Source: SAR86 cluster bacterium AG-390-O18
GTDB taxonomy: Bacteria > Pseudomonadota > Gammaproteobacteria > Magnimaribacterales > AG-339-G14
Assembly (NCBI GenBank): GCA_003279605.1
Contig: QCHF01000002.1
Coordinates: forward strand, 277,088-321,585
DNA length: 44,498 bases
Reading direction: 5' to 3'
The notes under the pieces are model-generated. The model had not been told where the DNA came from and made no database searches. It worked only from the letters and a program-made list of their open reading frames with translations. Shown piece after piece: positions 1-44,498 of this stretch; position 1 is the stretch's first letter, and each line of letters opens with the position of its first letter. Position numbers and translations under genes: made by a program.

Positions 1-353
1 CGCCAATAGGAAATTACAAAAACAATAAATTCATTTGCAAAAGCAATCGCAGTACCTGTACCAAAACTATTGTCTAGAAAAAAACTTAACGTTCTTCCAA
101 TCAAAAAACTTCCCATCAGAATACCAAATGTTAAGTAAACTTTTTTTCTAAGCCGAATTCGATAGATGCTCATTAAAGACATCAATCCTAGAATAGTGAA
201 AAAAGAATACCAAGCTCTGGTTTCGCTCAAAAAGAAGTCAGAAGTTTGATTGATACCTATCATATTGGAAATAATTTCTGGAAAGAAAAGTCCTAAAACT
301 CCAAACCCGAACCATTCGATCCCAAATACAAAAAGAAAAATTTTATCTAACAT
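1..353 (-). CDS. DUF4345-like membrane protein (C-terminus cut by window edge)
   Basis: Reading the minus strand from an ATG at 353 gives 117 open codons that run off the left edge. The translation starts MLDKIFLFVFGIEWFGFG and is hydrophobic, with about four membrane segments. The N-terminal helix, a conserved E-x-R-A-W region near residue 44, and a later G-x-x-x-G-R helix resemble small DUF4345 integral membrane proteins. Function is unknown. It is divergent from the SGNH hydrolase gene, with 55 bases between the starts. The family assignment is from memory of the pattern and is tentative; that it is coding is fairly secure. Confidence 0.6.
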   Translation of the reverse strand, partial: MLDKIFLFVFGIEWFGFGVLGLFFPEIISNMIGINQTSDFFLSETRAWYSFFTILGLMSLMSIYRIRLRKKVYLTFGILMGSFLIGRTLSFFLDNSFGTGTAIAFANEFIVFVISYW

Positions 354-408
354 AGTATTTTCATTTTTTTGATAGCATATGTAATCATTTAATCATATAA
401 ATATCATC

Positions 409-1200
409 ATGACTAAAAGAGCTTCTTTTTACCTTGTTAGTATTTTATTTATTCTCATTTTGGGAGGATGGTTCGCATATGAAAAATATTGGGAGTATCG
501 AGTAAAAGAGGGCGCTAAAGCTCTTGGATATGAACTTAATAACGAAGAAGTTAAATACTGGGTTAAAAGAATTAGAAGTTACAACAAGATTGATGGCTTT
601 GATGAAGATATTGAGGAATTTGTTACGCAAGATAAGATTGCTTTGCCTCCAACTAATGGATTTTTATTTATAGGGAGTTCTTCAATTAGGCTTTGGAAGT
701 CTTTGGAAGAGGATATGAGTCCACTCAAGGTAATTAATAGAGGTTTTGGAGGTGCGCACACTAAACATATAAACCGCCATAAAGACAAGATAGTTTTTCC
801 TTATGAACCAAAAGCAATTATTTTTTTCTGCGGTAGTAATGACATCAATGGCTGGAATTCCCCTGAAGATGTTTTTGCTGAATTTGAAAACTTCTACAAT
901 TCTGTAAAAGAAAGACTTCCAAAAACTATGGTTTTTGCTATCAGCATTCAGCCTTCTCCCAATAGATTTGATCAAAGACCAAGACAACTGAAGTGGAATG
1001 ACGCAGTAAGAGCGCTTGCTATAAAAGAAAAAAGTCTCGTGTTTATAGATGTATCTCCACCAATGTTATCTGAAGACAAAAAACCAAGACCCGAACTTTA
1101 TACAGATGACTTGCTTCACATGAATGAAGAAGGTTATAAAATTTGGGCTAAAATAGTAAGGGAAACTTTGAAAAATTATTTTCCGAAGGATTTTTTATGA
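409..1200 (+). CDS. SGNH/GDSL-family hydrolase, membrane anchored
   Basis: A 263-aa protein with one N-terminal hydrophobic segment (about residues 7-23), so probably anchored with its catalytic domain outside the cytoplasm. The SGNH blocks are visible: block I as FIGSSSIRLW with likely nucleophile Ser91 (GSS instead of GDS, known in this subfamily), block III FFCGSNDING, and block V with D234-x-x-H237. The expected activity is hydrolysis of an ester or acetyl group on lipid or carbohydrate; the substrate cannot be told. The stop overlaps the start of the following glutathione transferase gene by 4 bases (ATGA), so the two are probably co-translated. No Shine-Dalgarno is visible; a TATAAA lies 7 bases before the start. 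Confidence 0.85.
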   Translation: MTKRASFYLVSILFILILGGWFAYEKYWEYRVKEGAKALGYELNNEEVKYWVKRIRSYNKIDGFDEDIEEFVTQDKIALPPTNGFLFIGSSSIRLWKSLEEDMSPLKVINRGFGGAHTKHINRHKDKIVFPYEPKAIIFFCGSNDINGWNSPEDVFAEFENFYNSVKERLPKTMVFAISIQPSPNRFDQRPRQLKWNDAVRALAIKEKSLVFIDVSPPMLSEDKKPRPELYTDDLLHMNEEGYKIWAKIVRETLKNYFPKDFL

Positions 1201-2057
1201 GACTCAAACTCTATCATGCCAACTGGTCTTTATGCAGCCAAATGGTTCGTGTTGCCATAGCAGAAAAAGGACTGTCTTATGAAAGCAACCATATTAAACT
1301 TTGTGATCATTATCCAGAAGGAGAAAATCTTTCCCCAGAATATCTTGCAATAAATCCAAAAGGCATTGTTCCTGCTATTGACCTGGACGGTGAGATTGTC
1401 ACAGAAAGCACAAACATTATTAAAAGGCTAAATAAATTGACTGGTGAAAAAGATATTGACTTGTGGCCCGTTGATGTTGATCAAGATAAATTAAATTCTT
1501 GGGTAGAAGATACGACTCTTACAGATGGTGTGCCTTTTGGCAAAACTCTTGGAACGGCAATACCTCCTTTTTCATTAATTTTAATTAACTTTATGGTTAA
1601 AAAATATTTATCTTTTTTCCAGGCAATAAAAGTATGTTGGAAACATCCTTTAAGAGATAGAGGGTGGGGGTTTCTAGCCATGAAATTCTTCAACGTTCAT
1701 AAACCTGTAGCAGCTAGCAGCTACAAAATTTTAGTAAGAAGTTTAATGGATATTGAAAAAAATTTAGAATCTTCCGGGCCATATTTTTTAGGTAAATTTT
1801 CTCATATAGATATTAATTTGATGTGTTGTTTTCATCGACTGTCAGACGTCAGACTGGAAAAGATTTTAGAGATTGAAGAACTCCCTAATGTAAAAAAATA
1901 CTGGGAGCTATTAAAAAGTAGAGAAAGTTATAAAAAAGGAATCTTAGATTTTTATGGCGAAAAGGAGAATGGCGATCTTGAAGAATTATTTGGCAATACT
2001 ACAAACTCAATACATTTGAAGCCGCTCACGCAAATGATTAAAAATTACAAAGCTTAA
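1197..2057 (+). CDS. Glutathione S-transferase family protein
   Basis: A 286-aa cytosolic protein. The N-terminal thioredoxin-like domain (about residues 1-80) has the strand-helix start LYHANWSLCSQMVR with Ser11, Cys13 and Ser14 as possible catalytic residues. The cis-proline motif PKGIVPAI follows, then the glutathione-binding ES of IVTESTNII. A helical C-terminal domain follows, longer than the usual total of about 200-220 aa because of a 60-aa central insertion. The likely role is glutathione conjugation or a glutathione-dependent lyase or reductase reaction. Its start overlaps the SGNH hydrolase stop, which suggests one transcript. The specific class cannot be decided. Confidence 0.88.
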   Translation: MRLKLYHANWSLCSQMVRVAIAEKGLSYESNHIKLCDHYPEGENLSPEYLAINPKGIVPAIDLDGEIVTESTNIIKRLNKLTGEKDIDLWPVDVDQDKLNSWVEDTTLTDGVPFGKTLGTAIPPFSLILINFMVKKYLSFFQAIKVCWKHPLRDRGWGFLAMKFFNVHKPVAASSYKILVRSLMDIEKNLESSGPYFLGKFSHIDINLMCCFHRLSDVRLEKILEIEELPNVKKYWELLKSRESYKKGILDFYGEKENGDLEELFGNTTNSIHLKPLTQMIKNYKA

Positions 2058-2058
2058 C

Positions 2059-2220
2059 TCAATGAGTTATAGGATGCTTGACGTGGAATTTTCTTTTTTT
2101 GTGTCTCAATCTAACAAGATGAGCATATGTATTGTCGCTTCTTTGCGAGAGCGTTTTCTTCAAACGAGCCCTTCTTTGTCTTGCATGGATTGATCGACCT
2201 AACCGTTCATTTCTATCCAT
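2059..2220 (-). CDS. Hypothetical 53-aa highly basic protein
   Basis: A complete short frame on the minus strand, ATG at 2220 and TGA at 2059-2061. The product begins MDRNERLGRSIHARQRRAR and ends HVKHPITH. By count it has 11 Arg, 6 Lys and 6 His in 53 residues, with no hydrophobic segment, so a nucleic-acid- or ribosome-associated role is possible. It fills the otherwise empty space after the GST gene and ends one base from that gene's stop, the same tight convergent packing seen elsewhere here. No clear Shine-Dalgarno is present. I do not recognise the family, and it could be a chance frame. Confidence 0.5.
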   Translation of the reverse strand: MDRNERLGRSIHARQRRARLKKTLSQRSDNTYAHLVRLRHKKRKFHVKHPITH

Positions 2221-2294
2221 ATATTTAAGATTAGCTATTCTTGACTGATATAGCTACTAATTTAAAATTATTAAAAAAAACTTGTTGATAATAA

Positions 2295-2606
2295 ATGTTT
2301 ATTAAAAAAATTATCTTTGTAACTTTTTGTCTTTTTAGTATTCACGGTTTTGGTGCAGTAGAAAAAAAGACTCTTCCTGTAGTTCAAGAGACCGTTAAGT
2401 TTAAAGAATTAACAGAGTTTGATGCGTGCTTCCTAATTTACAGAGCACCCATAAGCTTTAATTTGAAGGACATGCTCAAGGATTACATGAAGTTTAGGGA
2501 GTTTGAATGCAAAAAATACGATGAAATATTAAAGCGTGCTTCTATAATCAAAGGCCCTTCCTTTCCAAAAAACTCTAAAGCTTACGAAGTAAACAAAAAG
2601 AAATAA
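2295..2606 (+). CDS. Hypothetical secreted protein, 103 aa
   Basis: A short protein with an N-terminal signal peptide (basic FIKK, a hydrophobic stretch to about residue 19, then GFGAVEKK). The mature part is small, charged and lysine-rich at the C-terminus, with two cysteines (in DACF and FECKK) that could form a disulfide in the periplasm. No family recognised. It lies 32 bases before the copper amine oxidase gene on the same strand, but a TATACT element in that gap suggests the oxidase has its own promoter. Confidence 0.55.
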   Translation: MFIKKIIFVTFCLFSIHGFGAVEKKTLPVVQETVKFKELTEFDACFLIYRAPISFNLKDMLKDYMKFREFECKKYDEILKRASIIKGPSFPKNSKAYEVNKKK

Positions 2607-2638
2607 TTTTAGGTCTTTAATCTTATATACTTTTTCTT

Positions 2639-4534
2639 ATGGCAGAAAACATTCATCCCTTTAATATGTTGGGCGCATCTGAAATAAGCGATGCAGTTTC
2701 CATTCTGAAACAGTCTAACAAAGATCATGAAAACTCTTCTTTTAGTTATATCTCTTTAGAAGAACCAGAGAAAAAGTTACTCAAAGAAAATACAAATTTA
2801 GAAAGAATTGTAAAAATTGTTGGGGTAGGTCAAAAATCTAATGGTTTTGAAGCAACAATAAGTCTTTCCAAAAGAGAGGTTATTAAGGAGGAAGAAATTT
2901 CCAATAACGCGGGTCCAACTTATACTCTTGCTGAGATTTTTAGGGCAATTGAGTTAACTGTGGAAGATGAAGATTATCAAAAAGCGTTAAAAAAAAGAGG
3001 CATAACAGATTTAAGCCTCATTCAAATAGATCCATGGCCTGGCGGCGGTTTTGTGAATAAAAATATAAAAAAAGGAAACAGAGCCCTTAGAGCCATATCT
3101 TTCCTGAAGGATAGCGAGAAAGACAACGCTTATGCCCGTCCCATTCAAGGATTGATTGCGCATGTTGATCTTACAGAAAATCAAGTTGTAGAAATTGAAG
3201 ATCACGGCGTGGTAAAAGTTCCGCAAGCTCACGCTAGATACGACAAAGATGGTCAAGATTCTCTAAGAGAAAATCCAAAAGAAATTGCCATCACCCAGCC
3301 CGAAGGCGTTGGATTTTCAGTAGAAGATAACTTAATTTCATGGGAAGGCTGGCAACTAAGAGCTTCCATTGATCCTATTGAAGGCTTGGCCTTGCATCAA
3401 GTCTCCTTAAACGATAGGCCAATTTTTTACAGAGCAGGACTATCAGATATGGTGGTACCTTATGGCTCATCCGATCCAATGCATTGGTGGAAAGCAGTAC
3501 ACGATGGAACTGAATATGGATTTGGCACGATGACGAATTCTTTAACTCTAGGATGCGACTGTCTAGGTGAAATTTATTATTTAGACGCACACAAATTAGC
3601 TTTTGATGGTTCTGTTGAAACAATTGAAAACGCAATATGTATTCACGAAGAAGATTTTGGAGTGCAGTGGAAACATAATGATTCCACTCAAATGGGATAT
3701 AACGAGGTAAGGCGATCACGTCGTCTTGTAGTTAGCTCCTTTGCAACCATCGGTAACTACGATTACGGGATATTTTGGTATTTATATCTAGACGGTACGA
3801 TTCAATTGGAGATAAAACTCACCGGTGTAGTTGGTATAAGTGCATATCATGAAGATATTCATAAATCAGGACAAGACTTTAAAATTTCTCCTGAATTAGC
3901 TTCTCCGATTCATCAACATCTTTTCAATGTAAGAATTGATTGGGAATTGGATGGTGGCGACAATCAGTTATTTGAAACAAATGTTGAACCCTTACCAATT
4001 AATGAAGTGAATCCTGATGGAACTCAATTTCAAGCTATATCTTCGCATCTAACAAAAGAGAGTGAAGCGCAAAGGAATATTGCTCCAGAAAAAAGTCGTA
4101 CATGGAAAATTGTAAATCCCAACAAACTTAATAAAGTTGGCTCTCCAACAGCATACAAGATACTTTATGGAAATACGCCAACTCTCTTATCAAATCCTAA
4201 TTCTCCACCAGGAAAAAGAGCTGCTTTTGCCAAACATAATATTTGGGCAACACCATTTCAGAACGAGGAAAGATCTGGTGGTGGAAGGCATACGGTCATG
4301 CATTCCGGAGAGGGCGGTTTAGAGGAGATTACTGCTAAAGACAGAAATATAAGCGAATGTGACTTGGTTACATGGCTTACTTTTGGTGTAACACATTTAC
4401 CGCGTCCAGAAGATTGGCCTGTAATGCCTGTAGAATATTGCGGAGTTCATTTAATCCCAGTTGGGTTTTTTGATCAAAATCCAACGATTAATCTTCCGCC
4501 AAGTTGTTCTTCTAAGTCAAAAAGTAATAAGTAA
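2639..4534 (+). CDS. Copper-containing primary amine oxidase
   Basis: A 631-aa protein matching the full catalytic core of quinone-dependent copper amine oxidases. These convert primary amines plus O2 and water to aldehyde, ammonia and H2O2. The topaquinone motif is present as IGNYDYG, with Tyr374 the residue that becomes topaquinone. Cu ligands fit at His425 and His427 (HQHLF) and His586 in THLPRPEDWPVMP. The catalytic base fits Asp289 in VHDGTEYGFG, just before LGCDCLG. Spacing agrees with the family. No signal peptide, so probably cytoplasmic. A sulfatase-like gene follows after 12 bases. The ammonia released could feed nitrogen needs. Confidence 0.95.
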   Translation: MAENIHPFNMLGASEISDAVSILKQSNKDHENSSFSYISLEEPEKKLLKENTNLERIVKIVGVGQKSNGFEATISLSKREVIKEEEISNNAGPTYTLAEIFRAIELTVEDEDYQKALKKRGITDLSLIQIDPWPGGGFVNKNIKKGNRALRAISFLKDSEKDNAYARPIQGLIAHVDLTENQVVEIEDHGVVKVPQAHARYDKDGQDSLRENPKEIAITQPEGVGFSVEDNLISWEGWQLRASIDPIEGLALHQVSLNDRPIFYRAGLSDMVVPYGSSDPMHWWKAVHDGTEYGFGTMTNSLTLGCDCLGEIYYLDAHKLAFDGSVETIENAICIHEEDFGVQWKHNDSTQMGYNEVRRSRRLVVSSFATIGNYDYGIFWYLYLDGTIQLEIKLTGVVGISAYHEDIHKSGQDFKISPELASPIHQHLFNVRIDWELDGGDNQLFETNVEPLPINEVNPDGTQFQAISSHLTKESEAQRNIAPEKSRTWKIVNPNKLNKVGSPTAYKILYGNTPTLLSNPNSPPGKRAAFAKHNIWATPFQNEERSGGGRHTVMHSGEGGLEEITAKDRNISECDLVTWLTFGVTHLPRPEDWPVMPVEYCGVHLIPVGFFDQNPTINLPPSCSSKSKSNK

Positions 4535-4546
4535 TTCGGACTTTTC

Positions 4547-6265
4547 ATGAGTGTAGACGATTCTTTCGAACCAGGAGTTACTCAAACAGGTCCCAAAGGG
4601 CAATTGGCTCATCCTATTACTTTGGAACATAGCAAGCGTTTAGAAAAAAAGCTTTATAAGGTTGGAAATAATGCTTGGTCTTTAATTGGCAATGGTCTTT
4701 CCAACCAATCTTTTGTAGAGGGACCCGAAGGTTTAATTTGTATTGATACTGGAGAAAGTAATCAAGAAATGGCTGCAGCTTTAAAAGAGGTAAGAAAGGA
4801 AACCCAAGCTCCAGTTGTTGCATGTATTTACACGCATTTTCATTATGTTGGCGGCACCCAAACACTTCTCGACGAAAATAAAAATCTAGCCATTTGGGGA
4901 CATGACGGTATTCAAGCTAACTTAGATAGATTCGGTGGAGAGGTTGCCCCCAGAGTAACAAGAGGCTTGGCACATCAATTTGCGACTTCAATGCCTCAAG
5001 AAGGCGCCGATGGTATTGTTAATTTAGGACTTGGAAATTTCTTTCGAAATCCAGAACATGCCCCTTTCACTAACGGTTATATTCCACCAAAACACACATT
5101 CGTTGAGCCGACAAAAGCAAAAATTGCTGGCTTAAAAGTAGAGTTTTTTCCTGCACCATCTGATGCAACAGATTCCATTACAATTTGGTTTCCTGATTTA
5201 AAACTCGCTATTAATAATCTTCTTTGGCCGGTTTTATTCAATGTTTTCGCCATTAGAGGAGAAGAATACCGAGATCCTAGAATAATGATGAAAGGCTTAG
5301 ATCATTTAGCTGAACTTGAAGCAGAAAATTTGATTGGTGCTCACGGCCCACCGTTTTCAGGGGCAGAAGAAATAAAAAAAATAATTATAAATTATCGGGA
5401 TACTTTGCAATTTTTGTGGGATCAAACTGTGAGATGCGCTAACAAGGGGCTCACTTTAAATGAAGCCATTAGTACGATTAAACTTCCAGCCCATTTTCAA
5501 GACCATTACACCACGCAACAGTTATACGGTGTTGTAGAGCACCATGTGAGACAAATCTATTCAGGTCTTTTTGGATGGTTTGATGAGGATGAGGCAAATC
5601 TTTTCCCAGTACCTTCTCCAGAGAGGTCTGTAAGATTTATTAAGGGCTTTGGGGGAATTGAAAAGGTCAGAGCAATTATAGATTCGTCTTTGCAAGAAGA
5701 GGATTTTCGTTGGGCGATAGAGCTTTCTTCATGGCTGGTGCGCTCAAATTTGAACGCTCAAGGTATCGCAGATGCTGGAGAGCCTGAAGATCGTAAACGT
5801 TTAGCTGCTGCTCTTAGAGGAGTGGCATATTCAACTTCAGCTGCAAATATAAGGAACTGGTGCATAACCAGAGCTCTTGAACTGGACGAGTCTTTAAACT
5901 TAAGTCGTTTCAGGAAGCACCGTTTCAATAAAAGAGAGCTAGCGAGGCGCACTCCCATTGATTCATTAAAGTTATTAAGGGTACTCTTGATTCCAGAAAA
6001 GGCAGAAGCTTATGAACAGACGCTACAATTTAATTTTTCTGATGATGAAAACATTTTTTACTCAATTAGAAACTCTGTTGCAGTAATTGATAAAAACTCT
6101 AAGGGCAGTCTTTCTTTAAGTTTATCTTCTGATACTTGGTATGACATATTGAGTATGAAAACAACTCTCTCGGAAGCTGAAGAAGAAGCCTTGGCGGAAA
6201 TGAATAACTCTGAAGAGGTAAGAAAATTCTTTTCTTGCTTTGATCTAGAATCTTTAAATAGCTGA
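4547..6265 (+). CDS. Alkyl-sulfatase-like MBL-fold protein with altered metal site
   Basis: A 572-aa protein with the layout of linear alkyl sulfatases (SdsA1/BDS1). It has an MBL domain (about 1-290), an alkyl-sulfatase dimerisation domain (YRDTLQFLWDQT to about 380, with GLTLNEA) and a C-terminal SCP2-like sterol-carrier domain (about 450-572). The MBL metal motif, normally H-x-H-x-D-H-x-GG, reads H97-F-H99-Y-V-G-G, so the Asp-His pair is missing. The later region where sulfatases carry metal-binding glutamates reads AINNLL. His266 in GAHGPPFSG remains. No signal peptide, whereas secreted SdsA1 has one. It may hydrolyse a different substrate, use one metal, or be non-catalytic. It probably shares a transcript with the amine oxidase. 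Confidence 0.82.
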   Translation: MSVDDSFEPGVTQTGPKGQLAHPITLEHSKRLEKKLYKVGNNAWSLIGNGLSNQSFVEGPEGLICIDTGESNQEMAAALKEVRKETQAPVVACIYTHFHYVGGTQTLLDENKNLAIWGHDGIQANLDRFGGEVAPRVTRGLAHQFATSMPQEGADGIVNLGLGNFFRNPEHAPFTNGYIPPKHTFVEPTKAKIAGLKVEFFPAPSDATDSITIWFPDLKLAINNLLWPVLFNVFAIRGEEYRDPRIMMKGLDHLAELEAENLIGAHGPPFSGAEEIKKIIINYRDTLQFLWDQTVRCANKGLTLNEAISTIKLPAHFQDHYTTQQLYGVVEHHVRQIYSGLFGWFDEDEANLFPVPSPERSVRFIKGFGGIEKVRAIIDSSLQEEDFRWAIELSSWLVRSNLNAQGIADAGEPEDRKRLAAALRGVAYSTSAANIRNWCITRALELDESLNLSRFRKHRFNKRELARRTPIDSLKLLRVLLIPEKAEAYEQTLQFNFSDDENIFYSIRNSVAVIDKNSKGSLSLSLSSDTWYDILSMKTTLSEAEEEALAEMNNSEEVRKFFSCFDLESLNS

Positions 6266-6275
6266 TAATACTTTT

Positions 6276-6446
6276 GTGAAGAGAATAAACCCTGATACAG
6301 GTAAGCCTTTTAAAATTGGCGACCATAGACCTAAGTCTGATATCCAGGACGGGAAAGTTTTTGGCGGGTATTACACTTCTCTCTATAAAGAGCGCCCTAA
6401 TTCAGGAGAGTATTTTGAAGAGTTTTGGGTATTAAAAAGCTCTTGA
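6276..6446 (+). CDS. Hypothetical 56-aa protein
   Basis: A GTG-start frame ten bases after the sulfatase-like gene. It encodes a soluble, aromatic-rich peptide beginning MKRINPDTGKPFKIGD and ending FEEFWVLKSS. The composition (motif NPDTGKPFKxGD, GGYYTSLYKERP, several Tyr/Phe/Trp, balanced charge) looks like a real small domain rather than random frame, and it fills almost the whole gap before the next gene. No signal peptide, no membrane segment, no cysteines. Family and role are unknown. Probably the last gene of the amine oxidase/sulfatase-like unit. The GTG start is inferred because no ATG is available. Confidence 0.55.
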   Translation: MKRINPDTGKPFKIGDHRPKSDIQDGKVFGGYYTSLYKERPNSGEYFEEFWVLKSS

Positions 6447-6483
6447 TTAATAATTACACAGTTGGAACTACAATAAAGACATC

Positions 6484-7527
6484 TTAGTCTTCTATTAAGC
6501 CAAATTCTTTGGCACTCTCAGCGGCAGATTTTACAGCTTCTTTAGCGGATCTTGGATTCCAGCCTAATAAATTTCTTGCTTGTGAAGAATCCATGCTTCT
6601 TTCTTTGCCTAAGCCTTCAGCAATCATTTTCAAGGCGGGTAGGAAAAGTGCTAGAAACTTAATTAGCCAGTTTGGCGCTACTCTCTTTGGAATTTTGGAA
6701 GCAGATTCTGGAAAGAGTTCCGAGAGGTACTCATTTTGATCTTTCATGAACATGTTTTCTGCTGAGCAAACAAATCGTTTGCCCGCCGCCTCAGGTTTAG
6801 TCATCGCTAATAATTCAAGCGAAGCTACATCTCTAACGTCAACGACGCCCATATCCCAATTTGGAACAATCGGATACTTACCATTCATCATATCTAGAAT
6901 TGCACCTACACTGACACCAAAATCTTCCTCTAAAATTGGGCCAAAAACCATTGCCGGCAAAACTGTAGAGAGTTCCATGCCAGAAGTATCTTGTTTCATG
7001 AAATCCCAAGCAGCTTGTTCAGCTAAAGTTTTTGATTTTGCATATACATTTGTTGTTTTGCTTTTTGGATCGGTCCAATCTTCTTCATTGAAGACACCTT
7101 GTTTGTCGGTACCGTACATAATTGCAGCTACAGAGGAAGTAACGACAACTCTTTTAACTCCAGCTTTTGAAGCAGCTTTTAAAACTCTCAGCGTTCCTTC
7201 TACTGCAGGTTTTACCATTTCATCTTCGTCCTTTGGCAACTGCATAGCAATTGGCGATGCTACATGAAGAACATAATCGCATCCTGCCATGGCTTCATCC
7301 CAACCTTCATCAGAAGATAAATTTGTTACTTGCCAATCAACCGAAAGATCTGATTTGCCCTCATATTTTTCTAAGCCATTTAAAAGCGTTTGGTTGAGTT
7401 TGTTGGTTCTGGATAGGTCTCTTACCGTCGCTTTGACCTGATAACCGGCTGCGGCAAGCTGAATAATACAATGCGAAGCAATAAATCCTGATCCACCTGT
7501 TACTAAAACTGTTTCTTTATTTTCCAT
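6484..7527 (-). CDS. NAD(P)-dependent epimerase/reductase, extended SDR (dihydroflavonol-reductase-like)
   Basis: A 347-aa cytosolic protein. The Rossmann motif VTGGSGFIASH is at residues 8-18, followed by ATVRD (an Arg that usually indicates NADPH preference). The catalytic pair is in VYAKSK (Tyr and Lys four apart), with an upstream TSSVAA serine. The order matches the dihydroflavonol-4-reductase/cinnamoyl-CoA-reductase-like extended SDRs, which reduce a carbonyl in small molecules or cinnamoyl-type or sterol-type substrates. The substrate cannot be assigned. It is transcribed alone and divergent from the symporter operon. Confidence 0.9.
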   Translation of the reverse strand: MENKETVLVTGGSGFIASHCIIQLAAAGYQVKATVRDLSRTNKLNQTLLNGLEKYEGKSDLSVDWQVTNLSSDEGWDEAMAGCDYVLHVASPIAMQLPKDEDEMVKPAVEGTLRVLKAASKAGVKRVVVTSSVAAIMYGTDKQGVFNEEDWTDPKSKTTNVYAKSKTLAEQAAWDFMKQDTSGMELSTVLPAMVFGPILEEDFGVSVGAILDMMNGKYPIVPNWDMGVVDVRDVASLELLAMTKPEAAGKRFVCSAENMFMKDQNEYLSELFPESASKIPKRVAPNWLIKFLALFLPALKMIAEGLGKERSMDSSQARNLLGWNPRSAKEAVKSAAESAKEFGLIED

Positions 7528-7591
7528 AATTCATCTTTGGTAATGTTTAATGAAATCATCTTATAATAATTTTTTTAAAACTAACAAAATA

Positions 7592-7849
7592 ATGTCACCG
7601 CAAGATTACTGGAAGGCAAATTTAAAACTACTCGCAGTTCTACTCCTTATCTGGTTTATTATCTCTTTTGGTTTTGGCATTGTTCTTTCTGATTTTTTAG
7701 ACCAATTTTCTCTAGGCGGCTTTAAATTGGGATTTTGGTTCGCTCAACAAGGGAGTATTTATGGTTTCGTTATCCTCATCTTTATTTATGTTTTTGCCAT
7801 GTATCGGCTAGAAAAGAAAATCAACAAAAAAGAAGAGGAAAATGAGTAG
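7592..7849 (+). CDS. DUF4212 small subunit of Na+/solute symporter
   Basis: An 85-aa membrane protein with two transmembrane helices (about 10-32 and 50-72) and a charged C-terminal tail. DUF4212 proteins are the small partner of VC_2705-type sodium:solute symporters, and the large subunit follows directly with an 8-base overlap. The start is placed at 7592 (MSPQDYWKANLKLL, typical of the family). An upstream in-frame ATG at 7550 was not used because a perfect TATAAT at 7562-7567 falls between the two, and the extra N-terminal residues are not family-like. Confidence 0.88.
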   Translation: MSPQDYWKANLKLLAVLLLIWFIISFGFGIVLSDFLDQFSLGGFKLGFWFAQQGSIYGFVILIFIYVFAMYRLEKKINKKEEENE

Positions 7850-9590
7850 CCAACTTCTGACCTATATTTTTGTTGGTCTATCTTTTGCTTTGTACATTGG
7901 TATTGCAATTTGGTCACGAGCCAGTTCTACAAATGAATTTTATGTAGCTGGTAAAGGAGTAAATCCAGTTGCTAATGGTATGGCAACTGCAGCAGACTGG
8001 ATGTCCGCAGCATCTTTTATTTCCATGGCAGGACTTATTTCTTTTTTAGGAAAAGATGGGGCTGTTTATCTTATGGGTTGGACTGGCGGATACGTTCTAC
8101 TTGCCTTGCTTTTAGCTCCATATTTAAGAAAGTTTGGCCAATACACTGTGCCAGATTTTATTGGTACAAGATATTATTCGAAGACAGCGCGACTAGTTGC
8201 TGTTTTGTGTCTGATTTTTATTTCATTTACCTATGTTGCAGGCCAAATGCGAGGAGTTGGGATAGTTTTTTCTAGATTTCTAGAAGTTGAAATAAACGTT
8301 GGCGTTATTATTGGGATGATAGTCGTCTTCTTTTATGCAGTCTTGGGTGGCATGAAAGGTATTACTTATACTCAAGTTGCACAATATTGCGTAATGATAT
8401 TTGCCTACCTCGTTCCTGCAATTTTTATTTCAATATTGATTACTGGAAATCCCATTCCACAATTGGGATTTGGCGATACCTTGGTAAATAGCTCGACTTA
8501 TCTTCTAGACAAGCTTGACCAGCTATCTGTTGATTTAGGCTTTAATGCTTATACGGAAAATACCAAATCAAATATTGATATTTTTTGCATCACTGCAGCC
8601 TTGATGTTTGGTACAGCTGGTCTACCGCATGTAATAGTAAGATTTTTTACGGTTCCTAAAGTCAGTGATGCAAGAAAATCCGCTGGTTATGCCTTAGTCT
8701 TCATAGCTTTGCTTTATACAACAGCTCCTGCAGTTGCAGCCTTTTCAAGGGTAAATTTCATAGAGTCAATACAAGAAAAAAGCTATATAGATTCTCCTGA
8801 TTGGTTTAAGAATTGGGAGAATATTGGCCTTATCGCCTGGCAAGACAAAAATGAAGACGGCTTCATTAATTATTCTGCTGGTAAACCTTTCGAAGGAAGT
8901 AGGCCAATTTTCTCAAATGGCACTGGTACTCAAGGAGAACGAGAAATAGAAAATACTCCCATTAATGATAATTCAAATGAAGTTTATATCGATCGAGATA
9001 TTATGGTTTTAGCTAATCCTGAAATAGCTAAGCTGCCAGCATGGGTTATGGCTTTGGTTGCTGCAGGCGGATTAGCTGCAGCACTATCTACAGCGGCAGG
9101 ACTTCTTTTGGTTATTTCTTCTTCCATATCTCATGATTTACTTAAAAAAACTTTCATGCCAAAAATAAATGAAAGACAAGAATTATTCTATGCAAGATGC
9201 TCTGCCGCGGTAGCAATTCTTATCGCAGGACTTTTTGGTATTTATCCGCCAGCTTTTGTGGCGCAAGTTGTTGCTTTTGCCTTTGGCTTAGCTGCTTCAA
9301 CAATTTTTCCAGCTCTGCTTTTAGGTATATTTTCTAAAAGATTGAATAAAGAAGGAGCGATAGCAGGCATGTTGGCAGGATTATTGTTTACTGCTAGCTA
9401 CATCATTTATTTTAAATTTCTGTTTAGTGAACTCGATTCCAGCTCTTATTGGCTATGGGGCATCTCTCCAGAAGGAATAGGTTTTCTCGGGATGATTATT
9501 AATTTTGCAGTTGCGGCACTGGTTTCATCGGTGTCAAGCAAGCCACCAATTGAAGTAGCGCAGATGGTTGATAAAATAAGATTGCCATGA
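7842..9590 (+). CDS. Sodium:solute symporter, VC_2705/ActP-like subfamily
   Basis: A 582-aa inner-membrane transporter of the SSS family with about 12-13 hydrophobic segments. Family signs are FYVAGKGVNPVANGMATAADWMSAAS near the N-terminus, GGYVLLALLLAPYLRKFG, and AAGGLAAALSTAAGLLL. A hydrophilic insert at about 305-385 contains a DKNEDGFINY stretch resembling an EF-hand-type calcium loop; such an insert is known for this subfamily. It would import an organic acid or amino acid with Na+. It overlaps both neighbours (DUF4212 subunit and dipeptidase), so the three are almost surely one operon, and the dipeptidase partner hints at amino acid uptake. Confidence 0.92.
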   Translation: MSSQLLTYIFVGLSFALYIGIAIWSRASSTNEFYVAGKGVNPVANGMATAADWMSAASFISMAGLISFLGKDGAVYLMGWTGGYVLLALLLAPYLRKFGQYTVPDFIGTRYYSKTARLVAVLCLIFISFTYVAGQMRGVGIVFSRFLEVEINVGVIIGMIVVFFYAVLGGMKGITYTQVAQYCVMIFAYLVPAIFISILITGNPIPQLGFGDTLVNSSTYLLDKLDQLSVDLGFNAYTENTKSNIDIFCITAALMFGTAGLPHVIVRFFTVPKVSDARKSAGYALVFIALLYTTAPAVAAFSRVNFIESIQEKSYIDSPDWFKNWENIGLIAWQDKNEDGFINYSAGKPFEGSRPIFSNGTGTQGEREIENTPINDNSNEVYIDRDIMVLANPEIAKLPAWVMALVAAGGLAAALSTAAGLLLVISSSISHDLLKKTFMPKINERQELFYARCSAAVAILIAGLFGIYPPAFVAQVVAFAFGLAASTIFPALLLGIFSKRLNKEGAIAGMLAGLLFTASYIIYFKFLFSELDSSSYWLWGISPEGIGFLGMIINFAVAALVSSVSSKPPIEVAQMVDKIRLP

Positions 9591-10759
9591 CAATCATAAA
9601 ATTTTTAACTCTAATCTCTTTCTTACTCATTTCCCCTTTATCTTTTTCTGAAAGTCAGGAAAAAAACTACCAAGCACGTCTTCAAGATGTCATGAAGGCA
9701 AGAAAGCTTATGGATAGAAAAAGAGAAAGAGACGAGATTAAAGATCTTGCTCAAGAATTAGCTCAAGAAATTCTAATTATTGATACTCATTTAGACACTC
9801 CCATTCAATTGTATATGCAGCAGAATAAAAATGGATCCTATGAAGACATCACAAAGGCTTCTTCCTTGCACTTTGATTATGATCGGGCTGTCAGTGGAGG
9901 ACTAAATGTACCTTTTTTTGTTATTTTTACTCCGCCATCTGCAGAAGAAAAAGGTACAGCCTTTGAAATGGCAGAAGAAATTATTCAGATTCTTGAAGAT
10001 ATCATGAATAAAAATCCCAATAAATTTAGATTGGTGAAGTCTCCCGAGGAAATTTCAAACGATAAAGGTATCATGCAGGTTGTTTATGGTATGGAAAATG
10101 GCGCACCAATAGAAAGCAAGCTTTCAAATATAAAATTATTTTCCGACATGGGCATCAGTTACATTACTTTGGCACATTCGAAAAGCAATCATATTTCAGA
10201 TTCCTCTTATGACGAAAATAAAAATTGGGGTGGCTTAAGCCCTTTCGGGAGAGAAGTGGTTACGGAAATGAATAAGCAAGGGGTAATGATAGATATAAGT
10301 CACGTATCTGATGACGCCTTTTATGAAGTTTTACGCTTAACAAAGACACCTGTTATTGCTTCTCATAGCTCATTACGGCATTTCGTACCCGGCTTTGAGA
10401 GAAATGTTTCGGACGACATGTTGCAACAATTGGCCAAAAACGAAGGCGTTATTCAAATTTGTTTCGGTTCTGAATTTATCGCTGAAAAGAAAAAATATCC
10501 AAAACTTGTTGTCACTGTTCAGGATGTTGCTGATCATATAGATCGAGTAAAAAATTTAGTTGGCGTTGATCACGTTGGAATTGGTTCCGATTACGATGGC
10601 TGGCGAAATTTTCCTGTTGGCTTAGAGGATACTTCTACTTATCCAAATTTAATTGAAGAGCTTTTAAAAAGGAATTATTCAAAAGAGGAAATCAAACAGA
10701 TCTTTGGAGGAAATTTATTGAGGGTTTGGCGAGAAGTAAAAAAATTCTCAGACTCTTGA
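9587..10759 (+). CDS. Membrane dipeptidase (renal dipeptidase family, peptidase M19), secreted
   Basis: A 390-aa enzyme with an N-terminal signal peptide (cleavage near residues 20-22, SFS/ES). The binuclear zinc ligands of the M19 family are visible: His68 and Asp70 in IIDTHLD, Glu170 in YGMENG, His239 in DISHVSD and His260 in ASHSSLR. The late family motif VGIGSDYDG is also present. It would hydrolyse dipeptides in the periplasm to free amino acids. The gene starts inside the end of the symporter gene (ATGA overlap), so cleavage and Na+-driven uptake of products look coupled. Confidence 0.93.
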   Translation: MTIIKFLTLISFLLISPLSFSESQEKNYQARLQDVMKARKLMDRKRERDEIKDLAQELAQEILIIDTHLDTPIQLYMQQNKNGSYEDITKASSLHFDYDRAVSGGLNVPFFVIFTPPSAEEKGTAFEMAEEIIQILEDIMNKNPNKFRLVKSPEEISNDKGIMQVVYGMENGAPIESKLSNIKLFSDMGISYITLAHSKSNHISDSSYDENKNWGGLSPFGREVVTEMNKQGVMIDISHVSDDAFYEVLRLTKTPVIASHSSLRHFVPGFERNVSDDMLQQLAKNEGVIQICFGSEFIAEKKKYPKLVVTVQDVADHIDRVKNLVGVDHVGIGSDYDGWRNFPVGLEDTSTYPNLIEELLKRNYSKEEIKQIFGGNLLRVWREVKKFSDS

Positions 10760-10783
10760 TAGAAAAATCTCATTTGCTATATT
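10756..10783 (+). promoter_or_regulatory. Probable sigma-70 promoter for the 10818 gene
   Basis: TTGATA at 10756-10761, a 16-base spacer, and TATATT at 10778-10783 preceded by TGC (extended -10). The start codon is 34 bases downstream with an AAGGAG ribosome site between. The -35 overlaps the dipeptidase stop codon. This supports starting the next gene at 10818 rather than at the in-frame ATG at 10782, which lies inside the -10 element. Confidence 0.55.
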
Positions 10784-10817
10784 GAACCTCCAAAATATTT
10801 TTTTAAGGAGAGAAAAA

Positions 10818-11504
10818 ATGAAAAAACTTTTAATTTTAATTGTAACTTTTGTTGCAAGCGCTGCTTATGCAGTACCTGCAATGAACGTTTTTACAATCAA
10901 TACCTCCGACCCAATGGGTTATATGGAATGGGCAAGAAAAAGCGCTCCAATCACAGCTCCTCCGTCAAACGCATCTGCCTCAGGCGTATGTTTGGCTACA
11001 GCCGGTGCTGAAGAATTTGGCGATATGTACTTTTTCAATCTATTTGATAGCAATGTAGATTCTTTAAGTGGAGACTACTACAGCCCTGAGATTGCGGCGG
11101 AGATTGCAAAGATTGCAAACAAAAGAACTGTCAGAATGATAGATCATTACACGCCAATGGAGCCTGCTGGAGATGGTTTTGAAGTAGGTTTAACTTACTC
11201 AAATTACAATTTGAATGTCTACACAAAAAATCCTCAGGCTTATATGGAAGCTCTCAAGGATTATGAAGCTGCAGCTCAAGCTAATGGTTTTGAAGATGTT
11301 ACATTAAGCGCCTTTCAAATAAACACTGGAGATTATTCAGGTCAAATTTTGGTTGTCACACAAGCACCAAATGCAAAAAGACTAGGACAATTTCTGGATG
11401 CAAGAAATGAAGGCTGGTCCACTTCTTTAGGAAATAGATTTCCAAAACTAAGGAAGCTAAAGAGAGGCATTATGATGAACTGTGAAGTTGTCTACGTAAG
11501 GTAA
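10818..11504 (+). CDS. Hypothetical secreted protein, two-repeat alpha/beta type, 228 aa
   Basis: The start at 10818 follows a strong ribosome site, TTTAAGGAGAGAAAA. The product has a clear signal peptide (MKKLLILIVTFVASAAYA, then VPAMNV). The mature part seems to hold two similar halves of about 100 residues: AMNVFTINTSDPMGYMEWARK and, near residue 130, YNLNVYTKNPQAYMEALKDYE, each a beta strand leading into an amphipathic helix. This is the pattern of dimeric alpha/beta-barrel (ferredoxin-like) domains. No enzyme motif seen. Monocistronic: its own promoter upstream and a terminator after. It looks like a cousin of the two genes at 15139 and 15878. The fold is inferred. Confidence 0.7.
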   Translation: MKKLLILIVTFVASAAYAVPAMNVFTINTSDPMGYMEWARKSAPITAPPSNASASGVCLATAGAEEFGDMYFFNLFDSNVDSLSGDYYSPEIAAEIAKIANKRTVRMIDHYTPMEPAGDGFEVGLTYSNYNLNVYTKNPQAYMEALKDYEAAAQANGFEDVTLSAFQINTGDYSGQILVVTQAPNAKRLGQFLDARNEGWSTSLGNRFPKLRKLKRGIMMNCEVVYVR

Positions 11505-11520
11505 TTTTAAGTTAGCTTTT

Positions 11521-11549
11521 AAAAAGGCGGGTTTATCCCGCCTTTTTTT
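11521..11549. terminator. Bidirectional rho-independent terminator
   Basis: The stem GGCGGG (11526-11531) pairs with CCCGCC (11537-11542) around the loop TTTAT, flanked by an A5 run on the left and a T7 run on the right. It can therefore terminate in both directions: the 10818 gene on the plus strand and the GH5-like gene on the minus strand, whose stop codon touches the T-run. Confidence 0.9.
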
Positions 11550-12594
11550 AATTTCCTAAAAATTCTTTGATAAATTTAATTTCTGAATTGCTAAATGGAG
11601 AACCATCTATTCTATAAATATCGTGAAACCATTCTTTTGGTTCAGGCAATTCATCGCCTTCATTTATAAATTCACCTTGCTTCTTTTTTTCTTGGAGCTC
11701 TAATATTGTTGACCAGCCAAAATGAGTTTGACTTTTACCTGCTACAAAACCCCAGTTGTAGCAACCGACATTTTCTTTTTTGAAGATGGGAAGTGAGAAT
11801 TCAAAAGTGGTGCCGAACTCTCTTGCCATATATTCGGTACATAATAATGGCCTTCCAAATTCCTTAAGTCTTTCAATAGTGGGCTCAAGTTTTTCTGCTT
11901 CATAAGTATGAAAGGTTATTACATCTGAATTTTCACCATTGAGTTTTAAGATTTCATCACCGATGGCACCATCTAAACAAGCAGTTAGAGGTTGAGAGGG
12001 TCTAACTTCGTAAGCCCATTCCCAAGTATATTGAAGTAATTTAAGAGCTTTATCACCAATACCAAATTGGCCAGGTTCATTGTAAATGTCCCACATCAAA
12101 ATTCTTTCGTCATTTGAATAGTCTTTGAGGACGCCTTGGACAAATTCTTTTAATCTGTTTAATTCCTTTGCATCAATTTTCTTTTCATCAACTTGGTTGA
12201 CCAATTCCATACCAGGACTTTGTTTCCAACCGGAGTTATGAACTCCTTTGACTGGCAAAGGTTGTTTGCCCAGTTTTGGATAGGGTCGGTGACAATCGTC
12301 AAAGAGCACAATAATCGGTTTGATATTTCTTTCTTCACAAATGTCTAAAAATTTTTCAAAAGATTTTTTAAATTTATCTTTTTCTAACCAAAGTAAATCA
12401 TGCAAATAAACTCTTAATGAGTTGAATCCAAGCTCTTTTGCCCAATCTAATTCTCTTTCAATTGTCTCTTCATCAAAAGTATCTTCTTGAAACATTTCAA
12501 GTTGATTGATTGCTGAACTTGGCAAAAAGTTACAACCAACTAACCAAGGTTGTTTTTTATACCAGTTATTTGCTTTTTCCTTAGACCATTGCAT
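11548..12594 (-). CDS. Glycoside hydrolase, GH5-like (cellulase/mannanase superfamily), cytoplasmic
   Basis: A 348-aa TIM-barrel glycosidase of clan-A type. The acid/base fits Glu173 in MWDIYNEPG and the nucleophile Glu254 in LLCTEYMAR. Supporting strands are FNSLRVYL and IKPIIVLFDD near residues 57-100, and a late YNWGF motif. Proteins of this kind are often annotated as 1,4-beta-xylanase or cellulase-like, but no polysaccharide specificity can be read here. No signal peptide, so it likely acts on imported oligosaccharides or glycosides. It is the last gene of the minus-strand amtB unit. Confidence 0.85.
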   Translation of the reverse strand: MQWSKEKANNWYKKQPWLVGCNFLPSSAINQLEMFQEDTFDEETIERELDWAKELGFNSLRVYLHDLLWLEKDKFKKSFEKFLDICEERNIKPIIVLFDDCHRPYPKLGKQPLPVKGVHNSGWKQSPGMELVNQVDEKKIDAKELNRLKEFVQGVLKDYSNDERILMWDIYNEPGQFGIGDKALKLLQYTWEWAYEVRPSQPLTACLDGAIGDEILKLNGENSDVITFHTYEAEKLEPTIERLKEFGRPLLCTEYMAREFGTTFEFSLPIFKKENVGCYNWGFVAGKSQTHFGWSTILELQEKKKQGEFINEGDELPEPKEWFHDIYRIDGSPFSNSEIKFIKEFLGN

Positions 12595-12604
12595 CTCTTT
12601 AAGT

Positions 12605-13018
12605 TTAATAAATCAGAATGACAATTGAAAACATATAACAGCCACACACTCCTGAAGTAAGGTTCTTTCTGAGTTTCAAGTAGTCAGGATTAGAAAATTG
12701 AGGATTAATTTTGGACTCCAACATATAAAAAAGAAAAAACAGGAAAAACAATAAGGTCATTGCATAAATGAGATCTATCCACGCCAATAAAATTGCTCCA
12801 AATCCCAAAAGCGAAAAAGTAATAGCTAGAACCAGATTTTTTTGTGTTGAATCAATTCCCCAAATAATTCCTGATAAAAAAGAAATTATTACTCCTCCAT
12901 ATACGACTAATAATTGAAAAGAAATCTCCTCATAAGTTTCTCCAAGAATCCAAGGCAGGATTGTCAGAGCTGCAAAGGGCAGAAAGCCTAAATAACCTAG
13001 GGTAATTTTAGTTTGCAT
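12605..13018 (-). CDS. DUF3429-like integral membrane protein
   Basis: A 137-aa protein with four or five membrane helices. The segment VVYGGVIISFLSGIIWGID is typical of DUF3429, whose members are inner-membrane proteins of unknown role. Its start is immediately next to the stop of the 74-aa membrane protein upstream, and ten bases separate it from the glycosidase. It is part of the same minus-strand run as amtB. Confidence 0.75.
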   Translation of the reverse strand: MQTKITLGYLGFLPFAALTILPWILGETYEEISFQLLVVYGGVIISFLSGIIWGIDSTQKNLVLAITFSLLGFGAILLAWIDLIYAMTLLFFLFFLFYMLESKINPQFSNPDYLKLRKNLTSGVCGCYMFSIVILIY

Positions 13019-13243
13019 TTATCCATGAGCCATTTTTAACAGAGTCATGAAAAGTATACCCGTTCCAATAACACCAACGATTAGTATTATTAGGTCAACA
13101 ATAAATACCTGAAAAAGCTTCAGCCAAGATCTTTCTTTTCCTTCTTTGATATCTTGCAATAAATATATAAAAGCACTGATTTTAAAAAGCACGAAAGCTG
13201 TTAAGAAGGTTATTCCTCCTAGAATAAATATCCCAAAGCTCAT
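13019..13243 (-). CDS. Hypothetical 74-aa two-helix membrane protein
   Basis: A small protein with two predicted transmembrane segments (about 3-27 and 44-68), separated by a charged loop DIKEGKERSW. No family recognised. It sits 16 bases after amtB and directly against the DUF3429 gene, so it is co-transcribed. In many bacteria the gene next to amtB is the PII protein glnK; this protein is not related to PII. Confidence 0.65.
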   Translation of the reverse strand: MSFGIFILGGITFLTAFVLFKISAFIYLLQDIKEGKERSWLKLFQVFIVDLIILIVGVIGTGILFMTLLKMAHG

Positions 13244-13259
13244 TACGAATTATATTTGT

Positions 13260-14471
13260 CTAAAGCTTGTATCCCGACTGGCCGTGTTCAGCAACGTCTA
13301 GACCTTCTTCCTGAGAATCATCAGAAACTCTTAGTCCGAATATAGACCTAGTGATAAGTAATAAAATTACTGAACCAACCAAAGTGAACAAGCCAACACT
13401 GACTGCTCCGATTACTTGCGTTGTCATAAGATCGCTGAAACTTGAACCTTCGTCGTATCCAATTCCGCCATAACTTTCTGCAGTTAAAAATGGAATAAGT
13501 AAAATTCCTAACAGTCCACCAATGCCATGAACAGCGAAGACATCTAGAGAGTCATCGATATTGAAAGTTTCTTTTACGATGTTAACCATGTAGTAACAAA
13601 CTCCACCGGCAATTAAACCGATGATTAAGCCACCCATGGGTCCTACTGATCCACTTGCAGGAGTAATGGAAGCTAAACCGGCAATGCAACCGGTAACTGC
13701 TCCAACCAAAGAAGATTTACCAAATTTAACTTTTTCAATGATGATCCAGACAATTGTTGCTGTGGCTGCTGATATGTGAGTCACCAAAATTGCCATACCG
13801 GCATCGCCATTCGCAGCCAATGCACTTCCACCATTAAAGCCAAACCAACCAACCCATAACATACATGCGCCCATCATGGTTAAACCTGGGTTATGCGGAG
13901 GCTGTACAGAATTTGGGAAGCCATCCCTTGGGCCTAAAAAGAAGGCTATTACTAGAGCAGTTATTCCCGCAGTAAGGTGAACGACAAGTCCACCAGCAAA
14001 ATCTCTTACTCCCATTTCAAAAAGCCAGCCACCTTCAGCCCAAATCCAGTGGACGACTGGAGCATAAATTAAAATCACCCACAACAAAGAAAAGACGGCT
14101 ACAAAACTAAACTTAATTCTCTCTGGATATGCTCCAACTATCAAAGCAGGAGTTATGATGGCAAATGTCATCTGGAACATAAAAAATACACTTTCTGGGA
14201 TATCTCCAGACATGCTATCTCTTGATAAATTAGCTAAAAACAGGTTGCCTAAATCTCCAACATAAGCTCCAGTACCACTGAAGGCAATACTGTAGGCAAT
14301 TACTAACCAAGCAATCGAACTGATGCATGCAATAGTGAAGCAATGCATCAAAACCGAAAGAATATTACTTGCTCTTACAAGGCCTGCATAAAATAAAGCC
14401 AAGCCAGGCAAAGTCATAAATAAAACTAAAGCAGTGGATGTAATTATCCAAGCGGTGTTACCAGTATCCAT
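13260..14471 (-). CDS. amtB: Ammonium transporter AmtB
   Basis: A 403-aa inner-membrane ammonium channel with 11 helices. The start MDTGNTAWIITSTALVLFM and GLALFYAGLVR are standard Amt N-terminal segments. The conserved Asp and pore histidines are found in DFAGGLVVHLTAG and VHGIGGLLG. The C-terminal tail GLRVSDDSQEEGLDVAEHG is the segment that contacts PII proteins in other bacteria. Unlike E. coli AmtB it has no cleavable signal peptide. A good ribosome site (AAGGGGAA) precedes the ATG. No glnK is adjacent; inverted repeats resembling NtrC sites lie upstream. Confidence 0.97.
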   Translation of the reverse strand: MDTGNTAWIITSTALVLFMTLPGLALFYAGLVRASNILSVLMHCFTIACISSIAWLVIAYSIAFSGTGAYVGDLGNLFLANLSRDSMSGDIPESVFFMFQMTFAIITPALIVGAYPERIKFSFVAVFSLLWVILIYAPVVHWIWAEGGWLFEMGVRDFAGGLVVHLTAGITALVIAFFLGPRDGFPNSVQPPHNPGLTMMGACMLWVGWFGFNGGSALAANGDAGMAILVTHISAATATIVWIIIEKVKFGKSSLVGAVTGCIAGLASITPASGSVGPMGGLIIGLIAGGVCYYMVNIVKETFNIDDSLDVFAVHGIGGLLGILLIPFLTAESYGGIGYDEGSSFSDLMTTQVIGAVSVGLFTLVGSVILLLITRSIFGLRVSDDSQEEGLDVAEHGQSGYKL

Positions 14472-14506
14472 AAAATATTCCCCTTAATATGTATTATTTA
14501 GACTTT

Positions 14507-14524
14507 ATCAAAAAGTATTTTGAT
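14507..14524. promoter_or_regulatory. Inverted repeat in the amtB leader
   Basis: A perfect 7-base inverted repeat, ATCAAAA and TTTTGAT separated by AGTA, 36 bases upstream of the amtB start. It could be a transcribed hairpin or an operator half-site pair. AT-rich sequence makes chance palindromes possible. Confidence 0.35.
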
Positions 14525-14539
14525 CTTTATGTCTAAATT

Positions 14540-14567
14540 AGTGCAACAAATGCACTGTCAAAGTGCA
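14540..14567. promoter_or_regulatory. NtrC-box-like overlapping inverted repeats upstream of amtB
   Basis: Two perfect 6-5-6 inverted repeats share one arm: AGTGCA/TGCACT at 14540-14556 and TGCACT-GTCAA-AGTGCA at 14551-14567. The second fits the NtrC consensus TGCACY-N5-RGTGCA. On the minus strand the spacer contributes a TTGACA that could be a -35. No GG-N10-GC sigma-54 promoter was found between these sites and amtB, so activation by NtrC with sigma-54 is not shown. The site abuts the stop codon of the upstream lipoprotein gene. Confidence 0.6.
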
Positions 14568-14568
14568 G

Positions 14569-15084
14569 TTATGAACTTTCAGGATATTTAGAAAGAATTT
14601 TTGAAACTATTTCGTTGGCCAGATCTTGATCATCTAAAGAAGTAGAATTTATTCTGATATTTGCATACCAAACAACCTTATCTAAATCCTCATCAAAAAA
14701 CTTAACTGATAAATAATTAATTGGAGGAAAGTCATTTGCATAAAATCTATATGAAAAAGGGTCATTTCGATAACCGTAAAAGAAATGCGAAGAGTTAATT
14801 TGTTTACGTCTTTCTTTTTCTTTTACTGAAAAGCTTACTTTTAAAGGAGATTGATCATTTTGATCCAATCCAAGCTGGACTAGAGACGAAGACAGGGCTC
14901 TTGCGATTCTGTTTATTCTTATAGGGTTTTCTTCTTCATCAGATTCAACTCTAAATGGGTCGGGCTTAAAAATTTTAAAGTCTTTGTATTTAGCGGCAGA
15001 GAAAGCTTCGTCGGAATCAACTTTGACTACGAAGCCAGATGCACAAGATGAGAGTAAAACTAAAATGATTAACCTAGCTAACAC
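14569..15084 (-). CDS. Putative DUF4136-like lipoprotein
   Basis: A 171-aa protein with a lipoprotein signal peptide (lipobox LSSC, Cys14). The remainder has the strand-rich pattern of DUF4136 lipoproteins: YKDFKIF near the start, RINRIARALSSSLVQLGL in the middle, and a C-terminal helix with IVSKILSKYP. It is expected to be outer-membrane anchored with unknown role. It is expressed divergently from the 15139 gene; 54 bases separate the starts. The family call is moderate, the lipoprotein call good. Confidence 0.7.
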   Translation of the reverse strand: MLARLIILVLLSSCASGFVVKVDSDEAFSAAKYKDFKIFKPDPFRVESDEEENPIRINRIARALSSSLVQLGLDQNDQSPLKVSFSVKEKERRKQINSSHFFYGYRNDPFSYRFYANDFPPINYLSVKFFDEDLDKVVWYANIRINSTSLDDQDLANEIVSKILSKYPESS

Positions 15085-15092
15085 GGTTGCAT

Positions 15093-15107
15093 TATAACTT
15101 TGTTATA
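15093..15107. promoter_or_regulatory. Palindrome in divergent promoter region
   Basis: TATAAC-TTT-GTTATA, a perfect 6-base inverted repeat between the divergent genes starting at 15084 (minus) and 15139 (plus). It overlaps TATA-like -10 candidates, such as TATAGT at 15104-15109, so it may simply be two opposed -10 elements or may be an operator. Confidence 0.35.
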
Positions 15108-15138
15108 GTAATCGAAGAAATTTTTTAAGGAGAGAAAA

Positions 15139-15876
15139 ATGAAAAAAATTATTTTTTTAGTGATGTTTCTGGCTTCTTCGTTAAGCTTTACATCACCAAC
15201 TTGGATTGAATATTTATTCAAAGTAGACAGCCCTCAAGATGCAGCAAAAATTGTAGCTGCTACAGATAAATTCATGTCGTCAGACTTTGTAAAAAATAAT
15301 TTTAAAGGATCGTTGCACTTAAATGCTTATATTGCTGGCGGCAAAATAGAAGAGACTCATTCGTATGCAATTCTTCAACCAAGTTTAGCCGAACATGAGA
15401 TTTGGCTGGCTAAAGTAAGTGATCCAAATAATGAAGAAGTTAGAAAATTTGCTTCTGTAATTAATTCAAACTCTGAAGGAGTTGGTACACGCGTCAACAC
15501 TTTTATTCAAACTTATGGAAATCCTTCAAACAAAGATACCGTTTGGGCAATTTATCCATTTAGAACAAAACAATCAAATGTTGAAGATATTATTGAAGCA
15601 ACTGAAGATTTAAATAAAGCAATTAAAGATACATTCCCAGGACAGTTTGGACTTTCAGAAAGAATGGCTGGCGGTGGAATGCAAACTCACCTTTATACTG
15701 TAGGTTATGAGTCTTTAGCTGAAATGGAACAATGGGAAGATTCTGAACCTAGGGATGCTGGAGTTTCTCCCTTTGATAAAGAAATGGATAAGTTAGTTGA
15801 GTGGCATGAAAGAGAAATAGTAAGAAACATCAGAGTTTATGATTCAGCTATGACTCTTCAAGATTTCGTTGAATAA
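15139..15876 (+). CDS. Hypothetical secreted protein, two-repeat alpha/beta type, 245 aa
   Basis: It starts after a strong ribosome site, TTTTTTAAGGAGAGAAAA, nearly identical to that of the 10818 gene. A signal peptide is present (MKKIIFLVMFLASSLSFTS). The mature protein can be read as two alpha/beta units: WIEYLFKVDSPQDAAKIVAATDKFM and, near residue 138, TVWAIYPFRTKQSNVEDIIEATEDL, each closing with a strand. I see no catalytic motif and do not recognise a named family. The neighbour at 15878 starts one base after its stop, so the two are co-expressed and may act together in the periplasm. Confidence 0.7.
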   Translation: MKKIIFLVMFLASSLSFTSPTWIEYLFKVDSPQDAAKIVAATDKFMSSDFVKNNFKGSLHLNAYIAGGKIEETHSYAILQPSLAEHEIWLAKVSDPNNEEVRKFASVINSNSEGVGTRVNTFIQTYGNPSNKDTVWAIYPFRTKQSNVEDIIEATEDLNKAIKDTFPGQFGLSERMAGGGMQTHLYTVGYESLAEMEQWEDSEPRDAGVSPFDKEMDKLVEWHEREIVRNIRVYDSAMTLQDFVE

Positions 15877-15877
15877 A

Positions 15878-16678
15878 ATGAAATTTATTACAATAGCTTT
15901 TTCCGCTCTCATTTTGGCTGTAGCTTGTAGTTCCGTAGAAGATGAAATGGAAGTTTCATTTTCTAATCTTGGTTCAGAAGAATATCCGCAGATGTTTTAT
16001 ATGGAGTATGTTCCATGCCAAGAAGGGGTTTATTACACAGCGGATAATTTTAGAAACGATGTTTTGCCTGAGTGGCAAGATTTATTGGTGGAGGTCAATT
16101 CACCATTGGTATCTGCCTATGGTATCCAGCATGTTCAAAGAATATCTTCTGATAATGAAGATGGCTTTTGGCAATTAATTTGGAATACGAAAGCTGATGC
16201 TGAAGCTGCATGGACAGTCTGGAACTCTAATGAAAATGTAGCTGCATGGACAGAAGATACAGCTGAGATTTTGTCTTGTGATGGCGAAAAAAAGTTTTCT
16301 TTTGATGCTTATATAGCAAGAGCAAATGACACCTTTGGAGAGTTTGAAGCTTCTAGTTTTACCTCTGAATATTATCAATGCCTTTATAAAGAAGGCAAAG
16401 AGGGAGGAGATCTTCGCGAAGTAATTGAAGAGCTAGAAACGTTTTTGGAAAGCGCTAATTCACTTCCAGGGCCATTTAGTTACGTAATTTTAGGACCCGA
16501 TTATGAAACTAACGAAGTCGACTTTTTCTGGGGGAACTTTTATCAATCGGAAGAAGCAAGGCAAGCCTTTGATGCCGAGTGGCAAAAGCTTGATCCCGAT
16601 GTTGAGGATAGTTGGAATATGGTGTCAGATTGCGAAGAGCCTAGATATTACAACTCAGGGATAGTTCCTACAAGCTAA
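15878..16678 (+). CDS. Hypothetical lipoprotein, two-repeat alpha/beta type, 266 aa
   Basis: The ATG at 15878 is chosen; an in-frame TTG at 15869 overlaps the previous gene. The lipobox ALILAVACSS gives a lipidated Cys at about residue 17. Two similar halves are visible, each with an N-terminal strand containing a cysteine (FYMEYVPCQEG near residue 43, and YYQCLYKEG near 167), a helix, and a closing segment rich in Trp (DGFWQLIWNT; VDFFWGNFY). The duplicated-domain plan recalls the two other secreted unknowns at 10818 and 15139. Function unknown. It ends 3 bases from the convergent glk gene. Confidence 0.7.
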   Translation: MKFITIAFSALILAVACSSVEDEMEVSFSNLGSEEYPQMFYMEYVPCQEGVYYTADNFRNDVLPEWQDLLVEVNSPLVSAYGIQHVQRISSDNEDGFWQLIWNTKADAEAAWTVWNSNENVAAWTEDTAEILSCDGEKKFSFDAYIARANDTFGEFEASSFTSEYYQCLYKEGKEGGDLREVIEELETFLESANSLPGPFSYVILGPDYETNEVDFFWGNFYQSEEARQAFDAEWQKLDPDVEDSWNMVSDCEEPRYYNSGIVPTS

Positions 16679-16681
16679 AGA

Positions 16682-17578
16682 TTATTTAGTTTTAAAAAAA
16701 GCTAAGCAACCTAAAATACCTGGTTCGTCCTCCGTAAGGAGGTCGACCTGGGTCCTTTCTATCAATGGAGAATATTTTGGATTGATTTCCGAAAGAAAAT
16801 AATTCAGTATTTTTTCTGTCATTAAAATTGGCTTTAGGGTATTTAAAATGGATCCTCCTAAAATTACTTTTTCGCATGAAAAAGATAAAACCAAATCGTT
16901 GATAATTGAAATAAGAGCTTTTAGAAAATTTTCTATAATAAAGAAATCATCTTTATCTCCTTTCAAAGCTGAAGATATTATCTTTTCAGAAGAAAGTTTT
17001 CTCCCAAATTTTTCTTCGTAAAGCTTCTCGATTCCTGGACCGCTTAAGATATTTTCAAGAGAAAAGAATATTTTGTTATCTCCTAGGTCGAAATTTTCTA
17101 ACATACTTCTAGTTGGGCTAAAAGTATTTCCAAATTCTGTGGGAATAATTTGATCTTTAATAATTAGAGTCACTCCAAGACCAGTCCCGGGACCGATTAA
17201 TAAAGTATTCTCACTAGTGGGAGCACCACTTTTAAGGGGCAAAAAACATTCCTGATTCAATTCACTCAAAGACTGGGCTACTGCCTCCCAATCGTTTAAG
17301 AGCAAGCACTCTTTTAAGTTAAGCTTGGCCTTTAATTCACTCGAATCAATCAGCAGATTTCTATTTGTTAGATTTATAGATCTCTGATCATTTGGGCCAG
17401 CTGCAGCAATAACCAAGTAATCAATTTCATTCTTTTCTTCCTCTAATAATTTTGTGAGAAAGGGAATGAATTCTTCATCGGAAATTTTTTCTTTTGTTAT
17501 TTCTGATAAGGTGTTTTTTATAAAAGATGCATATCTGACATTTGTTCCACCGAGATCAATTAGTAGCGCGTTCTTCAT
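16682..17578 (-). CDS. glk: Glucokinase, Glk family
   Basis: A 298-aa cytosolic sugar kinase that would phosphorylate glucose to glucose-6-phosphate with ATP. The ATP-binding start LLIDLGGTNVRYA, the substrate-site segment LLNDWEAVA (catalytic Asp), the second phosphate loop IGPGTGLGV and the later LSGPGIEKLYEE are in the order of bacterial Glk (PF02685). It is slightly shorter than the usual 315-320 aa. Its ATG overlaps by 4 bases the stop of a 38-aa membrane peptide gene. It ends three bases from the convergent lipoprotein gene with no terminator visible. Confidence 0.88.
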   Translation of the reverse strand: MKNALLIDLGGTNVRYASFIKNTLSEITKEKISDEEFIPFLTKLLEEEKNEIDYLVIAAAGPNDQRSINLTNRNLLIDSSELKAKLNLKECLLLNDWEAVAQSLSELNQECFLPLKSGAPTSENTLLIGPGTGLGVTLIIKDQIIPTEFGNTFSPTRSMLENFDLGDNKIFFSLENILSGPGIEKLYEEKFGRKLSSEKIISSALKGDKDDFFIIENFLKALISIINDLVLSFSCEKVILGGSILNTLKPILMTEKILNYFLSEINPKYSPLIERTQVDLLTEDEPGILGCLAFFKTK

Positions 17579-17691
17579 TTTTTATCTTTGTAATACCTTC
17601 GGAACATATGACTGCCGACGGCTACAAAGATAAACCACACAAATGAGAACGTAAAGAAGAATACGTTTGCTAAAAAAGTAGGGTTGTCCAT
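17575..17691 (-). CDS. 38-aa single-helix membrane microprotein coupled to glk
   Basis: The frame from ATG at 17691 to TGA at 17577-17575 encodes a peptide beginning MDNPTFLANVFFFTFSF and ending FRRYYKDKK. It has one transmembrane helix (about residues 7-27) and a basic tail, so N-out/C-in by the positive-inside rule. The stop shares ATGA with the glk start, the classic arrangement for translational coupling. A longer frame over the same bases (69 aa) was judged less likely because it lacks this coupling and has unnatural composition. Function unknown; no strong Shine-Dalgarno. Confidence 0.6.
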   Translation of the reverse strand: MDNPTFLANVFFFTFSFVWFIFVAVGSHMFRRYYKDKK

Positions 17692-17772
17692 AAGAGGCGC
17701 CCATTAACTCAAAATAACTTAAACTTTTAAAGAGGGTAGTGATTTTAATTCTATTAATATTACAATGTATAA

Positions 17773-18210
17773 ATGAAATTTTACCCCCCACATTATTTAT
17801 TGATTCTTTCTTTATGCATGCTTATCACATGGTACTTTGGAGAATCTTCTCCTCAAAACTTGCTTCTTATTCTCGTTGGACTTGGTTTAATTGGACTGGG
17901 ATTTTTATTGGCTTTCAATTCAATTGCTAGATTTTTAAGAGCAAAAACCGGTGTTGTGCCTTTTAGTGAGTCTACTACTTTAATTACAGAGGGCTTTTAT
18001 AAATACACAAGGAATCCCATGTATGTAGGTATGAATTCTTTTTTACTTGGCTTGATGTTGATTTTGCAGAATCCTTTAAATATTTTTTTTCTTATTATCT
18101 TTTTCTTTATCGTTAGGAATATGTTTGTTTTTAAAGAAGAGGTGCAGATGGAAGAAACTTTCGGAGAAGATTATTTAATTTATAAAGGAAAGGTAAGACG
18201 CTGGTTGTAA
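17773..18210 (+). CDS. Isoprenylcysteine carboxyl methyltransferase (ICMT)-like membrane protein
   Basis: A 145-aa protein with three to four membrane helices and the family's C-terminal catalytic signature: GFYKYTRNPMYVGM near residue 75, and after the last helix EEVQMEETFGEDYLIYKGKVRRWL. Bacterial relatives (PF04191/PF04140) methylate lipids or small molecules with S-adenosylmethionine; the substrate here is unknown. A TACAAT element lies six bases before the ATG and no ribosome site is visible, so the mRNA may be leaderless. It ends four bases from the convergent saccharopine-dehydrogenase-like gene. Confidence 0.85.
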   Translation: MKFYPPHYLLILSLCMLITWYFGESSPQNLLLILVGLGLIGLGFLLAFNSIARFLRAKTGVVPFSESTTLITEGFYKYTRNPMYVGMNSFLLGLMLILQNPLNIFFLIIFFFIVRNMFVFKEEVQMEETFGEDYLIYKGKVRRWL

Positions 18211-18214
18211 AAAT

Positions 18215-19378
18215 CTAGCTGACTGCTTCTTGAGTTACTATTGTCTTAATTTGAGCACCATCTCCCAGAAACCCACTCAATTCATCAAAGAAGTCGTCGG
18301 GATCTAGTCCGCATGCTTCAGGAGCTAATACTCCAAATTTAGTAATCTTTTTCTCAAGTAACATTTTCAATCCGCATGCCAATGGATAGCCAGTTGCTGC
18401 ACCCATAGACATATTTTCTTCAAAACCATCTAGCGTAACAGCAACAATAGTTTCAGTTTCGTTTTTCAAACCCTGAGCCAGTCCATAAACCTCAGGCAGG
18501 GAATTTAAAATATCCTTGGGCTTACTCACGTTATTTCTTTCAAGTTGTTCCAATATATTTGCTGCTTTACTCTTTGAGAGCAGCTTTATTTCAATGAAGA
18601 ATCTAATCATTTTGAAAACAAAAACATTAATTAATTCGTTACCATGCATTAAATTCAAGCTTGTTGAAATGTCTGGATAGTGATGAGGGAAAGTTATTGC
18701 TTCAGGATGACCGAAAATACTTGCTTTAAATTTACCTAACTGAGGATATTGAACATTTACTTTTGTTAAGGGCCTTACCATTTTAAATTTTTTATTCATA
18801 TAAACTTTAACTTGTCCTATCATCTGCTCAATACCATGCTCCATTGCAGCATTGGCTCCCGTTTGAGAACTTTCTTCTTCTGGTTTTGCCCCTGAGATAT
18901 CCCAGCCTGTATAAACATTTGAAACTTTATCCAACTCGTTCATAGCTTTTAAAGCAAGCATATTAGTTATCCCTGGACTGGCTCCTAACCCTAAAATAGC
19001 AATCTTGTTTTTTTCCTCGGCTAACTTATTTAGGGAAAACATTTTTTCAGTTGGCTCCCAGTCGTCACATATATCCAAATAATGACAATTTTGCTCCAAC
19101 GCAATCCCTAAGATTGGGTAAGCAAGCTTAAAAAATGGTCCTGTGAGATTAAGAACTACGTCTGCGGAAGCTGTAACTTTTCTAAGAGAATCTTTGTCCA
19201 AAACATTTAGGCCTATTCCGGTAATCCTGTCATCGTTAAAGGATTTAGCATAATCAGAAGCAGCATTTTCGTTTATATCGGCGATAGTTACAGAATCAAT
19301 TCCATCTATAGAGCTGACTGCCGAGGAAGCAAATCTTCCCATGCCACCACTACCTCCTAAAACTAAAACTTTCATCAA
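18215..19378 (-). CDS. Saccharopine dehydrogenase family protein
   Basis: A 387-aa protein with an N-terminal Rossmann fold (VLVLGGSGGMGRFA, then VTIADIN) and the family segments DVVLNLTGPFFKLAYPIL and CHYLDICDDWEP. Members include saccharopine dehydrogenases, carboxynorspermidine dehydrogenase and membrane-associated reductases. The late AATGYPLACGLKMLL and APEACGLDPDDFFDEL segments match bacterial members without known substrate. Predicted cytosolic or peripheral. Single gene; convergent with the ICMT-like gene. Confidence 0.85.
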   Translation of the reverse strand: MMKVLVLGGSGGMGRFASSAVSSIDGIDSVTIADINENAASDYAKSFNDDRITGIGLNVLDKDSLRKVTASADVVLNLTGPFFKLAYPILGIALEQNCHYLDICDDWEPTEKMFSLNKLAEEKNKIAILGLGASPGITNMLALKAMNELDKVSNVYTGWDISGAKPEEESSQTGANAAMEHGIEQMIGQVKVYMNKKFKMVRPLTKVNVQYPQLGKFKASIFGHPEAITFPHHYPDISTSLNLMHGNELINVFVFKMIRFFIEIKLLSKSKAANILEQLERNNVSKPKDILNSLPEVYGLAQGLKNETETIVAVTLDGFEENMSMGAATGYPLACGLKMLLEKKITKFGVLAPEACGLDPDDFFDELSGFLGDGAQIKTIVTQEAVS

Positions 19379-19477
19379 TAAGTATTAAACATGAGTAAAG
19401 TATATTTTCAAAATTTTTTAAAAATTGATAAATTTAAGTTTAAATGCAAAAAGATTTAACAAATCGGAGAAAACTAT

Positions 19478-20512
19478 ATGACTAATAAAATCATAGATGA
19501 CCCAAGAATAGATCCACGAATTAAAGAACAATTTAAAGATATAAACTTTCCTGAGGTATTGGTTGAAAGCTCTTCTAGAGAAGAAATGCTTTCTAAGGTG
19601 AATACTGAAGAAGGCAAAATGGAACTCATGATGTATGAAGCTGTTTTTAATGATCCAAGGCTCGATGACGCAATTTCATCGGACGGACTTAAAAATGAAA
19701 CCATTGAAATCGAGTCGCAGCCAGATGCCAACAAAATAAAACTTTTAAATATACGACCTGATAATAATGATGTACTACCTTGCGTTTACTACATTCATGG
19801 CGGCGGTATGGAGATTGGCTCATGTTTTTATAAGCTATACCAAGCCTTCGGTAGATTGATTGCTCATCAAAATGTTTCAGTAATTATGGTAGATTTTAGA
19901 AATGCTAGAGTGCCATCTTCAGCCCCAGAAGTAGCGCCTTTTCCAGCGGGCTTAAATGACTGCGTTTCAGGCTTTGATTACATCAAAACCAATGCTAAAA
20001 AACTTAATATAGATTCGGAAAGAATTGTTATTTCAGGAGAAAGCGGTGGCGGAAATTTAACTCTTGCGACGGGAATGAAATTATCTCAAGCAGGCAGATC
20101 TAATGAAGTTAAAGGTCTTTATGCTTTATGTCCTTACATAGCAGGAATTTGGCCATTACCTGAAAATCCTTCTTCTACAGAGAATAACGGCATCATGCTT
20201 GATTTGCATAATGATCACGGCGCTGTGGTTTATGGTATTGAAGAATGGGAAAAGCGTAATCCTCTCGCCTGGCCAGGTTTTGCTAAAGAGGAAGATGTAA
20301 AGGATTTACCCAAAACTTTCATAAGCGTTAACGAGTGTGATCCTCTTAGAGATGAGGGTATAAATTTTTATAGATTGCTCAGAAGGGCGAACGTTGAAGC
20401 TCAGTGCAGGGTGTTATCTGGAACCATTCATGGAACAGATACCATGGTGCTCTCTTGTCCAGAAGTTAGCTTGGAAACGGCAAGAAGTATTGCTGCCTTT
20501 ACTGGAGATTAA
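19478..20512 (+). CDS. Alpha/beta hydrolase, hormone-sensitive-lipase type esterase
   Basis: A 344-aa cytosolic esterase. The oxyanion-hole motif HGGG is at residues 107-110, the nucleophile Ser189 is in GESGGGN, and the acid and base fit the Asp of NECDPLRDEG and the His of TIHGTDTM. This is the HSL/family IV arrangement. It would hydrolyse short- or medium-chain esters. A ribosome site (CGGAGAAAA) precedes the ATG. Its stop directly abuts the stop of the convergent HXXEE gene (TAA then TTA). Confidence 0.9.
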   Translation: MTNKIIDDPRIDPRIKEQFKDINFPEVLVESSSREEMLSKVNTEEGKMELMMYEAVFNDPRLDDAISSDGLKNETIEIESQPDANKIKLLNIRPDNNDVLPCVYYIHGGGMEIGSCFYKLYQAFGRLIAHQNVSVIMVDFRNARVPSSAPEVAPFPAGLNDCVSGFDYIKTNAKKLNIDSERIVISGESGGGNLTLATGMKLSQAGRSNEVKGLYALCPYIAGIWPLPENPSSTENNGIMLDLHNDHGAVVYGIEEWEKRNPLAWPGFAKEEDVKDLPKTFISVNECDPLRDEGINFYRLLRRANVEAQCRVLSGTIHGTDTMVLSCPEVSLETARSIAAFTGD

Positions 20513-21091
20513 TTAAAAAATATTAATTAGCCAGATAAGTAGATAGTGCCCTATGAATCCATAGATGCTGATTGCAATAATTGGTTTGTTGGAAAGCCCT
20601 TTTTCTTTATTAAATAAAATCGCATATACAAAAAGTGGAATGTAGAAGAACAAGGAGCTTACCATTCCTGGGCTAAAAGTATTTTGCGCTGTTGAAATAC
20701 CAATGTGAAAGCTTGCGTTTGCCATGGTAAGAGCATTATTAAAAAGAAAAATTATTCCAAATATTTTTTCCGATTTAGCTCTCGATATGACTATTGCTGG
20801 TAACAGAATCAGATAAGGCGTCAGGTTTAGCAAAGTAACTTCCATTGGTGAAATATCCATTCCATTTCTAAATGCCCAATTTAAAAAATGGTAGTAATCG
20901 CCAAATAAAAGAGGGGATAAAACGTACTCTTCAAACTGATGAGTAGAAAGCGCTAACAAAGGTAAAAGGGCAAGCAGATACTTGCTCTTAGCTCGATAGA
21001 GATAAATACAAATTCCTAAAAAAATGAAAAAAGAAATTGTAAAAAAGTTTTGCATCAGCAAAACTAGAGGCGCATTAAATGTTGTACTCAT
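20513..21091 (-). CDS. HXXEE-domain membrane protein
   Basis: A 192-aa protein, starting at the ATG at 21091 that shares one base with the HupE-like gene's stop (TAATG). A longer upstream frame to 21133 exists but would overlap that gene. It has five or six membrane segments and carries HQFEEYVLSP near residue 50 plus NASFHIG later, as in the HXXEE membrane family, where the His/Glu residues may bind metal. Role unknown. It is the last gene of the parvulin/HupE unit. Confidence 0.75.
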   Translation of the reverse strand: MSTTFNAPLVLLMQNFFTISFFIFLGICIYLYRAKSKYLLALLPLLALSTHQFEEYVLSPLLFGDYYHFLNWAFRNGMDISPMEVTLLNLTPYLILLPAIVISRAKSEKIFGIIFLFNNALTMANASFHIGISTAQNTFSPGMVSSLFFYIPLFVYAILFNKEKGLSNKPIIAISIYGFIGHYLLIWLINIF

Positions 21092-22038
21092 TAGACTACA
21101 ATACCCCAAATTCTCGTCATGAACCAAAAACAACCCATGCCGCCAATTCCATAAGTTACAAGACTTCGAAATAGTCTTTTAAGATCAATTTTATTAAGTA
21201 AGAAAATAATTATCCCCACAACCGGAATAATCATAAGCTGACCGATTTCAATGCCTATGTTGAAGAACAATAAAGATAGGAAAAGTTGATCATTAGCTAT
21301 TCCGATCTCTGATAAAGCCCCAGCAAAACCAAATCCATGTAAAAGACCAAAGCCAAAAGCCATCAACCATGGTCTTTTTATTTCACTCTCTGCCTTAGTT
21401 AATTCATATGCCAAATAAATAATTGTTAATGCAATTAGAGCTTCAGTACTCGCTGAAGGAAGTTTAAAAATATCCAAGACAGAAATTGCCAGGGTAATAC
21501 TATGTGCCAAAGTAAATGCTGTTATTGTCTTAAACAACGGTATAAATCCTGAAATTAAAAAAATCAGACCTAAAACAAACACGATGTGATCAATTCCACC
21601 GAGTAGATGTTCCACTCCCAAATAAAAATAACCAGTTGGATAAACTTGTCTGTCTTCAGGAATAACTATTTCTGGAGCTTTGAGATTCATCAAGCCTTCA
21701 AATCTTTCCCCATCGAAATGATTTACCGTCACCAAGGCATCATTAAGAATGCTCAGACCACTTACTTGAATTGCTTTTCCCTTTAGAGATTCAGTACATT
21801 TCAAATTTATTTTTTCCGAGATGTATTTCCCTTGCCTAAAGGGCAGTTCTTTTTCAATTTCACAAATTTCTGGAAAAGTAAGCTCGGGAGAAGTGCCAAG
21901 GTTTTTTATTGGCGTCATCCAAAGGGCTTCGTATTCAAGCTCTTTGGTTTCATCTACTAATAAATGAGCAGGATTGAATTCATGAGCAAAAAAAGCGGAT
22001 GAAAAAAAGATAAAAAATGAAACTAAAACTTTAGTCAT
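21091..22038 (-). CDS. HupE/UreJ-2 family membrane protein
   Basis: A 315-aa protein with a signal peptide whose mature end would begin near HEFNPAH, followed by a periplasmic strand-rich domain (to about residue 130). It then has six membrane helices with the family histidine motifs GVEHLLGGIDHIVFVL and TAFTLAHSITLA, plus GFGLLHGFGFAG. HupE/UreJ relatives are nickel or cobalt transport proteins or uncharacterised. The N-terminal domain makes this the longer HupE/UreJ_2 form. Its start overlaps the upstream parvulin-like gene by 8 bases. Confidence 0.85.
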   Translation of the reverse strand: MTKVLVSFFIFFSSAFFAHEFNPAHLLVDETKELEYEALWMTPIKNLGTSPELTFPEICEIEKELPFRQGKYISEKINLKCTESLKGKAIQVSGLSILNDALVTVNHFDGERFEGLMNLKAPEIVIPEDRQVYPTGYFYLGVEHLLGGIDHIVFVLGLIFLISGFIPLFKTITAFTLAHSITLAISVLDIFKLPSASTEALIALTIIYLAYELTKAESEIKRPWLMAFGFGLLHGFGFAGALSEIGIANDQLFLSLLFFNIGIEIGQLMIIPVVGIIIFLLNKIDLKRLFRSLVTYGIGGMGCFWFMTRIWGIVV

Positions 22039-22837
22039 TAAAGAGGTATTTTGGATTAATGATTACTTGATATTTATCTCTTAATTCGAACAAGTAGGAA
22101 TCTAAAGTTTTTTGTTTTTCCTCCAAATAAAAATCAACTTCTACCTTTTCTTTTACTTGATTCAAACTGGGAGTAACGCTTTCAACTTTATTGAGTAGCT
22201 TAACAGCATGAAAGCCATATGCTGATTCAACCGGGCCTAGCCAGGTATCGAAAATGAGCTCTTCAAAAACTGCACTAAATTGATTACCAAAATCTCTTTG
22301 TATCTCAAATCTAGATTTTTCAACAAAATTTTTCCCCAGCATGAAAGGGTCGCTTTTAGGCAAAGAATCCTCATTATGATGAATAGTCTTTAAAGCTTCT
22401 TCTGATCTTCGCTTGCCATTTCTTTCCGAAGAAAAGTAAAGATGAGTAAAAGTAAATCTTTCAGGAAAAATATATGACTCTAAATTTTTCTCAAAAAATT
22501 TCTGAAGTTCATCTGGTTTTGGAGGAGCAATTGAAGTTTCTTCTCTTAAAAACGATATTTTTTGAGCAAGTCTTCTTTTAATTATCCGATCTTCTAGATC
22601 AAGATTTAATCTCAAAGCTTCTCGGTATAGAATCTCTTCTTTGATTACGTCATCAATGATGTTTTTGATGTCAGTTCTGGTTGGCGATCTACCAACCTGT
22701 AATTCCCAAGCGTATATCAAGCTTTCAATTTCTTGATCGGAGATAAAAATATTTAGCTCATCCTCGTCATAATTGAAAACTAAGTCCAATATTAAGATGA
22801 CAATACCTATTACAAAAAAAGCTAATACTTTCTTCAT
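22031..22837 (-). CDS. Membrane-anchored parvulin-like peptidyl-prolyl isomerase
   Basis: A 268-aa protein with one N-terminal membrane segment (about 4-22). A SurA/PpiC-like helical region follows (EEILYREALRLNLDLEDRIIKRRLAQKI, with DVIKEEI before it). A parvulin-type domain comes next, with FTFTHLYFS, a divergent middle, and WLGPVESAYGFHAVKLLNKVES, the usual G-P-V-x-S-x-x-G-x-H-x-V end of PPIase domains. It likely folds or supports the downstream membrane or periplasmic proteins. It heads the operon with HupE and HXXEE. Confidence 0.85.
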   Translation of the reverse strand: MKKVLAFFVIGIVILILDLVFNYDEDELNIFISDQEIESLIYAWELQVGRSPTRTDIKNIIDDVIKEEILYREALRLNLDLEDRIIKRRLAQKISFLREETSIAPPKPDELQKFFEKNLESYIFPERFTFTHLYFSSERNGKRRSEEALKTIHHNEDSLPKSDPFMLGKNFVEKSRFEIQRDFGNQFSAVFEELIFDTWLGPVESAYGFHAVKLLNKVESVTPSLNQVKEKVEVDFYLEEKQKTLDSYLFELRDKYQVIINPKYLFND

Positions 22838-22852
22838 TTGATGTATCTGAAA

Positions 22853-24301
22853 TTATTGAAGGTTGGGCGGTATTTTAAATCCACCTCTCAAATCTCGAAC
22901 GATTTTAGCAACTTCGATACAAGTCTTATCTTCTAAATAAGGACCCGTTATCTGCATGCCAATAGGTAGATTTTTTGAAGACATCCCTATGGGAACGTTC
23001 GTGCTAGGCAACCCAGCCGAAACTGCTGGACCAGCCCATAGAGTTGCTCTGAGATATTCATCATCTTTACCATTTATAGTCAGCTTTCTTTCATGAACGG
23101 GATTGTGGTTATGCTTAAAAGCATAAGTAATTGAGGTAGGACATAAAATCACATCGTATGTTTTGAAGAACTCTCTCCACTTCTGACGCATATTTTGTCT
23201 CATGGCATTTACCACTACCCAGTCCGCATGTTTTAAAACTGATCCTCTGGCAACTTTGGCAAGTTCTGACATGTCGTTTGGATCTAAATCTTCATTCAAC
23301 TTAGCAAGTGTTTCAAATGTTTCTTGCGGAGAGCCAGCAAGCATCAGAGGATTTAAAAGCTGACTAAAAATTTTGTCGATTTCTTTAAAGCTCATCGGCA
23401 GGCTCGCAGTTTCAACTTGAGCACCAGCATGTTTTAAATCATCTGCTGTTTCTTTAATTAAATTTGCTATTTCGTCATCCACTTCAGCATAAGGTTCATC
23501 CGGCCAGACGGCAATTTTAAGTTCCTTAATTTTTTTTGTTCTGGCTTTTGGCAATTTAATCTTCCAAGCCGGACTATCCTGTTCTTGGGCTGCAACCAAA
23601 ACATTTAATGCAATTTCTAAATCTTCTGGAGATCTAGCAAGAGGCCCAGCTACTGATAAACCATTACCAGTTGATATTGAACCGGGCGGAGGAGGCATAT
23701 GGCCAACCTCGGAAATGATGTTGTAACTTGGCTTGTGTCCAAAAAGCCCACAGAAGTGAGACGGTACTCTTATGGATCCGCCAACATCAGAACCAAGTTC
23801 TAAAGGCGTCATACCCGAAGCCAAAGCTGCTGCAGAGCCTCCCGAAGATCCGCCGGGAGTTCTTTCCAAATCCCAAGGATTATTCGTGGTGCCATAAATT
23901 TTATTGAAGCTTTGTAAATCTGAAGACAGAAAAGGCACATTGGTTTTGCCAAAAATGATTGCTCCTGCATCAACTAATCTTTGAACTGCCTCTGCGTTTC
24001 TTTTTGGAATGTTGTCTTGCCAGGCAGGATTCCCTCCAGTCGAAACAATGCCTTCCACTTCAAAAGCATCTTTAATGGTCATGGGTAAGCCATGTAAAGA
24101 ACCCAATTTTGATTTAGAAGCTATTTTTTTGTCTGCTTCTTTGGCTTTTTCTAAAGCTCTTTCTGTATCTAATGCGACTACTGCATTGATTGATGGATTT
24201 ACTGCTTCTACTTGTTTTAAAAAAGACTCAAGAACTTCTTGAGCAGAGACTTCTTTTTGTTTTATCTTTTTAAGAATCTCATGCGCATTTTCAAAAATCA
24301 T
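22853..24301 (-). CDS. Amidase (amidase signature family)
   Basis: A 482-aa cytosolic hydrolase. The Ser-cisSer-Lys triad fits Lys77 (TIKDAF), Ser152 in the GGSSGGSAAALASG signature, and nucleophile Ser176 in DVGGSIRVP. Length and order are typical. It would hydrolyse an amide to a carboxylate and ammonia. It is not GatA-like by context, since no gatB/C is nearby. It lies downstream of the DUF3604 lipoprotein gene with a 26-base gap. Confidence 0.93.
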   Translation of the reverse strand: MIFENAHEILKKIKQKEVSAQEVLESFLKQVEAVNPSINAVVALDTERALEKAKEADKKIASKSKLGSLHGLPMTIKDAFEVEGIVSTGGNPAWQDNIPKRNAEAVQRLVDAGAIIFGKTNVPFLSSDLQSFNKIYGTTNNPWDLERTPGGSSGGSAAALASGMTPLELGSDVGGSIRVPSHFCGLFGHKPSYNIISEVGHMPPPPGSISTGNGLSVAGPLARSPEDLEIALNVLVAAQEQDSPAWKIKLPKARTKKIKELKIAVWPDEPYAEVDDEIANLIKETADDLKHAGAQVETASLPMSFKEIDKIFSQLLNPLMLAGSPQETFETLAKLNEDLDPNDMSELAKVARGSVLKHADWVVVNAMRQNMRQKWREFFKTYDVILCPTSITYAFKHNHNPVHERKLTINGKDDEYLRATLWAGPAVSAGLPSTNVPIGMSSKNLPIGMQITGPYLEDKTCIEVAKIVRDLRGGFKIPPNLQ

Positions 24302-24327
24302 TATGCCAATTAACTCTCTATTTAATA

Positions 24328-26436
24328 TCAGTTAGAATTTAACGGTTCTTCAGTTTCTTGAACATTGTCCATTATCGATCTGATTGTAAAAACTCCTCCA
24401 GGATTTGGAACGTTTGGAATGTACCATATAGGACTAGACCAAGCTCGTTCTTGAAAAGTCTTAGGTAAATCTTCTCTAGGTTTTAATCCTACTTTGATTG
24501 CATCCCAAGTGGTCCAAGGACAACTAGGGTTTTCTAGAACTCTTACGTAGTAAAAAGCCTTTTCGTTTTTATTGAAGTCAGGGTCTGTCCAAACAGTCTT
24601 GAGTTCAGCCGATCCTACATCATTAGATATTTCACAAGTTTCAGTATTTACCGTAGCGCCATTATCTGGACATCTATTTGTAACTGGATTGACTTTAGCA
24701 CCGTTGGAACAAACTACGTCATAGACAACTTCTTTTGGCTCAGCGTCAAATTGATTTATTGTACCTTTGATAATTTGAACTCTTTGCAGCGGCGCTCCGT
24801 TTTTTGCTCTTTGAGCCCAAACGAAAAAGTTAGGAACATTACTGCCTTTGGAAACTAAGTCTGAACCCATAGGGACACCGTTGCGATAAGCCTCGCTGAT
24901 GACGTTTTCACTATTAAGGTCTAACTCATTCATACGATAGCCGCCAAAAAAACGAACTGAAATCCTATTCCCACTCGTAGCAAAAGTTTCTTTTCTTCTT
25001 AAGGCACTGAAAATAGATTCTCGAGTGTTTTCTTCAGCCCAGACAGCAGCCAAGCCCGATGCACCCCATTGAGTAAATCCGGACTCTAAATAAGATCCTT
25101 CTTGACCTTCGTATATTTCAATTGGTAAACCCGTATCACCAAAATTACTCTGACGCCCTAAAATCGTTTGTTGATAATCAGTTACTGGTACCGAGCCTCT
25201 TCCTTCGGGCGTAGCATCGATGATTCCAATTTTTGACCAAAAATTTGATTCGTCATAAGAAGAAGCTGCAGTATGAGTATCGGAAGAGCCAATTAAACCA
25301 AATTTATAAGGATTTCCTCGATCTTCCCATTCAAGGACCATACCTCTAAAAAAAGCATCCCTTACATAACCACCTGCAGGTAAAGAGTAAGTTCTAGGAA
25401 AGCTTCCTACCCTTGAATTCATGATGCCAAAATCTGCCCATTCATCATTAGGTGATAAAAGAGGGTGAGTATCGCTTGTACCTTTAACTTGAGTCATTTC
25501 CACAATAGGTTCATTCCTCATTCGCAATGCAGAGTATTCTTTATCAATAGGAGAGCCATCAAATTGTTCCACTTCAAACATTTGCCCATTTGAACCATTT
25601 GAATTATGCGGCATTGCAAGAGAGTCTATCCCTTTGTCTCTGAGCTTATCCATCCAAACCCATAAATCTTCTGGATTAATAGAGTCAATTCTAGTCCATG
25701 GTCTTTCAGGCGCTTTAGAGCCTTCAAAGATTACATTTCTGTGTAAATTTCCATTTTCTACATCCGTAGAAGTTGTAAATTCATACCCAATAAAGGTTGT
25801 AAAATTTCCTGGATCATTATGCTCATTAGCAGCTCTTGCTACATCTGCCCAAGATGATTTATGCGTTTCATCATCAAAAGACTGTATGGCTAATGAAATG
25901 TGATTGGATAAAAAAGCTTGAATAAGTTTTGGATGATACCAAGGATAAGGATTTGCGATTGCTTCAATGGCACCTCTAAAGCTACCAAGTCTATATGCAG
26001 AAGACTCCAGAGTTTGATTTTCAGGAGCATTTATATTGTGGTAAATCTCTGCACCAGGAAGAGTAGATGCATAGGTTGAAGTATCAGCCCAAGCTTGGAT
26101 CATTCCCAGAAAAAAGCCATGATCAGTAACCGCATAAAAATCTAGCGGTTCTCTTAGCGTCATGTCAAAACCTAAAGCATGCTTAATGGTTTCACCTTTA
26201 GCATATCTGTAAGCATCATCAGGAGAGGCGGTTGTACCAAATACGTAAGCATCGAACGAATATCTTGTATGAACGTGAAGGTCGCCATAATAGGCATTTC
26301 TTAATTCGTTAAAGTCTTTGCTGGGACCAGGTGCAGGTTTATCTGCAATAGAAAAATCTACTACTTCCAAAGAAGTATCCGTACATCCAATAAAAATCAA
26401 TGACATGAAAATTATAGCAATGATATTTTTTTTCAT
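24328..26436 (-). CDS. DUF3604 lipoprotein (PHP-like putative metallohydrolase)
   Basis: A 702-aa protein with a lipoprotein signal (FIGC, Cys18). The PHP-like metal motifs are GDLHVHTRYSFDAY (His54, His56) and, further on, YAVTDHGFF. Late segments such as IGSSDTHTAASSYDE are also typical of DUF3604. The family is widespread in marine proteobacteria and has no settled function; a metal-dependent phosphoesterase or related hydrolase is inferred from the PHP motifs. A ribosome site AGGGAGAGAA precedes the ATG. It sits between the amidase and the MBL hydrolase. Confidence 0.9.
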   Translation of the reverse strand: MKKNIIAIIFMSLIFIGCTDTSLEVVDFSIADKPAPGPSKDFNELRNAYYGDLHVHTRYSFDAYVFGTTASPDDAYRYAKGETIKHALGFDMTLREPLDFYAVTDHGFFLGMIQAWADTSTYASTLPGAEIYHNINAPENQTLESSAYRLGSFRGAIEAIANPYPWYHPKLIQAFLSNHISLAIQSFDDETHKSSWADVARAANEHNDPGNFTTFIGYEFTTSTDVENGNLHRNVIFEGSKAPERPWTRIDSINPEDLWVWMDKLRDKGIDSLAMPHNSNGSNGQMFEVEQFDGSPIDKEYSALRMRNEPIVEMTQVKGTSDTHPLLSPNDEWADFGIMNSRVGSFPRTYSLPAGGYVRDAFFRGMVLEWEDRGNPYKFGLIGSSDTHTAASSYDESNFWSKIGIIDATPEGRGSVPVTDYQQTILGRQSNFGDTGLPIEIYEGQEGSYLESGFTQWGASGLAAVWAEENTRESIFSALRRKETFATSGNRISVRFFGGYRMNELDLNSENVISEAYRNGVPMGSDLVSKGSNVPNFFVWAQRAKNGAPLQRVQIIKGTINQFDAEPKEVVYDVVCSNGAKVNPVTNRCPDNGATVNTETCEISNDVGSAELKTVWTDPDFNKNEKAFYYVRVLENPSCPWTTWDAIKVGLKPREDLPKTFQERAWSSPIWYIPNVPNPGGVFTIRSIMDNVQETEEPLNSN

Positions 26437-26484
26437 ATTCTCTCCCTAAGTGATAATTATCTTAATGCAATCAAAGTAAAACTT

Positions 26485-27543
26485 CTAATTTAAATCCGAA
26501 ACGTTTATGTCTTCTGTGCCAACAGGCAAGACAACGAAAGTTCCATCTCTAGATAAGGTCCAATCTGTTCTTATTTCATCAACACCTCTGACAAAAACAT
26601 TCTCCATGATTCCGTTTCGTGGAGCTGGAGTAAGGTGATAAAAAATCAGGTGTCCAACATTTGCCATATTAGCTAGTTTCGCTGCCTCCACTGGCGTCAT
26701 GTGATAAGTCTTTATGTCTTCAAGTACCTTTACTAAGGGTTGATTTGGATCTCGTTCTAAAAGTGCTTTTTGCATTATATTAATAATATGATTTGCTTGA
26801 GCCTCAGCAATTAAAACATCAGCATTCTGAGAATTAAGAGCGACATTTTCATCGTAAGAAGTATCTCCTGTTATGACTAACGATCTTCCTTTGTAGTCAA
26901 AACGATAACCCAGGGCAGGCTCAATTGGTTCATGCGTCACTTTAAAGGCCGTTATTTTTAAACCGTTTTCGTTGTAAATGATTGGATTGCTTAGATCTAC
27001 AATGGTTGTTTCAAAACCAACAGACTTAATTGGTGCAAGAGCCTCACCATGATGTTCATTTCTAAATCCATAGTCTAATTTATATGCCATTTCAAAGCCT
27101 GCAGTTACTAAATCAGTACCTTCAGGACCATAGACTGGAAGTGCTTTTGGACGCCCTGGTAACCAAGTTGCCAAATGAAGATCGGCTAAGTCTGAAATAT
27201 GGTCGGAGTGTAAGTGAGTGAATAGTACAGCTTTGATTTGATTTGTTGGGACACTGTATTTCCCCAAATTAACGTTACCCCCGTCACCTATATCAACGAT
27301 AAAAATATCTTCTCCTGCTTTTACAGCAACACAAGTTTGCGCTCTTCCAGGAGACGGCAAAGGCGAGCGGGATCCACAAATCAATGCACTAAGCGCATCT
27401 TCTTCAGGAAATGGACTTTCGGCCGTAGCTAAATTAGAAACAGCTGTCTTTATGACTAAATCTTGTACAAAAGGAATTCTTAGAGAAACAAAAACAATTA
27501 GTAATAAGACAAAAATGACGCCTAAAATTTTCCAAATTTTCAT
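26485..27543 (-). CDS. MBL-fold metallohydrolase, RNase Z/arylsulfatase-like, membrane anchored
   Basis: A 352-aa protein with an N-terminal membrane anchor (about 6-25). The zinc motif T-H-L-H-S-D-H is intact (His110, His112, Asp114, His115), followed by ITGDTSYDENV and a C-terminal FYHLTPAP histidine. This is the ElaC/AtsA-like branch of the superfamily. With a periplasmic location it is unlikely to be tRNase Z; hydrolysis of a small ester or sulfate ester is more likely. It is divergent from the OYE gene. Confidence 0.88.
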   Translation of the reverse strand: MKIWKILGVIFVLLLIVFVSLRIPFVQDLVIKTAVSNLATAESPFPEEDALSALICGSRSPLPSPGRAQTCVAVKAGEDIFIVDIGDGGNVNLGKYSVPTNQIKAVLFTHLHSDHISDLADLHLATWLPGRPKALPVYGPEGTDLVTAGFEMAYKLDYGFRNEHHGEALAPIKSVGFETTIVDLSNPIIYNENGLKITAFKVTHEPIEPALGYRFDYKGRSLVITGDTSYDENVALNSQNADVLIAEAQANHIINIMQKALLERDPNQPLVKVLEDIKTYHMTPVEAAKLANMANVGHLIFYHLTPAPRNGIMENVFVRGVDEIRTDWTLSRDGTFVVLPVGTEDINVSDLN

Positions 27544-27591
27544 AAATGCTCCATACTTAAGAATTGTAAATATACTAAAATAAACTAACTA

Positions 27592-27610
27592 TTGACAGTA
27601 TGCATGTCAA
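27592..27610. promoter_or_regulatory. 6-7-6 palindrome upstream of the OYE gene
   Basis: TTGACA and TGTCAA, perfect inverted arms separated by GTATGCA, centred in the short divergent region between the MBL hydrolase gene (start 27543) and the OYE-type gene. The shape fits an operator for a TetR- or MarR-type repressor, and the left arm is also a consensus -35 hexamer. No regulator gene is adjacent. Confidence 0.45.
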
Positions 27611-27629
27611 AATAAATTTTCGAGAAAAG

Positions 27630-28928
27630 ATGACAAAAATTAACGAACCATTAACCCTTCCTTGCGGACAACTTATCAAAAATAGAGTTTGTAAAGCTGC
27701 TATGACAGAACGAATTGCCTTGGGCAATAATTTCACTAACGAAAAGCATATTGAGCTTTATAAAATGTGGGGCGCTGGCGATATCGGCATCTTACTTACT
27801 GGTAACGTCCAAGTGCATCGAGACAATTTAGAAGGTCCGGCTAATGTTGCAATTGAGGAAGATACTTATAAAGAACAAATGCCGATGCTAAAAAATTGGG
27901 CCGAAGCTGCAACTTCGGAAGGCAGTAGATTATGGATGCAAATTTCTCATGCAGGGAGACAGACCCCTGGTGAGATTAACATGAACCCAATGTCTCCATC
28001 AGACGTGCAATTGAAAATTCCAGGTAGAAAATATGGAAAACCTATCCCTATGACTGAGGAAGACATTCAAGATGTCATCAATAGGTTTGTTTTTACCGCA
28101 AAAATTGCCAGAGAATCAGGATTTGATGGCATCCAGTTACATTCCGCACATGGTTATCTTTTGTCTCAATTTTTATCTCCCGATATCAATCATAGGACAG
28201 ACGCATGGGGCGGTTCATTAGAAAACAGAGCTAGAATCCACCTCGAAATTATTAAAAAATGCAGAGCAGAAGTTGGTAATGATTTTGCGATTTCCATAAA
28301 AATGAATTCTGCAGATTTTCAAAAAGGGGGTTTTTCTCCAGAGGACTCCATTCAGGTAGCAAAATTGTTTAGCGATTCAGGGATAGACAATATTGAAATT
28401 TCTGGAGGAACTTATGAGCAACCAAGATTATTGGGTTTGGACAAGGTTAGTATCAATCCAAAGAGAAGCGAAAACAGAAGGGAAAGCACCATTGCTAGAG
28501 AGGCATATTTTCTTTCTTATGCTGAAGAAATAGCAAGGGTTGTGAATATTCCATTGATGGTAACCGGTGGATTTCGAACTAAAGCGGGCATGGAAGCAGC
28601 GTTAGCAGACGGAGCCTGCGAAATAGTTGGAGTTGGTAGACCTCTTTGTGCTAATCCCTATGCGATTAAAGAATTATTAGCTGGACAGATTAACGAATTA
28701 CCAAAGTATGAAAAAACTTTATCAATTGGCCCTTGGTGGTTATCACCGACTAGTCCTTTTAGATTGATTCAGGCAATTAATGCTTTTAGCGCTCAAGCCT
28801 GGTTTTACCAACAAATCAAAAAAATGGGTAAAGGGTTAATGCCGGATTTAAATCTTAAACCTTGGAAAGCATTTAGAGAGGATGCTAAAGCCGACCAAGA
28901 AGCCACAAAAGAATATCAAAATTTTTAA
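27630..28928 (+). CDS. NADH:flavin oxidoreductase, old yellow enzyme family
   Basis: A 432-aa FMN-dependent TIM-barrel enzyme. Family motifs: LKNRVCKAAMTE-like start (LIKNRVCKAAMTE), QISHAGRQTPG, QLHSAHGYLLSQFLSPDINHRTD then WGGSLENRARI, and late MVTGGFR and VGVGRPLCANP. These enzymes reduce activated C=C bonds or nitro groups with NAD(P)H. The start at 27630 follows GAGAAAAG; an in-frame ATG at 27600 lies inside the palindrome at 27592-27610 and would place the operator within the gene. It is followed by the DUF1330 gene. Confidence 0.93.
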   Translation: MTKINEPLTLPCGQLIKNRVCKAAMTERIALGNNFTNEKHIELYKMWGAGDIGILLTGNVQVHRDNLEGPANVAIEEDTYKEQMPMLKNWAEAATSEGSRLWMQISHAGRQTPGEINMNPMSPSDVQLKIPGRKYGKPIPMTEEDIQDVINRFVFTAKIARESGFDGIQLHSAHGYLLSQFLSPDINHRTDAWGGSLENRARIHLEIIKKCRAEVGNDFAISIKMNSADFQKGGFSPEDSIQVAKLFSDSGIDNIEISGGTYEQPRLLGLDKVSINPKRSENRRESTIAREAYFLSYAEEIARVVNIPLMVTGGFRTKAGMEAALADGACEIVGVGRPLCANPYAIKELLAGQINELPKYEKTLSIGPWWLSPTSPFRLIQAINAFSAQAWFYQQIKKMGKGLMPDLNLKPWKAFREDAKADQEATKEYQNF

Positions 28929-28953
28929 TTCAAATTTAAAAGGAGCTCAAAAA

Positions 28954-29376
28954 ATGAAAGTAGAAAATAAAGTGATGCCAAATGAAAAACAAATGGAAGA
29001 GTTTTTAGAAGAAGGTCATGATGGGCCTATATTTATGGTTAATCTCTTGAAGTTTAAAGAAAAGGCAGAATATCCTGACAAACGAGAAACTGACCTTACT
29101 GGCAGAGAGGCTTATGCAATCTATGGCAAAGAAGTGGTAGAACATCTTGAAAAAGTGGGTGGCAAACCCATTTTTGGTTCAGATGTAACGAGGCTTATGT
29201 TGGGCGAGGTGGAAGATCTTTGGGACCAAGTTGCTATTGCTATGTACCCAAACAGAAAGGCGATGTTGAAAATGATTTCAGACCCTGATTACATTGAAAG
29301 CGCTCAACATAGAGTGGCTGGTTTAGCTGGTCAATTAAATATTGAAACAAAGGTTAGAAATAATGAAGGTTTTTAA
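28954..29376 (+). CDS. DUF1330 family protein
   Basis: A 140-aa protein starting at ATG 28954 after the strong site AAAAGGAGCTC; an upstream in-frame start inside the OYE gene was rejected. It has the DUF1330 pattern: GPIFMVNLLKFKEKAEYP, then EAYAIYGKEVVEHLEKVGGKPIF and MISDPDYIESAQHRVAGL. These are small dimeric alpha/beta-barrel proteins, without proven function, often found with catabolic genes. It overlaps the following TPR gene by 14 bases. Confidence 0.85.
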   Translation: MKVENKVMPNEKQMEEFLEEGHDGPIFMVNLLKFKEKAEYPDKRETDLTGREAYAIYGKEVVEHLEKVGGKPIFGSDVTRLMLGEVEDLWDQVAIAMYPNRKAMLKMISDPDYIESAQHRVAGLAGQLNIETKVRNNEGF

Positions 29377-29815
29377 AATTTTAGGACTTATAGGCCTTGT
29401 AGTTTTTTCCTTTTCTCTGCAAGCAGCTAAATATGACAAAAAAGTTGATCCCACAGAGCTTTATGAGAAAGCAACCAATCATTTAAAAAATGAAGAGTAT
29501 CGCAAAGCCTTAAGAGTTCTTGGCAAATATACAAAATCAAAACCAAAAGATGCTGATGGTTGGACGCTGTATGCTTTCACTCAAAGAAAGCTAAAAAATT
29601 ACAAGAAAGCAGAAGCCAATTACGAAAAAGCTCTAGAGTTAGATCCTGAAAATAAAATTGCTTTAGAGTATCAAGGAGAATTATTTGTTGAAACGGAACG
29701 CCTAGGACTGGCTCAAGTCAATCTGAATAAACTCAAAGAATTGTGTCCTACTTCTTGCGATGAACTTGAACAATTAAGAAAGTACATCGATCAAGAAGCT
29801 GAAAAACTTCTGTGA
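29363..29815 (+). CDS. Small secreted TPR protein
   Basis: A 150-aa protein beginning at ATG 29363, with a signal peptide (KVFKILGLIGLVVFSFSLQAA). At least two tetratricopeptide repeats follow: YEKATNHLKNEEYRKALRVLGKYTK... and a clear one with NYKKAEANYEKALELDPEN; two cysteines near the C-terminus (CPTSC) could pair. Presumed periplasmic scaffold or adaptor. Start and stop overlap both neighbours, indicating one transcript with OYE, DUF1330 and the methyltransferase-like gene. Confidence 0.82.
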   Translation: MKVFKILGLIGLVVFSFSLQAAKYDKKVDPTELYEKATNHLKNEEYRKALRVLGKYTKSKPKDADGWTLYAFTQRKLKNYKKAEANYEKALELDPENKIALEYQGELFVETERLGLAQVNLNKLKELCPTSCDELEQLRKYIDQEAEKLL

Positions 29816-30669
29816 TAATTTTAGATGGCAGCATGGGCAATGAATTGCTCAAACGAACCAATAAGCCCGCCTCTGGTTTATGGTCAGCGCAATTTCTTAT
29901 TGACTCGCCAAATCTAGTAAAAGAAGTGCATCAGGCTTATGTTGATGTGGGTGCAAAAGTGATTACCACTAATACTTATTCAACCATCCCTAGTTATCTG
30001 AAAAAGGAAAATAAAACACACTTAATGAAAGACCTGATAAGGAAAGCTGGTGCTATAGCTCGCGAAGTAGCTGATGCCAATAATCAAGAAATTTTAGTTG
30101 CAGGTAGTTTGCCGCCTCTTGATGAAAGCTATCGACCTGATTTGGTGCCAAACGAAAAAGAATCCATTCCTGTTTATGAAGAATTAATCGAAGAGCTTAA
30201 TGCTTTCGTTGATATTTTTTTATGCGAGACTGTTTCTTCGATCGCAGAAACTTCGAATATTTTAAAGGCAGTTAAAAACAGAGCTAAGCAAGATAAAAAA
30301 ATTTGGCTTTCATGGACTTTATTGGAAGATAAAAATGGCAGACTAAGAAGCAAAGAAACCATTGAAGATGCTTTTAAGCTTGCTGAAAGTTTTAATCCTG
30401 ACGCTTATCTTTTTAATTGCACTGACCCGATTGCGATTACTGAGGGTATTAAGAAGTTATCCAATCTTACGGATAAACCAATTGGCTGTTACCCAAATGT
30501 TTTTGGAGTTCCTTTCAACTGGACCTTAGACAACGATGTAGAAATAGATCCTAGAAATTTATCCATTGAACAATTCATTGAATATAAGAATCTTTGGGAT
30601 AATCTTGGAGCATCTATCATAGGTGGATGTTGCGGGATAGGACCAGATTACATAGAAGCCATTGCATAA
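29812..30669 (+). CDS. Homocysteine S-methyltransferase family protein
   Basis: A 285-aa cytosolic protein with a GTG start overlapping the TPR stop (GTGA). The family N-terminus ILDGSMGNELLKR is followed by ITTNTYST. Zinc ligands of Hcy-methyltransferases are retained: Cys in FNCTDP and the Cys pair in IGGCCGIGP near the C-terminus. It would transfer a methyl group from a donor such as S-methylmethionine to homocysteine, or act on a related thiol. It is followed by a hairpin with a T-run. Confidence 0.87.
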   Translation: MIILDGSMGNELLKRTNKPASGLWSAQFLIDSPNLVKEVHQAYVDVGAKVITTNTYSTIPSYLKKENKTHLMKDLIRKAGAIAREVADANNQEILVAGSLPPLDESYRPDLVPNEKESIPVYEELIEELNAFVDIFLCETVSSIAETSNILKAVKNRAKQDKKIWLSWTLLEDKNGRLRSKETIEDAFKLAESFNPDAYLFNCTDPIAITEGIKKLSNLTDKPIGCYPNVFGVPFNWTLDNDVEIDPRNLSIEQFIEYKNLWDNLGASIIGGCCGIGPDYIEAIA

Positions 30670-30671
30670 AA

Positions 30672-30720
30672 AAATTCCCTAGAAAACGAAATGCTTCCCA
30701 GGGAATTTATTACTTTTTTT
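30672..30720 (+). terminator. Probable rho-independent terminator
   Basis: AAATTCCCT (30672-30680) pairs with AGGGAATTT (30700-30708); the 19-base interval may extend the stem. A T7 run follows at 30714-30720. It lies immediately after the homocysteine-methyltransferase-like gene and before the convergent nitronate-monooxygenase-like gene. Confidence 0.65.
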
Positions 30721-30727
30721 AGGCTCT

Positions 30728-31705
30728 TTAAGCTACAAATTGAGAGAGTCTGCTTTTAATAATTTCTTCAGCATCGGAAACTATTCTTTCAACCAGCTCT
30801 TTACAAGTAGGAATGTCGTGAATCAGTCCTGCAACCATTCCACAACTCCAAGCGCCAGCATCCATGGTGCCATCTTGCATGATTTTCGGATACACGCCTG
30901 CCACTTCATCCATGATGTCTGTGATTTGGATTTCATCGCCTAAAGCTTTCTCCTTTTCAAGAATCTTTTGAACTGCATCATTAGCTAAAACCCTTTCAGT
31001 ATTTCTCAAAGGCCTCATAATCAATTCGGTGTCCAATTCAGAGGCAGCAACTAATGCCTCTTTGACGTTTTGGTGTACTGGAGCTTCTTTCGTTGCTATG
31101 AATCTTGTCCCCATGTTAATACCATCTGCACCCATAGAAAGGGCAGCTGCAAGTTGTTGGCCATTACCCATACCCCCTGAAGCAACAAAAGGAATGGAAA
31201 GTTCCTCAGCCGCTCTTGGTAGAAGAATCATGTTTGGAATGTCATCTTCTCCAGGATGACCGCCACATTCAAAACCATCAACACTAACAGCATCACAGCC
31301 AATTTTTTCTGCTTTCAAGGAATGTCTAACGGAAGTACATTTGTGTATGACTTTTATGCCAGCGCCTTTAAGGTCAGGCATGTAAGCTTCAGGACTTCTT
31401 CCTGCAGTTTCAACTATTTTTACTCCACCTTCGACAATCGCTTGTATGTAACCTGGATAATCAGGTTCTTGAAAGCCAGGCAAGAAAGTTAAGTTCACCC
31501 CAAAAGGTTTGTCTGTCATTTCGTGACATTTTGCAATCTCTTTAGCTAGGTCATCAGGAGTTTTTTGGGTTAGACCTGTAATGATTCCTAGCCCGCCTGC
31601 ATTGGCAACTGCAGAAGCCATTTCTGCAAAACCTACGTAGTGCATTCCTCCTTGAATAACTGGATGTTCAATATCGAACATTTCGGTGATTTTTGTTTTT
31701 ATCAT
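30728..31705 (-). CDS. Nitronate monooxygenase / FabK-like FMN enzyme
   Basis: A 325-aa TIM-barrel flavoprotein of the 2-nitropropane dioxygenase family. Motifs: HPVIQGGMHYVGFAEMASAVANAGGLGIITG at the N-terminus (FMN site), the VDGFECGGHPGEDD loop with the family histidine, VASGGMGNGQQLAAALSMGADGINMGTRF for the phosphate-binding end. It may oxidise alkyl nitronates or reduce enoyl thioesters; the two cannot be separated by eye. A good ribosome site, AGGGAGAAAA, precedes the ATG. Next in line after the GMC gene. Confidence 0.9.
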   Translation of the reverse strand: MIKTKITEMFDIEHPVIQGGMHYVGFAEMASAVANAGGLGIITGLTQKTPDDLAKEIAKCHEMTDKPFGVNLTFLPGFQEPDYPGYIQAIVEGGVKIVETAGRSPEAYMPDLKGAGIKVIHKCTSVRHSLKAEKIGCDAVSVDGFECGGHPGEDDIPNMILLPRAAEELSIPFVASGGMGNGQQLAAALSMGADGINMGTRFIATKEAPVHQNVKEALVAASELDTELIMRPLRNTERVLANDAVQKILEKEKALGDEIQITDIMDEVAGVYPKIMQDGTMDAGAWSCGMVAGLIHDIPTCKELVERIVSDAEEIIKSRLSQFVA

Positions 31706-31777
31706 TTTTTCTCCCTAATAAATTGAAGGTTTAATTTAAAGCCCGCAAAGCTTTTTGTCCACCAAAAGGCTATATTT

Positions 31778-33454
31778 TTAAGCCCAAGACGACTTGATCA
31801 TATCAGCTGCTTTTTCACCAATCATGATGGTTGGTGCATTTGTATTCCCTCCAACCAAGGTTGGCATGATGGATGCATCAACAACTCGAACATTTTCCAA
31901 AGCATGAACTTTAAGTTCATGATTCACTACACTCATGTCATCAGTACCCATTTTACAAGTTCCCACTGGATGATAGACGGTGTCTGCTCGAGCACGCATT
32001 GCAGCCTCAATATCTGCATCGCTATTGATATCAACCGGATCTTGTACTTTTCTGGTAAATGGCCTTAAAGGCTCAGCATCCATGATTTGCATCATCTTTC
32101 GATAACCTTTAATCATGATATCCATATCCTCTCTCTCAGAAAAAAACTTGGGATCAATTTTTGGCGAATCGAAGGCATCTTTTGATATAAGAGTCACCTC
32201 ACCAGTGGATTTTGGCCTCAATAAACAAACATGACAACCAAGACCATGACCAAAAGCAATGGTTCTGCCATGGTCTATTATTTTTGCCAGCACAAAGTGC
32301 AGTTGTATATCTGGAATTTCCAAGCTTTCATCGGTTTTAATAAAACCCCCAGCTTCGGCTACCGTTGAAGTCATCTGCCCCTTTCTAGTAAACAGATATT
32401 TTAAAAGTTCAAATGGCTGACGATACAAAAGCGATTTGAATGAGAAGCCCAATAAATCCGTATCGTTTACCGGATGATTGGTAATATAGTCGATGTGATC
32501 TTGTAGATTTTTTCCCACTCCAGGAATGTTAAAGATGGTATCTATTCCATGCCTGTTTAGTTCTTCTGTAGGTCCTATGCCAGAGCGCATTAAAATTTGT
32601 GGTGACCCGAAAGCTCCCGAAGAAACAATTACTTCGCGGCGGCATTTCAAATGAATTATATTTTTTTGTTCATCAAAACAATCCACACCAGTTGCTTTAT
32701 TGCCTTCAAAAATAATTCTATCTACTTGGGTATCAGTTAGGACTGTAAGGTTCGGTCTATCTAAATTTGGTGTTAAATAAGCTGCAGCAGCACTCCATCT
32801 TCTACCTTGTTTTTGGGTTGTGTGGTAGTAACCAATGCCTTCTTGTTCCGCACCATTAAAATCCTGATTTTCTTTGTAAAATTTTGTACCCGCTTCAATA
32901 AAGTAATCTTTATATTTTGATCTATTCTCTACAGCGGTAACATTCAAAGGACCATTCTGTCCGTGAAAATCATCATCGACCAATTCGTTGTGTTCTGCTT
33001 TTTTAAAGTAAGGTAATACTTCATCGTAAGACCAACCAGAATTTCCAAGTTTTGACCAATAATCATAATCCCAACGATGTCCTCTTACATACAACATTGC
33101 ATTTATTGAGCTCGATCCGCCCAATGTTTTTCCTCTAGGTTGATAACCTTTTCGATGTTCTTCAGGTTCATCTTTCATGGTGTGGGTTTGACCTGTCGGG
33201 TCAGCTACAACGACTTCTGTAGCTGGTAATTTTTCTTTAGCAAAACCTTTTTGAGGTTCGGTTTCAAAAGCCCAATTCATTTTGCTCGTTGGCCCCATGT
33301 AAGCGAACAAGGCAGGGACGTGAATTCTCACATCTTTATCTTTGGAGCCCGCTTCAATTAAACAAACTTTATGATTGGGATTTTCTGAAAGCCTTCCTGC
33401 TAGAACACAGCCAGCTGAACCTGCTCCTAAAATTATGTAATCGAATTCGTTCAT
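31778..33454 (-). CDS. GMC family oxidoreductase (choline dehydrogenase-like)
   Basis: A 558-aa FAD flavoprotein. The dinucleotide-binding motif is YIILGAGSAGCVLAGRLSE, then GGSSSINAMLYVRGHRWDYDYW (GMC signature 1), SSGAFGSPQILMRSGIGP (signature 2), and the catalytic His in VYHPVGTCKMG with the second site NTNAPTIMIGEKAADMI. A 30-residue charged insert lies near residue 85. It would oxidise an alcohol to an aldehyde, with electrons to a quinone or O2. It is flanked by the MDR reductase gene on the same strand. Confidence 0.93.
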   Translation of the reverse strand: MNEFDYIILGAGSAGCVLAGRLSENPNHKVCLIEAGSKDKDVRIHVPALFAYMGPTSKMNWAFETEPQKGFAKEKLPATEVVVADPTGQTHTMKDEPEEHRKGYQPRGKTLGGSSSINAMLYVRGHRWDYDYWSKLGNSGWSYDEVLPYFKKAEHNELVDDDFHGQNGPLNVTAVENRSKYKDYFIEAGTKFYKENQDFNGAEQEGIGYYHTTQKQGRRWSAAAAYLTPNLDRPNLTVLTDTQVDRIIFEGNKATGVDCFDEQKNIIHLKCRREVIVSSGAFGSPQILMRSGIGPTEELNRHGIDTIFNIPGVGKNLQDHIDYITNHPVNDTDLLGFSFKSLLYRQPFELLKYLFTRKGQMTSTVAEAGGFIKTDESLEIPDIQLHFVLAKIIDHGRTIAFGHGLGCHVCLLRPKSTGEVTLISKDAFDSPKIDPKFFSEREDMDIMIKGYRKMMQIMDAEPLRPFTRKVQDPVDINSDADIEAAMRARADTVYHPVGTCKMGTDDMSVVNHELKVHALENVRVVDASIMPTLVGGNTNAPTIMIGEKAADMIKSSWA

Positions 33455-33495
33455 TTGTTTCCCCGTTAACAGATTATTTTATGAATTTTCAAAAC

Positions 33496-34503
33496 TTATT
33501 CCATAGTGATGGAAATTTTCCCAAAATGTTTATTATCAATCTGATGTTGAAAAGCTCCGGCTAATTCAGCCAAATCAAAAGTATCGCTGATGACAGGTTT
33601 GATTTTAGAATTTTCTAGATATTCAACCATGGCCTTCTGTGACTGATGATTTGCCATCGCAATTCCACTGGTTCTTACTTGTTTGAGGAAAATTCGCGGC
33701 AAAACCAATTCATTTGCTGCAGGTCCACTCAATACACCAATCAAGGCAATATGACCGCCAAGTTTAACTGCCCGAATCGATTCGTTGAAAGTCTCTCCGC
33801 CACCAACTTCAACAACATGGTCAACACCTTCATTATCTGTAAGTTCCAAAACTTTTTCTCCCCACTTAGGATGTTCTTTGTAATTAATGATTTCATCTGC
33901 TCCAAGAGATTTTAATTTTTCAGCTTTTTCTTCAGATGAAGTTGTGGCTATAACTTTTGCACCCATTTCTTTAGCAAACTGTAGGGCAATAATTGAAACT
34001 CCTCCGGTTCCTTGAACCAAAACAGATTCTCCAGATTTCAATCTACCTTCATCTACGAGTGCTCGCCAAGCAGTCAAACCTGCACAAGGTAAAGTAGCTG
34101 CTTCTTGCAAAGTCCATTTCGAAGGCATTTTAGTTACCGCAGTCTCTTGAATAGCAATATACTCAGTGGCATAGCCGTCTTGATTGTCTCCAATAAAACT
34201 TAACAACTCGTAACGTGGGGGTCCATCAATCCAGTTTGGGAAACAAGCACTCATGACTTTATCCCCGACTTGCCAATTTTTTACTGCTGCTCCTATCTCA
34301 ACCACCTCACCAGCAGCGTCACCAAGCAAAACACGTCCATCATCGGTAGGAATTAATCCCAGGGCGCACATCAAATCATGGTAGTTAAGGCTACTTGCAT
34401 TAACTTTGATTAAAATTTCATTATCTTTTGGTTTAGGAATATCTAATTCATTAAGTTTGAATTTGTCCAGTCCTCCAGGTTTGGCTAGTTGCATTTGTCT
34501 CAT
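33496..34503 (-). CDS. MDR family NAD(P)-dependent alcohol dehydrogenase / quinone reductase
   Basis: A 335-aa medium-chain dehydrogenase. N-terminal GroES-like fold with VNASSLNYHDLMCALGLIP and LLGDAAGEVVEIG, then LPCAGLTAWRAL and the Rossmann motif VLVQGTGGVSIIALQFAKEMGAKVIAT. The usual catalytic zinc Cys and GHE motif are absent (NYHD, GDAAGE), so a zinc-independent quinone-reductase-type or enone-reducing activity fits better than a zinc alcohol dehydrogenase. It heads the minus-strand run with the GMC and NMO-like genes. Confidence 0.9.
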   Translation of the reverse strand: MRQMQLAKPGGLDKFKLNELDIPKPKDNEILIKVNASSLNYHDLMCALGLIPTDDGRVLLGDAAGEVVEIGAAVKNWQVGDKVMSACFPNWIDGPPRYELLSFIGDNQDGYATEYIAIQETAVTKMPSKWTLQEAATLPCAGLTAWRALVDEGRLKSGESVLVQGTGGVSIIALQFAKEMGAKVIATTSSEEKAEKLKSLGADEIINYKEHPKWGEKVLELTDNEGVDHVVEVGGGETFNESIRAVKLGGHIALIGVLSGPAANELVLPRIFLKQVRTSGIAMANHQSQKAMVEYLENSKIKPVISDTFDLAELAGAFQHQIDNKHFGKISITME

Positions 34504-34748
34504 AATTAATTCCTCGTGTATAAGATTTTTATTAGAACAAAAAAGTCCTTTTTATAGAATAAAAACAATCGATTTAAAAAGAATAAAAAAATGTTTTTTT
34601 ATAACTTTTGTGAAATAAGTTATAATTTTTTGTGAAATTTAGGCGAAATGGACTTCCTACATCTGGTAAAAAAGCCTGAAAGTACTATACTTTGCGCGAT
34701 TTTGATCGAATGTAAATTTTTGAATCAGCAAAATTTCAATTTGAGTGC
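34504..34748. other. AT-rich intergenic leader region without a recognised gene
   Basis: Between the MDR gene start and the T-tract array. It must hold the promoter of the MDR gene on the minus strand. One inverted repeat (annotated separately) is the only clear structure. A 68-codon plus-strand frame starting at 34648 and running to 34854 is Phe/Ile-rich with no ribosome site and spans the promoter elements; I do not accept it as a gene. Confidence 0.5.
34599..34625. promoter_or_regulatory. Inverted repeat upstream of the MDR gene
   Basis: TTATAAC (34599-34605) and GTTATAA (34619-34625), perfect 7-base arms 13 bases apart. The same words occur as the compact palindrome at 15093-15107. Possible operator or opposed -10 elements; chance is not excluded in this AT-rich DNA. 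Confidence 0.35.
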
Positions 34749-34795
34749 AAAAATCAGCATTTTTGTTAATTTTTCACCATTTTTGACCTTTTTTT
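34749..34795 (+). promoter_or_regulatory. Phased A/T-tract array (predicted DNA bend)
   Basis: T5, T5, T5 and T7 runs start at 34760, 34770, 34780 and 34789, i.e. in step with the helical repeat, and an A5 run lies at 34749-34753. Such phased tracts give intrinsic curvature and can act as an UP-like element. They end eight bases before a TATAAT, so they probably enhance the promoter of the 30-aa peptide gene. Confidence 0.6.
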
Positions 34796-34802
34796 ACAGA
34801 TG

Positions 34803-34808
34803 TATAAT
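34803..34808 (+). promoter_or_regulatory. -10 element TATAAT for the 30-aa peptide transcript
   Basis: A perfect TATAAT hexamer directly after TG. Candidate -35 words (TTTGAC/TTGACC around 34782-34788) have a short 14-15 base spacer, so promoter strength probably relies on the upstream phased T-tracts. The predicted mRNA has an untranslated leader of roughly 110 bases before the ATG at 34923. Confidence 0.5.
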
Positions 34809-34922
34809 GCATTCAATTTCAAAAGGACCTTATTTTAGAAAATTTCTTTTTTAAATGAACTTTTAGAAAATTAATCTCTCTAGTAAGTATCTTAATTAAC
34901 CATTAGCTTAAAGGAGTTAGCG

Positions 34923-35015
34923 ATGATCAATAGAGTGGTAGCAGGAACTTTAGGATTTTGTTTTTGCCTCTCTTTTATACTTTATTTAGGAGTAATAGGA
35001 ATTAACTTTTTCTAA
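34923..35015 (+). CDS. 30-aa hydrophobic membrane microprotein
   Basis: The frame begins MINRVVAGTLGFCF and ends GVIGINFF, with a single transmembrane helix of about 22 residues and a lone Arg near the N-terminus. An excellent ribosome site (AAAGGAG, 7 bases before ATG), a -10 upstream and a strong terminator 38 bases after the stop make a complete miniature transcription unit. I do not recognise a family. The role could be a membrane regulator of a larger complex, or the RNA itself may be the product. Confidence 0.65.
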   Translation: MINRVVAGTLGFCFCLSFILYLGVIGINFF

Positions 35016-35052
35016 TCCTATAAAGCAATAAATTTATAAAGTTCTCCCCCCT

Positions 35053-35085
35053 AATCCCCTCGCTTCGGCGAGGGGATTTCTTTTT
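35053..35085 (+). terminator. Strong rho-independent terminator
   Basis: An 11-bp stem AATCCCCTCGC / GCGAGGGGATT closed by a TTCG (UUCG) tetraloop at 35064-35067, followed by a T-rich tail through 35085. It is unusually GC-rich for this DNA. It ends the transcript of the 30-aa peptide. Confidence 0.92.
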
Positions 35086-35110
35086 CGGTAATAATATCTT
35101 AGAGTGTCGT

Positions 35111-35233
35111 ATGACCAAACAATGTGAAGAATGCTTAAAAGAATTACCATTTAGCTACTTCTCCAAACACAGAGGAGGGTTCATGGGGCTCAGGCGAGTA
35201 TGTAGATCTTGTGAACAAAAAAACTTTTGCTAG
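35111..35233 (+). CDS. 40-aa zinc-ribbon-like microprotein (two CxxC)
   Basis: The frame from ATG 35111 to TAG 35231-35233 starts MTKQCEECLKELPFSYF and has CEEC near residue 5 and CRSC near residue 31, plus a final Cys. Two CxxC knuckles about 22 residues apart are the arrangement of small zinc ribbons; the region between is basic (KHRGGFMGLRR). A nucleic-acid or protein-binding role is likely. Its stop overlaps the TTG start region of the downstream hydrolase. No clear ribosome site. Resembles short uncharacterised zinc-ribbon proteins of phage and marine bacteria. Confidence 0.6.
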   Translation: MTKQCEECLKELPFSYFSKHRGGFMGLRRVCRSCEQKNFC

Positions 35234-36168
35234 TTAAAAAAATTTATATCTACATAAAATACATTTTTTTATTTTTTTTTATAACGCTCCTTTCAGTCTT
35301 TATATTTTTTCAGCTTGAAAGATATCTAACTATCTTAGAGCTAGAAAAAAATAGTCAAATTTTAGATACGAGACTCGGTCAAATAGAATACTCAGATTCT
35401 TTAGGTGAAGGACCTGTAATCCTTCATATCCATGGTTCACCTGGAGGTTATGATCAAGTTTTTGGAATTGATAAAAAATATAAAGTCATTAGCCCTTCAA
35501 GACCGGGCTACTTAAGAACACCAATAACTTCTGGCAAAACTCCTGTAGAACAGGCAGACCTTTATAAAGCTCTTTTAGAAGAATTGGATATTGATTCTGT
35601 AATTGTCTGGGGTACTTCAGGCGGGGGACCTTCAGCTATAGAATTTGCAATAAAATATCCAGAAACAACTCGAGGACTTATCTCTTTTGAAGCGCTTACG
35701 GGAGCTTGGTTGGAAGCTAAAGAGATTGATAAATACTTTCTTACGGCATCTGATTTTAGCCTTTGGTTTTCGTTAAAGCTCTCTGGACTTTTTGGGAAAA
35801 GGAATTTAGTATCTTTTGTTGTTCCAGATGCTTCAAATCAGAATTTAATTCTCAGCGATGAAGTATCTTTTAAAGAATTGAAAAAATTAATTTGGACTAT
35901 CTGGCCTATTACAATGCGACAAGCAGGATTTTCTAATGATGCAGAAATGTTTTTTGATTTGAACTTAGATTTACAAAAAATAAGTTCTCCCACCATAGCT
36001 ATACATGGTACAAAAGACATTAATGTAGATATTAGTCATTCAATAAAATTAACTGAAGTCGTCAAAAATTCTAAATTACATAGAATTATTGGAGCGGATC
36101 ACTACATGAGTTTTAGTCATAGGAATGAAATAAGTGAAGTTGTTGAAGAATTTATTGAGAACCTTTAA
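35227..36168 (+). CDS. Alpha/beta hydrolase, membrane anchored
   Basis: A 313-aa protein with an N-terminal membrane segment (about 11-29). The fold-typical HIHGSPGG oxyanion loop (residues 67-74) and PSRPGYLRTP are followed by the nucleophile Ser131 in WGTSGGGPSA. The acid fits the Asp of IHGTKDINV, and the His is in GADHYMSFSH. Esterase, lipase or similar activity; substrate unknown. The only workable start is a TTG at 35227, which overlaps the stop of the 40-aa gene. The next gene begins within its 3' end. Confidence 0.85.
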   Translation: MLVKKIYIYIKYIFLFFFITLLSVFIFFQLERYLTILELEKNSQILDTRLGQIEYSDSLGEGPVILHIHGSPGGYDQVFGIDKKYKVISPSRPGYLRTPITSGKTPVEQADLYKALLEELDIDSVIVWGTSGGGPSAIEFAIKYPETTRGLISFEALTGAWLEAKEIDKYFLTASDFSLWFSLKLSGLFGKRNLVSFVVPDASNQNLILSDEVSFKELKKLIWTIWPITMRQAGFSNDAEMFFDLNLDLQKISSPTIAIHGTKDINVDISHSIKLTEVVKNSKLHRIIGADHYMSFSHRNEISEVVEEFIENL

Positions 36169-37603
36169 AAAATTTAAAGTATTTCTAATTCTTTGCTTTA
36201 GCATTTTACTTTTTTCATGTGGCGGCGGAGGAGGAAATACTCCAGCGCCTTCACCAAACCCTCAAACTTCAAATTTATCTTTTTCATGGGAGGTAGTTTC
36301 CCCAGAGTCACAAGGACTTTCTGCCACGAAAGTTAGCGCAGCAATGAATTTTGCAATGGAAGATGGCAGATACACTCAAGCTGCAATCATAATCAAGAAC
36401 GGAAAGATTGTCGCAGAGCAATACAGGGGTATTCAGACAAATGAAGTCAATGCTCTGGTAAATCATGCTCAAACTGCATGGACCGCTAATTCACTAAATA
36501 CGATTTATGGAGCAAGAGATGCAAATAGTCTTGTCTCAAGCTGGTCGGTAGCAAAATCTATTACCAGCATACTTTTTGGCATAGCTCAGGGCCAAGGTTA
36601 CTTTTCTGGAAGTTTAGATACTACAGCTGCAACTTATTTAACAGAATGGGCTAACGATTCAAAAAATACCATTACTATAAAAAATCTTCTGGATATGCGT
36701 TCAGGGTTAGTACCTAAATGCTACTCTGATTTAGGAGGATGGGTCGTATGCGACGCAACTACTATTTCTGGAGGCGGAGGATTCGTAAGTTCAGATGATC
36801 AATTGAACGAGTGTATCAATAATAGAACCATGGCGGGGACTGGACAAACTCATTCTTGGTATCAATCAGGCCTTTTCAATTATGATGAAGGAGATTGGGT
36901 TTATCAAAACTGCGATACGCAGATTCTTGGTGAAATTTTTTTTAGAGCAGTAGGCCAGGATATCAAAACTTTTGCAGATACTTATTTATTTTCAAAGATA
37001 GGCATAACGCCAGATTCTGCTCAATGGTGGCGAGACAATACATCTGGCGGGCAAGCGAATGGAAATTATCTTGCTTATTGTTGTTTGGATATGACCGCAA
37101 GAGATTTTGCTAAGATTGCTCTGCTTTTAATTAATGATGGAGTTTGGTTAGGAGAGCGAATAATTCCTCTTAGTTATGTTCAGGCAATTAAGAACATAAC
37201 CAGTTCGTCAGTTGTAACTGGAGACTATTTTCAAGGAACAATGAGTTATGGACTTAAATTTTGGTCTCTTTATGGTGGAAATGTTTGTGGATTAGATGCA
37301 GAAGGTAACTACCAAAATAATGGTGAAAAATGCGTTGCAGACAATACCATCATTACACCCCAAGGTTTTGATGGGCAGTATCCTTCGATGGATTTTCAAA
37401 ATAATTTAATCATGATCAGATTCAGCTTGTATCATCATGCAAACACCCTTGAAGCCACAGAGAAAAAAATGGTGGCAGATGCTCCTCCTGCTCCTGTAAA
37501 TTATATTCTTACTGCTCCTGTAGTAGCTACGAGTCCTGACTCTCCTTTAAATATAACTTTTCCTCAGGCAACTTTTTGGTACATGCTAAATAATAGCAAT
37601 TAA
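36134..37603 (+). CDS. Beta-lactamase-family serine hydrolase, lipoprotein
   Basis: A roughly 489-aa protein with a lipoprotein signal (ILLFSC, then a run of five Gly). The Ser-x-x-Lys motif of class C-like serine hydrolases is SVAK at about 138-141. The second motif lies in VYQNCDTQILGE and a late GFDGQYP segment replaces the usual KTG-like box. These are usually esterases or peptidases rather than antibiotic-resistance enzymes. The start is uncertain: GTG 36134 overlaps the previous gene by 35 bases; TTG 36155 gives a more usual signal peptide. Its stop overlaps the convergent selO stop. Confidence 0.83.
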   Translation: MKLLKNLLRTFKKFKVFLILCFSILLFSCGGGGGNTPAPSPNPQTSNLSFSWEVVSPESQGLSATKVSAAMNFAMEDGRYTQAAIIIKNGKIVAEQYRGIQTNEVNALVNHAQTAWTANSLNTIYGARDANSLVSSWSVAKSITSILFGIAQGQGYFSGSLDTTAATYLTEWANDSKNTITIKNLLDMRSGLVPKCYSDLGGWVVCDATTISGGGGFVSSDDQLNECINNRTMAGTGQTHSWYQSGLFNYDEGDWVYQNCDTQILGEIFFRAVGQDIKTFADTYLFSKIGITPDSAQWWRDNTSGGQANGNYLAYCCLDMTARDFAKIALLLINDGVWLGERIIPLSYVQAIKNITSSSVVTGDYFQGTMSYGLKFWSLYGGNVCGLDAEGNYQNNGEKCVADNTIITPQGFDGQYPSMDFQNNLIMIRFSLYHHANTLEATEKKMVADAPPAPVNYILTAPVVATSPDSPLNITFPQATFWYMLNNSN

Positions 37604-39024
37604 GAAGAGCAGGATATTTCTAATTTGTTAGCCCATTCAGGGGGAACTTCTGAAAATTTATTATAATTTTCATTTTTAAGATAAGGCTTTTTTAAAACCT
37701 CTATCAAAAAATTCAATGCCGAAAAGTCTCCAATTTCAGCAGCTTGTATAGCTTCTTGTGCCAAGTAATTTCTTAAAATGTATTGAGGATTTGATGAATT
37801 CATCAAGGCATTTCTTTCCGTTTCATTTGAAGCTTCTCTATCTAACCTTTCTTGATATTTTTTGAACCAAGCTTGTTCGACTTCATCTGTAAAATCGTTA
37901 TTACCTTCTGCAAGAGCACGAAAGGTATTTGTATAGTCTTTTTTATGATCTTTCATCCAAGTTAATAGTTCTTCTACCAATTTAAGATCGTCTTTTTCTT
38001 TTTTAAATAAACCAAGTTTTTTTCTATAAAGCCTAGTAAGTTCATCGTAAAAAATTTTTTCATAGGAATTGATAATTTCTTTGGTTCGCTCAATTTCAAT
38101 ATGATCCTTTAGAGCTGCAGCTAGAGCATGACAATTCCAAAGACCAATTGAAGGTTGGTTATTAAAAGCGTAACGGCCGCTATGATCTGAGTGATTGCAG
38201 ATAAAACCAGGATTGTATTCATCTAAAAAGCCAAAAGGTCCAAAATCAAAAGTCTCTCCTAAGACAGACATGTTATCGGTATTCATTACGCCATGAGCAA
38301 AACCAAAAGCCTGCCATTTGGCAATAAGTCTTGCTGTCGAAGAAACTATTTTTTCAAATAAATCGGTGTAACCATCTTTGGATTCTTTCAACTCAGGAAA
38401 ATAACTTTCAATTACATGATTGAGTAAAATTGGAATGAATTCTGATTTTTTGTTGTGCATGAGATATTCAAAATGCCCAAAACGAATGTGAGTTTTTGCA
38501 ACTCTTATCATCATTGCCCCAAATTCGGTCGTTTCCCTAAAGACCGGTTCATCGCTACCGATCATTATCAGCGACCTTGAGCTTGGAATGCCAAGATGAT
38601 GCATAGCCTCACCACACAAATATTCTCTGATGGTTGATCTCAAAACTGCGCGGCCATCACCAAATCTTGAGTAGGGTGTTTTGCCAGCACCTTTAATATG
38701 TAAATCCATTAACCCTTCTTTGGTTTGTAATTGGCCCAATAAAATACCTCTACCGTCTCCCAATTGTGGGACCCAAGAACCAAACTGATGTCCGGCGTAT
38801 GCCATTGATAGAGGCGCGCTGTGTTTAAAAGCTTTATTCCCATTCACATATAGCATCAAATCTTCAGGATCAAGATCTTTTGGAAGCCCTAAAAGCTCTG
38901 CAAGCTCTTCATTAAAATGAATCAGTTTTGGATTATCAAAAGGAGTCCAATTTTGCTTGTGAAAAAAATCTTCCGGCAAATCGGCAAAGGGATTTGAAAA
39001 TTTTAAGCTTTCTAGTTCCTGCAT
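37600..39024 (-). CDS. selO: SelO protein adenylyltransferase (YdiU family)
   Basis: A 474-aa pseudokinase-fold enzyme that transfers AMP to Ser/Thr/Tyr of target proteins, linked to oxidative-stress response. Signatures: SMAYAGHQFGSWVPQLGDGRGILLGQL, HIKGAGKTPYSRFGDGRAVLRSTIREYLC, HGVMNTDNMSVLG and FDFGPFGFLDEY. It ends with CSS, the conserved C-terminal cysteine segment. The start MQELESLKF at 39024 is preferred to a TTG nine bases upstream. Divergent from the VOC gene with only 32 bases between starts. Confidence 0.95.
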   Translation of the reverse strand: MQELESLKFSNPFADLPEDFFHKQNWTPFDNPKLIHFNEELAELLGLPKDLDPEDLMLYVNGNKAFKHSAPLSMAYAGHQFGSWVPQLGDGRGILLGQLQTKEGLMDLHIKGAGKTPYSRFGDGRAVLRSTIREYLCGEAMHHLGIPSSRSLIMIGSDEPVFRETTEFGAMMIRVAKTHIRFGHFEYLMHNKKSEFIPILLNHVIESYFPELKESKDGYTDLFEKIVSSTARLIAKWQAFGFAHGVMNTDNMSVLGETFDFGPFGFLDEYNPGFICNHSDHSGRYAFNNQPSIGLWNCHALAAALKDHIEIERTKEIINSYEKIFYDELTRLYRKKLGLFKKEKDDLKLVEELLTWMKDHKKDYTNTFRALAEGNNDFTDEVEQAWFKKYQERLDREASNETERNALMNSSNPQYILRNYLAQEAIQAAEIGDFSALNFLIEVLKKPYLKNENYNKFSEVPPEWANKLEISCSS

Positions 39025-39056
39025 ATTTATCAATTATATAGGTTAGAATTTATCTC

Positions 39057-39746
39057 ATGCTCAAAGATGAAAAACTAAATTTAAATTTATATCAAACCCT
39101 CAATTCCAATCAGGCACCAGAGGATTTTCATCATGTGGCTTTTAAAACCATCAATTATGAAGCCATGGTTGATTTTTATACTAAACTCTTTGGTTGTAAA
39201 CCTTTATACAAAAGCGAAGAATTAACTTTTTTAGCTTTTGATGAGGAGCATCACCGAGTGGCTATTGCTAACACTTCTGGTGTTTTTAAAAATCTTGGAT
39301 TCATTCCAAAAACTATTATGCGAATTAAAAACTGGATGAATCGCACTTTACCTTCAATTGTTGGTTTGGATCACATTTCTTACAAATTAAACCCAATAGA
39401 TAAGTGGTTTGAGTTTTATCACAAAGCCAAAGAACAAGGTCTAGAACCTTATTGGACGATCAATCACGGTTGGATTACTGGAATGTATTACAAAGATCCG
39501 GATGGTAATTTAGTAGAAATATTTTTTGAACATTGGCGTAACCAAGAAGAATTCAAAAGCAACATTTCTCCAGATTTTTCCGAAGAACCTATAGGCACCA
39601 ATATGGATATTGATGTGCTTTATGAGATGTTTAGAAAAGGTGCGTCTTTTGAAGAGCTTATTCAAAAAGGCAATACCGTTCCCGAAGGCAAGAAACCAGT
39701 TGCTGGCATGGAAGCTGTTATGAATATGCGCAAAAAATTTAAATAA
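39057..39746 (+). CDS. VOC-superfamily protein (extradiol-dioxygenase/glyoxalase-like)
   Basis: A 229-aa protein with two VOC half-domains: HHVAFKTINYEAMVDFYTKLFG near residue 24 and LDHISYKLNPIDKWFEFYHKAKEQG near 103, ending MYYKDPDGNLVEIFFE. Candidate metal ligands are the histidines in HHVAF and LDHISY and Glu in VEIFFE, as in type I extradiol dioxygenases. A 60-aa C-terminal tail is additional. A metal-dependent lyase, isomerase or dioxygenase; substrate unknown. No ribosome site; TAGAAT lies seven bases before the ATG. Confidence 0.85.
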   Translation: MLKDEKLNLNLYQTLNSNQAPEDFHHVAFKTINYEAMVDFYTKLFGCKPLYKSEELTFLAFDEEHHRVAIANTSGVFKNLGFIPKTIMRIKNWMNRTLPSIVGLDHISYKLNPIDKWFEFYHKAKEQGLEPYWTINHGWITGMYYKDPDGNLVEIFFEHWRNQEEFKSNISPDFSEEPIGTNMDIDVLYEMFRKGASFEELIQKGNTVPEGKKPVAGMEAVMNMRKKFK

Positions 39747-39823
39747 TTAAATCCCTGCTAATTAATCTTTTTTCTTTTGTAGATTCATCTATCATTAACC
39801 TTCATATATTTTTAGGAGAAAAC

Positions 39824-40246
39824 ATGAAAAAAATAATGATTATTTTAGTGACTTCTTTGATGTCATTCGGTCTTTTTGGACTGAAAGTAACTGCAGATGA
39901 GCAGTTTACTTTGTCTGGAAAAGTTACTTCAATTTCAATTACTGATGAAGGCGGCGTAATAAATGTCTCTAGTAAGGCAGGTCGTTATGGAAAAGTTTTT
40001 CTTACTTACAATTTAAGAAGAGACAATCCAAATTTTGGCTCCCAAGGATCTTTTACTGGGAGAGGAGTTGGAATTGCTGATGACGGCACAAGAAATTCTG
40101 CACCTCGACATGGAGTTTGGAAAAGAGAGGGAAATATCATTACTTTTCACTCTTTAGATGATGTTACAGATGGCAATCGAAATTTCTGTATTTCAAAGCT
40201 GAATCTTACTGAGGAAACTTTGGAAATGACTTTTTATCCGTTTTAA
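39824..40246 (+). CDS. Hypothetical secreted beta-rich protein, 140 aa
   Basis: A signal peptide (about 1-25, ending VTADEQ) follows the ribosome site TTTTTAGGAGAAAAC. The mature part is short and strand-rich: FTLSGKVTSISITDEGG, GKVFLTYNLRRD, GSFTGRGVGI, and a last strand with a single Cys. It looks like a small lipocalin- or OB-like beta-barrel, but no family is recognised. Single gene, flanked by a hairpin. Confidence 0.65.
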   Translation: MKKIMIILVTSLMSFGLFGLKVTADEQFTLSGKVTSISITDEGGVINVSSKAGRYGKVFLTYNLRRDNPNFGSQGSFTGRGVGIADDGTRNSAPRHGVWKREGNIITFHSLDDVTDGNRNFCISKLNLTEETLEMTFYPF

Positions 40247-40254
40247 TTTTTTTT

Positions 40255-40277
40255 GAGGGAAAGTTTTGCTTTCCCTC
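40255..40277. repeat. Hairpin between convergent genes
   Basis: A perfect 9-bp stem, GAGGGAAAG and CTTTCCCTC, with loop TTTTG, lies exactly between two convergent stop codons. T-runs lie before it and A-runs after it on the plus strand, so neither strand has the usual U-tail directly after the stem; the flanks can pair and lengthen the stem instead. It may still terminate or stabilise 3' ends. Confidence 0.55.
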
Positions 40278-41297
40278 TTAAAAAATCTTTTTGAAATCGT
40301 CACATATTCTTTTTAAAGCATAGTCGACCCCATCGACTAACATCATATTCACAAAGCCATGAATGTAGCTGTCGTGGGCCCGATGATAAATTTCCACATT
40401 AGCTTGTCTTAAAGCTTGCGCGTACTGATCTCCCTCATCTCTAAGAGGGTCAAAACCTGCTGTGACGACTACAGCTGATGGATGTCCTGAAAGATCTTCT
40501 GCGAACAAAGGCGAAACCAAAGGATCTTTTGTTAACTCATCGTTCTCAAGGTATTGCTCACGGAAGAATTCCATTGAGGCTTTAGTTAAAAAGAAGCCTT
40601 CCGCCATTTCATCCATAGAAGGATGTTTTAAAGTAAGGTCAGTAACCGGATAAACAAGTAATTGCGCTTTTGGCATTGAGAGCTCTTCCTGTTTACGCTT
40701 GATGCAAAGTGAAGCAGCTAAATTCCCTCCGGCACTGTCGCCACCAACCGATACTCGATTTGGATTGATGCCTAAATCCAAAGCATTGTCTTTGACCCAA
40801 TTGAAAGCAGCTTCACAATCGGCTAAAGGTATGGGAAAGGGGTGTTCTGGCGCTAAACGATAATCCACCGAGAAAACTTTTGCTTTGAGTTCTTTTGCTA
40901 GAAATCCTGTAAAAGCTTCATGCGACTCAATGCTGCCAACGACCCAACCACCACCATGAAAATAAACCACTGCAGGATAGATATTTCCTATGGATTCTGG
41001 TGAATATTCTCTTACCTTTATCTCCACGCCATTTGATTTAACGATGTGATCTGTGGTTTTGATTCCTGAGGGCAGGGGCAAAGAAATCAAACCTCTGCTT
41101 TCTTCAAATTCTTTGCGTAATTCTGCTGCAGGCTTGGAAGTATCTAATTTGGCGCCGGTATCTTCCATGACTTTTAATAAATATTGAAAGCCTGGATCCA
41201 ACTTACGATAGCCTTTTTCAATTTGTTCTTTACCGGACCATCTAATCAGAATACTTGCCGGTAATTTGAATAATAATCTAGCTAGGAAAGCACGCAT
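40278..41297 (-). CDS. Alpha/beta hydrolase, HSL family esterase
   Basis: A 339-aa esterase of lipase family IV. HGGGW at 114-118, YRLAPEHPFP and the nucleophile Ser188 in GGDSAGGN are textbook. The acid and base fit Asp in TAGFDPLRDEG and His in YIHGFVNM. No signal peptide. Substrates would be short acyl esters. It is 14 bases after the SNase gene and may be the last gene of the long minus-strand run from CsgG. Confidence 0.93.
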   Translation of the reverse strand: MRAFLARLLFKLPASILIRWSGKEQIEKGYRKLDPGFQYLLKVMEDTGAKLDTSKPAAELRKEFEESRGLISLPLPSGIKTTDHIVKSNGVEIKVREYSPESIGNIYPAVVYFHGGGWVVGSIESHEAFTGFLAKELKAKVFSVDYRLAPEHPFPIPLADCEAAFNWVKDNALDLGINPNRVSVGGDSAGGNLAASLCIKRKQEELSMPKAQLLVYPVTDLTLKHPSMDEMAEGFFLTKASMEFFREQYLENDELTKDPLVSPLFAEDLSGHPSAVVVTAGFDPLRDEGDQYAQALRQANVEIYHRAHDSYIHGFVNMMLVDGVDYALKRICDDFKKIF

Positions 41298-41311
41298 GAG
41301 GATAGTTTAAT

Positions 41312-41764
41312 TCATTTTTGTTTGCGCCACACCCAAGGCGCAATTGGATCTTCGGCTTGCCACAAGCCCAAATTTTTAGCTTTAGCTTGATCCTGATACT
41401 CATATAAAGAGGAATTTTTAGCGTACTCATCATAAACCCAAGCAAAACCAAATTTAACCATCAACATATTCACATTCAATTCGTTCAAAAATAAGTTGCC
41501 CAAAACTCTTCCATAGCGATCTTCTCCTTGAGCAATGAGCGTCACTTCTTTTTCATAAAGCAGTCTATTTAAAAAGTTCTTTGATTGAGCACCAAAGGGC
41601 TGATTCATTTCTGGGGCATCAATTTCTACCAAACGAATTTTTATTTCCTTCCCTTTGGCTTGCGCTCGAATGGTATCGCCATCGACAACTCTTATATTTT
41701 CTAAAGAGGTAAAACCAAATAAAAAAGAAGATAAAAAAAATAGAAAAAAAAACTTTTTTTTCAA
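41312..41764 (-). CDS. Secreted staphylococcal-nuclease-like protein (SNase)
   Basis: A 150-aa protein with a signal peptide (about 1-19, phenylalanine-rich) and one complete SNase OB-fold domain. The catalytic set is kept: Asp28/Asp30/Thr31 in VVDGDTI, Arg44 and Asp49 with Glu52 in IRLVEIDAPE, and Arg86 in EDRYGR. It should hydrolyse DNA and RNA outside the cytoplasm, dependent on Ca2+. It lies 28 bases after the DUF799 lipoprotein gene of the CsgG cluster. Confidence 0.93.
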   Translation of the reverse strand: MKKKFFFLFFLSSFLFGFTSLENIRVVDGDTIRAQAKGKEIKIRLVEIDAPEMNQPFGAQSKNFLNRLLYEKEVTLIAQGEDRYGRVLGNLFLNELNVNMLMVKFGFAWVYDEYAKNSSLYEYQDQAKAKNLGLWQAEDPIAPWVWRKQK

Positions 41765-41792
41765 AATTCTAACCTAAGATTTTAAAGAATTA

Positions 41793-42470
41793 CTAATCTG
41801 ATGCTTTGTCTTTTAAGATTTTGTAAACAACGCCCGCTTCTCCATCCAATCTGTGAAGCTTGCTGTATTTTCCATGCGGCAAAGCCGTAAAAGCTTGATA
41901 ATTTGCTTGCATAGCTATTGGCATATAATTTGCTGCTGCAGTATTAATTGCGGTTGCAATGATATCAGCTAGAAAGAATCCTGTATCTCCACTTGTATTC
42001 AAAACCGTAGTTGCAGAGTATTGCCATAAAGTTTCGCCGGAGTCGGTAGATTTCATAATGTAGTCCATACCCACAGTTACATTACCAGCAATCACAATAT
42101 AATTTTTATCCCATTGATTTATAGTCACAAACAGAACTGCATCTGCTCCAAAGGAATTTTTAAAAACACTCACTGGAAGATTTTTTATCGTAGAAGAATC
42201 TACAACTCCTTCTTTCAAGAATATATCTCTTACAATTTCAACAGGCATTGTGTAATAGCCAGAATTACTTAATGGCTCTGTTATAGAAATATTAAAAAAT
42301 TCACTTGCTTCTGCAGCAGTTGTTTTATTAATTGCTGGAACAACCAAAATACTCAATGGTTGTCTTTCATCATACATTGCAGGAAAAGCTTGAAGTTTTG
42401 TCTCAGTTGCTAGAGCTGCACACCCTTGAAAGATTATTAATACCAAAAATACAGAGACTAATTTCTTCAT
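41793..42470 (-). CDS. DUF799 lipoprotein (GNA1162-like)
   Basis: A 225-aa lipoprotein (FQGCAAL, Cys17). The body has SILVVPAINKTTAAEASEFFNISITEPLSNSGYYTMPVEI, ADAVLFVTINQWDKNY and LWQYSATTVLNTS, in the order seen in the DUF799/GNA1162 family. Neisserial members lie next to CsgG and DUF4810 genes and are outer-membrane proteins with no settled job. The fold is close to the CsgG core (a nucleotide-like alpha/beta domain), suggesting partnership. One base separates it from the DUF4810 gene. Confidence 0.88.
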   Translation of the reverse strand: MKKLVSVFLVLIIFQGCAALATETKLQAFPAMYDERQPLSILVVPAINKTTAAEASEFFNISITEPLSNSGYYTMPVEIVRDIFLKEGVVDSSTIKNLPVSVFKNSFGADAVLFVTINQWDKNYIVIAGNVTVGMDYIMKSTDSGETLWQYSATTVLNTSGDTGFFLADIIATAINTAAANYMPIAMQANYQAFTALPHGKYSKLHRLDGEAGVVYKILKDKASD

Positions 42471-42471
42471 T

Positions 42472-42825
42472 TTAAAAACCTAATAATTTTTTAATTCGAT
42501 CAATGAATGTAATAGACTCAGGATAGTCAATTTTTTCATTTTCAAATTCATTCAAAGCTTCTTCCTTTTCATCTAATTCTGCCAACCTATAACCAAGCTC
42601 TGCATGAATACCAGGAGGAGTTCTTAAGCCTTTTGAATCATTCCTTATAATAATTTTTCTTAACTCTGCAATATGATTATTTAAGGTTTTATCACTTGGG
42701 TCTTTTTTGTACGCATATAGTGTTTGAGAGTAATTCTCCCAAAAATAGCCTGTGTTCACATTTGCACAACTTACAGAAATAAGAATTATTAAAAATGATA
42801 AAGATACTCTAAAGAAGCGTTTCAT
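42472..42825 (-). CDS. DUF4810 lipoprotein
   Basis: A 117-aa lipoprotein (lipobox SVSC near residue 20). The family word set WENYSQTLYAYKKDPSD, GLRTPPGIHAELGYRLAELDEKEEALNEFENEKIDYPES is clear and includes a TPR-like helical pair. DUF4810 proteins accompany CsgG-like and DUF799 proteins. It overlaps the upstream 136-aa gene by 4 bases (ATGA). Confidence 0.88.
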   Translation of the reverse strand: MKRFFRVSLSFLIILISVSCANVNTGYFWENYSQTLYAYKKDPSDKTLNNHIAELRKIIIRNDSKGLRTPPGIHAELGYRLAELDEKEEALNEFENEKIDYPESITFIDRIKKLLGF

Positions 42826-43232
42826 AATCTTATCCTTCTAGTTTGCCCAGAAGATAGATAAATTTTTTCATCAAAAATTTTTTTGCCATGACGATAAATT
42901 ACAATTTCATTATAACCTTTTTCACATGGAACCTTTAAAAATTCAATTTTTTTCATAAATTCTGGACTAAGCCCATCTTTTATTCTTTTTTCTATTTGTT
43001 TTTTTGTAAATACCTTTTTTACTTTGACTTTGCTATTTATAGATTCATCCTTAAATAAGTCAGAAGACTTTACCTTGTTAATTGAAAGCAATTTAGATTC
43101 CAATTTAATTCCCTTTAAATCTCCTTCAAAGATGATTGCTGTTTGTTCTTTTAGTTCTGTTGAGATTTGTGAAAATGAGCCACAGCAAACTAAAAAAATA
43201 CAAAATATAGGTGTTAAATATTTTAATAACAT
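42822..43232 (-). CDS. Hypothetical lipoprotein within the CsgG cluster, 136 aa
   Basis: Between the CsgG-like and DUF4810 genes, with one base to the former and a 4-base overlap to the latter, so co-translated. It has a lipoprotein-like signal (FLVCCGS). The rest is lysine-rich with beta character: a predicted strand-rich C-terminal PEGA-like piece (KVPCEKGYNEIVIYRHGKKI ... YLSSGQTRRIRL). No family recognised. It is not part of the usual three-gene set as I know it. Confidence 0.7.
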   Translation of the reverse strand: MLLKYLTPIFCIFLVCCGSFSQISTELKEQTAIIFEGDLKGIKLESKLLSINKVKSSDLFKDESINSKVKVKKVFTKKQIEKRIKDGLSPEFMKKIEFLKVPCEKGYNEIVIYRHGKKIFDEKIYLSSGQTRRIRL

Positions 43233-43233
43233 T

Positions 43234-44163
43234 TTAAATATCTCTTTCTAGAATATAGTAATCTTCTAAATTCTCTTCCAGCGATCCTTGGCTTAACTGA
43301 ACAAATGAAACTTCAGTAAATTCGTCCTCTCCGACAGAATATAGAACTTTTATCGATCCTGATTTTGTACCTGGTAATTCGATCATTCCTCCTGTCTGAG
43401 GATTTTTGATAGTTTTGCCTTTCTTGTATACATAAAGGCTTCTTCCGGGGTTTAATCCTTGTTTTTTCCCGCCAGCAATAATATAGAGTTCATTCTCTTT
43501 AGAAAGAAAGTATGACTTCCATGGCTTATCAGTTAATTTTTCAACTAAATTACTAACCAAAGATGAAATAGCTTGTGATATTGCTTTATCAGTTAAGCTT
43601 TGATCATAACCTGCATTCACTTTGTTAAATGGCTTAGATACAGTGGTTGTGACACTTTCTCCAGCTCCTTCTTGAGAGAAAACAATTCTTCCCGTTGAAA
43701 CGTCAACAAGTCTTACATTCACTTTGGCAAAAGCTCTTTGATTTTTAGTTCTTTTAAATACTTTTCCCTCACTATCTGTGGACCTTCCAAATTCAGAAAC
43801 AGATCCAATTATGAGAAAATCTACACCAATTCCTTCCTCTTTTAATCCAGCAATTATTTTTTCTGAATCTATTTCATCTTTGTCCATCCTTTCAAACATG
43901 ATAAATTTTCCAGTATCTGATAATCTTGCTGAGAGAATATCACTCGCTTGTTTTCCTAATCTATCGCCACTGTCATCCATCAAAAAAGTAATTCCAGATT
44001 GAGTTTCGTTTGAGAATCTTGCGATAGCTACCTTTCTTTTCAAAACAGGAAAACTATCTTCTGCATCATCATATCCAGTTAAATATGTTGCTGAGCTAAA
44101 TAAAAGAAAACAAAAAAATGTAATCAGAGAAGAGCTAATTATTTTTTTATAATTGATTTTCAT
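43234..44163 (-). CDS. CsgG-family outer-membrane secretion protein, lipobox not visible
   Basis: A 309-aa protein. The CsgG core is present: KVAIARFSNETQSG, QASDILSARLSDTGKFIMFERMDKDEI, LIIGSVSEFGRSTD, AFAKVNVRLVDVSTGRIVFSQEGAGE, and a helix AISQAISSLVSNLVEKL. CsgG forms an outer-membrane peptide channel in curli systems. The signal peptide ends SSATYLTG with no Cys at the expected place, so lipidation is not evident. The last 80 residues (SRSLYVYKKGK-like NPGRSLYVYKKG) form an extra strand-rich domain. No csgA/csgB or csgE/F genes nearby. Confidence 0.87.
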   Translation of the reverse strand: MKINYKKIISSSLITFFCFLLFSSATYLTGYDDAEDSFPVLKRKVAIARFSNETQSGITFLMDDSGDRLGKQASDILSARLSDTGKFIMFERMDKDEIDSEKIIAGLKEEGIGVDFLIIGSVSEFGRSTDSEGKVFKRTKNQRAFAKVNVRLVDVSTGRIVFSQEGAGESVTTTVSKPFNKVNAGYDQSLTDKAISQAISSLVSNLVEKLTDKPWKSYFLSKENELYIIAGGKKQGLNPGRSLYVYKKGKTIKNPQTGGMIELPGTKSGSIKVLYSVGEDEFTEVSFVQLSQGSLEENLEDYYILERDI

Positions 44164-44199
44164 AAAAGTACCTTTCTTTTATCTTATTGAATTAAATAA

Positions 44200-44498
44200 T
44201 TATTCTTCAATTTTTACAAGCTTGTTTTTATAGAGCCTGGTCGCTACCAAAAGATCGCTGTTGTATTCGTGAATGGAAAAAATTTTTCTATCTTTGAATT
44301 TATAAACAAACACATATTTATTGTCGTATTCGCCATTAATACCTTCAGCATCACCTTCCATGATTACAGCAACACCATCGTCATCAGCGATCATATCTGT
44401 CGTCGTTAAAGTAATCCCAGTTGGGAGTAATTTAGCGACCACTTCAGGCAACCAATAATCGAAGTAGGCATCTCGGTCGTAAGGAATGTTTGAAATTT
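44200..44498 (-). CDS. SnoaL/NTF2-like protein (N-terminus cut by window edge)
   Basis: An open frame runs from the right edge to TAA at 44200. The visible segment includes YFDYWLPEVV, then AVIMEGDAEG, YDNKYVFVYKFKDRKIFSIHEYNS, and a short LVATRLY ending. This is the cone-shaped NTF2/SnoaL fold, often an isomerase, hydratase or epimerase on small molecules. No internal Met start is needed since the frame continues into the missing part. Expressed towards the CsgG cluster with a 36-base gap. Confidence 0.75.
   Translation of the reverse strand, partial: ISNIPYDRDAYFDYWLPEVVAKLLPTGITLTTTDMIADDDGVAVIMEGDAEGINGEYDNKYVFVYKFKDRKIFSIHEYNSDLLVATRLYKNKLVKIEE

Follow-up and report, generated by a model that had tools for sequence, protein, structure and literature searches.

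Organization of the locus

The window analysed here is a stretch of 44,498 nucleotides from the 1.28-Mb genome of SAR86 cluster bacterium AG-390-O18. Its longest gap between open reading frames of at least 90 amino acids measures 723 nt (34504-35226), which confirms the preliminary description of this gap as the longest one without a long gene. It is bounded by the divergent gene of a Zn-dependent dehydrogenase (33496-34503, minus strand) and by an alpha/beta-hydrolase gene (35227-36168, plus strand). The 30-codon hydrophobic frame reported earlier for this gap was found again at 34923-35015 (plus strand, stop included); it encodes a 30-amino-acid peptide, MINRVVAGTLGFCFCLSFILYLGVIGINFF, and is called the microgene below. 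Past its terminator lies a second short gene (35111-35233, plus strand), absent from the preliminary description, the product of which is a protein of 40 amino acids with four cysteines. Further downstream the convergent selO gene is located (37600-39033, minus strand). The dehydrogenase gene and selO are the constant upstream and downstream neighbours of the microgene in the SAR86 family to which the genome belongs, of which 40 genomes in four genera (g1 to g4) were compared; in the window selO is displaced by two inserted genes.

The hydrolase gene and a beta-lactamase-like gene (35227-37603) follow the microgene in only two of the 20 loci read, the window and G015, and in the other loci SelO comes after the microgene without them. 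In the upstream part of the gap a palindrome-like sequence, TTATAACTT...AAGTTATAA (34600-34636), was spotted by eye; it might serve as a regulator site for both the microgene and the divergent dehydrogenase gene.

Promoter, leader and ribosome binding site

The upstream part of the promoter consists of four T-tracts on the plus strand (34760-34795) in a phase of about 10 bases, located at 34760-64, 34770-74, 34780-84 and 34789-95. They are followed by the -10 element TGTATAAT (34801-34808, plus strand), which includes a TATAAT at 34803-08. The T5/T5/T5/T7 tracts and the TATAAT of the preliminary description are thus present as described; TGTATAAT is identical in all 13 g1 loci and all four tracts are kept in nine of them. 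In g1 the tracts (at least 4 T) lie at about -41, -31, -20 and -12 from TGTATAAT, and the intervening bases vary. Within the window, four tracts of at least five T occur within 70 bases at four places on the plus strand and one on the minus strand. Two of the four plus-strand clusters overlap at the microgene (34717-34784 and 34760-34795), and only there are four such tracts packed into 36 bases. TATAAT by itself is common in the window, with 10 sites on the plus and 11 on the minus strand. A canonical extended -10 element has the form TGnTATAAT. Here the TG directly abuts the TATAAT and is one base too close, so that the element does not qualify as such.

A TATAAT within 130 bases of the start codon was found in five of six g2 loci, in all seven g3 loci and in none of the six g4 loci, and where present in g2 and g3 it is nearer to the start than in g1; the promoter is therefore not one frozen block throughout the family.

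Transcription is predicted to start near 34815, which would give a leader of about 108 nt (34815-34922, plus strand), with the last 30-odd bases as the part conserved in g1. The ribosome binding site AAAGGAG was confirmed at 34910-34916 (plus strand), and its GGAG is kept in the alignments of all four genera. In the 444 kb scanned, AAGGAG precedes only 14 of 447 ORFs, an undercount because ORF starts were taken from the longest frames. Folding of six g1 loci predicted a weak hairpin (-4.4 to -6.0 kcal/mol) around the ribosome binding site. The quality of the promoter and of the ribosome binding site would suggest high expression.

Terminator and second short gene

The microgene is followed by an intrinsic terminator (35053-35085, plus strand), which is composed of an 11-bp hairpin (35053-35078) with a CUUCGG loop in the window and a T-tail. 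With seven G-C pairs the hairpin ranks first in the four scans spanning the window. However, the runner-up at 11521-11547 has six, and the earlier claim that the terminator is by far the strongest of the window is overstated. Likewise, the UUCG terminator is present in the window, but within g1 only the hairpin is retained and the loop is not always UUCG. The long leader fared similarly: it was found in the window with its length of about 108 nt, but is shortened in two of the 13 g1 loci (G004 and G009). Judged from these alignments, the long leader and the UUCG loop are features of the species or genus only.

The gene of the four-Cys protein keeps its position across the four genera. All four cysteines were found in 23 of 32 loci by a regular expression applied within 420 nt of the microgene, and some of the remaining nine loci show decayed four-Cys frames. 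The protein is similar over its whole length to phage endonuclease VII / HNH / Lar-like families (best E 1.5e-6) and looks like the zinc-ribbon part of these proteins. As a terminator separates the two short frames and the second gene keeps its place in four genera, the microgene could be read as a leader peptide with an attenuator controlling the four-Cys gene. However, microgene and terminator persist in the nine loci where the regular expression found no four-Cys gene. In addition, the peptide contains no run of one regulatory codon, its conserved residues being scattered glycines, cysteine and tyrosine, and we consider attenuation very unlikely.

Conservation and selection of the microgene

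A protein search (E <= 1) detected the microgene in 32 of the 40 family genomes, and with a profile a further copy, cut by a contig end, was detected, which brings the count to 33 of 40 with all four genera represented. It is present in each of the 31 family genomes where both flanking genes were found. Among 21 loci read with their flanks, the same Zn-dependent dehydrogenase gene lies upstream and SelO downstream in all 20 with a readable copy; the remaining one (G033) runs off the end of its contig. In one of the seven genomes without the microgene (G003) the dehydrogenase gene and its upstream DNA lie at a contig end, and in the other six neither flanking gene was matched at the cut-offs used, so the locus is possibly just unassembled in these genomes. 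At the nucleotide level, a 551-bp segment of the locus matches, in part or as a whole, 14 of the 16 genomes of the genus, the source genome included. According to the preliminary description, the gene would have to be given up if relatives lacked a conserved peptide or promoter, and both were found to be conserved.

Between genera the peptide can be aligned, the leader cannot. In a 14-row alignment M1, G8, G11, C15, Y21, G23 and F30 are invariant across genera. Summed over the four genera, 23, 8 and 53 variable sites fall on the first, second and third codon position, respectively (chi-square p 7e-9 against even use), and pN/pS is 0.123 in g1 (13 loci), 0.122 in g2 (6 loci), 0.119 in g3 (7 loci) and 0.184 in g4 (6 loci). 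The synonymous-rich codon change that had been proposed as a check on the frame is thus seen within each genus. A chance ORF was ruled out by the family-wide orthologs, the codon-position bias and the pN/pS values. On this comparative evidence a real gene under purifying selection is encoded at 34923-35015.

Outside the family no convincing homolog was obtained when 203 genomes of the order were searched with the profile; among the 163 order genomes outside the family, 11 gave profile matches with E of about 0.02-0.09. In other families, five dehydrogenase loci and 15 SelO loci were examined with the strict core motif, and none had a matching peptide. An IUPAC pattern of the core matched 30 stretches in the species-genome collection, all of them SAR86 or MAGs already in our set (27 records named SAR86 cluster and three Gammaproteobacteria MAG), and nothing outside the SAR86 records of the set. 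No family of Pfam or NCBIfam matches the microprotein, and its best match in PHROGs has an E of 0.17. As far as these searches reach, the microprotein gene is restricted to one SAR86 family and is new as a family within the libraries searched.

A phage origin was rejected, as tblastn gave no match in the phage collection. The same applies to a tRNA or known RNA: no tRNA and no Rfam match at gathering score was obtained, and seven weak Rfam matches (E 0.33-4.1), all far below the gathering scores, were dismissed as chance.

Predicted structure and likely role of the peptide

AlphaFold predicts one helix spanning residues 2-29 with a mean pLDDT of 92.2 and a pTM of 0.44. Together with the ortholog conservation, the fixed synteny and the synonymous-rich change, the predicted helix supports the membrane microprotein that the preliminary description had proposed. 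By comparison, the promoter block in g1, the ribosome binding site, a hydrophobic frame of 30-34 amino acids and the terminator are kept between the same genes, in four genera. From these features we infer that the product would be a single-pass inner-membrane peptide. By the positive-inside rule its N-terminus should lie inside in g1, g2 and g4; in g3 the N-terminus is uncharged. The invariant G8, G11, C15, Y21 and G23 might be packed against a larger membrane protein, in which case the peptide would be a small subunit with an accessory or regulatory function in a complex of the inner membrane.

Type I toxins are small hydrophobic peptides, for which small size, hydrophobicity and a long leader are typical. 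The microprotein matches them in size, in hydrophobicity and in the long leader of g1, and could be a peptide that depolarizes the membrane and is restrained by an antisense RNA. However, it is found as one copy per genome (bar one weak second match), in a position that does not change among the four genera, and has been under long purifying selection. The phage records hold no match to it, and a consensus scan gave no minus-strand promoter with 9/12 matches between 34503 and 35226. A toxin is therefore an unlikely interpretation.

For the accessory role there are known counterparts, as CydX and KdpF are small single-helix subunits of membrane complexes. Like these, the microprotein has about 30 residues, one predicted transmembrane helix and conserved small residues. 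In difference to them it has no match in Pfam or NCBIfam, and its gene stands alone between the dehydrogenase gene and selO, with no adjoining genes for a membrane complex. Against any specific function it has to be counted that a hydrophobic helix of 30 amino acids offers little room and that the pTM is 0.44. An accessory role, as a small subunit of a complex in the inner membrane, nevertheless appears to be the likeliest and most economical one. The locus thus holds a stand-alone gene of the SAR86 family. Taken together, we regard it as probable that its product is a membrane peptide serving as a small accessory or regulatory subunit, and that the C-run described below is perhaps an RNA docking site.

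SAR86 bacteria abound in the surface ocean and are difficult to cultivate, so that genes below the size of routine annotation go unseen there. Among the papers listed in the literature searches, none dealt with the microprotein gene or with small RNAs of SAR86. A conserved orphan membrane microprotein hints at a hitherto unrecognised partner in the membrane.

The C-run in the 3' untranslated region

The 3' UTR of the microgene (35016-35052, plus strand) contains UCUCCCCCC in the window, with a run of C at 35046-35051 and the motif UCUCCCCC at 35043-35050. A run of five to eight C precedes the terminator in all 32 loci, and in g1 one part of the 3' UTR varies as little as the frame. TCTCCCCC was found in 25 of the 32 loci, that is in 25 of 25 of g1, g2 and g4 and in none of the seven of g3, which carry TTTCCCCC or similar in its place. 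In folds of the 3' ends of eight loci the C-run is predicted to be mostly unpaired, half paired in G002 and partly paired in others; when the full-length RNA is folded, the UCUCCCCC motif is mostly paired at its first three bases. Pairing of the C-run with the ribosome binding site of the same message, merely GGAG/CUCC by eye, was dismissed.

Such constancy outside the frame would also be expected if the functional product were a non-coding RNA and the frame incidental. However, the strong codon-position bias, a pN/pS of 0.12-0.18 in four genera and a cross-genus alignment that is possible for the peptide and not for the leader leave this explanation hardly tenable.

In 444 kb of the source genome, of which 20.1 kb are non-coding, 15 non-coding runs of at least five C were found. 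Apart from that of the microgene, such runs lie at the 3' ends of pstS, a TonB receptor gene and the glnK-amtB operon. For amtB, 30 loci (L214-L243) were read from the 32 genomes with an amtB match, and a C/U-rich stretch with CUCCC or longer directly follows the stop codon in all 30. Among 21 non-coding terminators in the 444 kb, C5 lies within 40 nt upstream in three and G5 in one. These findings would fit with a gene as described above, the C-run of which pairs with no RNA and serves termination or protection of the RNA end, for example as a pyrimidine site bound by Rho or a cold-shock protein. They speak for it through the stretches behind amtB, the runs behind pstS and the TonB receptor gene, and the excess of C5 over G5 before terminators. 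However, the numbers are small, those for the terminators too small to carry weight, and it is the exact UCUCCCCC, not any pyrimidine run, that is kept in the three genera with the G-loop RNA described in the following section. A role in termination or end protection is a genuine possibility, though not the outcome we would expect.

A candidate small RNA beside proteorhodopsin

For the C-run as a docking site for another RNA, which is the weaker part of our interpretation, the simplest partner would be a candidate sRNA that is encoded beside proteorhodopsin. The candidate (L298; G000, contig C1, 128421-128461, minus strand; orthologs L274-L297) is convergent with the proteorhodopsin gene. At each of the 24 proteorhodopsin loci that were read in g1, g2 and g4, a TTGAC box is followed by a hairpin with an invariant GGGGGAGA loop. 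The candidate promoter, assigned by eye, is TTGAC[CG], 17 bases and TATATT, TATCTT or TAAATT. The 3' end of the candidate sRNA would be the rhodopsin terminator read backwards, which would then be shared and bidirectional.

In 10 distinct sequences of the candidate, which form three related groups, 100 of 100 stem cells pair and three of the 10 pairs show change on both sides. Only the stem was counted, because the alignments A2 and A3 offset the G-run of g1 by two columns from that of g2 and g4. The stem covariation score and the number of paired cells exceed all 500 shuffles and every slide; two of the five stem measures fail against the shuffles, as the both-sided pairs were reached by 50 and the further pair types by 496 of 500. 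With a covariance model, 25 of the 202 order genomes searched, each belonging to g1, g2 or g4, showed a single strong copy (E < 1e-10), and the nine g3 genomes showed no strong copy. The six g3 proteorhodopsin ends that were read are without the candidate sRNA. Weaker matches to the model were obtained in G177, which belongs to another family (E 4.4e-5), and in about eleven genomes at E 0.003-0.1.

The GGGGGAGA loop is the complement of UCUCCCCC, which the C-run contains in g1, g2 and g4. The loop motif is predicted to be fully unpaired in g2, and its GAGA half is predicted to be paired in g1 and g4. That UCUCCCCC and the loop share their distribution over the genera is a single evolutionary contrast, g3 against the rest, and thus not independent proof of pairing. 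When 466 3' windows of the genome were ranked by plain duplex energy, a measure that ignores accessibility and counts pairs outside the loop in windows that include downstream coding DNA, the C-run of the TonB receptor gene came first, the microgene fourth and amtB eleventh. Matched genera cannot be told from unmatched ones by their duplex energies. Pairing between the C-run and the candidate sRNA is plausible, and an RNA at the C-run would either control the message at its 3' end or allow the message to titrate the candidate sRNA.

Hfq (PF17209) was detected in none of the 40 family genomes, in a search whose control was positive in five of 14 known genomes (E. coli and four others). A motif search for CsrA in the loci read, which make up only part of the genome, gave none. 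According to the RosA report, RoxS and FsrA of Bacillus subtilis are C-rich sRNAs and RosA is a G-rich sponge, and the system operates in a species for which no RNA hub protein is known (PMC8216469). The SAR86 case would resemble it in C-rich regions on one side and a G-rich region, predicted to be at least partly exposed, on the other, and Hfq was not detected in the 40 genomes. In contrast to RoxS/FsrA-RosA (PMC8216469), the C-rich element of SAR86 belongs to the 3' ends of mRNAs, the G-rich partner would be a short hairpin beside proteorhodopsin and the pairing is a candidate one. GlnZ, as described in its report, is an sRNA released from the glnA 3' UTR that needs Hfq and RNase E (PMC9731577). 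Shared with GlnZ are a conserved stretch from stop codon to terminator, putatively acting beyond the message in SAR86, and for amtB the link to nitrogen. However, GlnZ depends on Hfq (PMC9731577), which was undetected in the SAR86 family.

In its widest form the idea reads that a SAR86 family lacking detectable Hfq operates an RNA circuit based on C:G pairing, in which an sRNA antisense to the proteorhodopsin end reads the C-run tags of the microprotein message, of amtB and partly of pstS and the TonB receptor gene. As a lead the RNA circuit has moderate support; taken as a full claim we consider it speculative and rather doubtful. If true, it would tie light-driven energy to nutrient uptake, and the microprotein message would be target and membrane effector at once. 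The C-run and G-loop elements in genomes without detectable Hfq provide a directly testable idea for the post-transcriptional regulation of nutrient genes, which applies to small-genome ocean bacteria.

Summed over the 40 genomes, TTCTCCCCC is more common than its reversed control (235 versus 121). This excess says little because five of the seven sites in the source genome fall inside long frames and GGGGGAGAA resembles ribosome binding sites. In two g3 genomes TTCTCCCCC was observed in a predicted intergenic hairpin loop near position 1500 of the loci L150 and L148, of which L150 was folded.
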